DNA of 64,000 nt from Neorhizobium populisoli (GTDB taxonomy: Bacteria > Pseudomonadota > Alphaproteobacteria > Rhizobiales > Rhizobiaceae), in the NCBI RefSeq assembly GCF_019430945.1, contig NZ_JAHYCB010000010.1, forward strand, positions 62,001-126,000, written 5' to 3'. Position numbers and translations under genes: made by a program. The notes under the pieces were generated by a model. It saw only the letters and a list, made by a program, of their open reading frames with translations, had not been told where the DNA came from and did not search any database. Shown here piece by piece: positions 1-64,000 of this stretch (positions within the stretch are counted from its first letter, which is position 1; the number at the start of each line of letters is the position of its first letter).

Positions 1-170
1 CCGGCCGGGTGATGCTTGTTTCCAACGAGGTCGGTTTGGGTATCGTGCCGGACAACAAGATGGCGCGGGAATTTCGCGATCATGCCGGCAGGCTGCATCA
101 GAAGATCGCCGCCATTGCCGACGAGGTCTATTTCGTTGCAGCCGGACTGCCCCTGAGGATGAAAGGCTAA
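1..170 (+). CDS. cobP: C-terminal end of adenosylcobinamide kinase/guanylyltransferase (CobP/CobU)
   Basis: Only the last ~55 codons are in the window, in frame from base 3 to the TAA at 168-170. They read a V-S-N-E-V-G-x-G-I-V-P segment followed by a helical tail with [12 protein letters not shown]. This is the typical C-terminus of the bifunctional enzyme that phosphorylates adenosylcobinamide and adds GMP during cobalamin nucleotide-loop assembly. The stop codon overlaps the end of the convergent TSUP gene by four bases. The call rests on this short conserved tail; the N-terminal P-loop lies outside the window. Confidence 0.8.
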
Positions 171-952
171 AAACCGAGCCAGACGCGGACCGGATGGCTC
201 GGGTCGGCAATCAGTTTCAGCGCCAGTGCCAAACACGAGATCACCAGGAGCGGCTTGATCAGCTTTGCTCCATTCTTCATGGCAAGCCGCGAACCGACCT
301 GTGCGCCGAGGAACTGGCCGACACCCATCATCAAGCCGATCTTCCAGAGCACAGCACCGGTTGCTGCGAAGACGAGGAACGAGCCGAAATTCGAGCCGAG
401 ATTGATCAGCTTGGTATGTGCCGTCGCCTTCAGCATGCCGAACCCGGCGAGCAGTACGAAGCCTAGCATATAGAACGAGCCAGCGCCTGGGCCGAAAATG
501 CCGTCATAAAGACCGACGATTGGCACGATTGTCAGTCCGAACACGAAGGGCGTTATCCGCCCGTGGCTGTCGATGTCGTTGAGATTGGGCTTCAGCGCGA
601 AAAAGACAGCGATGGCGATCAGCAGAAAGGGGATTGCGGCGGCCAGCCACGCGGCCGGTACGAGCGAGGCGAGCGTCGCCCCGATTGCGCCGCCGATCAG
701 CGACATACCCGCCATCGGCAATTGGCTTTTCAGATTGACATGACCACGCCGCGCATAGGCGATCGTCGCCGAGGCTGAACCGAACTGCGATTGCAACTTG
801 TTCGTCGCCAGTGCTTCCAGGGGCGGAATGCCGGCAATCAGCATGACCGGAATGGTGATGAGGCCACCGCCACCGGCAATCGAATCGACAAAACCGGCAA
901 AGAAGGAAGCAAACAGCAGGACGAGGACGAGATGGAATGCGAGGTCGTTCAA
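167..952 (-). CDS. TSUP (TauE/SafE) family membrane transporter
   Basis: 261-residue, strongly hydrophobic protein with about seven to eight membrane segments. It carries the family-type first repeat ([13 protein letters not shown], about residues 18-30) and a second-half G-P-G-A-G-S-F-Y motif around residue 153. TSUP proteins export or take up sulfite, sulfoacetate or other small organosulfur anions, but the substrate cannot be read from the sequence. It converges on the cobalamin gene, overlapping it by four bases, and diverges from the nucleoside hydrolase gene across about 200 bases. Length is normal for the family. Confidence 0.85.
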
Positions 953-1148
953 GAAGGGAGACTCAGGTCAAGCGAAGAAAGGTGCTGTGGTCAGCGACGC
1001 GCGCTTGTTACATTGAATGTAACGGTACGCAACTGTCTTGCCCTCGTTATCGGACAAACCATATTGATGGCTGTCGGGGGATTGCGGCCTTGAGCTTTGC
1101 GGTTATGGTGCGCGCCTTTGAGAGTTTAGAGAGACGAGGGTGGAGCAC

Positions 1149-2108
1149 ATGCACAAGGTCATTTTCGATACGGATCCGGGCGTTGACGATGCGATGGCGC
1201 TGCTCTTCCTGCATCGGCACCCGGACATAGACCTTCTGGGCGTCACCACCGTGTTCGGCAATGTCGGCGTCGATCTGACGACCCGCAATGCACAGTTCCT
1301 GCATCGGGAATGGGAAATCCCGGCGCCGATCGCCCGCGGTGCGGAAAAGACCATGGATCCCTTGCGCACCGACGACCGTGCCGCCTCCGTGGTGCACGGC
1401 GCAGACGGGCTCGGCAATATCGGCGTCCCCGAGACGATCGACTGGCCGCTCGATCCGCGCCCGGCCTATCAGTTTATCATCGACACCGTGCGCGAACATC
1501 CGGGCGAGGTGACGCTGATCGCGGTCGGCCGAATGACCAATCTTGCGCTGGCCGTCAAGGCAGATCCCGATTTCGTCGGGCTGGTTAAGGAAGTCATCGT
1601 CATGGGCGGCGCGTTCGACGTGAACGGCAACGTGACGCCGGCGGCCGAAGCCAATATCCATGGCGATCCGGAAGCCGCAGACCTGATCTTCATCACGCCA
1701 TGGCAGGTGACGATCGTCGGGCTCGACGTGACGATGAAGACGATCATGAGCGCCGATTATCTGGCCGGCATGGTGGCTGCTGGTGACAAGTCGGTAAAAC
1801 TGCTTTCCGATCTTTCCCAATATTATATCGAGTTCTACCGCAGCCGCGCCGGGCTTGACGGCATGGCGGTGCATGACAGCACGGCCTGCGTCTACCTCGT
1901 GCGTCCCGATCTCTTCACCGTTCGCGGCGGTCCGGTTCGCGTCGTCTGCGGTGGTATTGCCGATGGCGAGACGATCCAGGCGCCGGAGACCGGCCGCAAA
2001 TTCATCGGCAGCCCTTGGGACGGCCAGCCGAGCCAGTTCGTGCTGACGGGCGTTCAGGCTGAAAAGGTTCTTGATGTAATCCGCGCGGCTATCGTAGAAG
2101 GCCGCTGA
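1149..2108 (+). CDS. Nucleoside hydrolase (IunH/URH family)
   Basis: Cleaves the N-glycosidic bond of ribonucleosides for purine/pyrimidine salvage. The N-terminus has the Ca-binding aspartate cluster D-T-D-P-G-V-D-D at residues 7-14. The middle has V-M-G-G-A-F with a following asparagine-rich N-G-N segment, and H-D-S-T-A-C lies near the C-terminus; together these are diagnostic. I prefer the ATG at 1149 (319 aa) with G-G-T-G-G-A-G just upstream. An in-frame GTG at 1140 would add three residues but has no properly spaced ribosome site. It is a single gene, transcribed away from the TSUP gene. Nucleoside preference (inosine, uridine or pyrimidine) is not resolvable. Confidence 0.9.
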   Translation: MHKVIFDTDPGVDDAMALLFLHRHPDIDLLGVTTVFGNVGVDLTTRNAQFLHREWEIPAPIARGAEKTMDPLRTDDRAASVVHGADGLGNIGVPETIDWPLDPRPAYQFIIDTVREHPGEVTLIAVGRMTNLALAVKADPDFVGLVKEVIVMGGAFDVNGNVTPAAEANIHGDPEAADLIFITPWQVTIVGLDVTMKTIMSADYLAGMVAAGDKSVKLLSDLSQYYIEFYRSRAGLDGMAVHDSTACVYLVRPDLFTVRGGPVRVVCGGIADGETIQAPETGRKFIGSPWDGQPSQFVLTGVQAEKVLDVIRAAIVEGR

Positions 2109-2123
2109 CCGTTTGGCCTGAAG

Positions 2124-2160
2124 GCATTTGCTGTTTAGGCAACAGTTTCCGTGCAAATGC
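2124..2160. repeat. Nested inverted repeat upstream of acpXL
   Basis: Arms GCATTTGC (2124-2131) and GCAAATGC (2153-2160) are perfect complements. A second perfect five-base pair, CTGTT/AACAG (2131-2135 and 2141-2145), lies inside. The structure follows the nucleoside hydrolase stop by 16 bases and precedes acpXL by about 90. It could be a weak terminator without a T-tract or an operator for the lipid A operon. The repeat is seen directly; the function is inferred. Confidence 0.45.
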
Positions 2161-2246
2161 GCACAGGGGAAGACGAGCCCATTGGCATTTGGGTACGTTT
2201 TCCCTATGTGGAACTTTGATTTTGAAATTCTCTAGAGGATATGGGC

Positions 2247-2525
2247 GTGACTGCTACATTCGACAAAGTTGCCGACATCATCGCTGAAACCAGCGAAATC
2301 GACCGCGAGACGATCACGCCGGAAAGCCACACGATCGATGACCTCGGCATCGACAGCCTGGACTTTCTGGATATCGTCTTCGCGATCGACAAGGAATTCG
2401 GCATCAAGATTCCGCTGGAACAGTGGACGCAGGAAGTCAACGAAGGCAAGGTTTCGACCGAGGAATACTTCGTTCTCAAGAACCTCTGCGCCAAGATCGA
2501 CGAGCTGAGGGCGGCCAAGGGCTGA
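2247..2525 (+). CDS. acpXL: Acyl carrier protein AcpXL
   Basis: Special acyl carrier protein on which the C28 (omega-1)-hydroxy fatty acid of rhizobial lipid A is built. The phosphopantetheine site is the Ser of G-I-D-S-L-D (Ser37 from the GTG start). The protein is acidic and helical, 92 residues, which is the length I recall for AcpXL. The start is judged to be GTG at 2247: the A-G-A-G-G-A at 2234-2239 lies a normal distance away, whereas the in-frame ATG at 2241 sits only two bases after it and adds two residues. It is the first gene of the six-gene operon that ends with lpxXL. Confidence 0.95.
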
Positions 2526-2556
2526 TCGGTTTCGATCCTCCCGGGCCGGCAACCTG

Positions 2557-3030
2557 ATGCTGCTCGAATATTTCCAGATGATCGATCGCATCGAAGCGGT
2601 CGATCTTGCCGCCAAGACCCTGAAGGCGCGCTCCGTCGTTCCGTCGAAGAGCCCGGTTTTCGAGGGGCATTTCCCCGGAATGCCGCTGGTGCCGGGCGTG
2701 TTGCTGATCGAAACGATGGCGCAGGCGTCCGGAATGCTGGTGCTTGCCGCGACGGATTTCGCTGCCATGCCGTTCTTGATGACGGTCGACGGCGCCAAGA
2801 TGCGCACGTTCGTGGAGCCGGACGCGGTTCTCGACATCGAGGCGTTCCTGGAGCACGAAGGGTCCGGTTACGCCGTTACCACGGCCAAGATTACAAGCGG
2901 CGGCAAGAAGGTCTGCGACGCGCAGCTGAAGCTCCGCACCATGCCGTTCAGCGACATCCCGCTCGGCCCGATTGTGCGCAAGCGCGCCGAAGAGGTCGGC
3001 CTGATGGACGCGATCGCCGCCGGAGCTTGA
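2557..3030 (+). CDS. fabZ: 3-hydroxyacyl-ACP dehydratase FabZ-like (VLCFA cluster)
   Basis: 157-residue single hot-dog protein that removes water from 3-hydroxyacyl-AcpXL in each elongation cycle. The active-site stretch G-H-F-P-G-M-P-L-V-P-G-V-L (residues 37-49) supplies His38, and Glu52 follows 14 residues later, the same spacing as the His/Glu pair of E. coli FabZ. It lies 31 bases after acpXL with no obvious strong ribosome site, consistent with operon translation. The next gene is separated by about 220 bases holding a palindromic repeat. Confidence 0.92.
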   Translation: MLLEYFQMIDRIEAVDLAAKTLKARSVVPSKSPVFEGHFPGMPLVPGVLLIETMAQASGMLVLAATDFAAMPFLMTVDGAKMRTFVEPDAVLDIEAFLEHEGSGYAVTTAKITSGGKKVCDAQLKLRTMPFSDIPLGPIVRKRAEEVGLMDAIAAGA

Positions 3031-3097
3031 GAAAATACCGGCCTCTTCCAGTTGGAAGCGGCGAAGATATTCTTGTTAACGTTGCCGTTTGCTCGAT

Positions 3098-3178
3098 GTC
3101 ATCCTCGGGCTTGTCCCGAGGATCTGCAAACGTCAATTATTCGGGTGGTCAGATCCTTGGGACAAGCCCGAGGACGAC
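3098..3178. repeat. Intergenic palindromic repeat between fabZ and the first fabF
   Basis: Two 29-base arms, 3098-3126 and 3150-3178, are inverted copies matching at 27 of 29 positions around a 23-base centre. The arms contain the C-C-T-C-G-G-G-C-T-T-G-T-C-C-C core, which translates as D-P-R-D-K-P-E-D-D when read through and recurs between genes in many alphaproteobacteria. It lies inside the lipid A operon and would fold into a long hairpin in the mRNA. No coding role is apparent. Confidence 0.8.
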
Positions 3179-3249
3179 GAAGGAATGCCAGGCGTCGCCG
3201 TCCCATATCGCGGAGACGCTCAGACCGAGAGGCATTCGAAGAGGACATG

Positions 3250-4446
3250 ATGAAGTCTGACAATGATGTCGTGATCACCGGTATCGGGATCGTCACCTGC
3301 CAGGGCGTCGGCAAGGAACCGCATGTGGCGCTTCTGACTGCTGAGGAAGCTGGCGATCCTAAGATCGAGACCGAACGTTTCGCGCCTTACCCGATCCACC
3401 CCATGCCGGAAATCGATTGGACCGCTCAGGTGGGCAAAAAGGATGCGCGCCAGATGGAGAACTGGCAGCGGCTCGGCGTTTTCTCCGCCGGTCTGGCGCT
3501 CGACGATGCGGGCTTGAAGACGGATGCGGAAGCCTGTGCTTCGATGGACATGATCGTAGCGGCCGGCGGCGGCGAGCGCGACATCAAGGTGGATTCGCTG
3601 ATCGTCGATGAGGCGTTGAAGCGCAACGACCGCGAGATGCTGCTGAACGAGAAACTGACGACGGAGCTGCGCCCGACGCTGTTTCTGGCGCAGCTTTCCA
3701 ACCTCGTGGCCGGCAATATCTCGATCGTTCACAAGGTGACGGGCTCGTCGCGCACGTTCATGGGCGAAGAGGCGGCCGGTATCTCGGCTGTCGAGACCGC
3801 TTTCCACCGCATCAAGGCCGGTCAGTCGACCCATAGCCTCGTCGGCGGCGCTTTCGTCGCAGAACGGGCCGATATCCTTCTGCTGGTGGAAGGCATCCGG
3901 GCACATGCGACGGGTGAGTGGAACCCGCTCTGGTCCCGTTCTGCCGACAATGGCGGCGGTATGATCATGGGTTCGGTCGGCGCCTTCCTGGTGCTGGAAT
4001 CGCGTGCACATGCGGAAGCTCGCGGTGCTCATATCTACGCAGTAATCGATGCGATCGAAGGCGACCGCGGCAATCGCGATGAAGGCAGGCTGGAAAAACG
4101 GCTTTCCCGCATGGCGGAACATGCAGCCGGCGCTTCCAAAGCGGATATGGTCGTGTTTTCCGGCACGAGCGGCCTGATCGATCTCGCGGCTCGCGAGAAG
4201 GCTGTTATCGAGCAGGAATTTGCCGGCGCTACGGTCCGTGGCTATGGCGGCGTCACCGGGCACGGCATGGAAGCGCAATTCCCGCTCGGGCTGGCGCTTG
4301 CGGCACTCAGCCTCGATGGCGGCGCCAAGGTTCCGGCTTTCGATGCCAATAGCGAGAAGCCCATGACGGCGCCTGCTAAACACGCGGTCGTGACCACGGT
4401 CGGTTATACGCGCGGCGAGGGCCTTGCGGTCCTCTCGGCCGCGTAA
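3250..4446 (+). CDS. fabF2: Beta-ketoacyl-ACP synthase homologue of the VLCFA cluster (FabF2-type, active-site Cys absent)
   Basis: 398-residue thiolase-fold protein at the conserved fabF2 position of the acpXL operon. The nucleophile-elbow helix aligns as G-E-E-A-A-G-I-S-A-V, so the position of the catalytic Cys holds Glu174. The N-A-H-G-T-S-T segment of active synthases is replaced by a G-T-S-G-L segment; the G-H of the second His motif is kept. It therefore resembles a chain-length-factor subunit that would pair with the active FabF1 next door. The preferred start is ATG 3250, with A-A-G-A-G-G ending six bases upstream. An adjacent ATG at 3247 is too close to it, and open frame further upstream runs through the palindromic repeat. 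Confidence 0.85.
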   Translation: MKSDNDVVITGIGIVTCQGVGKEPHVALLTAEEAGDPKIETERFAPYPIHPMPEIDWTAQVGKKDARQMENWQRLGVFSAGLALDDAGLKTDAEACASMDMIVAAGGGERDIKVDSLIVDEALKRNDREMLLNEKLTTELRPTLFLAQLSNLVAGNISIVHKVTGSSRTFMGEEAAGISAVETAFHRIKAGQSTHSLVGGAFVAERADILLLVEGIRAHATGEWNPLWSRSADNGGGMIMGSVGAFLVLESRAHAEARGAHIYAVIDAIEGDRGNRDEGRLEKRLSRMAEHAAGASKADMVVFSGTSGLIDLAAREKAVIEQEFAGATVRGYGGVTGHGMEAQFPLGLALAALSLDGGAKVPAFDANSEKPMTAPAKHAVVTTVGYTRGEGLAVLSAA

Positions 4447-4458
4447 CGGAGCAATGAT

Positions 4459-5745
4459 ATGAGCGACAATCGCTTCAAGGATCATCTCGGCCGCCCGATC
4501 ATCGCGGTCACCGGCATGGGCGTCATCACCTCGCTCGGCCAAGGCGTGACGGACAACTGGACGGCTTTGACCTCCGGCACGTCCGGCATTCACAAGATCA
4601 ACCGTTTCCCGACCGAAAAGCTGTCGACCCGTATCGCCGGCACGGTGGATTTCATCGACGTTCCGGCGGAAAATTCCGTCGAGCGCTCTTTCGCCTTTGC
4701 CCGCGAAACGACGATCGAAGCGCTGGCCCAGGCCGGCCTTTCCGGTGATTTCGGCGGACCTCTGTTTCTTGCTGCCCCTCCGGTCGAGCCGGAATGGAGC
4801 GACCGTTTCGCGCTGGCCGACCGTGCCCCGCCGTCGAAGACCGAGGGTGACGCCTATGACCGGTTCCTCGCGGCGATGCGTGAGCGTCCCGATCCGGTCT
4901 TCCTTGAAGCGGTTCAGTTTGGCTCGATCTCGGAACGCCTTGCCGACATGTTCGGCACGCGCGGCCTTCCGGTGACGCTGTCGACCGCCTGTGCATCCGG
5001 CGTCACCGCCATCCAGCTTGGTGTCGAGGCAATCCGCCAGGGTCGCATGGACAAGGCGCTGGTTGCCGCGACCGACGGTTCGGTCAGCGCGGAAGCTTTG
5101 ATCCGCTTCTCGCTTCTTTCGGCCCTTTCCACCCAGAACGATCCGCCGGAAAAGGCATCCAAGCCGTTCAGCAAGGATCGCGACGGTTTCGTCATCGCCG
5201 AAGGTGCGGCGACGCTCGTGCTGGAATCGCTGGAATCGGCGATTGCCCGAGGCGCCAAGGTACTCGGCATCATGAAGGGCTGCGGCGAGAAGGCTGACCA
5301 CTTCCACCGTACCCGGTCTTCGCCGGATGGCGGCCCGGCCATCGCGTCGATCCGCGCAGCGCTCAGCGATGCCGGCATGGACGAAAGCGGCATCGGCTAC
5401 ATCAATGCGCATGGCACATCGACGCCGGAAAACGACAAGATGGAATACGGTTCGATGCTGGCCGTCTTCGGTGACAGCCTGAAGGACATTCCGGTGTCGT
5501 CGAACAAGTCGATGATCGGCCATACGCTGACCGCCGCCGGTGCCGTCGAGGCCGTCTTCTCGTTCCAGACGATGTTGACCGGCACGTTGCCGCCGACCAT
5601 CAACTACACCAATCCCGATCCGTCGATCGCGCTGGATGTGGTGCCGAACACGAAGCGGGATGCGCATCCGAAAGCCGTGCTTTCCAACTCCTTCGGCTTC
5701 GGCGGTCAGAACGCCAGCCTTGTCATGACGCTGGAACCAGCGTAA
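4459..5745 (+). CDS. fabF1: Beta-ketoacyl-ACP synthase II, active (FabF1 of VLCFA cluster)
   Basis: 428-residue condensing enzyme extending the acyl chain on AcpXL. The complete catalytic triad is visible: Cys178 in T-A-C-A-S-G-V, His318 in N-A-H-G-T-S-T-P and His355 in S-M-I-G-H-T-L. G-G-A-G at 4448-4451 is well placed for the ATG at 4459, 12 bases after the preceding gene. It contains about 30 extra residues between the N-terminal region and the nucleophile (around 100-150) compared with a minimal FabF. It probably pairs with the Cys-less homologue encoded just upstream. Confidence 0.93.
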   Translation: MSDNRFKDHLGRPIIAVTGMGVITSLGQGVTDNWTALTSGTSGIHKINRFPTEKLSTRIAGTVDFIDVPAENSVERSFAFARETTIEALAQAGLSGDFGGPLFLAAPPVEPEWSDRFALADRAPPSKTEGDAYDRFLAAMRERPDPVFLEAVQFGSISERLADMFGTRGLPVTLSTACASGVTAIQLGVEAIRQGRMDKALVAATDGSVSAEALIRFSLLSALSTQNDPPEKASKPFSKDRDGFVIAEGAATLVLESLESAIARGAKVLGIMKGCGEKADHFHRTRSSPDGGPAIASIRAALSDAGMDESGIGYINAHGTSTPENDKMEYGSMLAVFGDSLKDIPVSSNKSMIGHTLTAAGAVEAVFSFQTMLTGTLPPTINYTNPDPSIALDVVPNTKRDAHPKAVLSNSFGFGGQNASLVMTLEPA

Positions 5746-5805
5746 GGCCAGCGCCCAAACACATTAAAGACGACTGGAACGCCGTTCTGGCGAAGGAAGA
5801 CTATT

Positions 5806-6834
5806 ATGCGCGCGCTGCAACTGATCGATGACCGCAGGCTCGAGGCCGTGGACATTCCCGAGCCGGAAGCACCCGGCCCGGGTGAGGTGACGTTGCGCGT
5901 CAAGGCGGTTGCGCTGAACCATATCGACGTCTGGGGCTGGCGCGGCATGGCATTCGCCAAGCGCAAGATGCCGCTGACGATCGGCGCGGAAGCGTCCGGC
6001 GTAGTGGAGGCGATCGGTCCCGGCGTGTCGAATGTCTTGCCGGGCCAGCTCGTTTCGATCTACGGCGCGCGCACCTGCGGTCTCTGCAAGCCGTGCCGCG
6101 AAAAGCGCGACAACCTCTGCGAACACGTTTCCGGCGTCCACGGCTTCCATCTGGATGGTTTTGCGCAGGAGAAGGCGAACATTCCGGCCCGCCAGCTGGT
6201 GCCGGCACCTCCGGGTATCGATGCGGTCGCCGCGGCGCTTGCTCCGGTGACCTTCGGCACGGTCGAGCACATGCTGTTCGACAATGCCAAGCTGCAGCCG
6301 GGCGAGACCATCCTCGTGCATGCCGGCGGTTCGGGCATCGGCTCGGCCGCCATCCAGCTTGCCAAGAAGATGGGCTGCACCGTCATCACCACCGTCGGCT
6401 CCGACGACAAGATCGAGAAGGCCAAGGCACTCGGCGCCGATCACGTCATCAACTACCGCAAGGACCGTTTCGAAGGCGTGGTGCGCAAGCTGACCAAGAA
6501 GAAGGGCGTTGACGTCGTCTTCGAACATGTCGGCAAAGACACCTGGGCGGGTTCGATGCTGTGCATGAAGCGCGGCGGGCGGCTTGTCACTTGCGGTTCG
6601 ACATCCGGCGTTTCGACCGATATGAACCTGATGATGCTATTCCAGCAGCAATTGAAGCTGCTCGGCTCCTTCGGCTGCCGCATGGAAAACATGGCGGACG
6701 CGATGCAGAAGATGGCACAGGGCATCGTCCATCCGGTGATCGACACGGAAGTGACCTTCGACGAGATCGACCGGGCGCTGGAGCGGATGGAAGGACGTCA
6801 GATCTTCGGCAAGATCGTCCTTCGCATGGACTGA
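5806..6834 (+). CDS. MDR-family zinc-binding dehydrogenase of the VLCFA cluster
   Basis: 342-residue medium-chain dehydrogenase/reductase at the position called adh2 in rhizobial acpXL clusters. The structural zinc lobe is intact (Cys91, Cys94, Cys97, Cys105), as is a nucleotide-binding loop H-A-G-G-S-G-I-G-S-A-A (about 166-176). Where classical alcohol dehydrogenases have the catalytic-zinc Cys, this protein reads N-H-I-D-V-W-G-W, so it may act as a zinc-independent enoyl or quinone reductase. An enoyl-ACP reduction step in chain elongation would fit the operon, but that is inference. GGAAGA precedes the ATG by five bases. Confidence 0.85.
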   Translation: MRALQLIDDRRLEAVDIPEPEAPGPGEVTLRVKAVALNHIDVWGWRGMAFAKRKMPLTIGAEASGVVEAIGPGVSNVLPGQLVSIYGARTCGLCKPCREKRDNLCEHVSGVHGFHLDGFAQEKANIPARQLVPAPPGIDAVAAALAPVTFGTVEHMLFDNAKLQPGETILVHAGGSGIGSAAIQLAKKMGCTVITTVGSDDKIEKAKALGADHVINYRKDRFEGVVRKLTKKKGVDVVFEHVGKDTWAGSMLCMKRGGRLVTCGSTSGVSTDMNLMMLFQQQLKLLGSFGCRMENMADAMQKMAQGIVHPVIDTEVTFDEIDRALERMEGRQIFGKIVLRMD

Positions 6835-6850
6835 CAAGAGGTTCTGCCCT

Positions 6851-7783
6851 TTGAAGATGTTCATCACCCGGATCGTGATCGCGCTGCGCAATTTCCAGCA
6901 ATGGCTGGTGGCGCAGCTCGCGTTCGGGCTCCTCAATTTTCTGAAGATCTTTCCGGCTGACCCGGCTATCCGGTTTGCCGATCGGATGGTGCGGCGCATC
7001 GGCCCCAAGCTCAAGAAGCGTCACAACCTGATGCTCGTCAACCTCCGGAACGCCTATCCGGAAAAGACGGATGCGGAGCTGGAGGAGATTGCGATTGCAA
7101 GCTGGGGCCATATGGGCCGGCTTGCGGCCGAATATGTCTTCCTCGACCGGCTGTTCGATTTCGATCCGGAGCGAACGGAGCCGGGCAGGGTGGAAGTGTC
7201 GGGCGCTCCGATCTTCCTCGATCTGCGCGACAATCCGCGGCCCTTTATCGTGTTTACCGCCCATACCGGCAATTTCGAGCTGCTGCCGGTGGCCGGCAAG
7301 GCGTACGGGCTGGAGGTTACGGTGATGTTCCGGCCGCCCAACAACCCCTATATCGCCAAGAAGATTTTCGATTTCCGTGCAAGCCGCATGGGCGCGCTGG
7401 TACCCTCACATGCCGGCTCGTCCTTTTCCCTGGCTCGTCGCCTGGATGAAGGCGGTGGGATCGGCGTCCTGGTCGACCAGAAATTCCGCAAGGGACTGAA
7501 GACGAACTTCTTCGGCCGCCCTGTGCAGACCAATCCGCTTGTGGCCAAGCTGGTGCGCCAGTTCGATGCGGAGGTCTATCCAGCCCGCTGCATTCGTCTG
7601 CCGGATAATCGCTACCGGCTGGAAATCGAGCCGAAGATCGAAATGCCGCGCGACGAGAACGGTAAACTGGACCTGCAGGCTGTCGGTCAGTTGCTCAATG
7701 ACAAGGTCGAAAGCTGGGTTCGGGAGCATCCGGAACAGTGGCTCTGGTACCACGACAGGTGGCATATCAAGCGGTATCTGTAG
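6851..7783 (+). CDS. lpxXL: Lipid A VLCFA acyltransferase LpxXL (HtrB/LpxL family)
   Basis: 310-residue inner-membrane acyltransferase that transfers the long hydroxyacyl chain from AcpXL to lipid A. It has an N-terminal hydrophobic segment (about 18-35) and the LpxL-family H-X4-E motif as His138-T-G-N-F-Glu143. Downstream come F-R-P-P-N-N-P and G-V-L-V-D-Q-K, both usual for the family. The TTG at 6851 lies eight bases after GAGG. The ATG at 6857 would shorten the protein by two residues and sits further from it. It is the last gene of the operon. Confidence 0.92.
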   Translation: MKMFITRIVIALRNFQQWLVAQLAFGLLNFLKIFPADPAIRFADRMVRRIGPKLKKRHNLMLVNLRNAYPEKTDAELEEIAIASWGHMGRLAAEYVFLDRLFDFDPERTEPGRVEVSGAPIFLDLRDNPRPFIVFTAHTGNFELLPVAGKAYGLEVTVMFRPPNNPYIAKKIFDFRASRMGALVPSHAGSSFSLARRLDEGGGIGVLVDQKFRKGLKTNFFGRPVQTNPLVAKLVRQFDAEVYPARCIRLPDNRYRLEIEPKIEMPRDENGKLDLQAVGQLLNDKVESWVREHPEQWLWYHDRWHIKRYL

Positions 7784-7856
7784 TCTTTGGTTGTGTCAAA
7801 TCTGACTACATCTCGCGATTGCATAACCGGAGTTTCTGCGTTAAGTCATCGGCCAA

Positions 7857-8684
7857 ATGTTGGGTGCGGTTTTGAGAAAACAATTAATCTCGATCGCGTC
7901 TAATCCGCTTGACGTCGGCCTTGGGGAAAGGGCCGGCCAAAAATCCCCGCAGAAGGGAAAGGGTCGTAATTTGGAAGCGCTGATCGATCTTTTCTGGGCT
8001 AAATATGCCGACCTGCGGCTGGCGATCGACCGCAACGATGCGGACGCGACGAGTGCGCTCGACCACGAACTCGACCCGCTGCTGCTTGCCATCTTCTCCA
8101 GCCAGGGCAAGGACGCGGCCAGCATCCAGGCGCAATTCCGATTCGCGCTCGACCTGTTGAACGAGGAAGCCGACGACCGCGGCTGCGTGCGCCGCAACGC
8201 CCATCTCCTGCAGATGCTGGTGGAACGGTATCTGGTTCCCGACCAGGGCGTATCCGCCAACCGCCGTCCGGAACAGGATGCATCCGATTCGGCAATCATC
8301 GCCGATGCCACTGCCGATGGCTTTCTCGATGATGCGCTGCTCAACCGGATCTCTGACCGGATCATCGTCATCGCTCCTGGCTATCGCATCTTCTATTCCA
8401 ACGAAACGAATGCGCGTCGCCTCGATATGCCGCGCGATCAGCTGATCGGCCGTCATTTCGCGGAGTTCGTCGGCATCCATCGTTTCCAGAACGATTTCAG
8501 GCCGAACCTGGAGCGCTGCTTTGCGGGGGAAAGCATTTCGCTGACCTATGCAGACCAGATCGACGGCCAGACGATCGTCATTCGCTGCCGCATGTCGCCC
8601 TGCGTATCCGGATCTTCGCAGTTGATCGGCGTTCTGCTCGTCATGCAGGAAACTGCCGACCGGCGTCGTCGGCCGGCAGCTTAA
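7857..8684 (+). CDS. PAS-domain protein, unknown role
   Basis: 275 residues. The first ~170 are mostly helical and not recognised. Residues about 175-270 read as a PAS sensor domain (R-I-S-D-R-I-I-V-I-A-P, then Y-S-N-E-T-N-A-R-R-L, ending with a five-strand tail). No kinase, GGDEF, EAL or HTH output domain is present, so it would have to act through a partner. It follows lpxXL by 73 bases on the same strand but looks independently expressed. The start may lie further in, at a later Met or Leu codon; the N-terminal 30 residues are low in recognisable pattern. Confidence 0.7.
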   Translation: MLGAVLRKQLISIASNPLDVGLGERAGQKSPQKGKGRNLEALIDLFWAKYADLRLAIDRNDADATSALDHELDPLLLAIFSSQGKDAASIQAQFRFALDLLNEEADDRGCVRRNAHLLQMLVERYLVPDQGVSANRRPEQDASDSAIIADATADGFLDDALLNRISDRIIVIAPGYRIFYSNETNARRLDMPRDQLIGRHFAEFVGIHRFQNDFRPNLERCFAGESISLTYADQIDGQTIVIRCRMSPCVSGSSQLIGVLLVMQETADRRRRPAA

Positions 8685-8686
8685 CG

Positions 8687-9043
8687 TCATCTATCGGACC
8701 AGACGGCGAGTTCGTATCCTTCCGGATCGGTGAAATGGAAACGTCTTCCGCCGGGAAACGAGAATATCGGCTTGACGATCTTTCCGGCTGAATTCTCGAT
8801 CTGAGCCTGAACATCTTCGAGAACGTCGGCGAACAGGATAACCAGCGCGCCGCCCCCGGGGCTGACATTCGGTGCGCGGGCGAAACCGCCGGTCAGCCTG
8901 CCGTCCTGGAATTCGCAATAGTCAGGACCGTAATCGGTGAAAGTCCAGCCGAAGGCTGCGCCATAAAAGGCCTTGGCGCTTTCTATGTCCGTGACATTGA
9001 ACTCGATATAGTCGATCTTGCGATCGGCACCTTTGGTTCCCAT
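8687..9043 (-). CDS. VOC-family (glyoxalase/dioxygenase fold) protein
   Basis: 118 residues, one vicinal-oxygen-chelate module pair. It starts with I-D-Y-I-E-F-N-V-T-D-I-E-S-A-K-A-F-Y and ends with F-H-F-T-D-P-E-G-Y-E-L-A-V-W, the standard beginning and end of glyoxalase/bleomycin-resistance proteins. The substrate is unknown. It is encoded nine bases after the SRPBCC gene on the same strand, so the two form a short operon that converges on the PAS gene. Confidence 0.85.
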   Translation of the reverse strand: MGTKGADRKIDYIEFNVTDIESAKAFYGAAFGWTFTDYGPDYCEFQDGRLTGGFARAPNVSPGGGALVILFADVLEDVQAQIENSAGKIVKPIFSFPGGRRFHFTDPEGYELAVWSDR

Positions 9044-9052
9044 CGGGTCCTC

Positions 9053-9472
9053 CTATTTTCCGGCTTCGAGAAGGTTTTTGAGCGTGGTCAAGTCCTTCAG
9101 AACATGAGCAGCATCCGATTCGAAGGCTGCGTCGCTCATATCGGGGCGCTTCAACAGGAGAAAGGTGATCTCCGCGCCATCTCCGTTGGCCATGATGCGG
9201 ATCGGATTTTCGACCACGAGGCCGTTTTTCATCGTGACCGTGTGATCGAGAATACCGAACGGATTCTCAGGCACAAAGCGCACCCTGATCTTGCCAATGG
9301 GGCCGCCATCGCCGACCCAATCCTCGCCGTCGCGTTCCAGTCCGCTTGCCAGACCGGACGCCCAATGCTGCAGGTTTTCCGGATCGGCGGCATAGGCATA
9401 GACCTCTCGCCAAGGGCGATCGATGCCGATATGGATGATTCGAGCGGGTAATATCGTCATGGTAGGCTCCAT
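9053..9472 (-). CDS. SRPBCC-family (START-like) protein
   Basis: 139 residues with the layout of polyketide-cyclase/AHSA1-like SRPBCC domains: a first strand with I-D-R-P-W-R-E-V-Y-A-Y-A-A-D-P-E-N, then H-W-A-S-G-L, and a long C-terminal helix (residues ~110-138). These proteins bind hydrophobic ligands or act as cyclases; nothing indicates which. ATG codons exist at 9472 and four codons later (9460, M-T-I-L-P). It is first in a two-gene unit with the VOC protein. Confidence 0.8.
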   Translation of the reverse strand: MEPTMTILPARIIHIGIDRPWREVYAYAADPENLQHWASGLASGLERDGEDWVGDGGPIGKIRVRFVPENPFGILDHTVTMKNGLVVENPIRIMANGDGAEITFLLLKRPDMSDAAFESDAAHVLKDLTTLKNLLEAGK

Positions 9473-9754
9473 CGAGGTTTAGCAGCCTGGGGCCGCCGCC
9501 TTATCGCGAACCGAAGCACAACAGGCTGCGGCATTGCTGATGTCCGGGGGTGGCGAGTGTATCCATCCTGACATATCTAGCATCGAAAATCGGCGCTGCC
9601 ACGGCGTCGACGCAGACGATAGAACATCGGCGGCGCTTCGTTCGAAGAAAGGCAAAGCGTCATGGAAATTTAATCGTTTAGCGTCGCGTTCTGCTTGCCG
9701 AAGACCTATATGAATGCGACAACATCCCGCGAATCTTCAAATGGAGGCACATCC

Positions 9755-11188
9755 GTGGAACAGGCAGAAATCGGCCTTATCGGGCTCGGCGTCATGGGCT
9801 CTAACCTCTCCCTCAATATCGCTGAAAAGGGCAACAAGATTGCCGTTTTCAACCGCACGCCGGAAGCAACGCGCAAGTTCTACGCCGAGGCCGGCGAACT
9901 TCAGGGCCAGCTTATTCCTTGCGAGACGCTTGAGGAGTTCGTCGCCGCCATTCGTCCGCCGCGGCCGATCATCATCATGATCAAGGCCGGTGAGCCGGTC
10001 GATCAGCAGATGAAGCTGCTTGAGCCTTATCTTTCCGCCGGCGACATCATGATCGATGCCGGCAATGCCAATTTCCGCGATACGATGCGCCGTTTCGACA
10101 GCCTGAAGGATTCGGAACTGACCTTTATCGGCATGGGTGTTTCGGGTGGTGAAGAAGGCGCCCGCCACGGCCCCTCGATCATGGTCGGCGGCACGGAAGA
10201 CAGCTGGAAGCGCGTCGAGAAGGTATTGACCTCGATCTCCGCCAAGTTCAACGACGAGCCCTGCGTTGCCTGGCTCGGCGAAAACGGTGCCGGCCATTTC
10301 GTCAAGACCATCCATAACGGCATCGAATATGCCGACATGCAGATGATCGCCGAAATCTACGGCATCCTACGCGACGGCCTCGGCATGAGCGCCACCGAGA
10401 TCGCCGACGTGTTCGCCAAGTGGAATACCGGCCGCCTGAATTCCTATCTGATCGAAATCAGCCAGACGGTACTGGCAGCCAAGGACCCGATCTCCGGCAA
10501 GCCGATGGTCGACGTGATCGTCGACTCGGCCGGCCAGAAGGGCACCGGCAAGTGGTCGGTCATCGAAGCCCAGAACATGGGCGTCGCCGCCACCGCGATC
10601 GAAGCTGCCGTTGCCGGCCGCATCCTGTCGTCTCTGCGCGGCGAGCGCGAAGCTGCCGAGAAGATCTTCGGCCTGCCGAAGGTCGGTTCCGTGCCGGGCG
10701 ACAAGGCTGCCTTTATCGACGACCTCGAAAACGCGCTGCTGGCCGCCAAGGTCGGTGCCTATGCGCAGGGCTTCGCCGTCATGGCTGCGGCTTCCGCCGA
10801 ATATAACTGGAACCTGCCGATGCCGACGATCGCCAAGATCTGGCGCGCTGGCTGCATCATCCGTTCGCAGTTCCTCGACGAGATCACCTCGGCCTTCACC
10901 AAGGATCCGCATGTTGCGAACCTGATCGTTACGCCGGCATTCTCGCAGATCGTCAAGGATACGGATTCGGCACTGCGCCGCGTCGTTTCCTTCGCCGCTC
11001 TGTCGGGCCTGCCGGCGCCGGCGCTCGGCTCGGCTCTCTCCTACTTCGACGCGTATCGTCGTGGTCGCGGCACGGCAAACCTGATCCAAGCGCAGCGCGA
11101 CTTCTTCGGCGCCCACGGCTTCGACCGCCTCGACGGCGTCGACAAGCATCACGGCCCATGGGGCAGCGGTCTTGGCGAATTCGCCTGA
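9755..11188 (+). CDS. gnd: 6-phosphogluconate dehydrogenase, decarboxylating
   Basis: 477-residue enzyme of the oxidative pentose phosphate pathway (6-phosphogluconate to ribulose 5-phosphate, CO2 and NADPH). Visible motifs are the Rossmann G-L-G-V-M-G (10-15), N-R-T as coenzyme discriminator, G-V-S-G-G-E-E-G-A-R and the active-site F-V-K-T-I-H-N-G-I-E-Y. The start is GTG at 9755, seven bases after a strong GGAGG (9743-9747). Open frame continues 60 bases upstream to another possible start, but that would make it longer than the usual protein. The 282 bases upstream hold no other recognisable gene. Confidence 0.95.
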   Translation: MEQAEIGLIGLGVMGSNLSLNIAEKGNKIAVFNRTPEATRKFYAEAGELQGQLIPCETLEEFVAAIRPPRPIIIMIKAGEPVDQQMKLLEPYLSAGDIMIDAGNANFRDTMRRFDSLKDSELTFIGMGVSGGEEGARHGPSIMVGGTEDSWKRVEKVLTSISAKFNDEPCVAWLGENGAGHFVKTIHNGIEYADMQMIAEIYGILRDGLGMSATEIADVFAKWNTGRLNSYLIEISQTVLAAKDPISGKPMVDVIVDSAGQKGTGKWSVIEAQNMGVAATAIEAAVAGRILSSLRGEREAAEKIFGLPKVGSVPGDKAAFIDDLENALLAAKVGAYAQGFAVMAAASAEYNWNLPMPTIAKIWRAGCIIRSQFLDEITSAFTKDPHVANLIVTPAFSQIVKDTDSALRRVVSFAALSGLPAPALGSALSYFDAYRRGRGTANLIQAQRDFFGAHGFDRLDGVDKHHGPWGSGLGEFA

Positions 11189-11199
11189 TAGGGGCGGAT

Positions 11200-12051
11200 T
11201 TGTCTGATCGTCTCGTTCTTTTAGGGACAAAGGGCGGCCCGGCTATCCGGCCGGGCGGCCCATCGCCGACATCGATGCTGCTCGATCTCGGCGGGCGACG
11301 CATCGTCGTCGATTGCGGGCTCGGCGTTTCGCGCGGGCTTGTCGAAGCCGGCATGAAGCTCTCCGAGCTCGACCTGATCTTCATCACCCATCTGCATTCC
11401 GACCATGTTCTCGAACTTGGGCCGCTGATCCACACGGCCTGGACGACGGGGCTTGCAAAGCGGGTAGCCGTCTATGGGCCGCAGGGCACCAAAGCACTGT
11501 GGCAGGGCTTCCTGGCATCGCTTTCCTACGATATCGCCACCCGCATCGCGGATGAGGGGCGTCCGGACCTTGAGGGTCTGGTGAGTGTTTACGAATACGG
11601 ACCGGGGCATGTCTTCGCCGATGGCGGCCTGACGGTCACCGCGCTACGTGTCGATCACCCGCCGGTGACGGACTGTTTTGCGCTGAAGATCGAGGGTGAG
11701 GGACGTTCCGTCGTTTTCTCGTCCGATACGGCCTATTTCCCGCCGCTGGCAGATTTCGCGCGTTGTGCGGATATTCTCGTGCACGAGGCTATGCTGCCGG
11801 AAGGTATCGAGAGCATCGTGGCGCGGACTGGCAATGGCGCCCGTCTGCGTGAACATCTCATCGCATCCCATACGCTCGCAGCGGACGCGGGAAGGATCGC
11901 TACGGCGGCAGGCGTGAAGCGGCTTGCATTGAACCATCTGATCCCGGCCGATGATCCGGCTTTCACCGAAAGCCACTGGCGGATAGCGCTGGCGGAAACC
12001 TTTTCCGGCGAATTGCTCGTCGGCCGCGACGGTCTTGTCATTCCGCTCTGA
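11200..12051 (+). CDS. MBL-fold metal-dependent hydrolase (RNase Z/arylsulfatase-like)
   Basis: 283 residues from a TTG start preceded by A-G-G-G-G-C-G-G-A, beginning 11 bases after gnd. The metal site is the T-H-L-H-S-D-H motif. Further His/Asp ligands are in H-E-A-M, S-S-D-T-A-Y and N-H-L-I-P-A-D-D, in the order seen in RNase Z-like beta-lactamase-fold hydrolases. The N-terminal L-L-G-T-K-G-G-P and P-T-S-M-L-L-D-L are usual for the AtsA-like branch. Substrate unknown. The frame stays open back into gnd, but starting there would overlap it by 31 bases without a better ribosome site. Confidence 0.85.
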   Translation: MSDRLVLLGTKGGPAIRPGGPSPTSMLLDLGGRRIVVDCGLGVSRGLVEAGMKLSELDLIFITHLHSDHVLELGPLIHTAWTTGLAKRVAVYGPQGTKALWQGFLASLSYDIATRIADEGRPDLEGLVSVYEYGPGHVFADGGLTVTALRVDHPPVTDCFALKIEGEGRSVVFSSDTAYFPPLADFARCADILVHEAMLPEGIESIVARTGNGARLREHLIASHTLAADAGRIATAAGVKRLALNHLIPADDPAFTESHWRIALAETFSGELLVGRDGLVIPL

Positions 12052-12075
12052 GCTGAATGCAACTCAGATTAGTCT

Positions 12076-12492
12076 TTAGCGGCGAGGGCCAGCTAAAGGC
12101 GTCCCTTTTAGCCAGAACGCCTGAATATTATTCCACGCCCGAAGGGTTTCGGGCTGAAGCCAAGGCATAAATTCACCCGGATGGGTAGCTTGGTGTAGGC
12201 TCGCATTCTGCAGATCTTCGACGAGACCGACCATGGCTGCCTCACGCACATAGGCATCGCCGTCCAAATGCCAGCTTTCGACAACACTAAAGATTTCATT
12301 GAATCGATGGGTGTTGCCTGTCTCGAGGTGATTGATCAGATGTCGAGCAAAATCCGATAGAGCTAGATAGAGCGGCATTTCGCGTTCGGATCGAAATTCT
12401 TCCTGAAAGCTGTTCCATTTCTCCTGAAATGTTGGGTCGGCTTCCAGCAATGGTTCGAACATATTGCTGCGTTCGATGCATCTTAAAGTCAT
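12076..12492 (-). CDS. DUF7674-like hypothetical protein
   Basis: 138 residues, acidic and mostly helical. It has M-P-L-Y-L-A-L-S-D-F-A-R-H-L, V-R-E-A-A-M-V-G-L-V-E-D-L-Q-N and a closing W-N-N-I-Q-A-F-W, a pattern I associate with DUF7674 proteins of unknown function. An internal Met at 12462 (M-F-E-P-L-L-E-A-D-P) would remove ten residues and may be the true start, since this is where the family-like sequence begins. The gene looks less GC-rich than its neighbours. It lies downstream of the LacI gene on the same strand and is convergent with the MBL hydrolase. Confidence 0.65.
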   Translation of the reverse strand: MTLRCIERSNMFEPLLEADPTFQEKWNSFQEEFRSEREMPLYLALSDFARHLINHLETGNTHRFNEIFSVVESWHLDGDAYVREAAMVGLVEDLQNASLHQATHPGEFMPWLQPETLRAWNNIQAFWLKGTPLAGPRR

Positions 12493-12563
12493 TCCGAACT
12501 TTCTTGGATATGGCTTCTGGTTTTTCTGGTCACTCTCAATTAATGGCCATCATCGCACGCCGT

Positions 12564-13616
12564 TCAGATCTTCGGCCCCCGCCGCGACCAGACGGGCTGC
12601 GCTACGCCCTGCAGGAGTTCCGGCGCTACGCCATCAATCCTTGCCATCAAGGCCTTCGCAAGCTCGCGACCGGCCGCGCGGATATCCTCGTTAACCGTAT
12701 AGATTTCCGGCCTGATCCAGTTGAGGAATTCCGCCGACTGTTTCGAGACCATGTCGACATCTGTTCCGAGCTGCTTGCCGGCGGCTTCGAGGCCGGCGAT
12801 CAGCGCGATGCTGGAGGAGCCGCTGATCGAGACGATCCCATCCGGCGGCTCAGCGGAGCGCATCAGCCGTTCGGCATGAAGGCGGACGTCGTCCAGCGCC
12901 GTTTCGCTCGTCACGCGGCCCATCGGCACTTCGGTTGCGCCAAAATCCGCCAGGCCTTTTTCGAAGCCGACGCGGCTGTGGATATAGAACGAGAACCGGC
13001 TCTGCGGCGCCAGAAAGGCGAGGCGGCGGCGGCCTTTTTCGACGAGCTTTTGGACCGCCTGATAGGCATAGGCCTCGTTATCGTAGTCGTAATAGGGATG
13101 GACGATGTCCATGTCGGTGCGGCCATGGGTGACGAAGGGCAGATTGCGCTCCGTCATCAGCCGGACGCGCGAATCGTCCGGTTCGATGCGCGAGATGATC
13201 ACGCCATCGGCGGAGCCCGTATCGAGGATATAACGGACCGGCACCATCGGGTCCTTCTGAAAGGAATGCGGCGTCACCACGAGGTGATATTGCGTGCCGC
13301 CGAGAACCTCCGAAATGCCGTGCACCATGGCGCTGGTGAAGCCCATCAACTCCTCGTCGATACTGAGCACCAGCGCAATGACGTTGGTCTTGCCGGTTCT
13401 CAGGCGAACGCCGGCGCGGTTCGGCTGGTAACCGAGCTGCTTTGCGACCAGCCGGACGCGTTCCTTGGTATCGGTACCGATATCCGGTGCATCCTTCAGA
13501 GCCCGTGACACGGTGGTGATGCCGAGCCCCGTCATATAGGCGATCGTCTTCAAGGTCGGACGCTCGCGAACCGTCTCCTGCATTCCGCCCGTCCGTGGTC
13601 TTCCGCTGTCGTCCAT
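12564..13616 (-). CDS. LacI-family transcriptional regulator of the adjacent sugar locus
   Basis: 350 residues. The N-terminal helix-turn-helix covers about 21-45 (T-L-K-T-I-A-Y-M, then I-T-T-V-S-R-A-L-K), with the hinge helix soon after, followed by a periplasmic-binding-like sensor domain to the C-terminus. An internal Met (residue 12) may be the start. It is divergent from the sugar ABC operon across about 400 bases that contain LacI-type palindromes. It therefore most likely represses the transporter and glycosidase genes until a sugar binds. The effector is unknown. Confidence 0.9.
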
Positions 13617-13712
13617 TCGCTCTTACCGTCCGATTCAGGTGGTTACTATAGCAATACGAACCTTGCCTGAAACGGCACGACCCCTCCCGTGATCGCCTGC
13701 CAAACTTCATAA

Positions 13713-13726
13713 CTGTAACGATACAG
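13713..13726. promoter_or_regulatory. Candidate LacI-family operator 1
   Basis: CTGTAACGATACAG pairs with its reverse complement at 12 of 14 positions around a central CG, the usual architecture of LacI-family sites. It lies 97 bases upstream of the regulator start, so it could serve autoregulation. The palindrome is seen; binding is inferred. Confidence 0.4.
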
Positions 13727-13953
13727 GTAAATTGTCCAGAGGCAATGGCGAGACGGCCAAATTCGGATATCCATAGGTTGTACAACGCAGATGCGAGATA
13801 GTTTTTGCATTTGCGAGTATCAGGTTCCATATATAAAGAAAAAGTCGCGGATATAACGGCTTTTCAAGCTGCTACCTTGTCATTATGCAAACCTGCCTGT
13901 TTCATGAGTTTCTTCCAGTAATTGTATTTTCTCGCCAGTCGAATTTTTTCATT

Positions 13954-13967
13954 GGAAACCGGTTGCG
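13954..13967. promoter_or_regulatory. Candidate LacI-family operator 2
   Basis: GGAAACCGGTTGCG contains the perfect palindrome AACCGGTT (13957-13964) and lies about 60 bases before the binding-protein start. This is a position where a bound LacI protein would block transcription of the sugar operon. Inference from position and symmetry. Confidence 0.4.
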
Positions 13968-14024
13968 TCGTTTTCGCGATTGCCCTACGTTTTTACGGCA
14001 ACGTTTCAGTGAGGGAGGAGACTC

Positions 14025-15260
14025 ATGAATATTCGTTCTTTCGCGGCCGCTTTGGCCGTCACCGTCGCGCTACCGTTTACCGCAGCCAATGCTACCGATC
14101 TGGAAGTCACCCATTGGTGGACGTCCGGCGGTGAAGCTGCGGCTGTCAAGGAGCTGGCGACGGCATTCGATGCGACCGGCAATAAGTGGGTCGACGGCGC
14201 GATCGCCGGTTCCGGCGGCACTGCCCGTCCGATCATGATCAGCCGCATTACCGGCGGCGATCCGATGGGCGCTACCCAGTTCAACCACGGCCGTCAGGCC
14301 GAGGAACTGGTGCAGGCCGGCCTGATGCGCGACTTCACCGATCTTGCCAAGGCTGAAGGCTGGGACAAGATCGTCCGTCCGGCGAGCCTGCTCAAGTCCT
14401 GCACGTTCAATGGCAAGGTCTATTGCGTGCCGCTGAACATCCATTCCTGGCAGTGGCTGTGGCTTTCCAACGATGCGTTCAAGAAGGCCGGCGTCGCCGT
14501 TCCGAAGAACTGGGACGAGTTCGTCGCCGCCGCTCCGGCACTTCAGAAGGCCGGCATCCAGCCGCTCGCCGTTGGCGGTCAGGCCTGGCAGTCCACAGGC
14601 CTGTTCAGCACGCTCGTCGTCGCGATCGGCGGCAAGGATATCTACCAGAAGGTTTATGGCGACAAGGATGCCAAGCTTGCGGCCGGTCCGGAAATGGCCA
14701 AGGTCTTCAAGGCTGCCGATGACGCCCGCAAGATGGCGAAGGGCACCAATGTGCAGGACTGGAACCAGGCCACCAACATGGTCATCACCGGCAAGGCCGG
14801 CGGCCAGATCATGGGTGACTGGGCGCAGGGCGAATTCCAGCTGGCCGGCAAAAAGGCCGGCGTGGACTATACCTGCCTTCCGGGTCTCGGCGTCAACGAG
14901 GTCATCTCGACCGCCGGCGATGCGATCTACTTCCCGGTCCTGAAGGATGCAGCCAAGACCAAGGCGCAGGAAGTTCTGGCGTCGACGCTGCTCGCCTCGA
15001 AGACCCAGGTCGCCTTCAACCTGAAGAAGGGCTCGCTGCCGGTGCGTGGCGACGTCGATCTGACGGCCGCCAACGACTGCATGAAGAAGGGTCTCGACAT
15101 TCTCGCCAAGGGCAATGTCGTTACCAGCACCGACCAGCTGATCACTCAGGATACCCAGAAACAGCTGGAGGACCTGATGTCGCAGTTCTTCGCCAACGCG
15201 TCGATGACGCCGGAAGACGCACAGAAGCGTTTCGCTGCAATCTTTGGCAAGGCTGACTGA
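14025..15260 (+). CDS. Sugar ABC transporter substrate-binding protein
   Basis: 411 residues, periplasmic. The signal peptide (about 1-23) ends near A-A-N-A. The mature part starts L-E-V-T-H-W-W-T-S-G-G-E and carries V-Y-C-V-P-L-N-I-H-S-W-Q-W-L-W, typical of family 1 extracellular solute-binding proteins close to the glucose/mannose-binding GtsA type. It has a strong GGGAGGAG ribosome site. It is first in the transport operon and followed by a perfect 12-base-pair hairpin before the permease genes, as is common where the binding protein must be made in excess. The exact sugar is not readable; the GH2 and GH43 genes downstream suggest a mannoside or xyloside. Confidence 0.92.
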   Translation: MNIRSFAAALAVTVALPFTAANATDLEVTHWWTSGGEAAAVKELATAFDATGNKWVDGAIAGSGGTARPIMISRITGGDPMGATQFNHGRQAEELVQAGLMRDFTDLAKAEGWDKIVRPASLLKSCTFNGKVYCVPLNIHSWQWLWLSNDAFKKAGVAVPKNWDEFVAAAPALQKAGIQPLAVGGQAWQSTGLFSTLVVAIGGKDIYQKVYGDKDAKLAAGPEMAKVFKAADDARKMAKGTNVQDWNQATNMVITGKAGGQIMGDWAQGEFQLAGKKAGVDYTCLPGLGVNEVISTAGDAIYFPVLKDAAKTKAQEVLASTLLASKTQVAFNLKKGSLPVRGDVDLTAANDCMKKGLDILAKGNVVTSTDQLITQDTQKQLEDLMSQFFANASMTPEDAQKRFAAIFGKAD

Positions 15261-15279
15261 TCGAGCAAGCGTTTGTAAG

Positions 15280-15314
15280 ACGGCTCCGCCTGCCAATTAA
15301 CGGGCGGAGCCGTC
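15280..15314 (+). terminator. Intra-operon hairpin after the binding-protein gene
   Basis: Perfect 12-base arms (15280-15291 and 15303-15314) with an 11-base loop, 19 bases after the binding-protein stop and 38 before the first permease. There is no T-run, so it is more likely an mRNA-stabilising or attenuating stem than a full terminator. Confidence 0.7.
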
Positions 15315-15351
15315 TGCAGCTTGCCGATCCTGCGATAGAGAGGAGTTGACC

Positions 15352-16254
15352 ATGGCGGCGCATTCTCAGCCCGGCCGACCCAACCAGCTGTTCCGCAATC
15401 TGAATTCCAAGATTGCCTCCATCCCGATGATCCTGACGGCCGTGGTGATTTTCCTCGGCGGAACGATCTGGACCGTCACCTATTCCTTCACCAATTCCAA
15501 ACTTCTGCCGCGCCTGAACTTCGTCGGCTTCGAGCAGTATGAGCGCCTGTGGGATACGCCGCGCTGGATCGTCTCGATCCAGAATCTGGCGACTTATGGC
15601 TGCCTGTCGCTGATCTTCAGCCTGACGATCGGCTTCCTGCTGGCCGCACTGATGGACCAGAAGATTCGCTTCGAAAACACCTTTCGCACGATCTTCCTCT
15701 ATCCTTTCGCGCTGTCCTTCATCGTCACCGGCCTTGTCTGGCAATGGCTGTTGAACCCTGAATTCGGCGTGCAGTCCGTTGTCCGCTCGCTTGGCTGGAC
15801 CAGCTTCACGTTCGATCCGCTCTACAATTCCGACATCGTAATCTACGGCATTCTGCTCGCGGCACTGTGGCAGGGCACGGGTCTCGTGATGTGCCTGATG
15901 CTCGCCGGCCTGCGTGGCATCGACGAGGACATCTGGAAGGCGGCGCGTGTTGACGGCATTCCCATGTGGAAGACCTATCTGTTCATCGTCATTCCGATGA
16001 TGCGGCCGGTCTTCGTCACCACGCTCGTACTGATCACCAGCGGCATCGTGCGCGTTTACGACCTCGTCGTCGCCCAGACCAGCGGCGGCCCGGGCATCGC
16101 TTCCGACGTGCCTGCGAAATACGTCTACGACTATATGTTCTTCGCCCAGAACCTCGGCCAAGGCTTTGCTGCATCCTCGATGATGCTGCTCGCCATCGCC
16201 ATCGTCATCATTCCTTGGGCCTATCTCGAATTCGGAGGACGCAAGCGTGGATAA
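15352..16254 (+). CDS. Sugar ABC transporter permease 1 (MalF/UgpA type)
   Basis: 300 residues with six predicted membrane segments (about 24-46, 80-105, 112-135, 165-188, 213-235 and 265-290). The cytoplasmic ATPase-coupling loop reads A-A-R-V-D-G-I-P-M-W-K-T-Y-L-F-I-V-I-P, the EAA signature. The ATG at 15352 has GAGAGGAG seven bases upstream; a TTG two codons earlier lies too close to it. Overlaps the next permease by eight bases, so the pair is translationally coupled. Confidence 0.93.
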   Translation: MAAHSQPGRPNQLFRNLNSKIASIPMILTAVVIFLGGTIWTVTYSFTNSKLLPRLNFVGFEQYERLWDTPRWIVSIQNLATYGCLSLIFSLTIGFLLAALMDQKIRFENTFRTIFLYPFALSFIVTGLVWQWLLNPEFGVQSVVRSLGWTSFTFDPLYNSDIVIYGILLAALWQGTGLVMCLMLAGLRGIDEDIWKAARVDGIPMWKTYLFIVIPMMRPVFVTTLVLITSGIVRVYDLVVAQTSGGPGIASDVPAKYVYDYMFFAQNLGQGFAASSMMLLAIAIVIIPWAYLEFGGRKRG

Positions 16255-17182
16255 AACTCTCACCATGGCGCCTTCCGTTACGTCTGCTACGTCCCGGCTT
16301 GAGGCCGGCCCGCAGGGCAAACGTCCCCGCAAGGTCCTGTCGTCCCGCAACATCATCGTTTACGGACTGCTCGGACTGGCAGCACTCTATTACCTGCTGC
16401 CGCTTTACGTGATGGTCGTGACCTCGCTCAAGGGCATGCCGGAAATCCGGCTCGGCAACATCTTCTCGCCGCCGATGGAAATTACCTTCGAGCCTTGGGT
16501 CAAGGCCTGGGCTGAGGCCTGCACGGGCCTGAACTGCGACGGTCTTTCGCGTGGTTTCTGGAACTCGGTGAGGATCACCATTCCGTCGGTCATAGTGTCA
16601 ATCGCGATCGCTTCGGTGAACGGTTACGCACTCGCCAACTGGCGCTTCAAGGGTTCGGAAGTGTTCTTCACGATCCTGATCGTCGGCGCCTTCATTCCCT
16701 ATCAGGTGATGATCTATCCGATCGTCATCGTGCTGCGCGAAATGGGCCTCTATGGCACCATCTACGGCCTGATCCTAGTGCATTCGATCTTCGGCATGCC
16801 GATCCAGACGCTGCTGTTCCGCAACTATTTCGTCTCGCTGCCGGAAGAGCTGTTCAAGGCGGCGCGCATCGACGGGGCTGGGTTCTGGCAGATATATTTC
16901 CGCATCATGCTGCCCATGTCGCTGCCGATCTTCGTCGTCTCGATGATCCTGCAGACGACCGGTATCTGGAACGACTTTCTGTTCGGCGTGGTCTTCACCC
17001 GGCCGGATACCTATCCGATGACCGTGCAGCTCAACAACATCGTCAACTCGGTCCAGGGTGTGAAGGAATACAACGTCAATATGGCAGCAACGCTGTTGAC
17101 GGGCGCCGTTCCCCTGATCGTCTATTTCATTTCCGGCCGGCTTTTCGTCCGCGGCATCGCCGCCGGCGCAGTGAAGGGGTAA
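16247..17182 (+). CDS. Sugar ABC transporter permease 2 (MalG/UgpE type)
   Basis: 311 residues. A ~35-residue cytoplasmic N-terminal extension precedes six membrane segments. The EAA loop is A-A-R-I-D-G-A-G-F-W-Q-I-Y-F-R-I-M-L-P. GTG start with GGAGG eight bases upstream (16234-16238) inside the end of permease 1. It ends seven bases before the ATPase gene start. Partners are the adjacent permease, the ATPase and the binding protein. Confidence 0.93.
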   Translation: MDKTLTMAPSVTSATSRLEAGPQGKRPRKVLSSRNIIVYGLLGLAALYYLLPLYVMVVTSLKGMPEIRLGNIFSPPMEITFEPWVKAWAEACTGLNCDGLSRGFWNSVRITIPSVIVSIAIASVNGYALANWRFKGSEVFFTILIVGAFIPYQVMIYPIVIVLREMGLYGTIYGLILVHSIFGMPIQTLLFRNYFVSLPEELFKAARIDGAGFWQIYFRIMLPMSLPIFVVSMILQTTGIWNDFLFGVVFTRPDTYPMTVQLNNIVNSVQGVKEYNVNMAATLLTGAVPLIVYFISGRLFVRGIAAGAVKG

Positions 17183-17188
17183 AACCTG

Positions 17189-18298
17189 ATGAACGCAAAC
17201 GTTTCCATCAATAAATCGAACAGCGTCTCGATCCGCGAGCTGTCACTTTCCTTCGGTTCCGTCACGGTGCTGGAGAACCTCAACCTGGATATCCGCGACG
17301 GTGAATTCCTGGTTCTGCTCGGCTCTTCCGGCTGCGGCAAGTCCACGCTTCTGAACTGCATCGCCGGACTCCTGGAGCCGACCGAGGGTCAGATTTTCAT
17401 CAAGGACAAGAACGTCACCTGGGAAGAGCCCAAGGACCGCGGCATCGGCATGGTGTTCCAGTCCTACGCGCTTTACCCGCAGATGACGGTGGAGAAGAAC
17501 CTCTCCTTCGGCCTGCGCGTCGCCAAGCTGCCGAAGGACGAGATCGACCGCCGCGTCGCCCGCGCCGCCGGCATCCTGCAGATCGAGCCGCTTCTGAAGC
17601 GCAAGCCGGCCGAGCTTTCCGGCGGCCAGCGCCAGCGCGTGGCGATCGGCCGGGCGCTTGTGCGGGACGTGGACGTCTTCCTGTTCGACGAGCCGCTGTC
17701 GAACCTCGACGCCAAGCTGCGTTCGGAACTGCGCGTCGAAATCAAGCGGCTGCACCAGTCGCTGAAGAACACGATGATCTATGTTACCCATGACCAGATC
17801 GAGGCGCTGACGCTGGCGGACCGCATCGCCATCATGAAGAGCGGCGTCATCCAGCAGCTCGACGATCCGCAGACCATCTATAATCGCCCGCGGAACAAAT
17901 TCGTCGCCGGTTTCATCGGCTCGCCGTCGATGAACTTCCTGAAGGGTGAACTGGCGGACGAGGGTGGTAAGCCGGTCTTCAAGACCAATGGCGTGACCTT
18001 CTCGCTCGCAGGTTACGAGACGTCGCAGCCGCTGACGGCCGGCCGCAAGGTCACCCTTGGCGTGCGGCCGGAACATATTCAGGTGGATGGTGATATCGCG
18101 GGCGAAGTGCATGAGGCGGTGGTCGAGATCGAGGAGCCGATGGGCGCCGACAACCTGCTCTGGCTGAAATATGCCGGGCATACGATGTCGGTTCGTATCG
18201 GCGGCGCGCGGCGCTATGCGCCGGGGACCAAGGTTCGGCTTGCGTTCGATATGACGCTGGCGTCGCTGTTCGATGCCGAGACGGAAGATCGGATCTGA
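17189..18298 (+). CDS. Sugar ABC transporter ATPase (MalK/UgpC type)
   Basis: 369 residues. Walker A G-S-S-G-C-G-K-S-T lies near residue 47, with the Q-loop in V-F-Q-S-Y-A-L-Y-P. The signature L-S-G-G-Q-R-Q-R-V-A-I-G-R-A-L, Walker B F-L-F-D-E-P-L-S-N-L-D and the switch His in Y-V-T-H-D-Q are all present. The C-terminal ~120 residues form a TOBE/OB regulatory domain (R-P-E-H-I-Q near 294). It energises the two-permease importer encoded upstream and ends the transport part of the locus; a large palindrome separates it from the beta-mannosidase gene. Confidence 0.95.
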   Translation: MNANVSINKSNSVSIRELSLSFGSVTVLENLNLDIRDGEFLVLLGSSGCGKSTLLNCIAGLLEPTEGQIFIKDKNVTWEEPKDRGIGMVFQSYALYPQMTVEKNLSFGLRVAKLPKDEIDRRVARAAGILQIEPLLKRKPAELSGGQRQRVAIGRALVRDVDVFLFDEPLSNLDAKLRSELRVEIKRLHQSLKNTMIYVTHDQIEALTLADRIAIMKSGVIQQLDDPQTIYNRPRNKFVAGFIGSPSMNFLKGELADEGGKPVFKTNGVTFSLAGYETSQPLTAGRKVTLGVRPEHIQVDGDIAGEVHEAVVEIEEPMGADNLLWLKYAGHTMSVRIGGARRYAPGTKVRLAFDMTLASLFDAETEDRI

Positions 18299-18347
18299 TT
18301 GTGAGGCAAATGGGTTCTTGTTTGGATTGGATGGCGGTGCGTGTGAT

Positions 18348-18503
18348 ACCCCCCTCTGTCCTGCCGGACATCTCCCCCTCAAGGGGGGAGATCGACTTGC
18401 GGCAACGTCTCGCTCATCTCCAACACTATAATTTAAGCTACGGCCGTGCTCCCAGCCAATCTCCCCCCTTGAGGGGGAGATGTCCGGCAGGACAGAGGGG
18501 GGT
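18348..18503. repeat. Large perfect inverted repeat (RIME-like element)
   Basis: Arms 18348-18392 and 18459-18503 are perfect 45-base inverted copies around a 66-base centre. Each arm itself contains a CCCCCTC/AAGGGGGG foldback. A diverged copy of the same element lies between gcvT and gcvH (39773-39946). It resembles the intergenic mosaic palindromes known from Rhizobiaceae. No transposase is associated. It fills most of the 241-base gap between the ATPase and GH2 genes. Confidence 0.88.
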
Positions 18504-18539
18504 GGCCTTCCATACACCTAAGGTCGGCGGATCACCCCA

Positions 18540-20972
18540 ATGACCACCATCAACCTCGCCGGCCAATGGCAGCTCTCATCTGCCCATGAAGCGCATCGCA
18601 CGACGATGTCTCTCCCCGGCGACGTGCATACCGCTTTGAAGTCGGCCGGCATCATTCCCGACCCGTATTTTGGCCGCAACGAAGACGCCGTTCAATGGGT
18701 GGCGAACGAGGATTGGGTGATCGAGCGAGTGTTCATGCTCGATGATACCGAAGGCAGCTGGTATCTCGACATCACAGATCTCGATACGGTCGCGACTGTT
18801 TTAGTCAACCATGCCGTTGTTCTTGAAGCGGATAACTGCTTCCGCCGCTACCGTCCGGATGTGTCTAAAACGCTGAAGATAGGCGAGAATACGATCCGTA
18901 TTCTCTTCCATTCCTCGATCGCCGAGGGAGCCACGCGCCAGGCTCGCCAGCCGTTCTACATCCCCTACCATGCCGGCAATTCACCGATCCCCAACGGCAA
19001 TATGCTGCGCAAGCCGCAATGCCATTTCGGCTGGGACTGGAATATCGCGCTAGCGCCGCTGGGATTGTACGGTGAGATAGCGCTGAAGAAGCTTGAGACC
19101 GCGCGGATCGAGCATGTCATCACCCAGCAGAGGCATGAGGGCGGCGAGGTCGATCTCACAGTCTCGGTAACGCTTTTTGCCGATGGACCGGGCGTGCTGC
19201 CGATCCACTTCTCGTTTGCCGGCGAACGGGTGCGGCTCGATTGCGGCGTGCGGGCCGGCGAGACGATCGTTACGCATGTTTTCCACGTTGAAAACCCGAA
19301 ACTCTGGTGGCCGGCGGGCAGCGGCGAACAGGCGCTTTATACGCTCACGATCGATATTCCGACCGAGACCGTGACCCGGCAGATCGGCCTAAGAACGGTC
19401 GAGCTGCTCACCGATCCGGACGAGGCTGGCAGCCGTTTCGCCTTCCGCATCAACGGCCGCGAAATCTTCTGCCGCGGCGCCAACTGGATTCCGGCCGACG
19501 CGCTGTTCTCGCTTTCCAGTCCGGAAAAAACCGAGGATCTGCTGCGTTCCGCGGCCGATGCCAACATGAACATGCTCCGCGTCTGGGGCGGCGGATTTTA
19601 TGAGCCGGACTGGTTCTACGATCTCTGCGACCGGCTCGGTCTGATGGTCTGGCAGGATTTCCAGTTCTCCTGCAATCTCTATCCCTCGACGCCGGATTTC
19701 CTCGAAAATGTCGAGGCGGAGGTGGAGTACCAAGTTCGCCGGCTGGTTTCGCACCCGTCGATCGTGCTGTGGTGCGGCGATAACGAACTGGTCGGTGCGC
19801 TCAACTGGTTTCCGGAATCGCGCGGCAATCGCGACCGATATCTCGTTTCCTACGACCGCCTGAACCGCACCGTTGAGCAGGCGCTGAAGCGAGCCGCGCC
19901 GCAGGCGATCTGGTGGCCGTCGAGCCCGGCATCCGGTTATCTCGATTATGGCGATGCCTGGCATGCGGATGGTTCCGGCGACATGCATTACTGGTCCGTC
20001 TGGCATGAGAACAAGCCGTTCGATAATTACCGCGCCGTCAAACCGCGCTTCTGCTCGGAATTCGGCTTCCAGTCCTATACCTCGATGCCGGTCATCGAGA
20101 CCTATGTCGATCCGAAGGATATGAACATCGCTTCCCCGGTTATGGAGCATCACCAGAAGAATGCCGGCGGCAATGAGCGGATTGCCGGCACGATGTTCCG
20201 CAATTTCCGCTTCCCGAAAGATTTTCCGAATTTCGTCTATCTGAGTCAGGTGCAGCAGGGACTGGCGATCAAGACGGCGGTCGATTTCTGGCGCTCGCTC
20301 AAACCCCATTGCATGGGGACGCTCTACTGGCAGCTCAACGACACATGGCCGGTCGCCTCGTGGTCCAGCCTCGACTATGGCGGCAGCTGGAAGGTGCTGC
20401 ATTATCTCGCCAAGCGGTTCTTCCAGCCGGTGAACGTGGCGGCGATCCCATCCGAAGACGGTTCGGAAATCCGTTTCTCGGCGGTCAACGATGCGTCTGA
20501 AGATGTAACCCTGAAGCTCAATCTTTCACTGATGAGCCTGAACGGCGAGCGCAAGCCGCTTCAGAGCGTTGAGGTGAGTGTGGCTACGGATGCAGCAGTT
20601 TCGATCCTGTCTTTGCCGACCGACCATGTGCCGGAGCAGACGATCCTCGCGTGGAATTTCACGGCTTCAAACGGCATGACGGGCGAGGGGCATCATGTGT
20701 CCGGCACCTATAAGGCGCTCGAGCTTGAATCCCCCGGACTGGGGCACTCCGTGTCATCTTCCGGTGACGGCTCGTTCGACATCCTCGTGAAAGCCGACGG
20801 CCTTGCGCTTTTCATCCTTGTGGAGAGCAACACGCCCGGCCGATATTCCGATAACGCCTTCGATCTTGCCGCCGGCGAAAGCCGCGTCATCCGCTTCACC
20901 CCCGCCGTCCCTATGGACGCAATCCCGCAATTCCGCATCTATGACCTCTATTCCTGCCAGGCGGCGGGCTGA
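18540..20972 (+). CDS. GH2 beta-mannosidase-like glycoside hydrolase
   Basis: 810 residues: an N-terminal jelly-roll, an immunoglobulin-like domain, then the TIM barrel (about 280-600) and C-terminal beta domains. The acid/base is Glu416 in L-W-C-G-D-N-E-L and the nucleophile Glu507 in F-C-S-E-F-G-F-Q-S. W-Q-D-F-Q-F-S-C and R-V-W-G-G-G-F-Y-E also match beta-mannosidases of family 2. There is no signal peptide, so it should act in the cytoplasm on oligosaccharides brought in by the ABC transporter. Activity on other beta-glycosides is possible; the mannosidase label rests on overall similarity. Confidence 0.88.
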   Translation: MTTINLAGQWQLSSAHEAHRTTMSLPGDVHTALKSAGIIPDPYFGRNEDAVQWVANEDWVIERVFMLDDTEGSWYLDITDLDTVATVLVNHAVVLEADNCFRRYRPDVSKTLKIGENTIRILFHSSIAEGATRQARQPFYIPYHAGNSPIPNGNMLRKPQCHFGWDWNIALAPLGLYGEIALKKLETARIEHVITQQRHEGGEVDLTVSVTLFADGPGVLPIHFSFAGERVRLDCGVRAGETIVTHVFHVENPKLWWPAGSGEQALYTLTIDIPTETVTRQIGLRTVELLTDPDEAGSRFAFRINGREIFCRGANWIPADALFSLSSPEKTEDLLRSAADANMNMLRVWGGGFYEPDWFYDLCDRLGLMVWQDFQFSCNLYPSTPDFLENVEAEVEYQVRRLVSHPSIVLWCGDNELVGALNWFPESRGNRDRYLVSYDRLNRTVEQALKRAAPQAIWWPSSPASGYLDYGDAWHADGSGDMHYWSVWHENKPFDNYRAVKPRFCSEFGFQSYTSMPVIETYVDPKDMNIASPVMEHHQKNAGGNERIAGTMFRNFRFPKDFPNFVYLSQVQQGLAIKTAVDFWRSLKPHCMGTLYWQLNDTWPVASWSSLDYGGSWKVLHYLAKRFFQPVNVAAIPSEDGSEIRFSAVNDASEDVTLKLNLSLMSLNGERKPLQSVEVSVATDAAVSILSLPTDHVPEQTILAWNFTASNGMTGEGHHVSGTYKALELESPGLGHSVSSSGDGSFDILVKADGLALFILVESNTPGRYSDNAFDLAAGESRVIRFTPAVPMDAIPQFRIYDLYSCQAAG

Positions 20973-20995
20973 GGTTTTTTCAAGGGAGGACTATC

Positions 20996-21757
20996 ATGAC
21001 GAAACTCAGCTTCCAGCTTTATTGCGCGCGCAATTTTCCGCCGCTTTCCGACACGTTGAAGCTCGTGGCATCCAAGGGATATACGCAGGTCGAAGGTTTC
21101 GGCGGCATCTATGCCAATCTTGATCAGGCCGGCCTCGATGCGCTGCGTGCCGATCTTGACGCAAATGGCCTTGCCATGCCGACCGGCCATTTCGGTATCG
21201 ACCTTCTTGAAAAGGAACCGCAGCAGGCGCTGGCGATTGCCAAGACGCTCGGCTTGGACGCGATCTATTGCCCGCATCTCGTTGCCGACCAGCGTCCGAC
21301 CGATGCCGCCGGTTGGTTCGCCTTTGGCAAGCGCCTGCAGGAAGCCGGCAAACGGTATCAGGACGCCGGCTACACATTCGGCTGGCACAACCACGATTTC
21401 GAGTTCAAGGCTCTGCCGGATGGCTCGACGCCGCAGGAGCAGATCCTGGCCGGCGGGTCGGATCTTGCCTGGGAAATCGACGTCGCCTGGGTCGTCCGTG
21501 GTGGCGCCGATCCGTTCGCATGGATCGAGAGCTATGCCAAGCGCATCACGGCGGTCCACGTCAAGGATATCGCGCCGGCCGGCGAGAACAAGGACGAGGA
21601 CGGCTGGGCCGATGTCGGTCACGGTACGCTGCCGTGGAAGGACCTGATGGCGGCACTGCGAAAGACGCCGGCCAAATATTTCGTGCTCGAACACGACAAC
21701 CCGAAGGATGTCGACCGCCTGCTGACGCGCTCGATCGCTTCTTTCCAGACCTATTGA
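20996..21757 (+). CDS. Sugar phosphate isomerase/epimerase (xylose-isomerase-like TIM barrel)
   Basis: 253 residues of the AP2Ec/hexulose-isomerase fold. Metal ligands are expected in G-W-H-N-H-D-F-E-F, W-E-I-D-V-A-W-V, H-V-K-D-I-A and the C-terminal V-L-E-H-D-N-P. GGGAGGA precedes the ATG. It sits 23 bases after the beta-mannosidase and 40 before an oxidoreductase, a pairing common in rhizobial sugar-derivative catabolism. The reaction is not known from sequence. Confidence 0.88.
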   Translation: MTKLSFQLYCARNFPPLSDTLKLVASKGYTQVEGFGGIYANLDQAGLDALRADLDANGLAMPTGHFGIDLLEKEPQQALAIAKTLGLDAIYCPHLVADQRPTDAAGWFAFGKRLQEAGKRYQDAGYTFGWHNHDFEFKALPDGSTPQEQILAGGSDLAWEIDVAWVVRGGADPFAWIESYAKRITAVHVKDIAPAGENKDEDGWADVGHGTLPWKDLMAALRKTPAKYFVLEHDNPKDVDRLLTRSIASFQTY

Positions 21758-21797
21758 TCAGCCAAACCTATCGATTCAGAAAGTTCGGAGAATTTTC

Positions 21798-22934
21798 ATG
21801 CCAAAGGAACTTGGCGTCGGCATCATCGGATGCGGCAATATTTCCACCGCCTATTTCAAGCTGGCACCGCTCTTCAAAGGGTTGAAAGTGCTTGCCTGCG
21901 CTGACCTCAATGACAAGGCCGCAGAACTGCGCGCCGAGGAGTTTGGTGTCAAGGCGCAGTCGATCGCCGATCTGCTTGCCAATGACGAGCTCGACGTGGT
22001 CGTTAACCTGACGATCCCGGCGGCGCATTTTTCCGTGTCGAAGGCGATCCTCGAAGCAGGCAAGCACGTCTATTCGGAAAAGCCGCTGACGATCACGCTG
22101 GAAGAGGGCAAGGCGCTGCAGGCGCTGGCCAAGGAGAAAGGCCTGTCGGTCGGGTGCGCGCCGGACACGTTCCTCGGCGGCTCGCATCAGCTCGCCCGCA
22201 AATATATCGACGAGGGCGGCGTCGGGCGTATCACGTCCGGCACCTGCCATGTGATGAGCCCGGGCATGGAAATGTGGCATCCCAACCCCGGCTTCTTCTT
22301 CCTGGAAGGCGGCGGGCCGATCCTTGATCTCGGGCCGTATTATATCGCCAACCTGATCAACCTGATCGGCCCGGTAAAGCGTGTCGGCGCGCTGACTTCC
22401 ATGGCGAACCCGACCCGCAATGTCACCAGTGAGGGACCGTTCAAGGGACAGTCGATCCCGGTCGAGACGCCAACCAATATCCATGCGCTGCTGGAATTCG
22501 TCAGCGGGGCGACGATCACGCTGTCGGCGAGCTGGGATGTCTGGTCGCACCGCCATGCCAATATGGAGCTCTACGGCACCGAAGGCTCGATCTTCGTACC
22601 GGATCCGAACTTCTTCGGCGGTACGGTGGAGGCGAGTGGCCGCAACAAGGATATCAAGCCGCTCGAAGCCTGGGATCATCCCTTTGGCATCAACAACCAG
22701 GAACATCCGCAGGGTCCGCGTGCCAATTATCGCACCGCCGGTCTTGCCGACATGGCGATGGCATTGATCGAGGGGCGCGATGCGCGCTGCTCACTCGATC
22801 GCACCCTGCATGGCGTCGATGTGATGACCTCGATCCTGAAATCCGGCGCGGAAGGTCGTTTCATCGAGCTTACGACGACCTGCACCCAGCCTGCGGCGCT
22901 CGGTATCGCAGAGGCGCAGGCGCTGCTGCGTTGA
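21798..22934 (+). CDS. Gfo/Idh/MocA family NAD(P)-dependent oxidoreductase
   Basis: 378 residues. The N-terminal Rossmann domain starts V-G-I-I-G-C-G-N-I-S-T-A-Y (about 7-19); Y-S-E-K-P-L-T-I-T supplies the conserved E-K-P lysine, and the dimeric beta-sheet domain holds D-L-G-P-Y-Y. It probably oxidises a cyclic sugar or glycoside released by the locus, working with the adjacent isomerase. Substrate unknown. The 118 bases after it contain a short TTCCGGC/GCCGGAA foldback (22943-22958). Confidence 0.9.
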   Translation: MPKELGVGIIGCGNISTAYFKLAPLFKGLKVLACADLNDKAAELRAEEFGVKAQSIADLLANDELDVVVNLTIPAAHFSVSKAILEAGKHVYSEKPLTITLEEGKALQALAKEKGLSVGCAPDTFLGGSHQLARKYIDEGGVGRITSGTCHVMSPGMEMWHPNPGFFFLEGGGPILDLGPYYIANLINLIGPVKRVGALTSMANPTRNVTSEGPFKGQSIPVETPTNIHALLEFVSGATITLSASWDVWSHRHANMELYGTEGSIFVPDPNFFGGTVEASGRNKDIKPLEAWDHPFGINNQEHPQGPRANYRTAGLADMAMALIEGRDARCSLDRTLHGVDVMTSILKSGAEGRFIELTTTCTQPAALGIAEAQALLR

Positions 22935-23052
22935 CGGGATGTTTCCGGCCTGCCGGAAGCGGAAAGCGCTTCTTGGCGTCCGGGATTTGCTCTAAGACTG
23001 CGGCGCGCGCCCGAGAACTGCGCACCGCATTTTCATCCGGAGGATTTTCATT

Positions 23053-24096
23053 ATGAGCTGGCAACCGGCGGATAACCGCTACGAGACCATGAAATATAAC
23101 CGCTGCGGCCGTTCGGGCCTCAAGCTCCCGGCGATCTCGCTCGGCCTCTGGCACAATTTCGGCGACGACACGCCGCATCAGCGCAAGGTGGCGATCTGCC
23201 GCAAGGCCTTCGATCTCGGCATTACGCATTTCGACCTCGCCAATAATTACGGCCCGCTACCGGGCAGCGCCGAGACCGCTTTCGGCCAGATCCTGCGCGA
23301 GGATTTCAAGGGTTATCGCGACGAGCTGATCATCTCGTCCAAGGCCGGTTACAATATGTGGCCGGGTCCTTACGGCGAATGGGGCAGCCGCAAGTATTTG
23401 ATCTCGTCCTGCGACCAGAGCCTGAAGCGCATGGGTCTCGATTATGTCGATATCTTTTATTCGCACCGTTTCGACCCGGATACGCCACTCGAGGAAACCT
23501 GCGGTGCGCTGGACCATATCGTCCGTTCGGGCAGGGCGCTTTATGTCGGTATCTCGTCCTACAATTCGAAGCGTACCCAGGAAGCCATGGCGATCCTCAA
23601 GGAACTCGGCACGCCGATCCTGATCCACCAGCCGAGCTATTCGATGATCAACCGCTGGGTCGAGGAAGATGGCCTGCTCGACACGCTGGAAGACCTGGGC
23701 ATCGGCTCGATCGTCTTCTCGCCGCTGGCGCAGGGCATGTTGACCTCGAAATATCTCGGCGGCATCCCGGACGACAGCCGCGCCGCGCAGGGCAAGTCGC
23801 TGCGTCCCGCCTTCCTCAACGAGCGCAATATCGGCAACCTCAAGGCACTCAATGCGATCGCCGAGAAGCGCGGCCAGACGCTGGCGCAGATGGCACTTGC
23901 GTGGGTTCTGCGCGGTGGTCGGGTGACGACCGCGCTGATCGGCGCGAGCCGTCCGGAACAGGTCGAGGATTGCGTCAAGGCGATCGACAATCTGGAGTTT
24001 TCGGCGGCGGAGCTGGCCGAGATCGATACCTATGCGAAGGATGCGGATATCAACCTCTGGGCGAAGTCGGCCGAGCGGGCTGGGCCGTCGCGTTGA
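23053..24096 (+). CDS. Aldo/keto reductase (YghZ/L-glyceraldehyde-3-phosphate reductase type)
   Basis: 347-residue TIM-barrel reductase. Visible features are the catalytic Tyr in D-L-A-N-N-Y-G-P, a Lys in S-S-K-A-G-Y-N-M-W-P-G-P-Y-G-E-W-G (a signature of the YghZ subgroup) and a C-terminal NADPH loop I-G-A-S-R-P-E-Q. TCCGGAGG ends eight bases before the ATG. In this locus it may reduce an aldehyde or keto sugar released by the glycosidases; the YghZ assignment is by similarity only. Confidence 0.9.
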   Translation: MSWQPADNRYETMKYNRCGRSGLKLPAISLGLWHNFGDDTPHQRKVAICRKAFDLGITHFDLANNYGPLPGSAETAFGQILREDFKGYRDELIISSKAGYNMWPGPYGEWGSRKYLISSCDQSLKRMGLDYVDIFYSHRFDPDTPLEETCGALDHIVRSGRALYVGISSYNSKRTQEAMAILKELGTPILIHQPSYSMINRWVEEDGLLDTLEDLGIGSIVFSPLAQGMLTSKYLGGIPDDSRAAQGKSLRPAFLNERNIGNLKALNAIAEKRGQTLAQMALAWVLRGGRVTTALIGASRPEQVEDCVKAIDNLEFSAAELAEIDTYAKDADINLWAKSAERAGPSR

Positions 24097-24120
24097 GAAA
24101 ATAAGCTGCACGGCCGGAGC

Positions 24121-24246
24121 TGCCCCTCATCCCCCTGCCGGGACCTTCTCCCCGTTTTGACGGGAGAAGGAGGATGTGGCGAGGCGGTGCTCCATCGGCC
24201 TTCTCCCCGCATGCGGGGAGAAGGTGGCGGCAGCCGGATGAGGGGC
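24121..24246. repeat. RIME-type palindromic repeat
   Basis: Arms 24121-24170 and 24199-24246 are imperfect inverted copies of each other. Both contain CCTTCTCCCCG and CCCCTCATCC, and each arm folds on itself (the right arm as CTTCTCCCCGC-AT-GCGGGGAGAAG). Sequence and arrangement resemble the Rhizobium intergenic mosaic element. It fills the 184-base gap between the aldo-keto reductase and GH43 genes and is unrelated in sequence to the element at 18348-18503. Confidence 0.85.
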
Positions 24247-24280
24247 TGCCGCAACCTGAATTGTCTTTCTGGGAGGAACC

Positions 24281-25894
24281 ATGATCCGCAACCCTATCCT
24301 GCCGGGTTTCAATCCGGATCCGTCCATCTGCCGCGTCGGCGAGGATTATTATATCGCCACCTCCACCTTCGAGTGGTATCCGGGCGTGCAGATCCATCAC
24401 TCCCGCGATCTGGTGAACTGGACGCTGGTGCGGAGGCCGCTGGAGCGGGCGAGCCAGCTGGAAATGCGGGGCAATCCCGACAGCTGCGGCATCTGGGCGC
24501 CATGCCTTTCCTATGCGGATGGCCTGTTCTGGCTGGTCTATACGGACGTCAAGCGCTTCGACGGCAATTTCAAGGACGCGCATAATTACATCGTCACTTC
24601 GCCGACGATCGAGGGCGAATGGTCCGATCCGATCTATGTGAATTCCTCCGGTTTCGACCCGACGCTTTTCCACGATGACAACGGCCGCAAATGGTTCCTG
24701 AACATGCAGTGGAACCACCGCACCGAAAGTTACGGCGGCGCCCCGAAACATCCGGCTTTCGACGGCATCCTGATGCAGGAATGGGATGCGAAAACGAAGG
24801 CGCTGAAAGGCCCGATCAAGAACATTTTCGCCGGCAGCCCGCTCGGGCTGGTCGAGGGGCCGCATCTCTTCAAGCGGAACGGCTGGTATTACCTGACGAC
24901 CGCCGAGGGCGGCACGGGTTACGACCACGCGGTGACCATGGCGCGGTCGCGGACGATCGACGGTTCGTACGAGATGCATCCGCAGCTGCATCTGATCACC
25001 TCCAAGGATCATCCCAAGGCCACTCTGCAGCGGGCCGGTCACGGGCAATATGTCGAGACTCCGGATGGGCAGGCCTATCACACGCATCTCTGCGGCCGCC
25101 CGCTTCCGCCGAACCGCCGCTGCACACTCGGTCGCGAGACGGCGCTGCAGAAATGCATCTGGGAAGACGACTGGCTCTATCTCGCCCAGGGCAGCATGGT
25201 TCCGGATGTGGACGTCCCGGCGCCGATCGATGTCGAGCCCATCGAGAAGGCCGCGCGATTGGAAACTCATTTTGATTCTGACGTGTTGCCGATGGAGTTT
25301 CAGTGGCTAAGAACGCCCCAACCGGAGAGGATTTTCAGCCTCTCGGCGCGGCCGGGTCACCTGCGCCTTTTCGGTCGCGAAAGCATCGGCTCCTGGTTCG
25401 AGCAGGCGCTGGTCGCGCGACGGCAGGAGCATCATTCCTTCCGCGCCGAAACGGTCGTCGATTTCTCGCCGGAGACCTACCAGCAGGTCGCGGGCCTGAC
25501 GCATTACTACAATCGGCACAAGTTCCATGCCGTCGTCGTGACGCTACATGAGAAGCTCGGCCGCGTCGTGACGATCTTTTCCTGCCCGGGCGATTTCCCG
25601 CATGGCCGCATGAGCTTTCCAGTGAGCAGCGGCGTTGCCTTGCCGGATGGTCCGGTGCATCTCGCCATGGATATCCGCGGCAATGACCTGCAATTCTATT
25701 GGCGTGCCGGCGGGTCGAACGACTCGCAGGAACTTGGCCCGGCGCTGGATGCAAGCGTGATTTCGGACGAGGGTGGACGGGGCGAGCATGGCTCGTTTAC
25801 CGGCGCTTTTGCGGGTGTTTTTGCTTTCGACACTTCGGGTCGCGCTAAGCCTGCAGACTTCGATTCCTTCGCCTACGAGGCACTGAAACCGTAA
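24281..25894 (+). CDS. GH43 beta-xylosidase/alpha-L-arabinofuranosidase
   Basis: 537 residues: an N-terminal five-bladed propeller (1-~310) and a C-terminal beta-sandwich (XynB-type). The catalytic trio is Asp13 (N-P-D-P-S), Asp126 (F-D-P-T-L-F) and Glu192 (V-E-G-P-H-L-F). GGGAGGA precedes the ATG. There is no signal peptide, so it hydrolyses short xylo- or arabino-oligosaccharides in the cytoplasm. It is the last gene of the glycan-catabolic locus; being next to a GH2 beta-mannosidase implies a mixed plant-wall substrate. Confidence 0.92.
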   Translation: MIRNPILPGFNPDPSICRVGEDYYIATSTFEWYPGVQIHHSRDLVNWTLVRRPLERASQLEMRGNPDSCGIWAPCLSYADGLFWLVYTDVKRFDGNFKDAHNYIVTSPTIEGEWSDPIYVNSSGFDPTLFHDDNGRKWFLNMQWNHRTESYGGAPKHPAFDGILMQEWDAKTKALKGPIKNIFAGSPLGLVEGPHLFKRNGWYYLTTAEGGTGYDHAVTMARSRTIDGSYEMHPQLHLITSKDHPKATLQRAGHGQYVETPDGQAYHTHLCGRPLPPNRRCTLGRETALQKCIWEDDWLYLAQGSMVPDVDVPAPIDVEPIEKAARLETHFDSDVLPMEFQWLRTPQPERIFSLSARPGHLRLFGRESIGSWFEQALVARRQEHHSFRAETVVDFSPETYQQVAGLTHYYNRHKFHAVVVTLHEKLGRVVTIFSCPGDFPHGRMSFPVSSGVALPDGPVHLAMDIRGNDLQFYWRAGGSNDSQELGPALDASVISDEGGRGEHGSFTGAFAGVFAFDTSGRAKPADFDSFAYEALKP

Positions 25895-26019
25895 ATTAGA
25901 AATATGAGAGAATTAACGGAGCGCCATGATTCCATTACGAAAATGTAATTTAAGATTCAGATACGGTTCATCATTTCGAGCCTAGTTTCCGGGCGTGGTC
26001 AACACGAGGAAACACCCAT

Positions 26020-26337
26020 ATGAAAAAGTTCTTTGCTCTTCTGATTTCCGCTTCCGTACTCGCTTCCCCGCTCGCCGCCCAGGCGCAGGATTGGCATAAG
26101 GGCCCGGATCGCCATCGCGCGCCGGTCGTCGAAAAGAAGGTCGTTATCAAAAAGACCCGCTGGGTCCGCGGCCATCGCATGTCGCCTGCCGAGCGCCGTC
26201 GCATGGCTGAAGTCCGCGACTACCGCCGCTACCGCCTGTCGGCTCCGCCGCGCGGCTATCACTGGGTCAAGGTCGATAACGACTATCTGCTGGTCGGCGT
26301 TGCCACTGGCATCATCTCGAGCATCATTGCTCGCTAA
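26020..26337 (+). CDS. RcnB-family small periplasmic protein
   Basis: 105 residues with a clear signal peptide (K-K-F-F-A-L-L-I-S, cleavage after A-Q-A near 22). A basic middle is followed by the RcnB-type end Y-R-L-S-A-P-P-R-G-Y-H-W-V-K-V-D-N-D-Y-L-L-V and a short hydrophobic tail. RcnB of E. coli is linked to nickel/cobalt homeostasis, but many alphaproteobacterial members have no known role and no metal pump is nearby. The 125 bases upstream include ATTAC-N6-GTAAT (25934-25949), a possible operator. Confidence 0.85.
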   Translation: MKKFFALLISASVLASPLAAQAQDWHKGPDRHRAPVVEKKVVIKKTRWVRGHRMSPAERRRMAEVRDYRRYRLSAPPRGYHWVKVDNDYLLVGVATGIISSIIAR

Positions 26338-26371
26338 GATATGAGGGCCTCGGCGGAAGGCCCGAAATCGC

Positions 26372-26402
26372 AAACTGGCGGGAGAATTTACCCCGCCAGT
26401 TT
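26372..26402. terminator. Bidirectional terminator-like hairpin overlapping the end of dusA
   Basis: Perfect 11-base arms 26372-26382 and 26392-26402 with a 9-base loop, starting 34 bases after the RcnB-like stop. The loop contains the dusA stop codon (26388-26390) and the right arm encodes its last residues, so one sequence ends both convergent genes. T-richness after the stem is weak (TTTCTT). Confidence 0.7.
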
Positions 26403-27419
26403 CTTCGCACCGCCATCGATATCCACCGCGGCAAAGGCCGCGCCGATGACTTCGATACCTGCACCCGGACGCGTGGCATCGGTCGAGAGAATCTGGCGAA
26501 AACGACGCGCGCCGGCAAATCCCTGGAACAGCCCGACCATATGGCGGGTGACATGGTGCAGACGGCCACCGGATGCGATAACGTTTTCGGCATAGGCCAT
26601 CATCGTGTCACGAAGAACTTGCCAGTCGATGTCGGCAGTTCGAGTCAGTCTCGCGCTACCATTGCCGGCGACAAGTTCATCGACCCCGGCCAGCAAACCC
26701 GTATTGTGATACGCGGCGCGGCCGAGCATGACCCCATCCATCACCTCTAGGTGACTTGCCGCCTGATCGAGGTCGGCGATACCGCCATTGATGCCCAAAA
26801 ACACATCGGGGTTCTCGCGCTTCATCCGATAGACGAGATCGTAGTCCAGCGGCGGAATTTCCCGGTTTTCCTTTGGCGAAAGCCCCTGCAGCCAGGCCTT
26901 GCGGGCATGGATCCAGATCGCGTCCGCGCCGGCACCGATCATCCGGGCGAGGAAATCCGGCAGAACATCGGTCGGTTCCTGGTCATCGACGCCGATGCGG
27001 CATTTCACCGTCACGGGTACGTTCGAGACCTTCTTCATCGCGGCGACCAGATCGGCAACATGCGCCGCATCACGCATCAGGCAGGCGCCGAACGTGCCGG
27101 ACTGAACGCGATCCGACGGGCAGCCGACATTCAGGTTGATTTCGTCGTAACCGTAATCGACCGCAATGCGGATCGCTTCAGACAGTTTTCCGGTATCCGA
27201 CCCACCAAGTTGAAGCGCGACCGGATGTTCCGCCGGCGAAAAAGACAGCAGTCGTTCGCGCGGACCATGGATGATCGCATCAGCCACCACCATCTCGGTA
27301 TAGAGCAGGGCGCGCGACGACAGATGCCGGTGCAGGTAGCGGCAGTGGCGATCCGTCCAATCGATCATCGGGGCGACGGCGAAGATTTTTTCGCCGCGCT
27401 TCAGCGCTTCAGCGTACAT
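26388..27419 (-). CDS. dusA: tRNA-dihydrouridine(20/20a) synthase DusA
   Basis: 343-residue FMN enzyme reducing uridines in the tRNA D-loop. It starts with F-A-V-A-P-M-I-D-W-T-D-R-H-C-R. The catalytic Cys100 lies in N-L-N-V-G-C-P-S, and the DusA-specific I-W-I-H-A-R-K-A-W-L-Q-G-L-S-P-K-E-N is present. The Met at 27419 is preceded by AAAGGA six bases away. An in-frame ATG at 27452 has no ribosome site and would add 11 residues. Confidence 0.95.
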   Translation of the reverse strand: MYAEALKRGEKIFAVAPMIDWTDRHCRYLHRHLSSRALLYTEMVVADAIIHGPRERLLSFSPAEHPVALQLGGSDTGKLSEAIRIAVDYGYDEINLNVGCPSDRVQSGTFGACLMRDAAHVADLVAAMKKVSNVPVTVKCRIGVDDQEPTDVLPDFLARMIGAGADAIWIHARKAWLQGLSPKENREIPPLDYDLVYRMKRENPDVFLGINGGIADLDQAASHLEVMDGVMLGRAAYHNTGLLAGVDELVAGNGSARLTRTADIDWQVLRDTMMAYAENVIASGGRLHHVTRHMVGLFQGFAGARRFRQILSTDATRPGAGIEVIGAAFAAVDIDGGAKKLAG

Positions 27420-27560
27420 GGGAATTCCTTTGTTGGCGGCTTCATACAGCAAACGGAAATTCTTTGCCAGTTGTCGGCTGGTGATCGAAAAGGGCTAGGA
27501 TTGTACGGCGAATTGTTGGACAAAGATGCCTTAACCCGTTTTCATTCTTCAGGATTTGCC

Positions 27561-28247
27561 ATGCGCGCCACCGTGATCCCTTCGCCCGAACCCGTTCTCC
27601 TCGACGTCGACGGCGTCACCGAGCAGTTCCCGGTGCGCCGGGTCTATTGCGTCGGCCGCAACTATGCCGACCATGCGATCGAGATGGGCCACGACCCGTC
27701 GCGCGAGCCGCCCTTCTTCTTCCAGAAGAATGCTGACAACCTATATAACGGCGAGGCATTTCCCTATCCGTCACTGTCCGCCGACGTTCATTACGAGGCC
27801 GAACTCGTGATGGCGTTGTCCGGCGGTGGCTCGGATATCTCGGTCGAGGATGCGCTCTCCAAGGTCTATGGTTATGCCGTCGGCGTCGATTTCACCCGCC
27901 GCGACCTGCAGGACAAGGCCAAGAAGATGAGCCGTCCGTGGGAAGCCGCCAAGGCTTTCGAGAAATCGGCGCCGGTTTCTTCCCTTATTCCCGCTTCGAA
28001 GATCGGCCATCCGCAGCAGGGTGCGATCTGGCTGGAGGTGAACGGTCAGCGTAAACAGAGCGGCGATCTCAACCAGATGATCTGGAAGCTGGCGGAAATC
28101 ATCGCCGAACTGTCGAAGCTCTTCGTGCTGGCACCGGGTGACGTGATCATGACCGGAACACCGGCAGGCGTCGGCCCGGTGGTCAAGGGAGACAAGGTCG
28201 AAGTCGGCATCGAAGGCGTCGGCAAGCTTTCGCTGAGCGTCATCTAA
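27561..28247 (+). CDS. Fumarylacetoacetate hydrolase (FAH) family protein
   Basis: 228 residues of the FAH C-terminal fold. It has C-V-G-R-N-Y-A-D-H-A, F-F-F-Q-K-N-A-D, the metal-binding Glu pair in H-Y-E-A-E-L-V, and the closing I-M-T-G-T-P-A-G-V-G-P-V. The family covers fumarylpyruvate hydrolase and acylpyruvases; W-E-A-A-K-A-F-E-K-S fits the fumarylpyruvate-type subgroup. TTCAGGA precedes the ATG. The frame stays open upstream across dusA, but that part is antisense to dusA and not coding. Confidence 0.9.
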   Translation: MRATVIPSPEPVLLDVDGVTEQFPVRRVYCVGRNYADHAIEMGHDPSREPPFFFQKNADNLYNGEAFPYPSLSADVHYEAELVMALSGGGSDISVEDALSKVYGYAVGVDFTRRDLQDKAKKMSRPWEAAKAFEKSAPVSSLIPASKIGHPQQGAIWLEVNGQRKQSGDLNQMIWKLAEIIAELSKLFVLAPGDVIMTGTPAGVGPVVKGDKVEVGIEGVGKLSLSVI

Positions 28248-28272
28248 ACAAAGCTATTAGGGAGGAGAACCC

Positions 28273-28800
28273 ATGCCGATCTACGCGCTTGGCGAATTCG
28301 AACCCACACTTCCGGCTGCGGACCGTTACTGGATCGCGCCGGATGCGAATGTCATCGGCAAGGTGGAACTTGCCGAGGATGTCGGCATCTGGTTCGGCAC
28401 CGTACTGCGCGGTGACAATGAGCCGATCACGATCGGCGAACGGACCAATATCCAGGAAGGCGTGATGATCCATACGGATCCGCGCTTTCCGGTGAAGATC
28501 GGCAAGGATTGCACGATCGGCCATCATGCGATCGTGCATGGCTGCATCATCGGCGACAACTCGCTTGTCGGCATGGGAGCGACGATCCTCAACGGCGCCA
28601 AGATCGGCAACAATTGCCTGGTCGGCGCCAATGCGCTGGTCACGGAGGGCAAGGAATTTCCCGACAATTCGCTGATCGTCGGTTCGCCGGCGAAGGCGAT
28701 CCGGGTACTGGATGAAGAGGCGGTTGAAAAACTTCGGCAATCTGCGATACGTTATGTGGAGAACTGGAAACGTTTTGCGCGTGATTTGCGCCGGCTTTAA
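28273..28800 (+). CDS. Gamma-carbonic anhydrase family hexapeptide protein
   Basis: 175 residues of left-handed beta-helix repeats ([LIV]-G-x4) from about 20 to 145, then a C-terminal helix (V-E-K-L-R-Q-S-A-I-R-Y). The three zinc His are expected in M-I-H-T-D and G-H-H-A-I-V-H. YrdA-like proteins of this type may bind zinc without strong carbonic anhydrase activity. It lies 25 bases after the FAH gene with GGGAGGAG before its ATG, probably in one transcript. Confidence 0.9.
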   Translation: MPIYALGEFEPTLPAADRYWIAPDANVIGKVELAEDVGIWFGTVLRGDNEPITIGERTNIQEGVMIHTDPRFPVKIGKDCTIGHHAIVHGCIIGDNSLVGMGATILNGAKIGNNCLVGANALVTEGKEFPDNSLIVGSPAKAIRVLDEEAVEKLRQSAIRYVENWKRFARDLRRL

Positions 28801-28907
28801 CGGTGCAAACCCAAGTTTTCCTCTAAGCAATCATTCATGACGTTTGTAAGCTTTGCTTCACTTGTCATTTCATATCATCCGGTTCGAATGTAAGAACGCC
28901 TGCAGGT

Positions 28908-30161
28908 ATGGCGCAAAATCGAACTGCCATGAGCGATAAGAACCATCACGATGCCCAGTCTACATCCATTCTGTTGGATGCGGTTGCGCGTGAGCTTGGC
29001 CGGAAAGATCTGCGGCTGAAGTTTGCGCCGAGGCTTGAGGCGCTTTTTCAGGAAGAGACGGCAGAAAGCCGAAACCGGCAGACGATCATCGCATCGCTCT
29101 TTGCGCTGGTCGTCTTCAACGCTTTCCTGTTCATCGACCATGCCAGCCGGCCGGAGATTTTCGGCCAGGCGGTTTTCCTGCGGGTCGTGGTGACGACCTT
29201 GCCCTGCCTTTTTGCGCTCGCCTGGCTGCACCGCCTGCCGCCAGTCTGGGCGCGGGACGCGATCATGTCCAGCGCGGTGCTGCTAGTGACATTGACCTCC
29301 AACATCCTGCTCTGGCACAGCACCTCGCAGATGGCGCATTACAATGCCTTCAGCTTCGGGCTGATCGTCATTGCCGGCAATATCGTCCTGCAGATCCGTT
29401 TTCCGGTGGCGGTGGCAACATCGGTCGCGTGCTGCGTCATGTCAGCCGTGTTTCTTTCCGGCATGACGTTGCTCAGCAGCGAAGAAAAACATCTGCCGGT
29501 CTTCTATATGAGCGCCATGGCGGCGATCACACTGATCGCCAACTATCGGCTCGAGAAGACCATGCGGCATTCCTATCTCCTGATGCTGCGCGAGCGGCTG
29601 CGTGGCCGGGAGATGGGCTATCTCAACGAGCAGCTCAGCACCTATTCCTACACCGACCCGCTGACCGGCATCGCCAACCGGCGCATGTTCGATCAGGTGC
29701 TAGACGAGGCCTGGAGGGCGGGACGACTTACAAATGAAAAGCTGTCGCTGCTGATCATCGATATCGACTTTTTCAAGCGCTATAACGATGCCTTCGGCCA
29801 CCCGGCCGGCGATGATTGTCTGCAACAGGTGGCGCGGGCGATCGAGGCGCAGACCCGGGCTGGGACCGATCTCCCCGCACGGCTTGGCGGCGAGGAGTTC
29901 GCCGTCCTGTTGCGGAACATGGATCAGATACAGGCGCTGACGGTGGCAGCCCGCATTCACCGGGCTGTGCGGCAATTGGCGCTGACACATGGCCGTCCGG
30001 ATGGCGGCGGCTGGGTGACGGTCAGCATCGGTCTTGCAAGTATCAGCCCGGCCTCGGATATGGAGCCGAAGGCGCTGATCGATGCGGCAGATGCCGCACT
30101 TTACGAAGCAAAACGGGCAGGGCGTAACCGAACTTTTCAGGCCACCAACAACGCTGCCTAA
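28908..30161 (+). CDS. Membrane-bound diguanylate cyclase (GGDEF)
   Basis: 417 residues. A soluble N-terminus (~1-58) is followed by about six membrane segments (60-215), a short linker helix, and a C-terminal GGDEF domain with D-P-L-T-G-I-A-N-R-R and the active motif G-G-E-E-F at 327-331. It makes cyclic di-GMP from two GTP. The product-inhibition I-site normally five residues before the motif (RxxD) reads A-G-T-D here, so feedback is probably weak. An alternative start is Met8. Its 3' end overlaps the convergent zur gene by four bases. Confidence 0.9.
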   Translation: MAQNRTAMSDKNHHDAQSTSILLDAVARELGRKDLRLKFAPRLEALFQEETAESRNRQTIIASLFALVVFNAFLFIDHASRPEIFGQAVFLRVVVTTLPCLFALAWLHRLPPVWARDAIMSSAVLLVTLTSNILLWHSTSQMAHYNAFSFGLIVIAGNIVLQIRFPVAVATSVACCVMSAVFLSGMTLLSSEEKHLPVFYMSAMAAITLIANYRLEKTMRHSYLLMLRERLRGREMGYLNEQLSTYSYTDPLTGIANRRMFDQVLDEAWRAGRLTNEKLSLLIIDIDFFKRYNDAFGHPAGDDCLQQVARAIEAQTRAGTDLPARLGGEEFAVLLRNMDQIQALTVAARIHRAVRQLALTHGRPDGGGWVTVSIGLASISPASDMEPKALIDAADAALYEAKRAGRNRTFQATNNAA

Positions 30162-30595
30162 GCCGCGCAGGCTTCACAGAGCCCGCGGATTTCGATCGTC
30201 GTCTTGGCGGGCTTGAAGCCCTTGCTTTTCGCCCAATCACTCAGCCGGTGATCGACCTGGTGGTCGTGGAATTCCGAGACATGGCCGCAGCTTTCGCAGA
30301 TTGCGAAGGCGACAGTGCCATGACCGTGGCCGGCGCCGCAGCATTCGCTTTCGCGGTGGGCGCAGGCAACGAAGGCGTTAAGGCTTTCCAGCCGGTGGAC
30401 CATGCCGAATTCGGTGAGCTTGTCGAGCGCGCGGTAGACCTGCAGAGGGGCGCGGAACCCGTGGTCGCGCAGCTTGTCGAGGATGGTATAGGCGCTCATC
30501 GGCGCCTCTGCCCGGGTCAGGACGTCGAAGACCAGGTTCTGGTTCTTGGTCAGAGCCGGTGACGACACTGGTGACGATATCGGGGCGTTCATCAT
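30158..30595 (-). CDS. zur: Zinc uptake regulator Zur (Fur family)
   Basis: 145 residues. A winged-helix DNA-binding half contains A-P-M-S-A-Y-T-I-L-D-K-L and A-P-L-Q-V-Y-R-A-L-D-K-L. The C-terminal half has the structural zinc site C-E-S-C-G-H and C-E-A-C-A, and sensory His/Cys in E-S-E-C-C-G-A-G-H-G-H-G. With zinc bound it represses the divergent znuA and probably its own znuCB-zur operon. It overlaps znuB by four bases, so it is the last gene of that operon; the family call as Zur rather than Fur is supported by this linkage. Confidence 0.93.
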   Translation of the reverse strand: MMNAPISSPVSSPALTKNQNLVFDVLTRAEAPMSAYTILDKLRDHGFRAPLQVYRALDKLTEFGMVHRLESLNAFVACAHRESECCGAGHGHGTVAFAICESCGHVSEFHDHQVDHRLSDWAKSKGFKPAKTTIEIRGLCEACAA

Positions 30596-31428
30596 CGCAC
30601 TCCCTTGTTATCGGCCTTTTCAGCCGTGTTTTTTCCCGCTGCGGGCAGAAGGCTCAGTATGAAAAGTAGGAGTGCCGCGACCACAATGGAAGGCCCGGAC
30701 GGCGTATCATAGTGCAGCGAGCCGAAAAGCCCGCCGATCACGGCCAATGCGCCGATGACGGAGGCGAGCACCGCCATGATCTCCGGGCTTGCCGAAAAGC
30801 GCCGGGCGGTGGCCGCCGGAATGATCAGCAGCGAGGTGATCAGCATGATGCCGACGATCTTCATGGCGATCGCGATCACCAGCGCCATTAGGAGCATGAA
30901 GAAAAGCCGCGCCTGCGCCGGTTTCATGCCCTCGGCCTCCGCCAGATCTTCGCTGACCGTCGAGGCGATCAGCGGCCGCCAGAGGAAAACGAGGGCTGCG
31001 ACCACCAGTGCGCCGCCGACCCAGATCAGTGCGATATCCGTCGGCGTCACCGCCAGAATATCACCGAACAGGAAGGCAATGAGATCGATCCGTACCCAGG
31101 TCATGAAGGCGACGAGCACGAGGCCGATCGCCAGCGCCGAATGGGAGAGGATGCCGAGCAGCGCGTCCGCAGACAGCGACTGGCGTCGCTGCAGCCCCAG
31201 CAGAAGCAGCGAAACGAGCACCGCAACGCCGAAGACGGCGATCAGCAGGTTGATCTGGAAGAACAGCGACAAGGCAACGCCGAGCAGCGCCGAATGGGCC
31301 ATCGTATCGCCGAAATAGGCCATGCGCCGCCAGACGACAAAACAGCCGAGCGGGCCGGCGGTGAGGGCCACGCCGATACCGGCGATCATGGCGCGGATGA
31401 AGAAATCGTCAAGCACGCTTGTCTCCAT
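30592..31428 (-). CDS. znuB: Zinc ABC transporter permease ZnuB
   Basis: 278 residues, eight or so membrane helices, ABC-3 family. G-P-L-G-C-F-V-V-W-R-R-M-A-Y-F-G-D-T-M-A lies near the N-terminus and S-E-D-L-A-E-A-E-G provides the ATPase contact. It forms the zinc channel with ZnuC. Its start codon lies within the end of znuC (20-base overlap), so the two are translated together. Confidence 0.95.
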   Translation of the reverse strand: METSVLDDFFIRAMIAGIGVALTAGPLGCFVVWRRMAYFGDTMAHSALLGVALSLFFQINLLIAVFGVAVLVSLLLLGLQRRQSLSADALLGILSHSALAIGLVLVAFMTWVRIDLIAFLFGDILAVTPTDIALIWVGGALVVAALVFLWRPLIASTVSEDLAEAEGMKPAQARLFFMLLMALVIAIAMKIVGIMLITSLLIIPAATARRFSASPEIMAVLASVIGALAVIGGLFGSLHYDTPSGPSIVVAALLLFILSLLPAAGKNTAEKADNKGVR

Positions 31429-32335
31429 TCACATGCGCATGGTCGCCATGATGGTGGCTGTGATCATGGCTATGATCGTGATGGGTATGATCGTGACCAT
31501 CATGCCGATGGTGCTCTTCGGGGTGATGGTGCCCATCATCGGGGTGGCAATGATCGGTGATCGAGCCGTCGCCATGCATGACCCGGCCATCCGGCAGATG
31601 CGTATGGTCGTGGTTATGGCTGTAGACCGCGAGCGAGCGCGTGTTGCCGAAGAGCTTCAGGTAATCCGGGCTCTGGCTCACCGTTTCCGGCGTACCGCGG
31701 CAGCAGATATGGCCGTTGAGGCAGATGACGGTATCCGTTCCGGCCATGACCATATGCAGGTCATGCGAAATCATCAGGATGCCGCAGCCGGTGGAATTGC
31801 GGATCGTGCGGATCAGCTCGTAAAGCGCGCTTTCGCCCGCGAAATCGACACCCTGGACCGGTTCGTCGAGCACCATCAAGTCCGGCTTGCGGGCGATGGC
31901 GCGGGCAAGCAGAGCGCGCTGGAATTCGCCGCCGGAAAGGTGGCGGACTTCGGAATCGATCAGGTGGGGAATGCCGGTCGCCGTCAGCGCGGCCATAAGT
32001 TCCGTATCGGTGAGGGGGCCTGTCAGGCGCATCAGCCGGCGCACGGAAAGCGGCATGGTCCAGTCGATCGCAAGCTTCTGTGGCACATAGCCGACGCGCA
32101 AGCCCGCAGCGCGCGTAACAGAACCCTCGTCCGCCTTCAGGACGCCGATCGCCATCTTGGCGGTCGTGGACTTGCCGGCACCGTTCGGGCCGATCAGCGT
32201 CACGACTTCGCCGCGGGCGATCGAGAAGTCCACGCCGCGCACTAGCCAGCGACCGTCGCGACGTATGCCGGCAGCTTTCAGCGTCACCAGCCGGTCGTCG
32301 CTCCGGGCATTCGAGCCCCGTTCCGTCATCTGCAT
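31409..32335 (-). CDS. znuC: Zinc ABC transporter ATPase ZnuC with His-rich tail
   Basis: 308 residues. The ATPase core (1-~235) shows Walker A G-P-N-G-A-G-K-S-T (49-57), signature L-S-G-G-E-F-Q-R, Walker B L-M-V-L-D-E-P and the switch His in M-I-S-H-D-L-H. Residues ~240-301 are a tail with about 25 histidines, mostly H-D-H and H-H-H runs, likely to bind zinc in the cytoplasm. Standard ZnuC proteins end near 250 residues. Transcribed from the divergent znu promoter region. Confidence 0.95.
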   Translation of the reverse strand: MQMTERGSNARSDDRLVTLKAAGIRRDGRWLVRGVDFSIARGEVVTLIGPNGAGKSTTAKMAIGVLKADEGSVTRAAGLRVGYVPQKLAIDWTMPLSVRRLMRLTGPLTDTELMAALTATGIPHLIDSEVRHLSGGEFQRALLARAIARKPDLMVLDEPVQGVDFAGESALYELIRTIRNSTGCGILMISHDLHMVMAGTDTVICLNGHICCRGTPETVSQSPDYLKLFGNTRSLAVYSHNHDHTHLPDGRVMHGDGSITDHCHPDDGHHHPEEHHRHDGHDHTHHDHSHDHSHHHGDHAHVNGDKRA

Positions 32336-32432
32336 ATTTTTTCTCAGACCCTGTTGTCAGCCGTCATGGCACACGTTATAGCATAACGCAATTGATGTAA
32401 TAACATTACACATTGAAACAAGGAAGTATCCG
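32336..32432. promoter_or_regulatory. Divergent znuC/znuA promoter region with two Zur-type palindromes
   Basis: The 97-base AT-rich gap between znuC and znuA holds GTTATAGCATAAC (32375-32387, perfect GTTAT/ATAAC arms) and TGTAATAACATTACA (32396-32410, perfect TGTAAT/ATTACA arms). Such AT-rich palindromes at a znu divergent promoter are the expected Zur operators. They probably control both directions. Symmetry and position are seen; Zur binding is inferred. Confidence 0.8.
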
Positions 32433-33449
32433 ATGAAATTCGCCCTCCCGATCCTCCTTGCCTCGACCGTCGCGATCAGCGCCACGATGGGCGCTCAAAC
32501 GGCGTTTGCCGCGCCGGATGTGGTGGTGTCGATCAAGCCGGTTCATTCACTGGTGGCGGCGATCATGAAGGGCGTGGCCGAGCCGAAGCTGATCGTCGAT
32601 GGCGCCGCTTCCCCGCATACGTTCACGATGAAGCCCTCCAACGCCAAGACGCTGGAAGGCGCGGGCATGGTCTTCTGGGTCGGCCACGGCATGGAGGCTT
32701 TCCTGGAAAAGCCGCTCGAAGCGCTTGCTTCCAAGGCAACGGTCGTGACGCTCGAAGAGGCGCCGGGCCTCGAGAAATTGAAGTTTCGCGAAGGCGGTGC
32801 CTTCGAGCCGCATGACGACGGCGACCATCATCACGGTGAGGGCGAAGCCCATGCGGATCATGACCATGCCGCTACTGATCAACATGCAGGTCATGACGAT
32901 GATGACGACGACGATCATGACCACGAAGGGTTCGATACGCATCTGTGGCTCGATCCAATGAACGCCAAGGCAATGGCGTCCGAAATCGAGCGCGCCCTTG
33001 TCCAGGCGGATCCGGCCAATGCTGCGAAATATCAGGCCAATGGTGCCGCGTTGATGAAAAGCCTCGACGCTTTGGACGCGGAGCTGAAGACGATGCTGGC
33101 GCCCGTCAAGGACAAGCCATTCATCGTCTTTCACGATGCCTATCAGTATTTCGAGCATCGTTACGGCGTGAAGGTGGCAGGTTCGATCACCGTCAGCCCG
33201 GAAACCATGCCGGGTGCCGAGCGAATCTCCGAAATTCACAAGAAGGTCGCCGATCTCGGCGCCACCTGCGTCTTCGCCGAACCGCAGTTCGAGCCGAAAC
33301 TGGTTTCCGTCGTCACAGAGGGAACCAAGGCCCGTTCCGGCGTGCTCGACCCGGAAGCCGCAACGCTCAAGGCCGGCCCGGATCTCTATTTCGAACTGAT
33401 GCGCGGCATCGCATCTTCGCTGCAGACCTGCCTCGGCAAGGGGGCATGA
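32433..33449 (+). CDS. znuA: Zinc ABC transporter periplasmic binding protein ZnuA
   Basis: 338 residues, cluster 9 solute-binding protein. Signal peptide to about 27 (A-F-A-A). Zinc-ligand histidines are expected in S-P-H-T-F-T-M-K-P, D-T-H-L-W-L-D-P and I-V-F-H-D-A-Y-Q-Y-F. Between strands lies the ZnuA-type charged His/Asp loop (about 127-168) including a run of seven aspartates. It delivers zinc to ZnuBC; transcription is divergent from znuCB-zur and controlled by the intervening palindromes. Confidence 0.95.
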   Translation: MKFALPILLASTVAISATMGAQTAFAAPDVVVSIKPVHSLVAAIMKGVAEPKLIVDGAASPHTFTMKPSNAKTLEGAGMVFWVGHGMEAFLEKPLEALASKATVVTLEEAPGLEKLKFREGGAFEPHDDGDHHHGEGEAHADHDHAATDQHAGHDDDDDDDHDHEGFDTHLWLDPMNAKAMASEIERALVQADPANAAKYQANGAALMKSLDALDAELKTMLAPVKDKPFIVFHDAYQYFEHRYGVKVAGSITVSPETMPGAERISEIHKKVADLGATCVFAEPQFEPKLVSVVTEGTKARSGVLDPEAATLKAGPDLYFELMRGIASSLQTCLGKGA

Positions 33450-33498
33450 CTTTTTTCCGGAACGCATGGCCGCCGATCGCATAGCGGCGGTTCTGCCA

Positions 33499-33529
33499 GC
33501 AGCGGGCGCTTGAAGGCGGCGCCCGCTGC
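33499..33529. terminator. Hairpin between convergent znuA and TRAP binding-protein genes
   Basis: Perfect 11-base GC-rich arms (33499-33509 and 33519-33529) with a 9-base loop, followed by GCTATTATT. Placed in the 98-base gap between two convergent genes, so a bidirectional terminator is likely. Confidence 0.7.
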
Positions 33530-33547
33530 GCTATTATTCGGGGTTGC

Positions 33548-34645
33548 CTAGCCGAGGAACTCATCCATGATCGCCGCAACTGCGGATATGGTGGGGCCGG
33601 CGTTCTCGACACCCTTGTTTTTCTGGTCCGCGGCCCACGCGGACTGAACCTCGCGGTATTTTGTGACGGCCGCGAAACGCAGTGGTTCATGACGATCGAG
33701 AATTCGCACGCTTGCATCGGCTTTTCTCAGGTCATCCAATTGTGCGTCAAAGCTTCGGTCCATCACCGCGCCAAGGGTCTGGTAGGAATTGTGCGCGGCG
33801 CGATGGATGGCGTCTCTGTCCTGTTGCGCCAGACTGTCCCAAACGCCCTTGTTCATCGTCAGAAGATAGAGGTGCCCCAGCCACAGGTCCCTGGAGACAA
33901 GAACGTTCGGGGCAGCTTCGTGGACTTTCAACATATAGCCGCTGTCGACATTCACCATCAGGCCGTCCAGCGTCTTGTTTTTCAGCGCATCGTAGACTTC
34001 CGGTCCCCAGTGCATGGTTACAGGGGTAGCTCCGGCATTACGAAGGAAATCCAGATGCCAGAAACTGGCGGATCGCCATTTGCCGCCTGCAATCTCGTCC
34101 AGTTTCGATAGGGGCGCGGTGCTGAAGAATGCCACGGGATAGCCGGTCCCGAAGAAAAGGGGCACGAGGTTGTTCTTTTCCAGTTCCGCTGCGAATGCCG
34201 GAATGTCCGAATAGATACGTCGGAAGAAGTCCACCTGTCTGGCACCTGACGGGCCGGTCGGGAAGCTCTTGAAGATCTGGTGGAGCGGCATTTCCTTCGC
34301 CGTATATTCCGGCACGACGGTTGCCATGTCGGTAACGCCTTTTGTGCTAACGGCGCCCAGCGCATCATAGGCTGCGGCCACTTCGCCGTTCCAATGATCC
34401 TCGATCTTCAGGCGCCCGTTGGACTCCTTTTCGATTGACGGAAATACGACATCCTTGAGAAAACGGGTTCGCATTCCGCCAAGCGGTTCGTGATCGCTGA
34501 ATTTCAGGATGCGCGGCGGCGCCACCGCCTGTTGAGCGCCCGCCGCCGATATCAATGACGCCGATGCGGCCGCGCCTGCGGCAGTGGCCAGAAACAGCCG
34601 GCGGCTGATGCCCGTTTTATCCGATCCTTGAGTGTCGTCGATCAT
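33548..34645 (-). CDS. Orphan TRAP transporter substrate-binding protein (DctP family)
   Basis: 365 residues from the ATG at 34645 (preceded by AAAGGG). The N-terminus has a twin-arginine export motif S-R-R-L-F-L-A (Arg15-Arg16) and an Ala-rich segment with cleavage near A-G-A. The rest follows the DctP fold, including F-K-S-F-P-T-G-P and G-G-K-W-R-S, with R-S near the position of the family carboxylate-binding Arg. The DctQ and DctM membrane subunits are not adjacent on either side. It is divergent from a TetR gene 99 bases away, which probably controls it. Confidence 0.85.
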   Translation of the reverse strand: MIDDTQGSDKTGISRRLFLATAAGAAASASLISAAGAQQAVAPPRILKFSDHEPLGGMRTRFLKDVVFPSIEKESNGRLKIEDHWNGEVAAAYDALGAVSTKGVTDMATVVPEYTAKEMPLHQIFKSFPTGPSGARQVDFFRRIYSDIPAFAAELEKNNLVPLFFGTGYPVAFFSTAPLSKLDEIAGGKWRSASFWHLDFLRNAGATPVTMHWGPEVYDALKNKTLDGLMVNVDSGYMLKVHEAAPNVLVSRDLWLGHLYLLTMNKGVWDSLAQQDRDAIHRAAHNSYQTLGAVMDRSFDAQLDDLRKADASVRILDRHEPLRFAAVTKYREVQSAWAADQKNKGVENAGPTISAVAAIMDEFLG

Positions 34646-34713
34646 CTGGAGACCCTTTCGTCTGGCATGACAGGGTGCCCGTTTGCTTGACCCCATCCTG
34701 GCAAAAAATATAT

Positions 34714-34729
34714 CTGAACAATCCTTCAG
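34714..34729. promoter_or_regulatory. Candidate TetR operator in divergent promoter
   Basis: CTGAA (34714-34718) and TTCAG (34725-34729) are perfect inverted half-sites six bases apart, in the 99-base gap between the TRAP binding-protein gene and the TetR gene. An AT-rich AAAAAATATAT just to the left could be a -10 region. Binding is inferred from position. Confidence 0.4.
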
Positions 34730-34744
34730 TTAGGAATTCGCATT

Positions 34745-35401
34745 TTGAACGACACCGTTCCGACCGTTCCAAACCGCCTGAAACCCAGGAAAAAGCCCAT
34801 TCAGGCACGCTCGGGCGCCACTGTCGAGGCTATTCACGAGGCGGTGATTCAGGTTTTGCTCGGCGAGGGATTGACCCGGCCGACGACCACGCGGGTCGCC
34901 GAGCGGGCAGGCGTTTCGGTCGGCACGCTCTATCAATATTTTCCCAACAAGCAGGCTCTGCTTTTCGCGGTGCTGATCAGTCATTTCGAAGACATGGTCG
35001 CTGCTATCGAGCGGATCGACGTGTCCGGGCCCAAGCGGCCGCTTGCGAACCTGGCCGGAGATATCGCCGAGGCCTATGTGTCGGTTAAACTCGCTCGCCC
35101 GGATGCGACAACGGCGCTCTATCGGGTTGCCGGAGCAATCGACCAGTTCAGGCTGTCGACCGATGTCTATCAAAGACTGAAAGCGGCCGTCATCCGGGTG
35201 TTGCGGCACGCTTCCAACGCCAGTTTCGATGATCTGGATCGGGTGGCTTTCACGCTGCTTTCCGCCTTGGCCGGGCTTTCGCGTGGAAGCTTTGGGGCGC
35301 TCGTTTCAGGGCCGGAAGTCCTTGAGAGGCTGGGCGACGAAGCCTTCCTTTTATGCAAGGCGTATCTCGAGGCGGCCTGTGTGGAAAATCGCCAGTCGTA
35401 A
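34745..35401 (+). CDS. TetR-family transcriptional regulator
   Basis: 218 residues. The N-terminal HTH covers ~25-70 with T-T-R-V-A-E-R-A-G-V-S-V-G-T-L-Y-Q-Y-F-P-N-K, the family signature. The C-terminal helical ligand domain has a Y-R-V-A-G-A segment and is not assignable to a ligand. TTG start with TAGGA about eight bases upstream. Most likely represses itself and the divergent TRAP binding protein. Confidence 0.9.
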   Translation: MNDTVPTVPNRLKPRKKPIQARSGATVEAIHEAVIQVLLGEGLTRPTTTRVAERAGVSVGTLYQYFPNKQALLFAVLISHFEDMVAAIERIDVSGPKRPLANLAGDIAEAYVSVKLARPDATTALYRVAGAIDQFRLSTDVYQRLKAAVIRVLRHASNASFDDLDRVAFTLLSALAGLSRGSFGALVSGPEVLERLGDEAFLLCKAYLEAACVENRQS

Positions 35402-35409
35402 GTGGGGAT

Positions 35410-35736
35410 TTAGTCCCGTACCATCGTCATCAGTACGTCCCACATGTCCGCACCAGTCTCGAATACCGCCGCATTCGCCTTGAAGCCCTGCGAGGCACCG
35501 ATCACATCTAGCATCTCGCTTCCAAGGTCGACATTCGAGCCATCAGGCGAAGTTGCAGAACTGGACGGCGTTACGTTGGCCGATACGCCACCGTTCGTTT
35601 GAGAGGAAAACTGCGTGGTCAGGCGATTGTAGCCGTTGGTTTCGGCATTGGCGATGTTGTGGGCGGCTGTGGAGATGCGACGGGTTTCGGCCTGCATGCC
35701 GGAAAGAGAAATACCCATTGCTGCCGAGATGCTCAT
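35410..35736 (-). CDS. Miniature flagellar rod-like protein (FlgB/C/G N- and C-terminal motifs)
   Basis: 108 residues from the ATG at 35736 (AAGGAAAG upstream). The N-terminal ~40 residues are the flagellar rod/hook signature (M-Q-A-E-T-R-R-I-S-T-A-A-H-N-I-A-N-A-E-T-N-G-Y). The last ~40 are the matching C-terminal helix (D-V-I-G-A-S-Q-G-F-K-A-N-A-A-V-F-E-T). The central domain of FlgC, FlgG or FlgE is missing, and no flagellar gene is near. It could be a bona fide small paralogue, common in rhizobia, or a deleted copy; the reading frame is intact. Confidence 0.75.
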   Translation of the reverse strand: MSISAAMGISLSGMQAETRRISTAAHNIANAETNGYNRLTTQFSSQTNGGVSANVTPSSSATSPDGSNVDLGSEMLDVIGASQGFKANAAVFETGADMWDVLMTMVRD

Positions 35737-35889
35737 CGCCGCTTTCCTTAAAATTCGGATGAGCGATGTTAGAGCGGCAGGCCTCAAGGAAGGATGAAGC
35801 CGTAGAGTTAAGCGAAGAGGCTATTCTGTTTGCGCATGTACCGAAACGACGCGGTCGCAGTTCTCGCGTATGGATCGAGAGTGGCGGGA

Positions 35890-36165
35890 TCAGACGGTAG
35901 CGAGACGGCGCAGCAGATTTTTCAGTTCGGAGGATTCCGGCAGAGGTTCCGGCACATGGGTTTTCAGGAGGTTGCGGTCGCCGAGTTCAAACTGGTACCA
36001 GTTGAACAAGGCGGACGCGACATCGGCAGCTTTTTCGCTATGGGCATCGACGCCGTTTTCCTCGCACCAGGCTTCCAGAAATCGTTGCAGCAGTTCGAGA
36101 TCGTCCGATCCGAGAACCACCGCCGCCGACGGGGCATCTTGATGCTGCTGCTGTTGCTGAAACAT
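35890..36165 (-). CDS. Small conserved hypothetical protein
   Basis: 91 residues. A short Gln-rich start (M-F-Q-Q-Q-Q-Q-H-Q) precedes an acidic helical body (S-D-D-L-E-L-L-Q-R-F-L-E-A-W) and a leucine-rich end. GATGAGGG lies at a good distance before the ATG, and codon use matches neighbouring genes. There are no membrane or signal segments and no known motif. Function unknown. Confidence 0.65.
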   Translation of the reverse strand: MFQQQQQHQDAPSAAVVLGSDDLELLQRFLEAWCEENGVDAHSEKAADVASALFNWYQFELGDRNLLKTHVPEPLPESSELKNLLRRLATV

Positions 36166-36495
36166 GCGTATCCCTCATCCTGCACGTCTTGTCTGCTGGT
36201 CCCCCGTTTGCCTGTGGCGGTGCGGCCTGATCGAGGGGCAGACAATCATATTCCGGTACTATTGCAGCCCTAGCTTGTGCAGGACTTGCTTATAGACAAT
36301 TCGTCTCAGTGGCTTAACGCTGAAAAAGGCAAAAAGTTCAATTGCCGGAATGGAAGGCGTCGAACCCGCGTTGATCGGTGTCACCGTCGCCCTTCTGGCA
36401 AGGATCTGACCACGTTCGATGTAGAGAGATGCTTGGCGCACTGCCGAGCATCGCCGTGAAGAGGTTGGGGACTAGTCCCCAACCAGGTTCGGACG
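36166..36495. other. Gene-free 330-base gap between a small protein and gcvP
   Basis: Short open frames exist on both strands (for example 36259-36441 and 36277-36459) but none has a convincing ribosome site or codon pattern. A T-loop-like TCGAACCC at about 36360 lacks the other arms of a tRNA. The only structured element is the 22-base palindrome at its right end, next to the gcvP stop. Confidence 0.6.
36463..36484 (-). terminator. Perfect 22-base palindrome after gcvP
   Basis: GGTTGGGGACT followed directly by its reverse complement AGTCCCCAACC, 11 bases after the gcvP stop on the minus strand. It would form a strong hairpin ending the gcvTHP transcript, but there is no T-run after it, so Rho-independent termination is not certain. 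Confidence 0.6.
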
Positions 36496-39356
<2,861 letters not shown>

Positions 39357-39360
<4 letters not shown>

Positions 39361-39719
39361 GCGATCAGATCCTTGTAGGCGGCTTCGTCGAGCAGCGCGT
39401 CGGCATCGGCAGCGTTTTTCAGTTTCAGCTTGAAGAACCAGCCGGCGCCCTGCGGGTCGGAATTGACCAGCGACGGATCATCGACGATCGCTTGGTTGAC
39501 TTCGACGATAGTGCCATCCAGCGGACAATAGACGTCGGAGGCTGCCTTGACGGACTCGACAGTAGCGGCACCGGCTTCCTTGGCGAGTTCGGCGTCGACT
39601 TCCGGCAGTTCGACGAAAACGAGGTCGCCGAGCTGTTCGGCGGCGTGCTGGGTAATGCCGACGGTTGCAACGTCGCCTTCGAGTTTCAGCCATTCGTGTT
39701 CAGCGGTGAATTTCAGCAT
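39357..39719 (-). CDS. gcvH: Glycine cleavage system H protein
   Basis: 120 residues. The lipoylation Lys58 sits in [11 protein letters not shown], with [12 protein letters not shown] following. The protein shuttles the aminomethyl group between GcvP and GcvT. GGGAGGTCCTCTC lies around its start region. It is separated from gcvT by about 250 bases holding a large palindrome but fused tightly to gcvP by a four-base overlap. Confidence 0.97.
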
Positions 39720-39772
39720 GGGGAGGTCCTCTCTGGGAAGGTGATTTGAATTGTTGTTTTGGAACGTGAAGT

Positions 39773-39946
39773 ACCCCCCTCTGTCCTGCCGGATATCTCC
39801 CTCTCAAGGGGGGAGAATGACTGGGCGCGATGGCTTCCATCAAAGATAGCCACTGCGGCCGGGCGCAACGTCGGAGGGGTGGGAAGGTCGTGCCACCTGT
39901 AATCTCCCCCCTTGAGGGGGAGATGGCCGACAGGCCAGAGGGGGGT
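39773..39946. repeat. RIME-like palindrome between gcvT and gcvH
   Basis: Arms 39773-39816 and 39903-39946 are inverted copies with about five mismatches in 44 bases, around an 86-base centre. Same family as the perfect element at 18348-18503 (both outer ends read ACCCCCCTCTG). It lies inside the glycine-cleavage operon and would fold into a very stable stem in the mRNA. Confidence 0.87.
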
Positions 39947-39970
39947 GGCGGCGTGCTCGACCATCATGGC

Positions 39971-41119
39971 TTACCGCTTGTAAGTCGGCGTGATGAAAGG
40001 CAGCCTCGCGACCGTCATCGGCAGATATTTACCTCGCACTTCCGCAAAAACCTGATTGCCGATGACGGCATGGGCAGTCGGTAGATACCCCATCGCAACA
40101 GGCCCCTCGACCGTGGGTCCGAACGTACCGGACGTCACTTCGCCGAGTTCGGTCTTGCCTTCCACATCCGCAAACAGTTTGGCATGCGAGCGCACTGGCG
40201 CCTTGCCTTCCGGCCTCAGGCCGACGCGGCGGCGGGCGGTGCCGTTCTTGAGTTCACCGAGAATGCGGGAAGCGCCGGGGAAGCCGCCTTCGCGGTCGCC
40301 GCCGTCCTTGCGGGCTTTCTGGATGGCCCATTCGAGCGAGGCTTCGATCGGCGAAGTCGTCGTGTCGATGTCGTTTCCGTAGAGACACAGGCCGGCTTCG
40401 AGGCGCAGCGAATCGCGGGCGCCGAGGCCGATCGGTTCGCAATGCGAGTCTTCGAGCAGCGCCTTGGAGATCAGTTCGGCCTGACCGGCGGGAATGGAAA
40501 TCTCGAAACCGTCTTCACCGGAATAACCGGAGCGGGAAATGATGCAGGGTGCATCGTGCAGCAGCGCGTCGCGGACGTCCATGAACTTCATGTCGGTGAC
40601 GTCGGGCCAGAGGGCTGCCAGCACCTCTTCGGCGCGCGGTCCCTGGAGCGCGACGAGGGCACGATCTTCGATCAGTTCCACATCGCAGTCGGTGAGGTTC
40701 GCCTTCATATGAGCGACGTCCTGATCCTTACAGGAAGCATTGACGACGACGAACAGATGGTCACCGCGATTGGTAATCATCAGATCGTCGAGGATATTGC
40801 CGTTGTCGTCGGTGAAGAAACCATAACGCTGGCGGCCGGGCTTGAGGCCTAGGATGTCGACGGGCACCAGTTTTTCGAGCGCCAGAGCCGCATCCTCATA
40901 GGTGCCGCTCTTCGCCTTCACGATGACCTGGCCCATATGGGACACGTCGAACAGGCCGGCGGCGGCGCGGGTGTGGAGGTGTTCCTTCATGACGCCGGCC
41001 GGATATTGCACCGGCATGTCATAGCCGGCGAAAGGCACCATCTTGGCGCCGAGCGACAGATGGAGGGCGTGAAGCGGAGTGATTTTAAGGGCGGTCTGGT
41101 CGTCGGTCTGATTGCCCAA
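39971..41119 (-). CDS. gcvT: Glycine cleavage system T protein (aminomethyltransferase)
   Basis: 382 residues from the TTG at 41119, with a strong GGAGG six bases upstream. It shows the GcvT folate-binding layout: F-A-G-Y-D-M-P-V-Q-Y, F-D-V-S-H-M-G-Q, R-S-G-Y-S-G-E-D-G-F-E and G-L-G-A-R-D-S-L-R-L-E-A-G. It releases ammonia and makes 5,10-methylene-tetrahydrofolate. The frame stays open 14 codons further upstream, but without a ribosome site. First gene of the operon behind the tandem glycine riboswitch. Confidence 0.95.
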   Translation of the reverse strand: MGNQTDDQTALKITPLHALHLSLGAKMVPFAGYDMPVQYPAGVMKEHLHTRAAAGLFDVSHMGQVIVKAKSGTYEDAALALEKLVPVDILGLKPGRQRYGFFTDDNGNILDDLMITNRGDHLFVVVNASCKDQDVAHMKANLTDCDVELIEDRALVALQGPRAEEVLAALWPDVTDMKFMDVRDALLHDAPCIISRSGYSGEDGFEISIPAGQAELISKALLEDSHCEPIGLGARDSLRLEAGLCLYGNDIDTTTSPIEASLEWAIQKARKDGGDREGGFPGASRILGELKNGTARRRVGLRPEGKAPVRSHAKLFADVEGKTELGEVTSGTFGPTVEGPVAMGYLPTAHAVIGNQVFAEVRGKYLPMTVARLPFITPTYKR

Positions 41120-41211
41120 AGGACACCTCCAGATTGGCGCTTCCACATCAATGGATCGCATGCCGGCTCAAATTTCTGGCGCGTCGGATTCTTGGTGCCG
41201 ATGCGCCGGTT

Positions 41212-41383
41212 TATGAGCCCCCTCTGTCCTTGTCGCCTGAGATTGTTATCCCTTCGGCGAGCCTTTCGTCATGAAAGACTTCTCTCCAGAGTCCTGTCGG
41301 TTACCCGTTGGTCCTTTTGCCTGAGAGTTTCCGGGGCGGTTGCTCCTTCGGCACCGCAGTAAAGCGGCTTCTCCCATCGGGTA
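41212..41383 (-). promoter_or_regulatory. Tandem glycine riboswitch upstream of gcvT
   Basis: Reading the minus strand, aptamer 1 (about 41381-41281) shows GCCGAAGGAGCAA, then AAACTCTCAGGCAAAAGGAC, closing with CTCTGGAGAG. Aptamer 2 (about 41278-41212) repeats GCCGAAGGGATAACAATC, CTCAGGCGACAAGGAC and AGAGGGGG. These are the conserved cores of the two-domain glycine riboswitch, with a short linker. It lies about 90 bases before the gcvT start and should switch the operon on when glycine is high. Edges are approximate. Confidence 0.92.
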
Positions 41384-41578
41384 TGGCCGTCATTATCGGG
41401 CTCGTCCGGTATTTGGCAAGCCCCCAATGTCGCGGTGAACATAATTTCTGTCGCATCGCAGCAAGCCTGATATTGCCTGTGATCCCGGCCTTCAACGGCA
41501 TTGCGAGCTTGCTTGAAAACGCCTTTTGCGCTTTGCGCCGAATTGCGATATTCCCCGCTCATTCCATTGGGCAAGATC

Positions 41579-41965
41579 ATGACCGCACGGTTCAGGACAG
41601 CATCGAATTTTCTGCGCATATTCTGCGCGGTCGTGCTGTTTTCGCTGGGTTTTGCTCATCAGCCAGTACAGGCGGCGCCATCCGATTCCTATAGTGAAGC
41701 CTACCGGCTGCCGGATGGCACGTTTGCGGATATCTGCTCCGAGGGCGGCCACGCGTTGGGCGATCACGGCAAGCAGCCGTTCGCGAAGCCACTCTGCGAA
41801 GTCTGCCTTCTGTCAGCCTCCGTCATCCTGCCGCCACCGGATGACGAAACATGGCTGATCGGCGAGCGGGCTTTGCTCGAAAACCCGCTTCCTCAATTCT
41901 TCGCGCTATCCGGATCGACCGCCACCGAGCGACCGAAATCGCGCGCCCCGCCGTTTGTTTTCTGA
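41579..41965 (+). CDS. Small exported Cys-containing protein (DUF2946-like), copper-associated context
   Basis: 128 residues from the ATG at 41579. A signal peptide (~1-33, ending Q-P-V-Q-A-A) precedes a mature part with I-C-S-E-G-G-H and a C-E-V-C pair, then a proline-rich tail. The combination resembles DUF2946 proteins found next to copper-handling genes. It lies 78 bases before a YcnI-PCuAC fusion gene on the same strand, so a role in periplasmic copper handling is plausible. The start is the first Met with a following signal sequence; an upstream open frame reaches 41501. Confidence 0.65.
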   Translation: MTARFRTASNFLRIFCAVVLFSLGFAHQPVQAAPSDSYSEAYRLPDGTFADICSEGGHALGDHGKQPFAKPLCEVCLLSASVILPPPDDETWLIGERALLENPLPQFFALSGSTATERPKSRAPPFVF

Positions 41966-42043
41966 TCGCGCCTATCGTTCGACAGATCAATCGCATTCCC
42001 GGTCGGCTAGCCTCTGAAGGCGGTCACCGGAAGGGGACATTCC

Positions 42044-43060
42044 ATGAAGACCATTCTCAAATTTGCGCTTTCGGGCGCTTTCATCGCCGCCGGCGTTTCG
42101 CAGGCCGCAGCGCATGCCACGTTCGTCAACTCCACGGTGACCGAGGAGAGCACATCGGTCATCGCGCTGCAGGTGCCGCATGGCTGCGATGGCAAGGCGA
42201 CCACCGAAGTTCAGATCAAGCTGCCGGAAGGTTTCGTGTTCGCCAAGCCGCAGCCGAAGCCGGGCTGGGAACTGGAGGTCATCCAGGGCGCCTATGCCAA
42301 GACCTATGACAATTGCGGTGAGAAGGCGACGTCCGGCCCGGTCGAGATCCGCTGGAAAGGTGGCAATCTGCCGGATGCCTACTACGACACGTTCAATATC
42401 CAGGGTAAGGTCTCCGGCATTGCCGCCGGCAAGACGCTGGCTTTCCCGGCCGTCCAGCTTTGCGGCACGGATGGCAAGGTCGCCTGGGACCAGATCGCTC
42501 CAGAGGGCACCAACCCTCATTCACTGAAGAGCCCGGCACCGACACTGACAGTGACCGCCAAGAACGCAGGCGGCCATGACGAACATGCCGGCATGGACAT
42601 GAGCGGCATGAACATGGCGGGAATGAGCATGGGCGGCGGTGCTTCCTCGGCGCATGACGATGTGGTCAAGGCTGGCGACCTGGAAGTCACAGGCGCTTTC
42701 ACCAAGGCGATGCTGCCCGGCCAGCCGGTTGGCGGTGGTTATTTCACCATCAAGAACAACGGCAAGGCTGACGATAAGCTGGTTTCGATCACGTCGCCGG
42801 TGGCTGGCATGGTCGAGATGCATGAAATGGCGATGCAGGGCGAGGTCATGCGGATGCGCAGGCTGGATGGCGGCATTGCCATTCCGGCCGGAAAGACCGT
42901 CGAACTGACGCCGGGAGGCCTGCATCTGATGTTCATGAAGGTCAAGGAACCGTTCAAGGCTGGTGGAGCGGTGCAGGCGACGCTGACGTTCGAGAAGGCG
43001 GGCAAGGTCGATATTACCCTGCCGATCGAGGCGGCCGGGCCGAGTGGCGCAAAGCCGTGA
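42044..43060 (+). CDS. YcnI (DUF1775)-PCuAC (DUF461) fusion copper chaperone
   Basis: 338 residues, exported. The signal peptide ends at about Ala23, leaving His24 as the mature N-terminus (H-A-T-F-V-N), as in copper-binding YcnI proteins. Residues ~24-170 form the YcnI domain. A His/Met linker (about 177-205, with M-D-M-S-G-M-N-M) joins it to a PCuAC domain (~208-330) holding H-E-M, M-R-M and G-G-L-H-L-M copper ligands. Usually these are two proteins. Probably delivers Cu(I) in the periplasm, for example to cytochrome oxidase. A strong terminator follows. Confidence 0.9.
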   Translation: MKTILKFALSGAFIAAGVSQAAAHATFVNSTVTEESTSVIALQVPHGCDGKATTEVQIKLPEGFVFAKPQPKPGWELEVIQGAYAKTYDNCGEKATSGPVEIRWKGGNLPDAYYDTFNIQGKVSGIAAGKTLAFPAVQLCGTDGKVAWDQIAPEGTNPHSLKSPAPTLTVTAKNAGGHDEHAGMDMSGMNMAGMSMGGGASSAHDDVVKAGDLEVTGAFTKAMLPGQPVGGGYFTIKNNGKADDKLVSITSPVAGMVEMHEMAMQGEVMRMRRLDGGIAIPAGKTVELTPGGLHLMFMKVKEPFKAGGAVQATLTFEKAGKVDITLPIEAAGPSGAKP

Positions 43061-43070
43061 TCGATTGAAT

Positions 43071-43100
43071 GAGGCCGCTCCATCGAGCGGCCTCTTTTTT
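43071..43100. terminator. Rho-independent terminator after the copper chaperone gene
   Basis: Perfect 10-base stem GAGGCCGCTC/GAGCGGCCTC (43071-43080, 43085-43094), a four-base loop and a six-T run (43095-43100), starting 11 bases after the stop codon. Clear forward terminator; on the opposite strand it lies just past the convergent DUF2000 gene but lacks a T-run. Confidence 0.9.
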
Positions 43101-43109
43101 GTTGCCGGT

Positions 43110-43526
43110 TCAGCGCAGCAGTTTCATGCTGCCGGTCAGCGATTTTACCCATTTCGACGGGCCGACGATTCCCAGCCCATCGATGACTTCCCGGGAGAGG
43201 TCGCGGTCAGCAAGGCTCTTCTCGTATTCGCTATGGTCGTGCATCGAGCGACCGAAGGCGGGGAAGACAACGACGGCACGCTCGCCGGGCTGGCTCGCCG
43301 CCCTCAGCATCGTGGCTCGAATCGTATCGGCATCCGCCTGCAGGATCGGAACCGGCCTGTTGCAGCAGGTGTCGGTTATCCTGCCTTCGCGATCCGTCAG
43401 GTTTGTTGCGCCAAGCAAGGGCACACGGGCGCCAAGACCGATCGAGATCACGCCAACCGTATTGGCAATCAGGCCAAGCGACAGGGAGGGATTGATGATG
43501 ATGGCAATGCGGATGTCGTCGTTCAT
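43110..43526 (-). CDS. DUF2000 family protein
   Basis: 138 residues from the ATG at 43526 (M-N-D-D-I-R-I-A-I-I-I-N). It has alternating strands and helices with N-P-S-L-S-L-G-L-I-A-N-T, G-E-R-A-V-V-V-F-P and a conserved H-D-H-S-E-Y segment, the pattern of DUF2000 (peptidyl-tRNA hydrolase-like fold, function unknown). It is divergent from an Lrp/AsnC regulator and so probably its target. The frame is open further upstream, but that would cover the regulator promoter. Confidence 0.8.
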   Translation of the reverse strand: MNDDIRIAIIINPSLSLGLIANTVGVISIGLGARVPLLGATNLTDREGRITDTCCNRPVPILQADADTIRATMLRAASQPGERAVVVFPAFGRSMHDHSEYEKSLADRDLSREVIDGLGIVGPSKWVKSLTGSMKLLR

Positions 43527-43629
43527 CTGTATATCTTGCAAAGGCGTTTGACGGGTAAGGATGGATGTTGAGGTTATCCGTGATCTTCGGGTGGTTCCTG
43601 CCTTTTCCTTCTTTAATTGCATCATTTTT

Positions 43630-43642
43630 GGTAGGCTCTACC
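43630..43642. promoter_or_regulatory. Candidate AsnC/Lrp operator
   Basis: GGTAGGCTCTACC is a palindrome with perfect GGTAG/CTACC arms in the 145-base divergent gap between the DUF2000 and Lrp/AsnC genes, flanked by T-runs. It ends 29 bases before the regulator start. Inferred operator for autoregulation and for the neighbour. Confidence 0.45.
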
Positions 43643-43671
43643 GATTTTTGGTGATTTCGAGGTTTGATTTG

Positions 43672-44157
43672 ATGGGCAATGAAATCGAGAAGGCGGATGT
43701 GCGAATCCTCGACGCGCTTCAGGAAGATGGACGCCTGACCAATCAGGCGCTCGCCGACAAGGTAGGTCTCTCCACATCGCCGAGCTGGCGGCGAGTTCGG
43801 CATCTGGAGGAGACTGGCGTCATCCAGGGCTACCGGGCAGTTCTTGACCGGCGCGCCATCGGTCTCGGCGTGCTTGCCTTCATCCGCGTCAAGATCGACA
43901 GCCACAGCGCTGCGGAGGCGGAGGCGTTTGCGGCGGAGGTGAGCGGGATCGAGGAGGTGATCGCTTGCTACAGCATTGCGGGTGACGCGGACTTTCTGCT
44001 GCAGGTCGTTTCGTCGGATCTCGATGCTTATGCGGATTTCGCGATGTCGACGTTGCGGCAGTTGCCGCGCATCAAGGAAATGCAGACGACTTTCGTCTTG
44101 AAGGAGATAAAGGCCTTTGAAGGATTTCCGCTAAAATTTGCGGCCGGCAAGGATTGA
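43672..44157 (+). CDS. Lrp/AsnC family transcriptional regulator
   Basis: 161 residues. HTH at about 6-55 (I-L-D-A-L-Q-E-D-G-R-L-T-N-Q-A-L-A-D-K-V-G-L-S), followed by the RAM ligand-binding domain with V-I-A-C-Y-S-I-A-G-D-A-D-F-L-L and a final F-V-L-K-E-I-K. ATG at 43672 with GAGG nine bases upstream. Effector (an amino acid) unknown. Divergent from the DUF2000 gene, an arrangement typical of a local Lrp-type regulator and its target. Confidence 0.92.
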   Translation: MGNEIEKADVRILDALQEDGRLTNQALADKVGLSTSPSWRRVRHLEETGVIQGYRAVLDRRAIGLGVLAFIRVKIDSHSAAEAEAFAAEVSGIEEVIACYSIAGDADFLLQVVSSDLDAYADFAMSTLRQLPRIKEMQTTFVLKEIKAFEGFPLKFAAGKD

Positions 44158-44346
44158 TGCGGACATACCGTAGGTTTGCATCTAACCTGAGTGTGAAATG
44201 CAGATTCTTTCGCAATTGCAGCAATTTCTGTAGCGATACCCTAAATTTAGCGGGTGTCATCGATACAACCCGAACTGCTTTCGCCAATGAATCTTAACAA
44301 ATGTCAGGAATGAATAGGGGTAGACCTACCAGAAGAGGTTTCGGCA

Positions 44347-45942
44347 ATGGAATTGCGACGTTCCCGCGTTATTGCGGCGGCCATATTACTTGGCCTCGTC
44401 GGCGCAATCGTGCCTATCGTCTCCATGGTTTATGTTTCCTGGGTCATCGCGGTCGACAAGCAGCAGGAAGTGCTGCAGCAGATCGCCAGGCAGACGATCG
44501 TCAGAGCCAGCAAGACATTTGCGGACGCCCGCATCGCGCTCGACTCGCTTGCCTATCCACCCTTGCCACCCTGTTCCCCGCAGCACATCGCTCGAATGCG
44601 GGTGATCGATTTCAACACCACTTCCGTTGCGGAAATCGGCTATTTCGAAAACGGTCTCTTGAAATGCTCCTCCTGGGGACTTGAGGAAACCAGGATTATG
44701 CGTTCGGTGCCGGACTATGTCACGCCGGACGGATTGCAGGTCAAGATCGACGCGCATCCGGCGATCAGCATGGGCAACCGGGTCATGGCGCTTTATCGCG
44801 GCGTCTACGGAATGCTCATCGATCCGCAGCGTTTCGTAGACACGATGATGGAAGACGGTGTGGCGCTGGTGCTGGCGAATGAGGTGGGCGATACGCTCGT
44901 CACGCTCAACGCTCCGGATGCCGCTTTGCTGAAAAGCGTGGCGGAAGCCCCGCAGCGCGGCATGAACCAGAGATCGCTTTATGCTGTCGCGCGCGATAAA
45001 GGCCTGGTCGCGATGGCGATCGCGCCGCGCGCCAGCATTGCCGGAAAGCTTGAGGAGGAGCTGCTGCTACTGGTGCCGGCCGGCGCCTTCGTGGCGATCT
45101 TCATCGTTGTTTTCGTTGCCTGGCAATCGAAGAAGCGCCTGTCTCCGCTCGGTGAACTATCGATCGCGGTGAGGAAGCGCGAATTCATCGTCCATTACCA
45201 GCCCATCGTCGATCTGACGAGCGGCGCCTGCGTCGGTGCGGAAGCGCTGGTGCGCTGGCGGCGGCCCGACGGTTCTTTGACGCGGCCAGACCTCTTCATT
45301 CCACTGGCGGAGGAAAGCGGCCTCATCATGCCGATCACCGACCAGGTGATCGAGATGGTGGCGGCCGAATTCGGGCCGCTTCTGAACGCCGATCCGGATC
45401 TGCATTTGGCAATCAATCTCTGCGCTGCCGACGTGACTTCCGGCCGCGTGCTGCCGGTCCTGGAGGAGAGGCTGGGCAAGCATGGCATCGACCCGCGTCA
45501 GGTCTGGCTCGAGGCGACAGAGCGTGGCTTCATGAACATCGATGCGGCCCGCGAAACGCTCAAGATCGCCCGCGCCTGGGGGCATACGATCGCCATCGAC
45601 GATTTTGGCACCGGTTATTCCAGTCTGCAATATCTGGAGGGCCTGCCGACCGACGCGCTGAAGATCGACAAATCTTTCATCGATACGATCGGCCGCAATA
45701 CCGCGACCAGCTCGGTCACGCCGCATATCATCGAGATGGCAAAGACGCTCGACCTCAGGATTGTTGCAGAAGGCGTCGAAACGCAGGAGCAGGCGGATTA
45801 TCTGCGCGAACACGGCGTCGATTATGGCCAGGGCTGGCTCTATTCCAAGGCGCTGCCGATGTCGGGCTTCGTGGATTTCTACAGAAAAGCAAAAACCCGC
45901 CAAAACGGCGGGGCATCGAACATCCTGGTCGTTGCGGCCTAA
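44347..45942 (+). CDS. Cyclic di-GMP phosphodiesterase with CSS-motif sensor (EAL)
   Basis: 531 residues. An N-terminal membrane helix (~8-32) is followed by a periplasmic CSS-motif domain (~35-235) with C-S-P and C-S-S-W-G, where a disulfide can set activity. A second helix (~238-258) leads to the cytoplasmic EAL domain with E-A-L at 299-301, N-L-C-A-A-D and D-D-F-G-T-G-Y-S-S-L-Q-Y. All metal-binding residues look present, so it should hydrolyse c-di-GMP. AGAGG lies eight bases before the ATG. The 189 bases upstream are AT-rich with no gene. Confidence 0.93.
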   Translation: MELRRSRVIAAAILLGLVGAIVPIVSMVYVSWVIAVDKQQEVLQQIARQTIVRASKTFADARIALDSLAYPPLPPCSPQHIARMRVIDFNTTSVAEIGYFENGLLKCSSWGLEETRIMRSVPDYVTPDGLQVKIDAHPAISMGNRVMALYRGVYGMLIDPQRFVDTMMEDGVALVLANEVGDTLVTLNAPDAALLKSVAEAPQRGMNQRSLYAVARDKGLVAMAIAPRASIAGKLEEELLLLVPAGAFVAIFIVVFVAWQSKKRLSPLGELSIAVRKREFIVHYQPIVDLTSGACVGAEALVRWRRPDGSLTRPDLFIPLAEESGLIMPITDQVIEMVAAEFGPLLNADPDLHLAINLCAADVTSGRVLPVLEERLGKHGIDPRQVWLEATERGFMNIDAARETLKIARAWGHTIAIDDFGTGYSSLQYLEGLPTDALKIDKSFIDTIGRNTATSSVTPHIIEMAKTLDLRIVAEGVETQEQADYLREHGVDYGQGWLYSKALPMSGFVDFYRKAKTRQNGGASNILVVAA

Positions 45943-45946
45943 AATC

Positions 45947-46237
45947 TCAATCTTCGAAGTACCGATACGCCGATTGCGCCTGATTGAGCGTTGCTTGCTG
46001 ACGCGGTTGCTGACCGGTCGTCAGCAGGTCGAGGGAAACCGTCGTTGCCGGTAACATGAATTCCGCATCGCCGGGGTCACCGGCATTTTCCGCGCGACGG
46101 GCGTTGCGATCTGCGTCAGCCTTGGTGTCGGCGACCTGGTCCTTGGTCGATACGCGTCGACCAGGTCTCAACGCCTCTATGGCGAGAGCGGCGGTATTCG
46201 CCGATATGGTAACCAGTAACGTCATTTCGCGTGCCAC
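45947..46237 (-). CDS. Small hypothetical protein
   Basis: 96 residues from a GTG start with AGGGA six bases upstream. The N-terminal half is a mildly hydrophobic Ala-rich helix followed by a charged Asp/Ala/Arg stretch (A-D-T-K-A-D-A-D-R-N-A-R-R). The C-terminal half is Gln-rich. No recognised domain. It converges on the EAL gene, four bases from its stop. Could be real, supported by the start signal and a clean gap to crcB, but nothing else identifies it. Confidence 0.5.
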   Translation of the reverse strand: MAREMTLLVTISANTAALAIEALRPGRRVSTKDQVADTKADADRNARRAENAGDPGDAEFMLPATTVSLDLLTTGQQPRQQATLNQAQSAYRYFED

Positions 46238-46348
46238 TATTTTTCCCTGATAAGAATCAATAGGGCGGACGCGCTTCGTCCCCCTTTAATCAAAAAGCCG
46301 GCATTTTATCGATTTGACGTTTTTTGCCGCCGTATTACACAAGATCGC

Positions 46349-46726
46349 ATGATCAACGTACTTCTCGTCGCTGTAGGCGGAGCGATCGGCTCCGTTCTCC
46401 GCTATCTCGTCGGTGTCTGGACCCTGCGTCAGTATGGCCCCAATTTCCCGTGGGGGACGTTGACGGTGAATATTGTCGGCTCTTTCGCGATCGGGCTGCT
46501 GACAGAGATGATCGCAAGGCGCTTCAATGCTTCGATGGAATTGCGGGTGTTTCTCGTCACCGGCATTCTCGGCGGTTTCACCACCTGGTCGTCGTTTTCG
46601 CTCGATACGATCGTGCTCTACGAGCGTGGTGCCTTCGGCCTTGCTGCGGCTTATGTGATCGGCAGCGCCGTTGCATCTTTCGCCGCAGTCTTTGCCGGGC
46701 TGGCGCTCGGGCGGGCAATGCTCTAA
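46349..46726 (+). CDS. crcB: Fluoride channel CrcB/Fluc
   Basis: 125 residues, four membrane helices. Signatures are G-G-A-I-G-S-V-L-R-Y (9-18), W-G-T-L-T-V-N-I-V-G-S-F with the pore Asn, and G-I-L-G-G-F-T-T-W-S-S-F with the Thr/Phe/Ser fluoride path. Works as a dual-topology dimer exporting fluoride. I looked for a fluoride riboswitch in the 111 bases upstream and saw none. Confidence 0.95.
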   Translation: MINVLLVAVGGAIGSVLRYLVGVWTLRQYGPNFPWGTLTVNIVGSFAIGLLTEMIARRFNASMELRVFLVTGILGGFTTWSSFSLDTIVLYERGAFGLAAAYVIGSAVASFAAVFAGLALGRAML

Positions 46727-46861
46727 AGGGCAGGCTAATCCTGCAGTGCCGCGTGCTATAAAGCGCGTACGGGACGCTGCGGCACTTGAATACGCATCGT
46801 AACTTCCAAAAATCGATTTCGGTTTTCGGGTCGATGCGCAGAACAATAAGAAAGAGCTTTG

Positions 46862-47851
46862 ATGGCTGGCATCGAGCATATCCGCGTCGAGGCGGACGAG
46901 GCAGGCATGCGCCTCGACCGCTGGTTCAAGATCCATTATCCCGGTCTTGGCTTCGGCCCACTTCAAAAACTGCTGCGCTCAGGCCAGGTGCGTGTCGATG
47001 GCGGCCGGGTGAAATCGGATGCCCGCGTGCAACCGGGGCAGACCGTGCGCGTACCGCCGATGGACGTGGACGCCAAGAAGACCGGGCCGATCGCCGGCAA
47101 GGACCTCAAGCATTCCAGCGATTTCGAACTCCTGTCGCGCATGGTGCTGCATGAGGACGACAAGGTGATCGTCCTGAACAAGCCGGCGGGCCTTGCCGTG
47201 CAGGGCGGTTCGGGCGTTGCCCGGCATATCGACCAGATGCTCGATTCCTGGGTCAGCCCCAAGGGCGAGAAGCCACGTCTCGTGCACCGTCTCGACCGCG
47301 ATACGTCCGGCGTGCTGGTCATCGCCCGCACCCGTGGTGCTGCGCAGAAGCTGACGGCCGCCTTCCGCGAGCGCGACACCAAGAAGACCTACTGGTCGCT
47401 GGTGAAGGGCGTACCGCGCAAGCACGAGGACAAGCTTTCCACCTGGCTGGTCAAGGAACAGACGCCGGATGGCGACCGCATGCGGATCGCCAAGCATGGG
47501 GAGGAGGGCGCCGATCACGCTATCTCCTATTACCGCGTTCTGGAGACAGCGGCGCAGACGCTCGCCTGGCTGGAGATGGAGCCCTATACCGGCCGCACGC
47601 ACCAGCTGCGCGTCCATGCGCTGCATATGGGGCACCCGATCATCGGCGATCCCAAATATTTCGACGACGACGTGAACTGGCCTTTCCCGGGCGGCATTCA
47701 GAAGAAGCTGCATCTGCATGCCCGGCATATCGATATCCCACACCCCTCCGGCGGTCGCTTGAGGGTTACCGCACCGATGCCGCCGCACATGGTGCAGAGC
47801 TGGAACTTGCTCGGGTTCGATATGGAAAACGGCGCTCGGGACGACGATTGA
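46862..47851 (+). CDS. RluA-family 23S rRNA pseudouridine synthase (RluC-like)
   Basis: 329 residues: an N-terminal S4 RNA-binding domain (about 8-65, M-R-L-D-R-W-F and S-G-Q-V-R-V-D-G), then the catalytic domain with H-R-L-D-R-D-T-S-G-V (catalytic Asp145) and Y-T-G-R-T-H-Q-L-R-V-H. ATG at 46862 with AAGAAAGAG upstream; a TTG one codon earlier is less likely. RluC modifies U955, U2504 and U2580 in E. coli; the exact targets here are unproven. Confidence 0.92.
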   Translation: MAGIEHIRVEADEAGMRLDRWFKIHYPGLGFGPLQKLLRSGQVRVDGGRVKSDARVQPGQTVRVPPMDVDAKKTGPIAGKDLKHSSDFELLSRMVLHEDDKVIVLNKPAGLAVQGGSGVARHIDQMLDSWVSPKGEKPRLVHRLDRDTSGVLVIARTRGAAQKLTAAFRERDTKKTYWSLVKGVPRKHEDKLSTWLVKEQTPDGDRMRIAKHGEEGADHAISYYRVLETAAQTLAWLEMEPYTGRTHQLRVHALHMGHPIIGDPKYFDDDVNWPFPGGIQKKLHLHARHIDIPHPSGGRLRVTAPMPPHMVQSWNLLGFDMENGARDDD

Positions 47852-47866
47852 TATAGGGGGGATTTG

Positions 47867-48061
47867 ATGGATCTGTTGCCTTACATAATCATCTTTCTGC
47901 CGCTGGTAGCATTTCTGGCTTTCTCGGTTCTGGGTCGCCGCGAAATGAAGAAGGTCGGCAACGACAACACGGTCGCGGTGCGAGAAAACACGGTTGCAGT
48001 GCGCGAGCACACGGAAGTCCTGCGCCAATATCTCGCTTTGAAAGCATCGGAAGCCAAATGA
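47867..48061 (+). CDS. Small membrane-anchored protein overlapping the HAD gene
   Basis: 64 residues. A hydrophobic helix (about 4-22, Y-I-I-I-F-L-P-L-V-A-F-L-A-F) is followed by a charged, probably coiled-coil tail with a repeated V-A-V-R-E segment. GGGGGGATTTG precedes the ATG and the stop overlaps the next start by four bases (ATGA), so it is translationally coupled to the HAD phosphatase. Too short for a domain call. Confidence 0.75.
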   Translation: MDLLPYIIIFLPLVAFLAFSVLGRREMKKVGNDNTVAVRENTVAVREHTEVLRQYLALKASEAK

Positions 48062-48711
48062 AGCTTGTTCTGTTCGATTGCGACGGCACGCTGGTTGATA
48101 GCGGCGGCCTCATTCACGAAACCATGCGCCGTACCTTCCTGCATTTTGGCAAGCCGGAGCCGACATTCGAGGATACCAAGGCGATCATCGGTCTGACGCT
48201 GGACATCGCGATCGCCCGCATGCAGGGCAAGCCGCATGCGGGTCAGGAAGAAGTCGACATGACGGCCTATTACAAGTCGCTGTTCGTCACTGTGCGTCAG
48301 GACATGAACTTCAAGGAGCCGTTGTTCGACGGCATCCGCGAAGTGATCGACGAGATCGGCCCGCGTGAGGACCTGCGGATCGGTGCGGTCACCGGCAAGT
48401 CGCGTCGTGGCCTGAAGCTCGTCATGGATACGCATGGCTTCGACAAATATTTCGTGGTCGGCCGCACGGCGGATGACTGCCCGTCCAAACCGCATCCGGC
48501 CATGGTGACCGAATGCTGCGACGAGACCGGCATGAAGCCTGCCGATACCCTTGTCATCGGCGATGCCATTTACGATATGCAGATGGCAAAGGCGGCAGGC
48601 GCCACGGCCATCGGCGTCGCCTGGGGTTATGCCTCGGTGGACGAGCTGAAAAAAGCCGGCGCCGATGCGATCGTCTACCATCCCCGCGAACTGCTCGCCC
48701 ATATCGGCTGA
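48058..48711 (+). CDS. HAD-superfamily phosphatase (phosphoglycolate phosphatase-like)
   Basis: 217 residues. Motif I D-C-D-G-T-L-V-D-S has nucleophile Asp7, motif II is the Thr of A-V-T-G-K-S, motif III is Lys in S-K-P-H-P and motif IV is I-G-D-A-I-Y-D-M. The helical cap after motif I places it among Gph-like subclass IA enzymes. It sits between rRNA pseudouridylation and ATP-synthase-assembly genes on one transcript. The substrate could be 2-phosphoglycolate or another small phosphate ester. Confidence 0.9.
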   Translation: MKLVLFDCDGTLVDSGGLIHETMRRTFLHFGKPEPTFEDTKAIIGLTLDIAIARMQGKPHAGQEEVDMTAYYKSLFVTVRQDMNFKEPLFDGIREVIDEIGPREDLRIGAVTGKSRRGLKLVMDTHGFDKYFVVGRTADDCPSKPHPAMVTECCDETGMKPADTLVIGDAIYDMQMAKAAGATAIGVAWGYASVDELKKAGADAIVYHPRELLAHIG

Positions 48712-48722
48712 GGTTTAAGACC

Positions 48723-49514
48723 ATGCATGATTTCTTTCCCGATCCTTCCGAGATGCTGACCCATGCTGACCCCACAAGGCGGGCGCAGATCCAGATGCAG
48801 AAGCCCCTGCCGAAGCGTTTCTATACGGAAGTTTCCGTTACGGAAGGCGACGAAGGGCATGCGATCCATCTCGACGGCCGTCCGGTGAAGACGCCTGCCA
48901 AGAAGGCGCTCGTCGCACCGACCGCCCGGCTTGCCGAACTGATGCGCGATGAGTGGGCAAACCAGGTCGAGGTCATCGACCCGCGCACCATGCCGATCAC
49001 CCGTCTCGTCAACACGGCGATCGATGGCGTCGCCGCCGATCCGCAGGCGGTGTTTGAAGATATCCTGCGTTTCTCGTCCAGCGATGCGCTCTGCTACCGC
49101 GCTGACGGTCCGGAAAACCTCGTTGCACGCCAGAACGAGAAATGGGATCCGATCGTCGATTGGGCGGCGATGACGCTCGGTGCGCGTTTTGTGCTGATCG
49201 AAGGCATCATGCCGCAGGAACAGCCAAAGGAGGCGATTGCCGCCTTTGCGGTGACGCTCAAGAAATACGATACGCCGATCGAACTGGCAGTTCTCCATAC
49301 GATTACGACGCTGACCGGCTCTGCCATTTTGGCGCTTGCCTTTGCAGAAGGCGAGGTCACGGCCGACGAGGCCTGGGCGCTTGCACATGTCGATGAGGAC
49401 TGGACGATCGAACATTGGGGTTCGGATGCCGAAGCCGAGCATCGTCGGGCAAAAAGGCTGGATGAATTGCGTGCCGCAACGGAAACTTTTCTCGCGTTGA
49501 GACCTGCGGTTTAA
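48723..49514 (+). CDS. ATP12-family F1-ATPase assembly chaperone
   Basis: 263 residues. It has K-R-F-Y-T-E-V-S-V near residue 30, then L-D-G-R-P-V-K-T-P, the P-R-T-M-P-I-T-R-L-V-N-T-A-I-D signature and L-C-Y-R-A. ATP12 binds the alpha subunit of F1 during ATP synthase assembly and among bacteria occurs mainly in alphaproteobacteria. GAGG eight bases before the ATG at 48723. It lies 11 bases after the HAD gene in the same operon. Confidence 0.93.
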   Translation: MHDFFPDPSEMLTHADPTRRAQIQMQKPLPKRFYTEVSVTEGDEGHAIHLDGRPVKTPAKKALVAPTARLAELMRDEWANQVEVIDPRTMPITRLVNTAIDGVAADPQAVFEDILRFSSSDALCYRADGPENLVARQNEKWDPIVDWAAMTLGARFVLIEGIMPQEQPKEAIAAFAVTLKKYDTPIELAVLHTITTLTGSAILALAFAEGEVTADEAWALAHVDEDWTIEHWGSDAEAEHRRAKRLDELRAATETFLALRPAV

Positions 49515-49549
49515 TGCTTCTCTAACCCTGTTGGGTTGATCATGGAGAC

Positions 49550-50056
49550 GTGCCATTTTTGGGTTCGTCCATGCTTCGCCGCGTTGTTTCCATTGCCATA
49601 ATCCTGCTTGCGGCGTTGCCGCTGATGGCGTTTCGCATGCCGGCGGCATCGGAATCCGGCGAGAAGATGCTCTATGACGTGCGCGGCGCTTTCGTCACGG
49701 CGCGTCCTGATGTGCCCCAGGGGCTGGTGATCCAGATTGACCTTTTGATGGACGTGGCGATCCGCTCAACGGTGCGTCAAAAGCTCCTGCCGCGGGCCAT
49801 CCTGTCGGTCAGGATCGAAGAGACCTCTCATACCCCGCTGATGATCGGCAGCCGCCATGCGGCCAAGGTCACCGTCAAGGCGATTTCGGTCTCGAGCGGC
49901 GAGCCGATTGCGGAAGGTACCTTCCGTACGTCGGTTTTTCTGCTGAACGGCGAAGAGGCTGACAAAGGATTGGCGGAAAAGGTGGCCGACCGCATCTCCA
50001 GCGAGTTCCGTCTGCTCGACGGTCGTCCGACGATCGCCAGTGCGTTGTTTCCCTGA
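49550..50056 (+). CDS. Exported hypothetical protein
   Basis: 168 residues from GTG 49550 (GGAG close upstream), or 161 from ATG 49571. Near the N-terminus is a signal peptide or anchor (L-R-R-V-V-S-I-A-I-I-L-L-A-A-L-P-L-M-A). The rest is predicted beta-rich with Q-I-D-L-L-M-D-V-A-I-R and ends A-S-A-L-F-P. No known domain is recognised. It follows the ATP12 gene by 35 bases and may share its transcript. Confidence 0.65.
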   Translation: MPFLGSSMLRRVVSIAIILLAALPLMAFRMPAASESGEKMLYDVRGAFVTARPDVPQGLVIQIDLLMDVAIRSTVRQKLLPRAILSVRIEETSHTPLMIGSRHAAKVTVKAISVSSGEPIAEGTFRTSVFLLNGEEADKGLAEKVADRISSEFRLLDGRPTIASALFP

Positions 50057-50080
50057 TCCTTATCCAGGCTTGCGCAAAGG

Positions 50081-50815
50081 CTATTGGTGCATAACGGTCT
50101 GTTCGGACACCTTCGCAGGCGACCAGATGTATCGCCGTGCAATCATCCAGCAGCCGAGCGCCCAGGTGGCGCCGGCGCACCAGCCGCCCAGGACATCGGT
50201 TGGAAAATGCACGCCGAGATAGATGCGGCTCATGCCGATGATCAGCGTCAGGAAAATCGCCGCGCCGATCAGGAAAAGCCTTGTCGAGCGGTATGGTTGG
50301 GCGCGTGAAAGAAGCGCTCCGAGCGTCAGGTAGGTGACGGCGGAAAGCATGGCGTGGCCGCTCGGAAAGCTCAGGTCATGGACCTCGACCAGATGCGGCA
50401 CGAGATCGGGGCGAGGGCGGGCGATACCGATCTTCAGAAGCGCACTGACCAGCCAGCCGCCGAGGATGGACAGGAACATGAAGGCCGCAATCGCCCTCTG
50501 CCGCGACAACATCAGGAAGATGGTGGCCATGACGGTCATCAGGGTCAGCACTGTCATGCCGCCAAGCGCGGTGATGTCGTTGACCGCGTGATTGAGCCAG
50601 TAGGGTCCGACGGGTTGTTGCAGGTCCGTCGTGGTGCGAAGCGCGAGCAGGATGCGTTCGTCGAAAGTGCGGGTCTCTCCTTCCAGAACCTCGCTCGTCA
50701 GCTTGAAGAATACGAAAAGCCCGCCAGCCATGAGAGCAAACATCATCAGGCCAATCGGCTCGAAAGTCGCGAACCGGTCGACGACCTGCTGCTTGATGCG
50801 ATGATGGAAATTCAT
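50081..50815 (-). CDS. PAP2-family membrane phosphatase
   Basis: 244 residues with about six membrane helices. All three acid phosphatase motifs are visible: K-I-G-I-A-R-P-R-P, P-S-G-H and S-R-I-Y-L-G-V-H-F-P-T-D with catalytic His residues. Substrates of the family include undecaprenyl pyrophosphate, phosphatidic acid and lipid A phosphates; which applies here is unknown. Overlaps the upstream DUF1206 gene by four bases. Confidence 0.9.
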   Translation of the reverse strand: MNFHHRIKQQVVDRFATFEPIGLMMFALMAGGLFVFFKLTSEVLEGETRTFDERILLALRTTTDLQQPVGPYWLNHAVNDITALGGMTVLTLMTVMATIFLMLSRQRAIAAFMFLSILGGWLVSALLKIGIARPRPDLVPHLVEVHDLSFPSGHAMLSAVTYLTLGALLSRAQPYRSTRLFLIGAAIFLTLIIGMSRIYLGVHFPTDVLGGWCAGATWALGCWMIARRYIWSPAKVSEQTVMHQ

Positions 50816-51660
50816 ATATGCCTCCGGGCGGCCTGCGATACGCGCGCTCCGATCGCGCGGGCTTCTCCACCGACATTCGGCGGATTAATGACACGGTATT
50901 TCGCTTCAATGAAGCTGTAGAGGCCAAAGGCGAGCAAGCCGAGTGCGACAGCGGCATAAAGCACGGCGCCGAACGGCAATTGCCTTACCCAGGCAAGCGC
51001 TTCCGCCGTGCTGCCTGTCTGGCCGGGATCGACGGCAAAGGCGGCATAAAGGAAAAAGCCGCCGACGATCAGGAAGACCGCTCCGCGCGCGGAAAGTCCG
51101 TAGATGCAGATGGCGTCTAGCAGCGTTCCCTTGCCCCAATTGGCATCGAAGTATTTGAGATAGGTGCGCTTGACGCCTTTTACGACCTGCGCGATTGCCG
51201 CACCAAGAATGCAAAGGCCGACTGCCGCTACGAGATAAGGGCCGAAAGGCTGCTGCATCAGCCAGGCGGTCGCGCTTTTCTGGCCATCCGACGAGCCGTT
51301 TCCGAACCCGAGCTGGAATGCCTGGCCGATCGCATAAGTCGCGAGACCTGTATAGGTCACTGCACCGACCAGCAGGCCGGCGCGCACCGCATAACCTTTC
51401 GCATTATTCTCGTGATGATCGGTGTTGAGCACGGATTGGGCGATACGCCAAAGAATGAAGCCGATCAGACCGATACCGATCAGGCCGAGCCAGACCTGGC
51501 CAAATGGTTGTTCCAGGACGAGCTTCAGCGCTGATTTTTGGTCCGGTTCACCGCCACCGAATGTCGAGAGCAGCGCCATGCCGGCGATCAGGATGTAGAC
51601 GATGCCGCGCGCCGCGTATCCGCTGCGCGCCAGCCATTCGAGGTTCCGTTCCGTATTCAT
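50812..51660 (-). CDS. DUF1206 membrane protein
   Basis: 282 residues from the ATG at 51660 (GGAG five bases upstream). It consists of three repeats of a two-helix unit, each opening with a G-x-x-A-R-G-like motif (S-G-Y-A-A-R-G-I-V-Y, then K-G-Y-A-V-R-A-G-L, then G-L-S-A-R-G-A-V-F). This triplication is the hallmark of DUF1206. Function unknown. Translationally coupled to the PAP2 phosphatase. Confidence 0.88.
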   Translation of the reverse strand: MNTERNLEWLARSGYAARGIVYILIAGMALLSTFGGGEPDQKSALKLVLEQPFGQVWLGLIGIGLIGFILWRIAQSVLNTDHHENNAKGYAVRAGLLVGAVTYTGLATYAIGQAFQLGFGNGSSDGQKSATAWLMQQPFGPYLVAAVGLCILGAAIAQVVKGVKRTYLKYFDANWGKGTLLDAICIYGLSARGAVFLIVGGFFLYAAFAVDPGQTGSTAEALAWVRQLPFGAVLYAAVALGLLAFGLYSFIEAKYRVINPPNVGGEARAIGARVSQAARRHI

Positions 51661-51718
51661 TTTCACTCCGTCGGCAAAAGCGCCGGAGGAACGTTCCTTG
51701 CAGCCTGCGGTTCCCGCC

Positions 51719-52555
51719 TCAGGCGCCAAGCCGTTCGGCATGCCAGCGCAGGTGGTCGTCCATGAAGGTGGAGATGAAATAATAGGAATGGTCGTAACGT
51801 TCGTGCATCCGCAGCGTCAGGCCGATATCCGTGCCTTTGATCGCGTCTTCGAATAGCCAGGGACGCAGGCCGTTGTCTAGAAAACCGTCCGCCTTGCCCT
51901 GATCGATCAGGAATTCCGGGAAACGGGCGCCATCTTCCACCAGCGCGCAGGCATCGTAGTCGCGCCATGCGGCCTTGTCGGCTCCGAGATATTTCTCGAA
52001 TGCCGGCGCCGACCAGTCGGCTGTCGAAGGCTGGACGATCGGGGCGAAGGCGGAGCAGCTCTTGAACCGGTCCGGATGCTTCAGCGCGATCGTCATGGCG
52101 CCGTGGCCGCCCATGGAATGGCCGAAAATGCCCTGCCGGCTCATGTCCAAGCGAAAGTGCTGGCTGACGAAGTTCGGCAGTTCTTCCGCGATGTAGCTGT
52201 ACATCTGGTAGTTCTCGGCCCAGGGCTTTTCCGTCGCATCGAGATAGAAGCCGGCACCCTTGCCCATCTGCCAGTTGGTGAGTTCGTCCGGAACGTCATT
52301 GCCACGCGGGCTGACATCCGGGCAGACGATGATCAGGCCGAGCTCGGCGGCAAGCCGGCGGTATTCGCCCTTTTCCATAACATTGGCATGGGTGCAGGTG
52401 AGGCCGGAGAGATACCAGAGAACCGGACGCGGCTCCTTGATCGCCTGCGGCGGCACGAAGACCGCGAAGGTCATCTCGCACTTGCAGGCTTCCGACTCGT
52501 GCATAAACACGCCCTGCATGCCGCCGAATGCGGTGTTCTGGGAAAGCACCTTCAT
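51719..52555 (-). CDS. fghA: S-formylglutathione hydrolase
   Basis: 278-residue alpha/beta hydrolase splitting S-formylglutathione to formate and glutathione, the second step of formaldehyde oxidation. The catalytic Ser147 lies in G-H-S-M-G-G; Asp is expected in L-I-D-Q-G-K-A-D and His in Y-D-H-S-Y-Y-F. W-Y-L-S-G-L-T-C-T is characteristic. The start is ATG 52555 with GGAG six bases upstream (an ATG four codons earlier lacks one). Its partner dehydrogenase is encoded 1.6 kb upstream on the same strand. Confidence 0.95.
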   Translation of the reverse strand: MKVLSQNTAFGGMQGVFMHESEACKCEMTFAVFVPPQAIKEPRPVLWYLSGLTCTHANVMEKGEYRRLAAELGLIIVCPDVSPRGNDVPDELTNWQMGKGAGFYLDATEKPWAENYQMYSYIAEELPNFVSQHFRLDMSRQGIFGHSMGGHGAMTIALKHPDRFKSCSAFAPIVQPSTADWSAPAFEKYLGADKAAWRDYDACALVEDGARFPEFLIDQGKADGFLDNGLRPWLFEDAIKGTDIGLTLRMHERYDHSYYFISTFMDDHLRWHAERLGA

Positions 52556-52570
52556 TGAAAACTCCAAATG

Positions 52571-53263
52571 CTACTGGCTGAGCGAGACGACCGCATTGAC
52601 GGCGGCTGCGACAAGCACTGTGTTGAAAAAGAACGAGACGATGGCATGTAGCAGGTTGACCTTGCGCATCGCCGTGGTGGTGATGCCGACATCGGAGGTC
52701 TGCGCCGTCATGCCGATCACGAAGGCGAAATACAGGAAATCATAGGCGCCCGGCTCGTCGGTTTCGGGGAAATCGAGGCCGCCGCGCCTGGCGTCGTTTT
52801 CTTCTTCCTGCTCTTCCGGCCGCCAGAAGAGATGGGCGTAATGAAGCGCGAACATGGTGTGGATGGTCATCCAGCCCAGCACCACGGAGGCGAAGGCGAG
52901 GGCGACCTTGACCACATCGGCAGGCTTGCCGTTCAACGCGAAGAACAGCGAGACGATAGACGCCGCAACAGCAAGCAGGGTGACGGCGAGAATGACCGGG
53001 GCCGGTTCGTCATCGTTCTGGCCCTTCTTGCGCAGCATCGCGCCATCGAGGCTCGGGATGCGCGCCGCCATCATGCCGAGATAGATGAGGAAAAACACGA
53101 TCGCCGCGATGCCTGCCGCAAGCTCCGGCACCTTGGCAAGAAGCACCGGCAGCAGTGCCAGCGAAACGACTGCGCCGATTAGGAACGGGCCGTGGCGATG
53201 ATGTCGCAATCTATGCCAGCGACCGGGCCGGGTTTCTGCCATATCGGGTTCCGTCTCGTTCAT
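52571..53263 (-). CDS. DUF1345 membrane protein
   Basis: 230 residues with four to five membrane segments. Contains H-T-M-F-A-L-H-Y-A-H-L-F-W and D-F-L-Y-F-A-F-V-I-G-M-T-A-Q-T-S-D-V, both diagnostic of DUF1345. Function unknown. The N-terminus is His/Arg-rich (R-W-H-R-L-R-H-H-R-H). It overlaps the upstream YaiI-type gene by four bases and lies 15 bases before fghA. Confidence 0.9.
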   Translation of the reverse strand: MNETEPDMAETRPGRWHRLRHHRHGPFLIGAVVSLALLPVLLAKVPELAAGIAAIVFFLIYLGMMAARIPSLDGAMLRKKGQNDDEPAPVILAVTLLAVAASIVSLFFALNGKPADVVKVALAFASVVLGWMTIHTMFALHYAHLFWRPEEQEEENDARRGGLDFPETDEPGAYDFLYFAFVIGMTAQTSDVGITTTAMRKVNLLHAIVSFFFNTVLVAAAVNAVVSLSQ

Positions 53264-53724
53264 CCGGCAGATTTGGCGCGGCGGCAGAGCCTGTCCAGCG
53301 TTTCGAGGAATTTCGAGCGGTCCTTCGGCGAAAAGGCGGCATTATAACCCTTGCTTTCGCCGGTCTCGCGAAGATGCTGGCCGAGGTCGCGCATTGCGGT
53401 CGCCATGCCGATATTGGTTTGGTCGAAGACGCGGCCGGTCGGGCCGGTCACCATGGCGCCCGCAGCGACACAGCGGCCCGCAAGCGGTACGTCTGCGGTA
53501 ATGACGATATCGTTTGGGCCGGCACGTTCGGCGATCCAGTTGTCTGCCGCATCGAAACCGGCCGAGACGATGACGTTGTGGATCATCGGATCGCGGGACG
53601 GGCGCAAGCCGGAATTGGCGACGAGTGTAACCTCAAAACCGTGGCGTTCCGCGACCTTGAGGATTTCCGGCTTGACCGGGCAGGCGTCGGCATCGACATA
53701 GATCATGCGGGTACTACCAATCAT
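53260..53724 (-). CDS. YaiI/YqxD family protein (DUF188)
   Basis: 154 residues. It begins I-Y-V-D-A-D-A-C-P-V-K-P-E-I and has I-V-I-T-A-D-V-P-L-A and T-N-I-G-M-A-T-A-M-R-D-L, the pattern of the YaiI/UPF0178 family with a PIN-like (putative nuclease) fold. Biochemical role unknown. Met7 could be the true start. Overlaps the DUF1345 gene by four bases. Confidence 0.9.
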   Translation of the reverse strand: MIGSTRMIYVDADACPVKPEILKVAERHGFEVTLVANSGLRPSRDPMIHNVIVSAGFDAADNWIAERAGPNDIVITADVPLAGRCVAAGAMVTGPTGRVFDQTNIGMATAMRDLGQHLRETGESKGYNAAFSPKDRSKFLETLDRLCRRAKSAG

Positions 53725-53730
53725 CCGGCT

Positions 53731-54156
53731 TTATTGGCGGGTCCAGATTTCGCGGATCGTCTTGTTCGAACCCTTATAGGTCCAGACGCCCTTCCAGGTT
53801 CCGTCCGGCTGTTCGAAATACATGGCGATGCCGAAAGAGCTGTTGTCCGACATGTAGCCTACCGAAATCGCCACATCGTCCTTGCTGGCCGATCCAACAC
53901 CGAACCGGTTATCGCCAACGAATTTTGCGCCGAGCCCGGTGCCGATGGATTGGCTTCCGGCAATCGTCCAGACGACGTCGTAGGTTTCGCCGGTGCGGGT
54001 CACCTTCACGGTGCCGGTATATTGTCGGCCAGTATCCGGATTGTCGCCGACGACCTTGAAATTGCCCGTCGGGTCCGCCCAGGCGCCGGCCGGGAGAGAC
54101 AGCAAAGCGCAGGCACCCATTGCGATCGAGATCAGTACCCTTTTCAGCATTGCCAT
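53731..54156 (-). CDS. Exported hypothetical protein, beta-rich
   Basis: 141 residues with a signal peptide (start M-A-M-L-K-R-V-L-I-S-I-A, cleavage after A-W-A near 28). The mature ~113 residues look like a small beta-barrel with G-N-F-K-V-V-G, T-G-T-V-K-V and W-K-G-V-W-T-Y-K-G. No named domain is recognised. Located between frmA and the YaiI-type gene, same strand. Start may be Met3 (M-L-K-R). Confidence 0.75.
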   Translation of the reverse strand: MAMLKRVLISIAMGACALLSLPAGAWADPTGNFKVVGDNPDTGRQYTGTVKVTRTGETYDVVWTIAGSQSIGTGLGAKFVGDNRFGVGSASKDDVAISVGYMSDNSSFGIAMYFEQPDGTWKGVWTYKGSNKTIREIWTRQ

Positions 54157-54184
54157 CCCCCAAAAGATCCAGAGCCCCTGTGGC

Positions 54185-55312
<1,128 letters not shown>

Positions 55313-55431
55313 CGTGTCTCTCCCTTTGGTGCTTTTGACGTGTTTGACGAATCCGCGCGGACCTTCGCACGGCAAAGGGGCGGCGCTCAAGCGAGAACCA
55401 GACACCTAAGGTCGCAAAAAGGTGATCTGCC

Positions 55432-56049
55432 TTAGGCTTCGATGATCGGCACGTGCGGCGATGCGGTTTTCGGCGCAAGGCCGTTCAGGCGGGGATCGTC
55501 GTGGACCTCGACCATCAGGCAATACGGGCGGAAACCGGAACGTTGGTAAAAGGGCAATGCCTCAGGCGAATCAAAGTGGCAGGTATGCACCCAGAACCGG
55601 CGGATCGCTTTCGCCCATGCCTTGTCGATCGCATGGTTCATCAGGAAACGACCGGCTCCCTTGCCGATGGCGTCCTTCACGAGGCCGAAGAAGACGAGTT
55701 CGCATTCGTCCGGCTGGCGGAAATCGAGTTCCATCAGTCCGATTGGCCGGCCGCTATCCGTCGCAACGTAAATCTCGACGAGTGGATCATTGAGAATTGC
55801 TGCAAGCTTCTCGTCCGTCATCTCGAGACGTGACACCCACATCCAGTCTTCGCCGACGGCGCGATAGATCTGTCGGTAGCTTTCGACATCGGGCGACTGC
55901 CAGTGTTCGAGGCCGAGTGACGGATCGACCGTACGCGGACCACGGGCGGGTGGCGGCGCGAGCATCTCAAGACAGGTAACGACCGTTGCGAGCTTGCCGG
56001 GCGGAACGGCGGAATAGCCGAGCGGAAGAGGAGCGTTTTCGGTTTGCAT
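55432..56049 (-). CDS. GNAT-family N-acetyltransferase
   Basis: 205 residues from the ATG at 56049. The acetyl-CoA motif is V-K-D-A-I-G-K-G-A-G-R-F-L-M (about 140-153), followed by W-V-H-T-C-H-F-D-S-P and a Y-Q-R-S-G-F end of the domain. The substrate is not predictable. It lies 31 bases after the M50 protease gene on the same strand; starting further upstream would overlap that gene. Confidence 0.88.
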   Translation of the reverse strand: MQTENAPLPLGYSAVPPGKLATVVTCLEMLAPPPARGPRTVDPSLGLEHWQSPDVESYRQIYRAVGEDWMWVSRLEMTDEKLAAILNDPLVEIYVATDSGRPIGLMELDFRQPDECELVFFGLVKDAIGKGAGRFLMNHAIDKAWAKAIRRFWVHTCHFDSPEALPFYQRSGFRPYCLMVEVHDDPRLNGLAPKTASPHVPIIEA

Positions 56050-56080
56050 GCGGGCCTTGGAACCGGTTCCAGGGCGATTG

Positions 56081-57349
56081 TCAACCGAAGAGGCGATCGC
56101 AGGCATAGACGATGCCGTGGGCGTGGACCGCGACGGCAGCGTAAAGCCCAAGGCCGGCCATCAGCCGTTCACCGGGATGCATGGATACGAGGCTGTCTTT
56201 GGGTTTGACCGAGCTGGCACCCATCAGGCTCATCAGCAAAAATACCGCAAGTCCCGCCATCAGAGCCTTGGACGGAAGTCCGATCCTGTAACCGACCCAA
56301 AGCATGAGCAGCGTGATGCCGAAACTACCAAGGACAAGCATGCGGCGTCCGGGAAAGATTTGCCGCAGGACCTGCCCGCCATCGAAACGGGACATGGGCA
56401 GGAGATTGAGGATGTTGAACGCGCCGAGGATGAGAAGGAAGATGAGCGAGGCACCTGCCGCCAAGTGCGGAAGCATTCCGTCGACGGCAAATTCGTAAAC
56501 GGATATGGCAACAGGCACGAGAAACGCCGACATGCCGGCCCCCATCAAAGCACAGGTCGCGACTTCGAACCGGGTGTTATAGGGACGGCTGCCGATAGCG
56601 ATGCCGCCAAGCAGCGGTATGAAGATCATTCGTACCCGCTCGTGCCCAAATGCCCGGTAGGCCGCCATGTGCCCGAGCTCGTGCAGGACGATAACGATCG
56701 TCAGCGTGACCGAGATCGTCAGTCCGGCGGGATTCAAACCGAAGAACGGCCACAGAAGCAGGGTGGAGACCAGGGCAAAAAGCGCTTGCGTGGACGGATG
56801 TTCGAGCACGCCCCCACGGCGGGGTTTTTCCCCCTTAAGCCACGCGGCAAGCGCTGAAACCTGGCGGCGGATCATTAGGTAGCGGAAGAGGTAGAAGCCG
56901 AGACCGCGATAGTTGTCGGTCTGAGCGAGGGTGAGGGTGGCTCCATCCGGAGCGGGGGAGACCGCTCGGTATTCCTCGAAATTGCGCCAGAAGGAAACGT
57001 CGAGCGCGCTGTCATCCACGACGTGGCTGACAGCCGCGTAATGTCGGTCCTGTATGTTCTCCTGTTCCTCCACGGCAAAGACACGGCGGATGGGGTCGCC
57101 GTGTCGGTCGGGGTGTCGATACGATACCTCGATTTGCCCATTGCAGGAGGTTAACGTCGCGGCAAGCACTGCCGGGTTCCAGTTGGCTTCCTCTCCGCCT
57201 GGGTGAACCGCCTGCCAGAGCCGCTCCGGACGGACGGAAAACTGCCGGTGGAAGACAATCGTCCGCCGGCCGATCGGAGCCGCCATCATCAGCCAGACCA
57301 GGCCGAGGTTGATGGTCAGCAGAACGGCGATGGAAATGGCGGTCGTCAT
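56081..57349 (-). CDS. Membrane M50 (site-2-protease) metalloprotease with N-terminal SRPBCC-like region
   Basis: 422 residues. One N-terminal helix (~5-25) is followed by a soluble segment (about 30-170) resembling an SRPBCC/START-type domain (R-P-E-R-L-W-Q-A-V-H-P), then five or six membrane helices. The zinc site is H-E-L-G-H (223-227), with the third ligand in N-L-L-P-M-S-R-F-D-G-G-Q (Asp323). Such proteases cut membrane-bound substrates, often anti-sigma factors, but no candidate is adjacent. Function of the N-domain unknown. Confidence 0.85.
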   Translation of the reverse strand: MTTAISIAVLLTINLGLVWLMMAAPIGRRTIVFHRQFSVRPERLWQAVHPGGEEANWNPAVLAATLTSCNGQIEVSYRHPDRHGDPIRRVFAVEEQENIQDRHYAAVSHVVDDSALDVSFWRNFEEYRAVSPAPDGATLTLAQTDNYRGLGFYLFRYLMIRRQVSALAAWLKGEKPRRGGVLEHPSTQALFALVSTLLLWPFFGLNPAGLTISVTLTIVIVLHELGHMAAYRAFGHERVRMIFIPLLGGIAIGSRPYNTRFEVATCALMGAGMSAFLVPVAISVYEFAVDGMLPHLAAGASLIFLLILGAFNILNLLPMSRFDGGQVLRQIFPGRRMLVLGSFGITLLMLWVGYRIGLPSKALMAGLAVFLLMSLMGASSVKPKDSLVSMHPGERLMAGLGLYAAVAVHAHGIVYACDRLFG

Positions 57350-57485
57350 CGTAACTATGTCAGATGTTCCCGATGTAAAACGATCCGGCGGCCCTTTGCC
57401 GCCGATGCTTTCGTATCATCCTACCCCGCCGGTATTTCTGCGCGGTATAGGTGATTGTTAAAATGCGATGCCCAAAGTCGGCGTA

Positions 57486-58136
57486 TCAGGCCGCTGCCTC
57501 GTCCAGCAGGTGCTGGTCGTCGGTCACCAGCCAGCGATCGCTGCGCAGAATCTGCTTCGGTCGATCGAGGGTGACGATGGAAGCAATCATCGTGTGCCAG
57601 TCGGAATGCAGCACGGCGGGGTCGGCAAGCTCGTCGATATGTTTCAGCACCGTCGCTTCCAGTGGCGACAGCATCAGCCGGCCACGCTCCAGAGCGCCGC
57701 GCAGAATGCGCCAGATATATATCAGATCGTGATTGGTGATACCGTCGGAGGCAGGGCGGCCTTCATGATAGGCGCCACGCGGCTCAGGCTCCAGCGACAG
57801 TCGCAACTGGTCCAGCGCGAAAGCCGAGAGATCCTCCGGCACCTCGCAAGCCAGTTCCATGGCGTGCAGCAACACCTCGAGCTCCAGCGCGGACTTGACC
57901 GCGCCATCGACGGACAAGGTGCGCATGAGCCATGTCGCCTTGTTTTCGTCGATCAGGCCTTCCGGCTTGCTGCCATAGACGACGAACATCGCCAGGCTTT
58001 CGACGAGATAAGCCGCCCATTGAGGACTTTTTTCGATTGAGGCTTCGTTCAGCGCCAGAAGTTCGAGTGCGTCCTCCGAAGACTTGAGACCGTCCGGGAA
58101 CGCGAACCTGCGCAGCATCAAAATATCGTCGGTCAT
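57486..58136 (-). CDS. Hypothetical helical protein
   Basis: 216 residues from the ATG at 58136 (M-T-D-D-I-L-M-L-R-R-F). Predicted all-helical, acidic, with D-G-V/I-T-N-H-D-L-I-Y-I-W-R-I-L-R-G and L-S-P-L-E-A-T-V-L-K-H as the most conserved-looking parts. No signal or membrane segments. Function not recognised. GAAGGG precedes the start; the frame is open 19 codons further upstream. Confidence 0.7.
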   Translation of the reverse strand: MTDDILMLRRFAFPDGLKSSEDALELLALNEASIEKSPQWAAYLVESLAMFVVYGSKPEGLIDENKATWLMRTLSVDGAVKSALELEVLLHAMELACEVPEDLSAFALDQLRLSLEPEPRGAYHEGRPASDGITNHDLIYIWRILRGALERGRLMLSPLEATVLKHIDELADPAVLHSDWHTMIASIVTLDRPKQILRSDRWLVTDDQHLLDEAAA

Positions 58137-58291
58137 AACCCGACCCTTCCCGGCGATGACACATGCCGGAAAAGAAAAGCGGTATCCGCCCATCTTCTAT
58201 CTCCGTTTCATCATGAAACTGATGTGGATCGTAACGGCGAAAAGTTGAGGGCCGCTCAAGGAACGAGGTTAATCGGCATGCAATGACCGGC

Positions 58292-59212
58292 TCAGGATGT
58301 TGTCGCCTGCTTCGATTTGAGCCGTTCGCGCCAGATGATGAACAGGCCGGAACCGACGATAATGGCGATGCCGAGCCATTTGGAGGCGGTCGGGAAGTCG
58401 CCGAACAAGGCATAACCCAGAACGGTGGCTGAGATGATCTCGAAATACTGGAATGGCGCCAGCAGCGAAAGCGGCGCCAGCCGGAAGGCACGGACCACAA
58501 GGAGATGCATATAGCCGGAGATCGAGCCCAAGATCACCAGCAGGACGAGACCAAGCCAGGATGAGGGTAGGGAGGGTGTGAAGTCCGCACCGCCCGCCCG
58601 GTTCCCAATGAAGAGCGCCACAGCCATGAACAGTGTGCCGCCAAGCCCTGCCATGGTCTGCATGACGAGCGGCGAATCCGCCTCGCCGATGGCGCGGTTC
58701 AGGAAGAGATAGAGCGTATAGAGAAAAGCGCAGGCGACCGGCAGCAGCGCCGTCCAGCCGAAGATGGCATAGCTCGGCTGGATGACGATCATTGCGCCGC
58801 CGAAGCCGACCACAATGGCGAGCCAGCGCCGCCAGCCGACTTTCTCCCGCAGGAACACCGCCGACATCATGGTCAGCATGAACGGCTCGACGAAATAGAT
58901 GGCGAAGACATCGGCAAGCGGCATGTATTTGACCGCCGAGAAGAACATCAGGCTCGCCGCCGCGTGTAAAAGGCCCCGCAGCAAATTCATCCAGGGCCGC
59001 TTGGCGCGGAAGACCGCCGCACCGGTGAAAACGACCAGCGGCAGAATGCAGACGAGCTGGAAGAAGAAGCGGTAGAAGGTTACCTGGCCAGGCGACATGG
59101 CCTCGAAGGTCGCCATGTATTTGGCGATCGCATCCATCAAGGGCAGGACGACCATACAGGTCGCCATGATGGCCATGCCCTTGAGCGGGTTTTCAGCGGT
59201 GGGTGAGGGCAT
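58292..59212 (-). CDS. EamA/DMT-superfamily transporter
   Basis: 306 residues with ten predicted membrane helices in two EamA repeats. The first ends around A-V-F-L-R-E-K-V-G-W-R-R-W and the second around L-F-G-D-F-P-T-A-S-K-W-L-G. Family members export amino acids, nucleobases or other metabolites; substrate unknown. Divergent from the DUF599 gene across 189 bases with no other feature seen. Confidence 0.9.
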   Translation of the reverse strand: MPSPTAENPLKGMAIMATCMVVLPLMDAIAKYMATFEAMSPGQVTFYRFFFQLVCILPLVVFTGAAVFRAKRPWMNLLRGLLHAAASLMFFSAVKYMPLADVFAIYFVEPFMLTMMSAVFLREKVGWRRWLAIVVGFGGAMIVIQPSYAIFGWTALLPVACAFLYTLYLFLNRAIGEADSPLVMQTMAGLGGTLFMAVALFIGNRAGGADFTPSLPSSWLGLVLLVILGSISGYMHLLVVRAFRLAPLSLLAPFQYFEIISATVLGYALFGDFPTASKWLGIAIIVGSGLFIIWRERLKSKQATTS

Positions 59213-59401
59213 GTCGGGGGACTTTCGAGGAGCTTTGCTCTTGAACCACAGCCGTCCTCACCGATCAAGTTCAGTTGCGGCCGGCAATGCGGTAGGTGCG
59301 GCATGCGCTTTCGAGCAAAGGCGTGCCCGGAGCCTCTTGCCGCGATCCCCGAAACGACGCATGAGGAAACGACAAACCTCGAATCTGCGCCGCGGTGATC
59401 C

Positions 59402-60100
59402 ATGACGACAGCCGACTATATCGCGCTTGCACTGTTCGCCTTGCTTTGGGCCGGATATTCCTGGATCACCGCCGGCTCCGGGGCACGGTTCTTTCCGCGG
59501 CTCAGCCTCAACCGGGTGATGGCCGCTCGGCGTAAGCTGTGGATCTACAATTCCCTGAAGCGCGACCTGAAGATGATCGACACGCAGATCATGGCGGGCC
59601 TGCAGAACGGCACGGCCTTTTTCGCCTCGACTTCGATCTTCGCGATCGGTGGCTGTTTCGCGCTGCTCGGCGCCACGGACAAGGTGGAGGCCGTGTTCGG
59701 CAATCTGCCGCTCGTCGCTTACAGCGGTCGCACTGCATTCGAGATCAAGGTGGCGGGGCTAACCGCGCTGTTCGGTTATGCCTTCTTCAAGTTCGGCTGG
59801 TCCTACCGGCTGTTCAACTATTGCACCATCCTGTTCGGCGCGCTGCCGATGATGCATGACATGAATATCGACAAGGCGGCCGCCGAGCGCGCCGCCGATC
59901 AGGTCGTATTGATGAACACGATTGCCGCAAAACACTTCAATGACGGGCTGCGCGCACTCTTTTTATCGGTCGGCTATCTGGGCTGGTTCGCCGGGCCCTA
60001 TATGTTCATGGCGATGACCACGTTCGTGATCTTCGTCCTGGCCCGCCGGCAGTATTTTTCTGAAGCGCGGCTGGCGCTGATGGATCGCGATATCCCTTAA
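59402..60100 (+). CDS. DUF599 membrane protein
   Basis: 232 residues. One N-terminal and three or more further membrane helices, with F-K-F-G-W-S-Y-R-L-F-N-Y and the D-Q-V-V-L-M-N-T-I-A-A-K-H-F-N-D-G-L-R pattern of DUF599. Function unknown. It precedes a DUF1624 gene by 19 bases, so both may be co-transcribed. No strong ribosome site is visible. Confidence 0.85.
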   Translation: MTTADYIALALFALLWAGYSWITAGSGARFFPRLSLNRVMAARRKLWIYNSLKRDLKMIDTQIMAGLQNGTAFFASTSIFAIGGCFALLGATDKVEAVFGNLPLVAYSGRTAFEIKVAGLTALFGYAFFKFGWSYRLFNYCTILFGALPMMHDMNIDKAAAERAADQVVLMNTIAAKHFNDGLRALFLSVGYLGWFAGPYMFMAMTTFVIFVLARRQYFSEARLALMDRDIP

Positions 60101-60119
60101 TCCAGAAAGCATCCATAAA

Positions 60120-61115
60120 TTGACCATTGCCGAAAATCCCAGCCCCGCGCTCCGCACCCCTCGCATCACGCTGATCGACACGCTGCGCGGCGTCGCCCTG
60201 ATTGCCATGGCGACCTATCATTTTACCTGGGATCTGGAGTTTTTCGGTTACCTCGATCCCGGCACCGCGACACAGGGCTTTTTCCGCATCTATGCGCGCT
60301 CGATCGCCAGCTCTTTCCTATTCCTGGCGGGTGTCAGTCTGGTCCTGGCGCATTTTCCGGTCATTCGCTGGCAGTCGTTCTGGAAGCGGTTTGCGATGGT
60401 TGCAGGGGCCGCAGCCGCGATCAGCATCGCCACCTATATCGCCTTTCCGGGTGAGTGGATCTATTTCGGCATCCTGCACAATATCGCGCTGTCGAGCCTG
60501 ATCGGCCTTGCCTTTCTGCGGCTGCCGCCGCTGGTCACGGGCGTAATCGTGCTGGTAGTCATCGCCGCGATGTTGGCCGATTACAGTCTTGCGCCAGGGA
60601 CGCTGGATTCTGCCGTCTTCAACACGCGCTGGCTGAGCTGGCTCGGCTTTGCAGAAATCCCGCCGCGCTCGAACGACTACGTACCGCTCTTCCCATGGAT
60701 CGCAGCTTTGCTTGCGGGCGTAACGATTGCCAGGATCGCCATGTCCCGGAACTGGCTATCCGGGCTTGCAGCCGTGCAGACAAGGCAGAACCTGCTTTCC
60801 AAGGCCGGCCGGCACAGTCTTCTGGTCTATCTCGTGCATCAGCCGGTGCTGATCGCGCTCGTTTATCTCTTTTCGCTCGTGCATCCGGCCCCGCCGCCGG
60901 ATCCGCGGCACAATTACGTTCTTACCTGCGAAGCGGGCTGCACGCGCGAAGGCAATGATACGAAACTTTGCCAGAAATTCTGCGGCTGCACGGCAGACAG
61001 GCTGATTGCCCAGTCGCTGATGGAGCCGATGCTGAAGGGGAATATCGCGCTGCAGGACAATCGCGTTCAGGCGATCGTCGAGGAATGCTCGATCGGCGCC
61101 CAGCTCGGCGAATAG
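60120..61115 (+). CDS. DUF1624 (heparan-glucosaminide acetyltransferase-like) membrane protein with Cys-rich tail
   Basis: 331 residues. The opening L-I-D-T-L-R-G-V-A-L-I-A-M-A-T-Y-H-F (~18-35) is the DUF1624/acyltransferase start, and about eight membrane helices follow. L-V-Y-L-V-H-Q-P-V-L-I-A marks the last. A C-terminal ~60-residue soluble extension contains six Cys (C-E-A-G-C, then a single C, C-G-C and a later C). Probably transfers acyl groups across the membrane; target unknown. The TTG start has no strong ribosome site, so the exact start is uncertain. Confidence 0.85.
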   Translation: MTIAENPSPALRTPRITLIDTLRGVALIAMATYHFTWDLEFFGYLDPGTATQGFFRIYARSIASSFLFLAGVSLVLAHFPVIRWQSFWKRFAMVAGAAAAISIATYIAFPGEWIYFGILHNIALSSLIGLAFLRLPPLVTGVIVLVVIAAMLADYSLAPGTLDSAVFNTRWLSWLGFAEIPPRSNDYVPLFPWIAALLAGVTIARIAMSRNWLSGLAAVQTRQNLLSKAGRHSLLVYLVHQPVLIALVYLFSLVHPAPPPDPRHNYVLTCEAGCTREGNDTKLCQKFCGCTADRLIAQSLMEPMLKGNIALQDNRVQAIVEECSIGAQLGE

Positions 61116-61138
61116 GGGAATGGGAAGACCGGGACCGC

Positions 61139-61531
61139 TCAGGTCCCGACGCCGATTTCGGCAAGGCGGGTGAGGCAGGCTTCCTCGACATTGTTCAGCT
61201 CGGCGAGCGTGTCGTCGATATCCTTGCGCTTCTGGCGAAGATCGTCGCGCTTTTCATCCAGACGTTTCATCAGCAGCTTCAGCTGGCCCATTTCACCGGG
61301 CGGCTCCTTGTAGACCTGGATGATTTCGCGGATTTCAGCAACTGTGAAGCCTATACGACGGCCGCGGAGGATTTCCTGGATAAGGCGACGGTCGGCGGCG
61401 CGGAAAAGCCGGGTGCGCCCACGGCGCTCCGGATGGATCAGACCCTCATCCTCATAGAACCGAAGGGTGCGCGTGGAGACCCCGAATTCCCGTGTCAGTT
61501 CCGTTATGCTGTAATATTTATCCACGACCAT
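61139..61531 (-). CDS. MerR-family transcriptional regulator
   Basis: 130 residues. Winged HTH at 6-75 (Y-S-I-T-E-L-T-R-E-F-G-V-S-T-R-T-L-R-F-Y), then a coiled-coil helix (~85-115). It lacks the metal-binding cysteine pattern of CueR/MerR, having a single Cys near the end. It resembles LiuR-like members that control branched-chain amino acid or fatty acid genes, none of which is nearby. Divergent to nothing obvious; 90 bases separate it from mgtE. Confidence 0.88.
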   Translation of the reverse strand: MVVDKYYSITELTREFGVSTRTLRFYEDEGLIHPERRGRTRLFRAADRRLIQEILRGRRIGFTVAEIREIIQVYKEPPGEMGQLKLLMKRLDEKRDDLRQKRKDIDDTLAELNNVEEACLTRLAEIGVGT

Positions 61532-61621
61532 GTCCTGTTATCCGCCCGAGCAAAATAATTGACTTTTACGTAACAGTCAATTTTTCGAAGGTGTTGAAAT
61601 CAGGCAGCCTGAAATGAACTG

Positions 61622-63037
61622 TCAGTTGATCAGCCAGAGGGTCGCCAGTCCGAGGAACGAGAAGAAGCCCGTCGTATCGGTAATGGCTGTAACGAAAACC
61701 GCCGAGGAAACGGCCGGATCGGCGCCGGTGCGATCGAGAACGAGCGGGATCATGATGCCGGCCATGGCCGCGGCAAACATGTTGATCATCATCGCCGTGG
61801 CGATCAGCAGGCCGATATGGACATCGTGGAACCAGAGGCCGGCTACGCAGCCGACCAGACAGCCGATGACGACGCCGTTGATCAATCCGACGCCCGCCTC
61901 GCGTCTCGCGACGCGCCAGGCATTGTGGATGTCGAGATTGCGGGTGGCCAGCGCGCGCACCGTCACCGTCATGGTCTGCGAACCGGCATTGCCGCCCATG
62001 CCAGCGACGATCGGCATCAGGATCGCCAGTGCCACGACCTGCTCGATCGTCGCTTCGAACAGCGAGATGACGGACGCGGATATGAAGGCAGTGAAAAGAT
62101 TGACCAGCAGCCAGGGAATACGCGAGCGCGAGGTTTCCCGGACGGAGTCGGAGAGTTCTTCGTTGCCGACACCCGAAAGGCGCAGGATGTCTTCTTCCGC
62201 TTCTTCCTGGATGACGTCGACGACGTCGTCGATGGTGAGCACGCCGACAAGGCGGCCGTTGTCGTCGACGACGGCGGCGGACAGAAGGTCGTATTGTTCG
62301 AAAAGCTGCGCGGCCTCTTCCTGGTCCATGTCGGCCGGGATCGGATAGTTGGTCTCCCGCATGATCGTCTCGATCTTCACCTGCCGCTTGGCGCGCAGGA
62401 CACGGTCGAGATCGAGCACGCCGAGAAGCTTGAAGGTCGGATCGATGACGAAAATTTGGGTGAAACTCTCCGGCAGGTCTTCGTCGTCGCGCAGATAGTC
62501 GATCGTCTGGCCGACCGTCCAGAAAGGCGGCACGGCGACGAATTCCGTCTGCATGCGGCGGCCGGCCGACTGTTCGGGATAATCCAGCGCGCGGCGCAGC
62601 CGCACCCGCTCGGTGAACGGCAGCTGCGCCAGGATTTCTTCCCGGTCAGCGTGATCGAGGTCTTCGAGAATGTAGACGGCGTCGTCCGAATCCAGTTCGC
62701 CGATCTGCGCGGCGATCTGCGCATTCGGCATCTGGTCGACGATCTCCATACGGATCGCTTCGTCGACTTCGGTGAGTGCGGTCAGGTCGAAGTCGGTGCC
62801 CAGCAGTCTGACGAGCGCATGGCGCTGATCGGGCAGGATGGCTTCGAGAAGGTCGCCGAGTTCGGATTCGTGCAGGCGGGCGACGTGATTGCGCAGGAAA
62901 AGCGTGTCGCGATCGGCGATCGCTGCACCCACCATCGCCAGAAAGTCGGCGCGGATCGAGCCTTCCTCGGAATAGATGTCGGCATTCGCGTCGTCGGTTT
63001 GGCTGCGCGGGCGGATGTCTTCGCCGATATCGCTCAT
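61622..63037 (-). CDS. mgtE: Magnesium transporter MgtE
   Basis: 471 residues from the ATG at 63037 (GAGGGCGG upstream). A cytoplasmic superhelical N domain (~25-145) with A-V-Y-I-L-E-D-L and R-R-A-L-D-Y-P is followed by two CBS domains (~150-275). Five membrane helices follow, with P-I-V-A-G-M-G-G-N-A-G-S-Q as the pore signature and a later I-T-D-T-T-G-F-F. It conducts Mg2+ and is gated by cytoplasmic Mg2+ bound between N and CBS domains. Confidence 0.95.
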   Translation of the reverse strand: MSDIGEDIRPRSQTDDANADIYSEEGSIRADFLAMVGAAIADRDTLFLRNHVARLHESELGDLLEAILPDQRHALVRLLGTDFDLTALTEVDEAIRMEIVDQMPNAQIAAQIGELDSDDAVYILEDLDHADREEILAQLPFTERVRLRRALDYPEQSAGRRMQTEFVAVPPFWTVGQTIDYLRDDEDLPESFTQIFVIDPTFKLLGVLDLDRVLRAKRQVKIETIMRETNYPIPADMDQEEAAQLFEQYDLLSAAVVDDNGRLVGVLTIDDVVDVIQEEAEEDILRLSGVGNEELSDSVRETSRSRIPWLLVNLFTAFISASVISLFEATIEQVVALAILMPIVAGMGGNAGSQTMTVTVRALATRNLDIHNAWRVARREAGVGLINGVVIGCLVGCVAGLWFHDVHIGLLIATAMMINMFAAAMAGIMIPLVLDRTGADPAVSSAVFVTAITDTTGFFSFLGLATLWLIN

Positions 63038-63222
63038 CTGCCGCCCTCGCTGCTTTGCCCGATGAAATGAAGATGGCGGCCAAAAGCTTATTGTCAACAA
63101 CCGGATAGCCGCATCCGGCGGTCGTCTTCATGTCGCCGGTTTTCCTGCTAGAACAATTGTCTCTTCCGGTCCAGCAGGTACCGGACATATCCATACGGGA
63201 ATGACATTAAGGACGCTTGAAG

Positions 63223-63714
63223 ATGGCCATCGGCCCGATCCTGAAATATCCGCATCCGGGCCTGTCGACGCTCTGCCAACCGGTCACGGTTTTTGATGCT
63301 GAGCTTGCGGCCCTGGCTGACGATCTGCTGGAAACGATGCGCGCAGCACCCGGCGTCGGCATGACGGCTGCGCATGTCGGCGTGTTCACCCGGCTTGTCG
63401 TTCTGGAGCTTCCGAAAGAGCAGGGGCCGCGCTTCTACGCCAATCCGGAAATCCTTTCCTCGTCGCAACAGACCATTATCTACACGGAAGGCAGCGTTTC
63501 CATGCCGGGCGCGACCGAAGAAGTCGAACGGCCGCGGCAGGTCCGGTTTCGTTACCAGGATCTGGACGGTGGATTTCACGAGGAGGATGCGGATGGGTTC
63601 TATTCCATCTGCATGCAGCATGAAATCGACCAGCTGGACGGAATTTTCTGGCTGCGGCGGCTGTCGCGCTTGAAGCGCGACCGGCTCGTGAAGAAATGGG
63701 AAAAGGCAAAATAG
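63223..63714 (+). CDS. Peptide deformylase-like protein with lost metal ligands
   Basis: 163 residues from the ATG at 63223 (AAGGA upstream). The deformylase fold is clear, but its three motifs are altered. Motif I reads G-V-G-M-T-A-A-H-V-G (the Gln is His51). Motif II reads E-G-S-V-S-M-P (metal Cys replaced by Ser91). Motif III reads H-E-I-D-Q-L-D-G (His133 kept, second His replaced by Gln137). Activity as a normal iron/zinc deformylase is unlikely. The frame and length are intact, so it is a diverged paralogue rather than a decayed gene. Confidence 0.85.
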   Translation: MAIGPILKYPHPGLSTLCQPVTVFDAELAALADDLLETMRAAPGVGMTAAHVGVFTRLVVLELPKEQGPRFYANPEILSSSQQTIIYTEGSVSMPGATEEVERPRQVRFRYQDLDGGFHEEDADGFYSICMQHEIDQLDGIFWLRRLSRLKRDRLVKKWEKAK

Positions 63715-63773
63715 CCGAAACCAAAGATTGTCATATTCGTTCACTGCTCGTCTGGCCAACAAGGAGAGCGACC

Positions 63774-64000
63774 ATGACGAGCGAACTGAACAACGGAAAT
63801 ACCGATCTCGAGCAGAAGGTTACCCAGCGTCTGGCGGAACTGCCGGACGTGGACGCATCGGCGATCGAGCCGCATGCTCAGGGAACCAAGGTCACCCTCG
63901 AGGGTTCTGTCGATACCGTGTTTTCGGCCCGCAAAGCGGTGCTGAGCACGGAAATGGTGGATGGCGTACATGATGTCGAAAGCCGTCTGACGCTTACGGG
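63774..64000 (+). CDS. BON-domain protein, N-terminal part
   Basis: The window holds the first 75 codons. After M-T-S-E-L-N-N-G-N-T-D-L a BON-like unit follows: L-E-Q-K-V-T-Q-R-L, then V-T-L-E-G-S-V-D-T and V-H-D-V-E-S-R-L. There is no signal peptide, unlike OsmY, so it may be cytoplasmic or part of a larger protein running past the window. AAGGAGAG is well placed before the ATG. Confidence 0.7.
   Translation, partial: MTSELNNGNTDLEQKVTQRLAELPDVDASAIEPHAQGTKVTLEGSVDTVFSARKAVLSTEMVDGVHDVESRLTLT

What the first reader, a model, noticed from the sequence alone, without database searches (positions are those of the whole stretch)
3250..4446. Ketosynthase with Glu in place of the catalytic Cys next to an active one in the lipid A operon
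The first of two adjacent fabF genes has the condensing-enzyme fold, but the nucleophile Cys aligns with Glu174 and the N-A-H-G-T motif is lost, while the second gene keeps Cys178, His318 and His355. This mirrors the KS/chain-length-factor pairs of type II polyketide synthases, where the CLF has Gln there. It suggests a heterodimer in which the inactive subunit measures the C28 chain or decarboxylates malonyl-AcpXL.
Basis: partly seen in the sequence, partly recalled or inferred. Interest (0 to 1): 0.75.

Follow-up and report, generated by a model that had tools for sequence, protein, structure and literature searches.

The report
Inactive ketosynthase partner for lipid A
Rhizobia and their relatives build the very long fatty acid of their outer membrane with two neighbouring enzyme genes, one of which has lost the chemistry of its family and most likely serves as a shaped partner subunit for the other, as chain-length factors do in antibiotic-making enzymes.

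Summary
[quoted passage not shown] FabF2XL has Glu174 (motif SRTFMGEE) where FabF has its catalytic Cys. That Glu is present in 156 of 156 distinct orthologues, while the catalytic His and Lys positions decay. FabF1XL keeps Cys178, His318, Lys350 and His355.

The two co-occur: of 297 genomes of the order, 78 have both over cut-off, none has FabF2XL alone, and one has FabF1XL with FabF2XL split over two contigs. FabF2XL is most conserved in residues 101-166, where FabF1XL is least conserved. Those residues gain model confidence when FabF1XL is present. The two-domain model (pTM 0.93) overlays the solved PfaC ketosynthase/chain-length-factor didomain.

A published A. fabrum fabF2XL mutant makes no very-long-chain fatty acid (PMC11901934). 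Best reading: a KS/CLF-like heterodimer, confidence 0.7. The decarboxylase variant is disfavoured. Chain measuring is untested. Membership in the chain-length-factor clade is undecided. My searches of the held library found no paper making the connection.

The parts
2241..2525 (+). acpXL, dedicated acyl carrier protein
   Evidence: NCBIfam PRK06508, 190.5 bits against cut-off 83
2557..3030 (+). fabZXL, FabA/FabZ-like dehydratase
   Evidence: Pfam FabA 66 bits; FabZ models below their cut-off
3250..4446 (+). fabF2XL, non-catalytic ketosynthase-fold subunit
   Evidence: PRK06519 593.5 bits; AlphaFold pLDDT 92.7, pTM 0.91; VIA Z 41.8 to 42.9 for the 50 listed ketosynthase entries
3748..3771 (+). 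SRTFMGEE motif; Glu174 codon 3769-3771 at the nucleophile position, Glu173 codon 3766-3768
   Evidence: E174 in 156 of 156 distinct orthologues; G172, E173, E174 invariant in the 62-row alignment
3550..3747 (+). residues 101-166 of FabF2XL, most conserved segment, expected to face FabF1XL and its acyl tunnel
   Evidence: mean pairwise identity 0.66 against 0.40 for the matching segment of FabF1XL; pLDDT of 101-150 higher in the model with FabF1XL
4459..5745 (+). fabF1XL, catalytically complete ketosynthase
   Evidence: PRK06501 747 bits against cut-off 629; Cys178, His318, Lys350, His355
4990..4992 (+). catalytic Cys178 codon of FabF1XL
   Evidence: sequence and alignment
5806..6834 (+). 'adhXL', MDR reductase without the catalytic zinc ligands; possible enoyl reductase
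6851..7783 (+). lpxXL, VLCFA acyltransferase of lipid A
   Evidence: PRK06553 473 bits against cut-off 273

Best explanation
FabF2XL is a pseudo-ketosynthase that works as the obligate non-catalytic half of a FabF1XL-FabF2XL heterodimer, in the manner of a chain-length factor. FabF1XL carries out every condensation through Cys178, His318 and His355. FabF2XL supplies the partner side of the acyl tunnel at the dimer interface, chiefly through residues 101-166, so that acyl-AcpXL chains far longer than C18 can be held and elongated to about C28. The invariant GEE motif at its former nucleophile elbow is kept for a structural or partner-binding role, not for thiol chemistry. Shown by computation: loss of the catalytic residues across orthologues, co-occurrence and near-strict adjacency, and the conservation pattern. 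Predicted: the heterodimer geometry. Taken from print: the requirement for FabF2XL in vivo. Inferred: tunnel shaping and chain-length control.
For: (1) Glu at the nucleophile column in 156 of 156 distinct orthologues, including 74 of 74 from HMM searches. FabF His303 column: G143, A9, S1, N1, gap 2. Lys335 column: no Lys in 155, one gap. FabF1XL: Cys in 155 of 157 (one X, one gap), first His and Lys in 156 (one gap), second His in 155 (two gaps). (2) Order sample of 297 genomes: both families over cut-off in 78, FabF2XL alone in 0, FabF1XL alone in 1 (G594, whose FabF2XL hits lie on two contigs), neither in 218; Fisher p 8e-72, not corrected for relatedness. Same strand with FabF2XL upstream in 118 of 118 loci of the first set (L025 repeats the window). 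Duplicated pairs in L123, L124, L143, L145. (3) Partial correlation of F2 and F1 distances 0.67, highest of 10 gene pairs, 88 single-copy loci. (4) Of 36 invariant F2 residues 20 fall in 101-174 (p 1.6e-7) and 3 in the last 138; of 74 invariant F1 residues the figures are 8 (p 0.13) and 34 of the last 164 (p 0.15); segment bounds were set after seeing the alignments. (5) Read-through F2-F1 model: pLDDT 93.1, pTM 0.93, linker 400-406 under 50; F2 blocks 101-150 are 88, 93, 94, 92, 81 against 76, 77, 86, 82, 65 alone. Foldseek aligns it to the PfaC KS-CLF didomain 6riw at TMq 0.73 over 950 columns, against 0.44-0.46 for the listed single-domain rows. (6) A. fabrum fabF2XL mutant: no VLCFA, LpxXL still acts, fabF2XL alone complements partly (PMC11901934, sections 8 and 14 read).
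Against: No biochemical evidence of a heterodimer. The gain in pLDDT of 101-150 is confounded by a somewhat different alignment (72 F2 rows against 62). VIA on the fused model lists 50 single-domain entries over the F1 half only; 6riw is not among them. The FabF2XL profile matches FabF (100 bits) better than the actinorhodin CLF (66 bits). The canonical Gln of CLFs is absent and the gene order is reversed relative to the KS-CLF pair in L161. In G434 the second FabF2XL and second FabF1XL lie on different contigs, not adjacent (L126, L127). Operon neighbours share a phylogeny, so co-occurrence also fits two separate enzymes of one pathway; the fabZXL-lpxXL partial correlation is nearly as high (0.59). 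Invariance may partly reflect one order's shared descent. Complementation in A. fabrum was only partial.
Confidence: 0.7

Rival explanations
1. FabF2XL is a separate homodimeric decarboxylase (KSQ-like) that makes acetyl-AcpXL starter or regulates malonyl-AcpXL; Glu takes the place of Gln.
For: The nucleophile is replaced by a polar residue of Gln-like shape; the FabF His340 equivalent is kept in 144 of the 155 distinct orthologues with a residue there.
Against: The FabF His303 equivalent is absent in all 154 orthologues with a residue there and Lys335 in all 155; His340 is lost in 11. The C-terminal third, which holds these positions, is the least conserved part (0.38). A carboxylate would repel malonate (inference).
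Confidence: 0.07
2. FabF2XL does not bind FabF1XL but acts as an AcpXL- or LpxXL-binding scaffold that channels acyl-AcpXL.
For: Same operon and co-occurrence; required in vivo although it lacks catalytic residues (PMC11901934).
Against: The conservation peak lies on residues 101-166, their model confidence is higher with FabF1XL, and F2 distances track F1 rather than LpxXL (partial r 0.67 against 0.14).
Confidence: 0.12
3. FabF2XL is an enzyme with new chemistry in which the GEE carboxylates act as catalytic residues, for example in handling the (omega-1)-hydroxy starter.
For: E173, E174 and several other charged residues (R110, D111, D115, R141, R168) are invariant among 62 diverse rows, stronger conservation than a spent active site would need.
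Against: I know of no ketosynthase-fold enzyme of this kind (recalled, not searched); the invariants also fit salt bridges that hold the fold or interface.
Confidence: 0.08
4. FabF2XL is a decayed, dispensable duplicate.
For: Catalytic residues lost; faster evolution than FabF1XL (mean distance 0.42 against 0.24).
Against: No stop inside any over-cut-off match listed; over cut-off in 78 of 79 FabF1XL genomes; strongly conserved in parts; mutant lacks VLCFA (PMC11901934).
Confidence: 0.02

Closest known systems
Actinorhodin KS-CLF (1tqy) and other type II polyketide KS/chain-length-factor pairs
   Same: Active ketosynthase and inactive ketosynthase-fold partner encoded side by side; the CLF of L161 lacks the Cys and the NAHGT His (Q and D there)
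   Different: Glu, not Gln; pseudo-subunit gene comes first; reduced C26-C30 fatty acid on AcpXL instead of a polyketide; the FabF2XL profile scores FabF above the actinorhodin CLF
PfaC KS-CLF didomain of polyunsaturated fatty acid synthases (6riw)
   Same: KS plus CLF geometry matches the two-domain model (TMq 0.73, TMt 0.67); serves a long-chain fatty acid pathway (recalled)
   Different: One fused polypeptide, KS first (recalled); 15% identity
ApeO-ApeC of aryl polyene clusters
   Same: KS-CLF heterodimer in a fatty-acid-like pathway of Gram-negative bacteria (PMC8358021, passages read)
   Different: ApeC is about half size, with the second thiolase domain mostly lost; FabF2XL is full length
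AmcF-AmcG of cispentacin biosynthesis
   Same: KS with a partner that lacks functional motifs, whose role was hard to predict before a heterodimer was found (PMC10698177, passages read)
   Different: Single elongation and cyclisation; AmcG lacks some secondary structures of CLF
NCBIfam PRK06519 / FabF2XL of rhizobial VLCFA clusters
   Same: This is that protein; locus, gene order and requirement for VLCFA are known
   Different: Named a beta-ketoacyl-ACP synthase, which its active site does not support

Membership tests
Rhizobial VLCFA locus / PRK06519 (FabF2XL) | Score over the curated cut-off and place in the acpXL-lpxXL cluster | tested here: met
   593.5 bits against 320; gene order 2241-7783
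Type II PKS chain-length factor | Full ketosynthase fold | tested here: met
   AlphaFold pLDDT 92.7; VIA best Z 42.9, rmsd 3.3, 376 aligned
Type II PKS chain-length factor | Catalytic Cys replaced | tested here: met
   Glu in 156 of 156
Type II PKS chain-length factor | Replacement is Gln (canonical CLF; recalled, and seen in L161) | tested here: not met
   Glu in all 156; L161 CLF has Q
Type II PKS chain-length factor | Encoded next to its ketosynthase | tested here: met
   118 of 118 loci of the first set; 78 of 84 over-cut-off hits in the order sample, with one true exception in G434
Type II PKS chain-length factor | Heterodimer with the ketosynthase | tested here: inconclusive
   Predicted only: fused model pTM 0.93, match to 6riw; no control fold
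Type II PKS chain-length factor | Same clade as known CLFs | tested here: inconclusive
   F2 with the single annotated CLF not rejected, p-AU 0.765; F2 with F1 not rejected, p-AU 0.55; long branch
Type II PKS chain-length factor | Controls product chain length | not testable with these tools
   needs swaps or in vitro assay
KSQ-type malonyl decarboxylase | Gln at the nucleophile position with both catalytic His kept (recalled) | tested here: not met
   Glu 156 of 156; His303 equivalent absent in all 154 with a residue there
FabF / KAS II enzyme | Cys-His-His triad and Lys335 | tested here: not met
   FabF1XL does meet it

The most novel reading that the evidence does not exclude
The lipid A locus is a complete, highly reducing, polyketide-style fatty acid synthase: a FabF1XL-FabF2XL KS/CLF heterodimer, AcpXL, FabZXL and a zinc-site-less MDR enoyl reductase (now called alcohol dehydrogenase) build the (omega-1)-hydroxy chain on AcpXL from a 3-hydroxybutyryl primer, which would explain why the chains reported in A. 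fabrum (26:0-25OH, 28:0-27OH, 30:0-29OH; PMC11901934) all carry the hydroxyl at omega-1. FabF2XL, through its invariant GEE motif and interface segment, selects starter and final length. The pair would be a chain-length-factor system in core envelope lipid synthesis, evolved or recruited separately from antibiotic pathways.
Probability: 0.2. Interest if true: 0.82.

Novelty: new variant of a known kind. Interest (0 to 1): 0.6.

Why it matters
If right, a gene annotated as a second ketosynthase of the rhizobial VLCFA pathway is a non-catalytic partner subunit, and chain-length-factor logic extends from antibiotic and pigment synthesis to the lipid A of plant symbionts and their relatives. It makes two open questions directly testable: how these bacteria reach C28 when FabF stops near C18 (recalled), and why two 'ketosynthases' are both needed. 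It also offers a full-length CLF analogue, with Glu instead of Gln, for testing what that residue does, and a handle for making very long (omega-1)-hydroxy fatty acids.

Tried and rejected
Tree placement: FabF2XL is one clade on a branch of 2.78 changes per column (56 rows: 22 of 63 F2, 22 of 46 F1, 12 others, a single annotated CLF); neither kinship with that CLF nor with FabF1XL was rejected, so origin is left open. I tried to read gating residues off a sequence alignment: in FabF1XL the stretch matching FabF 96-150 is too diverged (9% identity) to trust single positions, so no residue-level tunnel claim is made. The structural comparison does not discriminate CLF from FabF: the 50 rows span Z 42.9 to 41.8, and the actinorhodin CLF is rank 19. 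VIA on the fused model listed 50 single-domain entries over the F1 half only and so neither confirms nor contradicts the didomain match. Papers: fabF2XL is in 4 papers; passages of three were read, the fourth (PMC5539429) was seen as a listing only. AcpXL with 'chain length factor' is in none. The listings, judged by title and start of abstract, showed none that makes the link; those were cut short (30 of 358, 25 of 81, 20 of 34). The library lacks most subscription journals, so earlier notice of the missing Cys cannot be excluded; the S. meliloti mutant paper that I recalled (JBC 2011) is not held under the DOI I tried. Considered and dropped: artefact of a frameshift (no stop inside the over-cut-off matches listed) and biased sampling (HMM-found loci agree).

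Full report
WHAT IS THERE. [quoted passage not shown] NCBIfam gives AcpXL PRK06508, FabF2XL PRK06519 (593.5 bits, cut-off 320), FabF1XL PRK06501 (747, cut-off 629) and LpxXL PRK06553 (473, cut-off 273). The genome is probably a member of the Rhizobiaceae: the first 14 named loci are from Xaviernesmea, Rhizobium, Neorhizobium and unnamed Rhizobiales at 86-89% protein identity.

THE OBSERVATION. FabF2XL Glu174 sits where E. coli FabF has Cys163, by MAFFT, by HMMER of the FabF2XL profile against solved FabF chains and, relative to FabF1XL Cys178, by hhalign. The NAHGT His is Gly and Lys335 is Gly; the His340 equivalent is kept in the window protein. The predicted structure (pLDDT 92.7, pTM 0.91) puts residue 174 between strand 167-171 and helix 176-189, the nucleophile elbow. 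Its only cysteines are 17 and 96. FabF1XL keeps Cys178, His318, Lys350 and His355.

CONSERVATION. I gathered FabF2XL from 30 genome-search loci, 80 named genome contigs, 2 plasmid records, 43 further genome stretches and the window: 158 sequences, 156 distinct. All 156 have Glu at the nucleophile column. One search found loci partly through a pattern containing this motif, so I separated the sources: HMM-found 29 + 45 = 74 of 74, tblastn-found 2 of 2, pattern-found 79 of 79, and the window itself. The eight-residue motif is SRTFMGEE in 140 of 156 and ends in GEE in all 156. Meanwhile the FabF His303 column is G143, A9, S1, N1, gap 2; the Lys335 column holds no Lys (155 residues, one gap); the His340 column is H144, Q5, T3, Y1, S1, N1, gap 1. 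So the Glu looks selected while the rest of the catalytic site decays. FabF1XL has Cys in 155 of 157 (one X, one gap), the first His and the Lys in 156 (one gap), the second His in 155 (two gaps).

THE PAIR. In a sample of 297 genomes of the order, both families exceed their cut-offs in 78, FabF1XL alone in 1 (G594, whose FabF2XL hits of 315 and 209 bits lie on two contigs), FabF2XL alone in 0, neither in 218 (Fisher p 8e-72, no correction for relatedness). 78 of 84 over-cut-off FabF2XL hits lie directly upstream of an over-cut-off FabF1XL. Of the six others, four (L123, L143, L145, L147) lie beside a FabF1XL that scores below the cut-off or is cut; G510's is split over two contigs, with its C-terminal piece upstream of FabF1XL; and in G434 the second FabF2XL and the second FabF1XL lie on different contigs, not adjacent (L126, L127), the one exception found. 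In the first set of 118 loci (L025 repeats the window) the two genes are on one strand with FabF2XL first in 118 of 118; the estimated spacer is 4-13 nt in 90. Pairs are duplicated in L124 (tandem), L123, L143 and L145, and a pair occurs on a conjugative Bradyrhizobium plasmid with no AcpXL found in 9 kb (L117). In the phylum sample 35 of 398 genomes are over the FabF2XL cut-off, one of them outside the order (G032, same class).

WHERE THE CONSERVATION LIES. On 33 matched loci, mean pairwise identity of FabF2XL is 0.66 in residues 101-166 and 0.38 in residues 261-398; for FabF1XL the matching figures are 0.40 and 0.67. Twenty of 36 invariant FabF2XL residues lie in 101-174 (p 1.6e-7) and 3 of 36 in 261-398; for FabF1XL it is 8 of 74 in 104-178 (p 0.13) and 34 of 74 in 265-428 (p 0.15). 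I set these bounds after seeing the alignments. In ketosynthases the segment after residue about 100 contributes to the dimer interface and reaches the partner's acyl pocket (recalled; a review states that the channel lies at the KS-CLF junction, PMC7949117, passages read). In FabF1XL this segment is only 9% identical to FabF, the lowest of the ketosynthases compared. Distance matrices over 88 loci with one copy of each gene (L116, L117 and L025 left out): partial correlation of FabF2XL with FabF1XL 0.67, highest of ten pairs; fabZXL-lpxXL is next at 0.59, so this is supportive only.

STRUCTURE. FabF2XL alone matches ketosynthase structures (VIA best Z 42.9, rmsd 3.3, 376 residues; the 50 rows span 42.9 to 41.8). 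A pTM that high over 831 residues implies that the two domains are placed relative to each other. FabF2XL blocks 101-150 are 88, 93, 94, 92, 81 (with FabF1XL) against 76, 77, 86, 82, 65 (alone); the alignments also differ (72 against 62 F2 rows). Foldseek aligns the chain to the PfaC KS-CLF didomain 6riw over 950 columns with TMq 0.73, whereas the listed single-domain rows have 0.44-0.46. VIA on the same model listed only single-domain entries over the FabF1XL half. Caution: ketosynthase dimers share this geometry and no control pair could be folded.

LITERATURE. In Agrobacterium fabrum C58 an insertion in fabF2XL removed all VLCFA; LpxXL, downstream in the same operon, still acted in the mutant, and fabF2XL alone restored VLCFA partly (PMC11901934, passages and sections 8 and 14 read). 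That argues against a purely polar effect, although it does not exclude reduced FabF1XL. In Bradyrhizobium ORS278 attempts to mutate acpXL, fabZXL, fabF1XL and fabF2XL failed (PMC5613085, passages). In the passages seen FabF2XL is called an elongation protein (PMC5613085) or a beta-ketoacyl-ACP synthase (PMC7663294); the main text of PMC11901934 holds none of the terms 'chain length factor', 'heterodimer', 'ketoacyl', 'active site' or 'cysteine'. No held paper has both AcpXL and 'chain length factor'.

MECHANISM. The best reading is a KS/CLF-like heterodimer: FabF1XL condenses, FabF2XL completes and shapes the acyl tunnel. Decarboxylation by FabF2XL is unlikely because the His303 and Lys335 equivalents are gone. 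Ruler function and starter choice are untested.

RELATION TO KNOWN SYSTEMS. It works like a chain-length factor but is not filed as a type II PKS CLF: the Gln is absent, the gene order is reversed against L161, the profile scores FabF above the actinorhodin CLF (100 against 66 bits), and the tree leaves its origin open. The AmcG case (PMC10698177, passages) is a precedent for a ketosynthase partner without functional motifs that its authors separate from CLF. I rate this a new variant of a known kind.

Noticed in passing
window 5806-6834: The 'alcohol dehydrogenase' of the VLCFA locus lacks two protein ligands of the catalytic zinc known from zinc alcohol dehydrogenases (positions recalled): Asn38 in place of Cys in 116 of 116 orthologues, Ala (110) or Val (6) for His in 116 of 116, while the four structural-zinc Cys are kept in 116 of 116. 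Family hits below cut-off include quinone oxidoreductase and crotonyl-CoA reductase; the best solved match, 2eih, is named alcohol dehydrogenase but shows the same Asn and Ala in the printed alignment. It may be the pathway's enoyl reductase.
   Followed up: partly
window 3102-3174: An inverted repeat with two exact 16-nt half-sites (GGGACAAGCCCGAGGA) forms a strong hairpin between fabZXL and fabF2XL (z -7.4); the half-site occurs 10 times in the genome, these two included, and 0 times in the reversed control. It looks like a small repetitive palindromic element, at the place where A. fabrum has a transcription boundary (PMC11901934).
   Followed up: partly
L117:3252-6507: A FabF2XL-FabF1XL pair on a conjugative Bradyrhizobium plasmid (NZ_CP100605), next to a methyltransferase gene, with no acpXL, fabZXL or lpxXL found in the 9 kb: the pair can travel as a unit, perhaps for another lipid.
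   Followed up: no
L123, L143, L145; L124: Genomes with two FabF2XL-FabF1XL pairs: in one family a diverged pair sits with acpXL and fabZXL and a more typical pair about 6-7 kb away; in L124 the pairs are in tandem around the dehydrogenase gene. In L143 and L145 the diverged FabF2XL frame is shorter (326 and 248 aa), perhaps C-terminal reduction as in ApeC, or assembly error.
   Followed up: partly
L011, L026: L011 (genus g3 of the window's family) and L026 (a 1.5-Mb genome of the same family) show no fabZXL between acpXL and fabF2XL, in line with a table note that Mesorhizobium loti uses housekeeping FabZ (PMC7663294, passage).
   Followed up: no
L114:1626-2912: A Streptomyces plasmid cluster holds another ketosynthase-fold protein with the catalytic Cys column changed (GTADSG, Ala at that column) beside ketosynthases that keep the Cys.
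   Followed up: no
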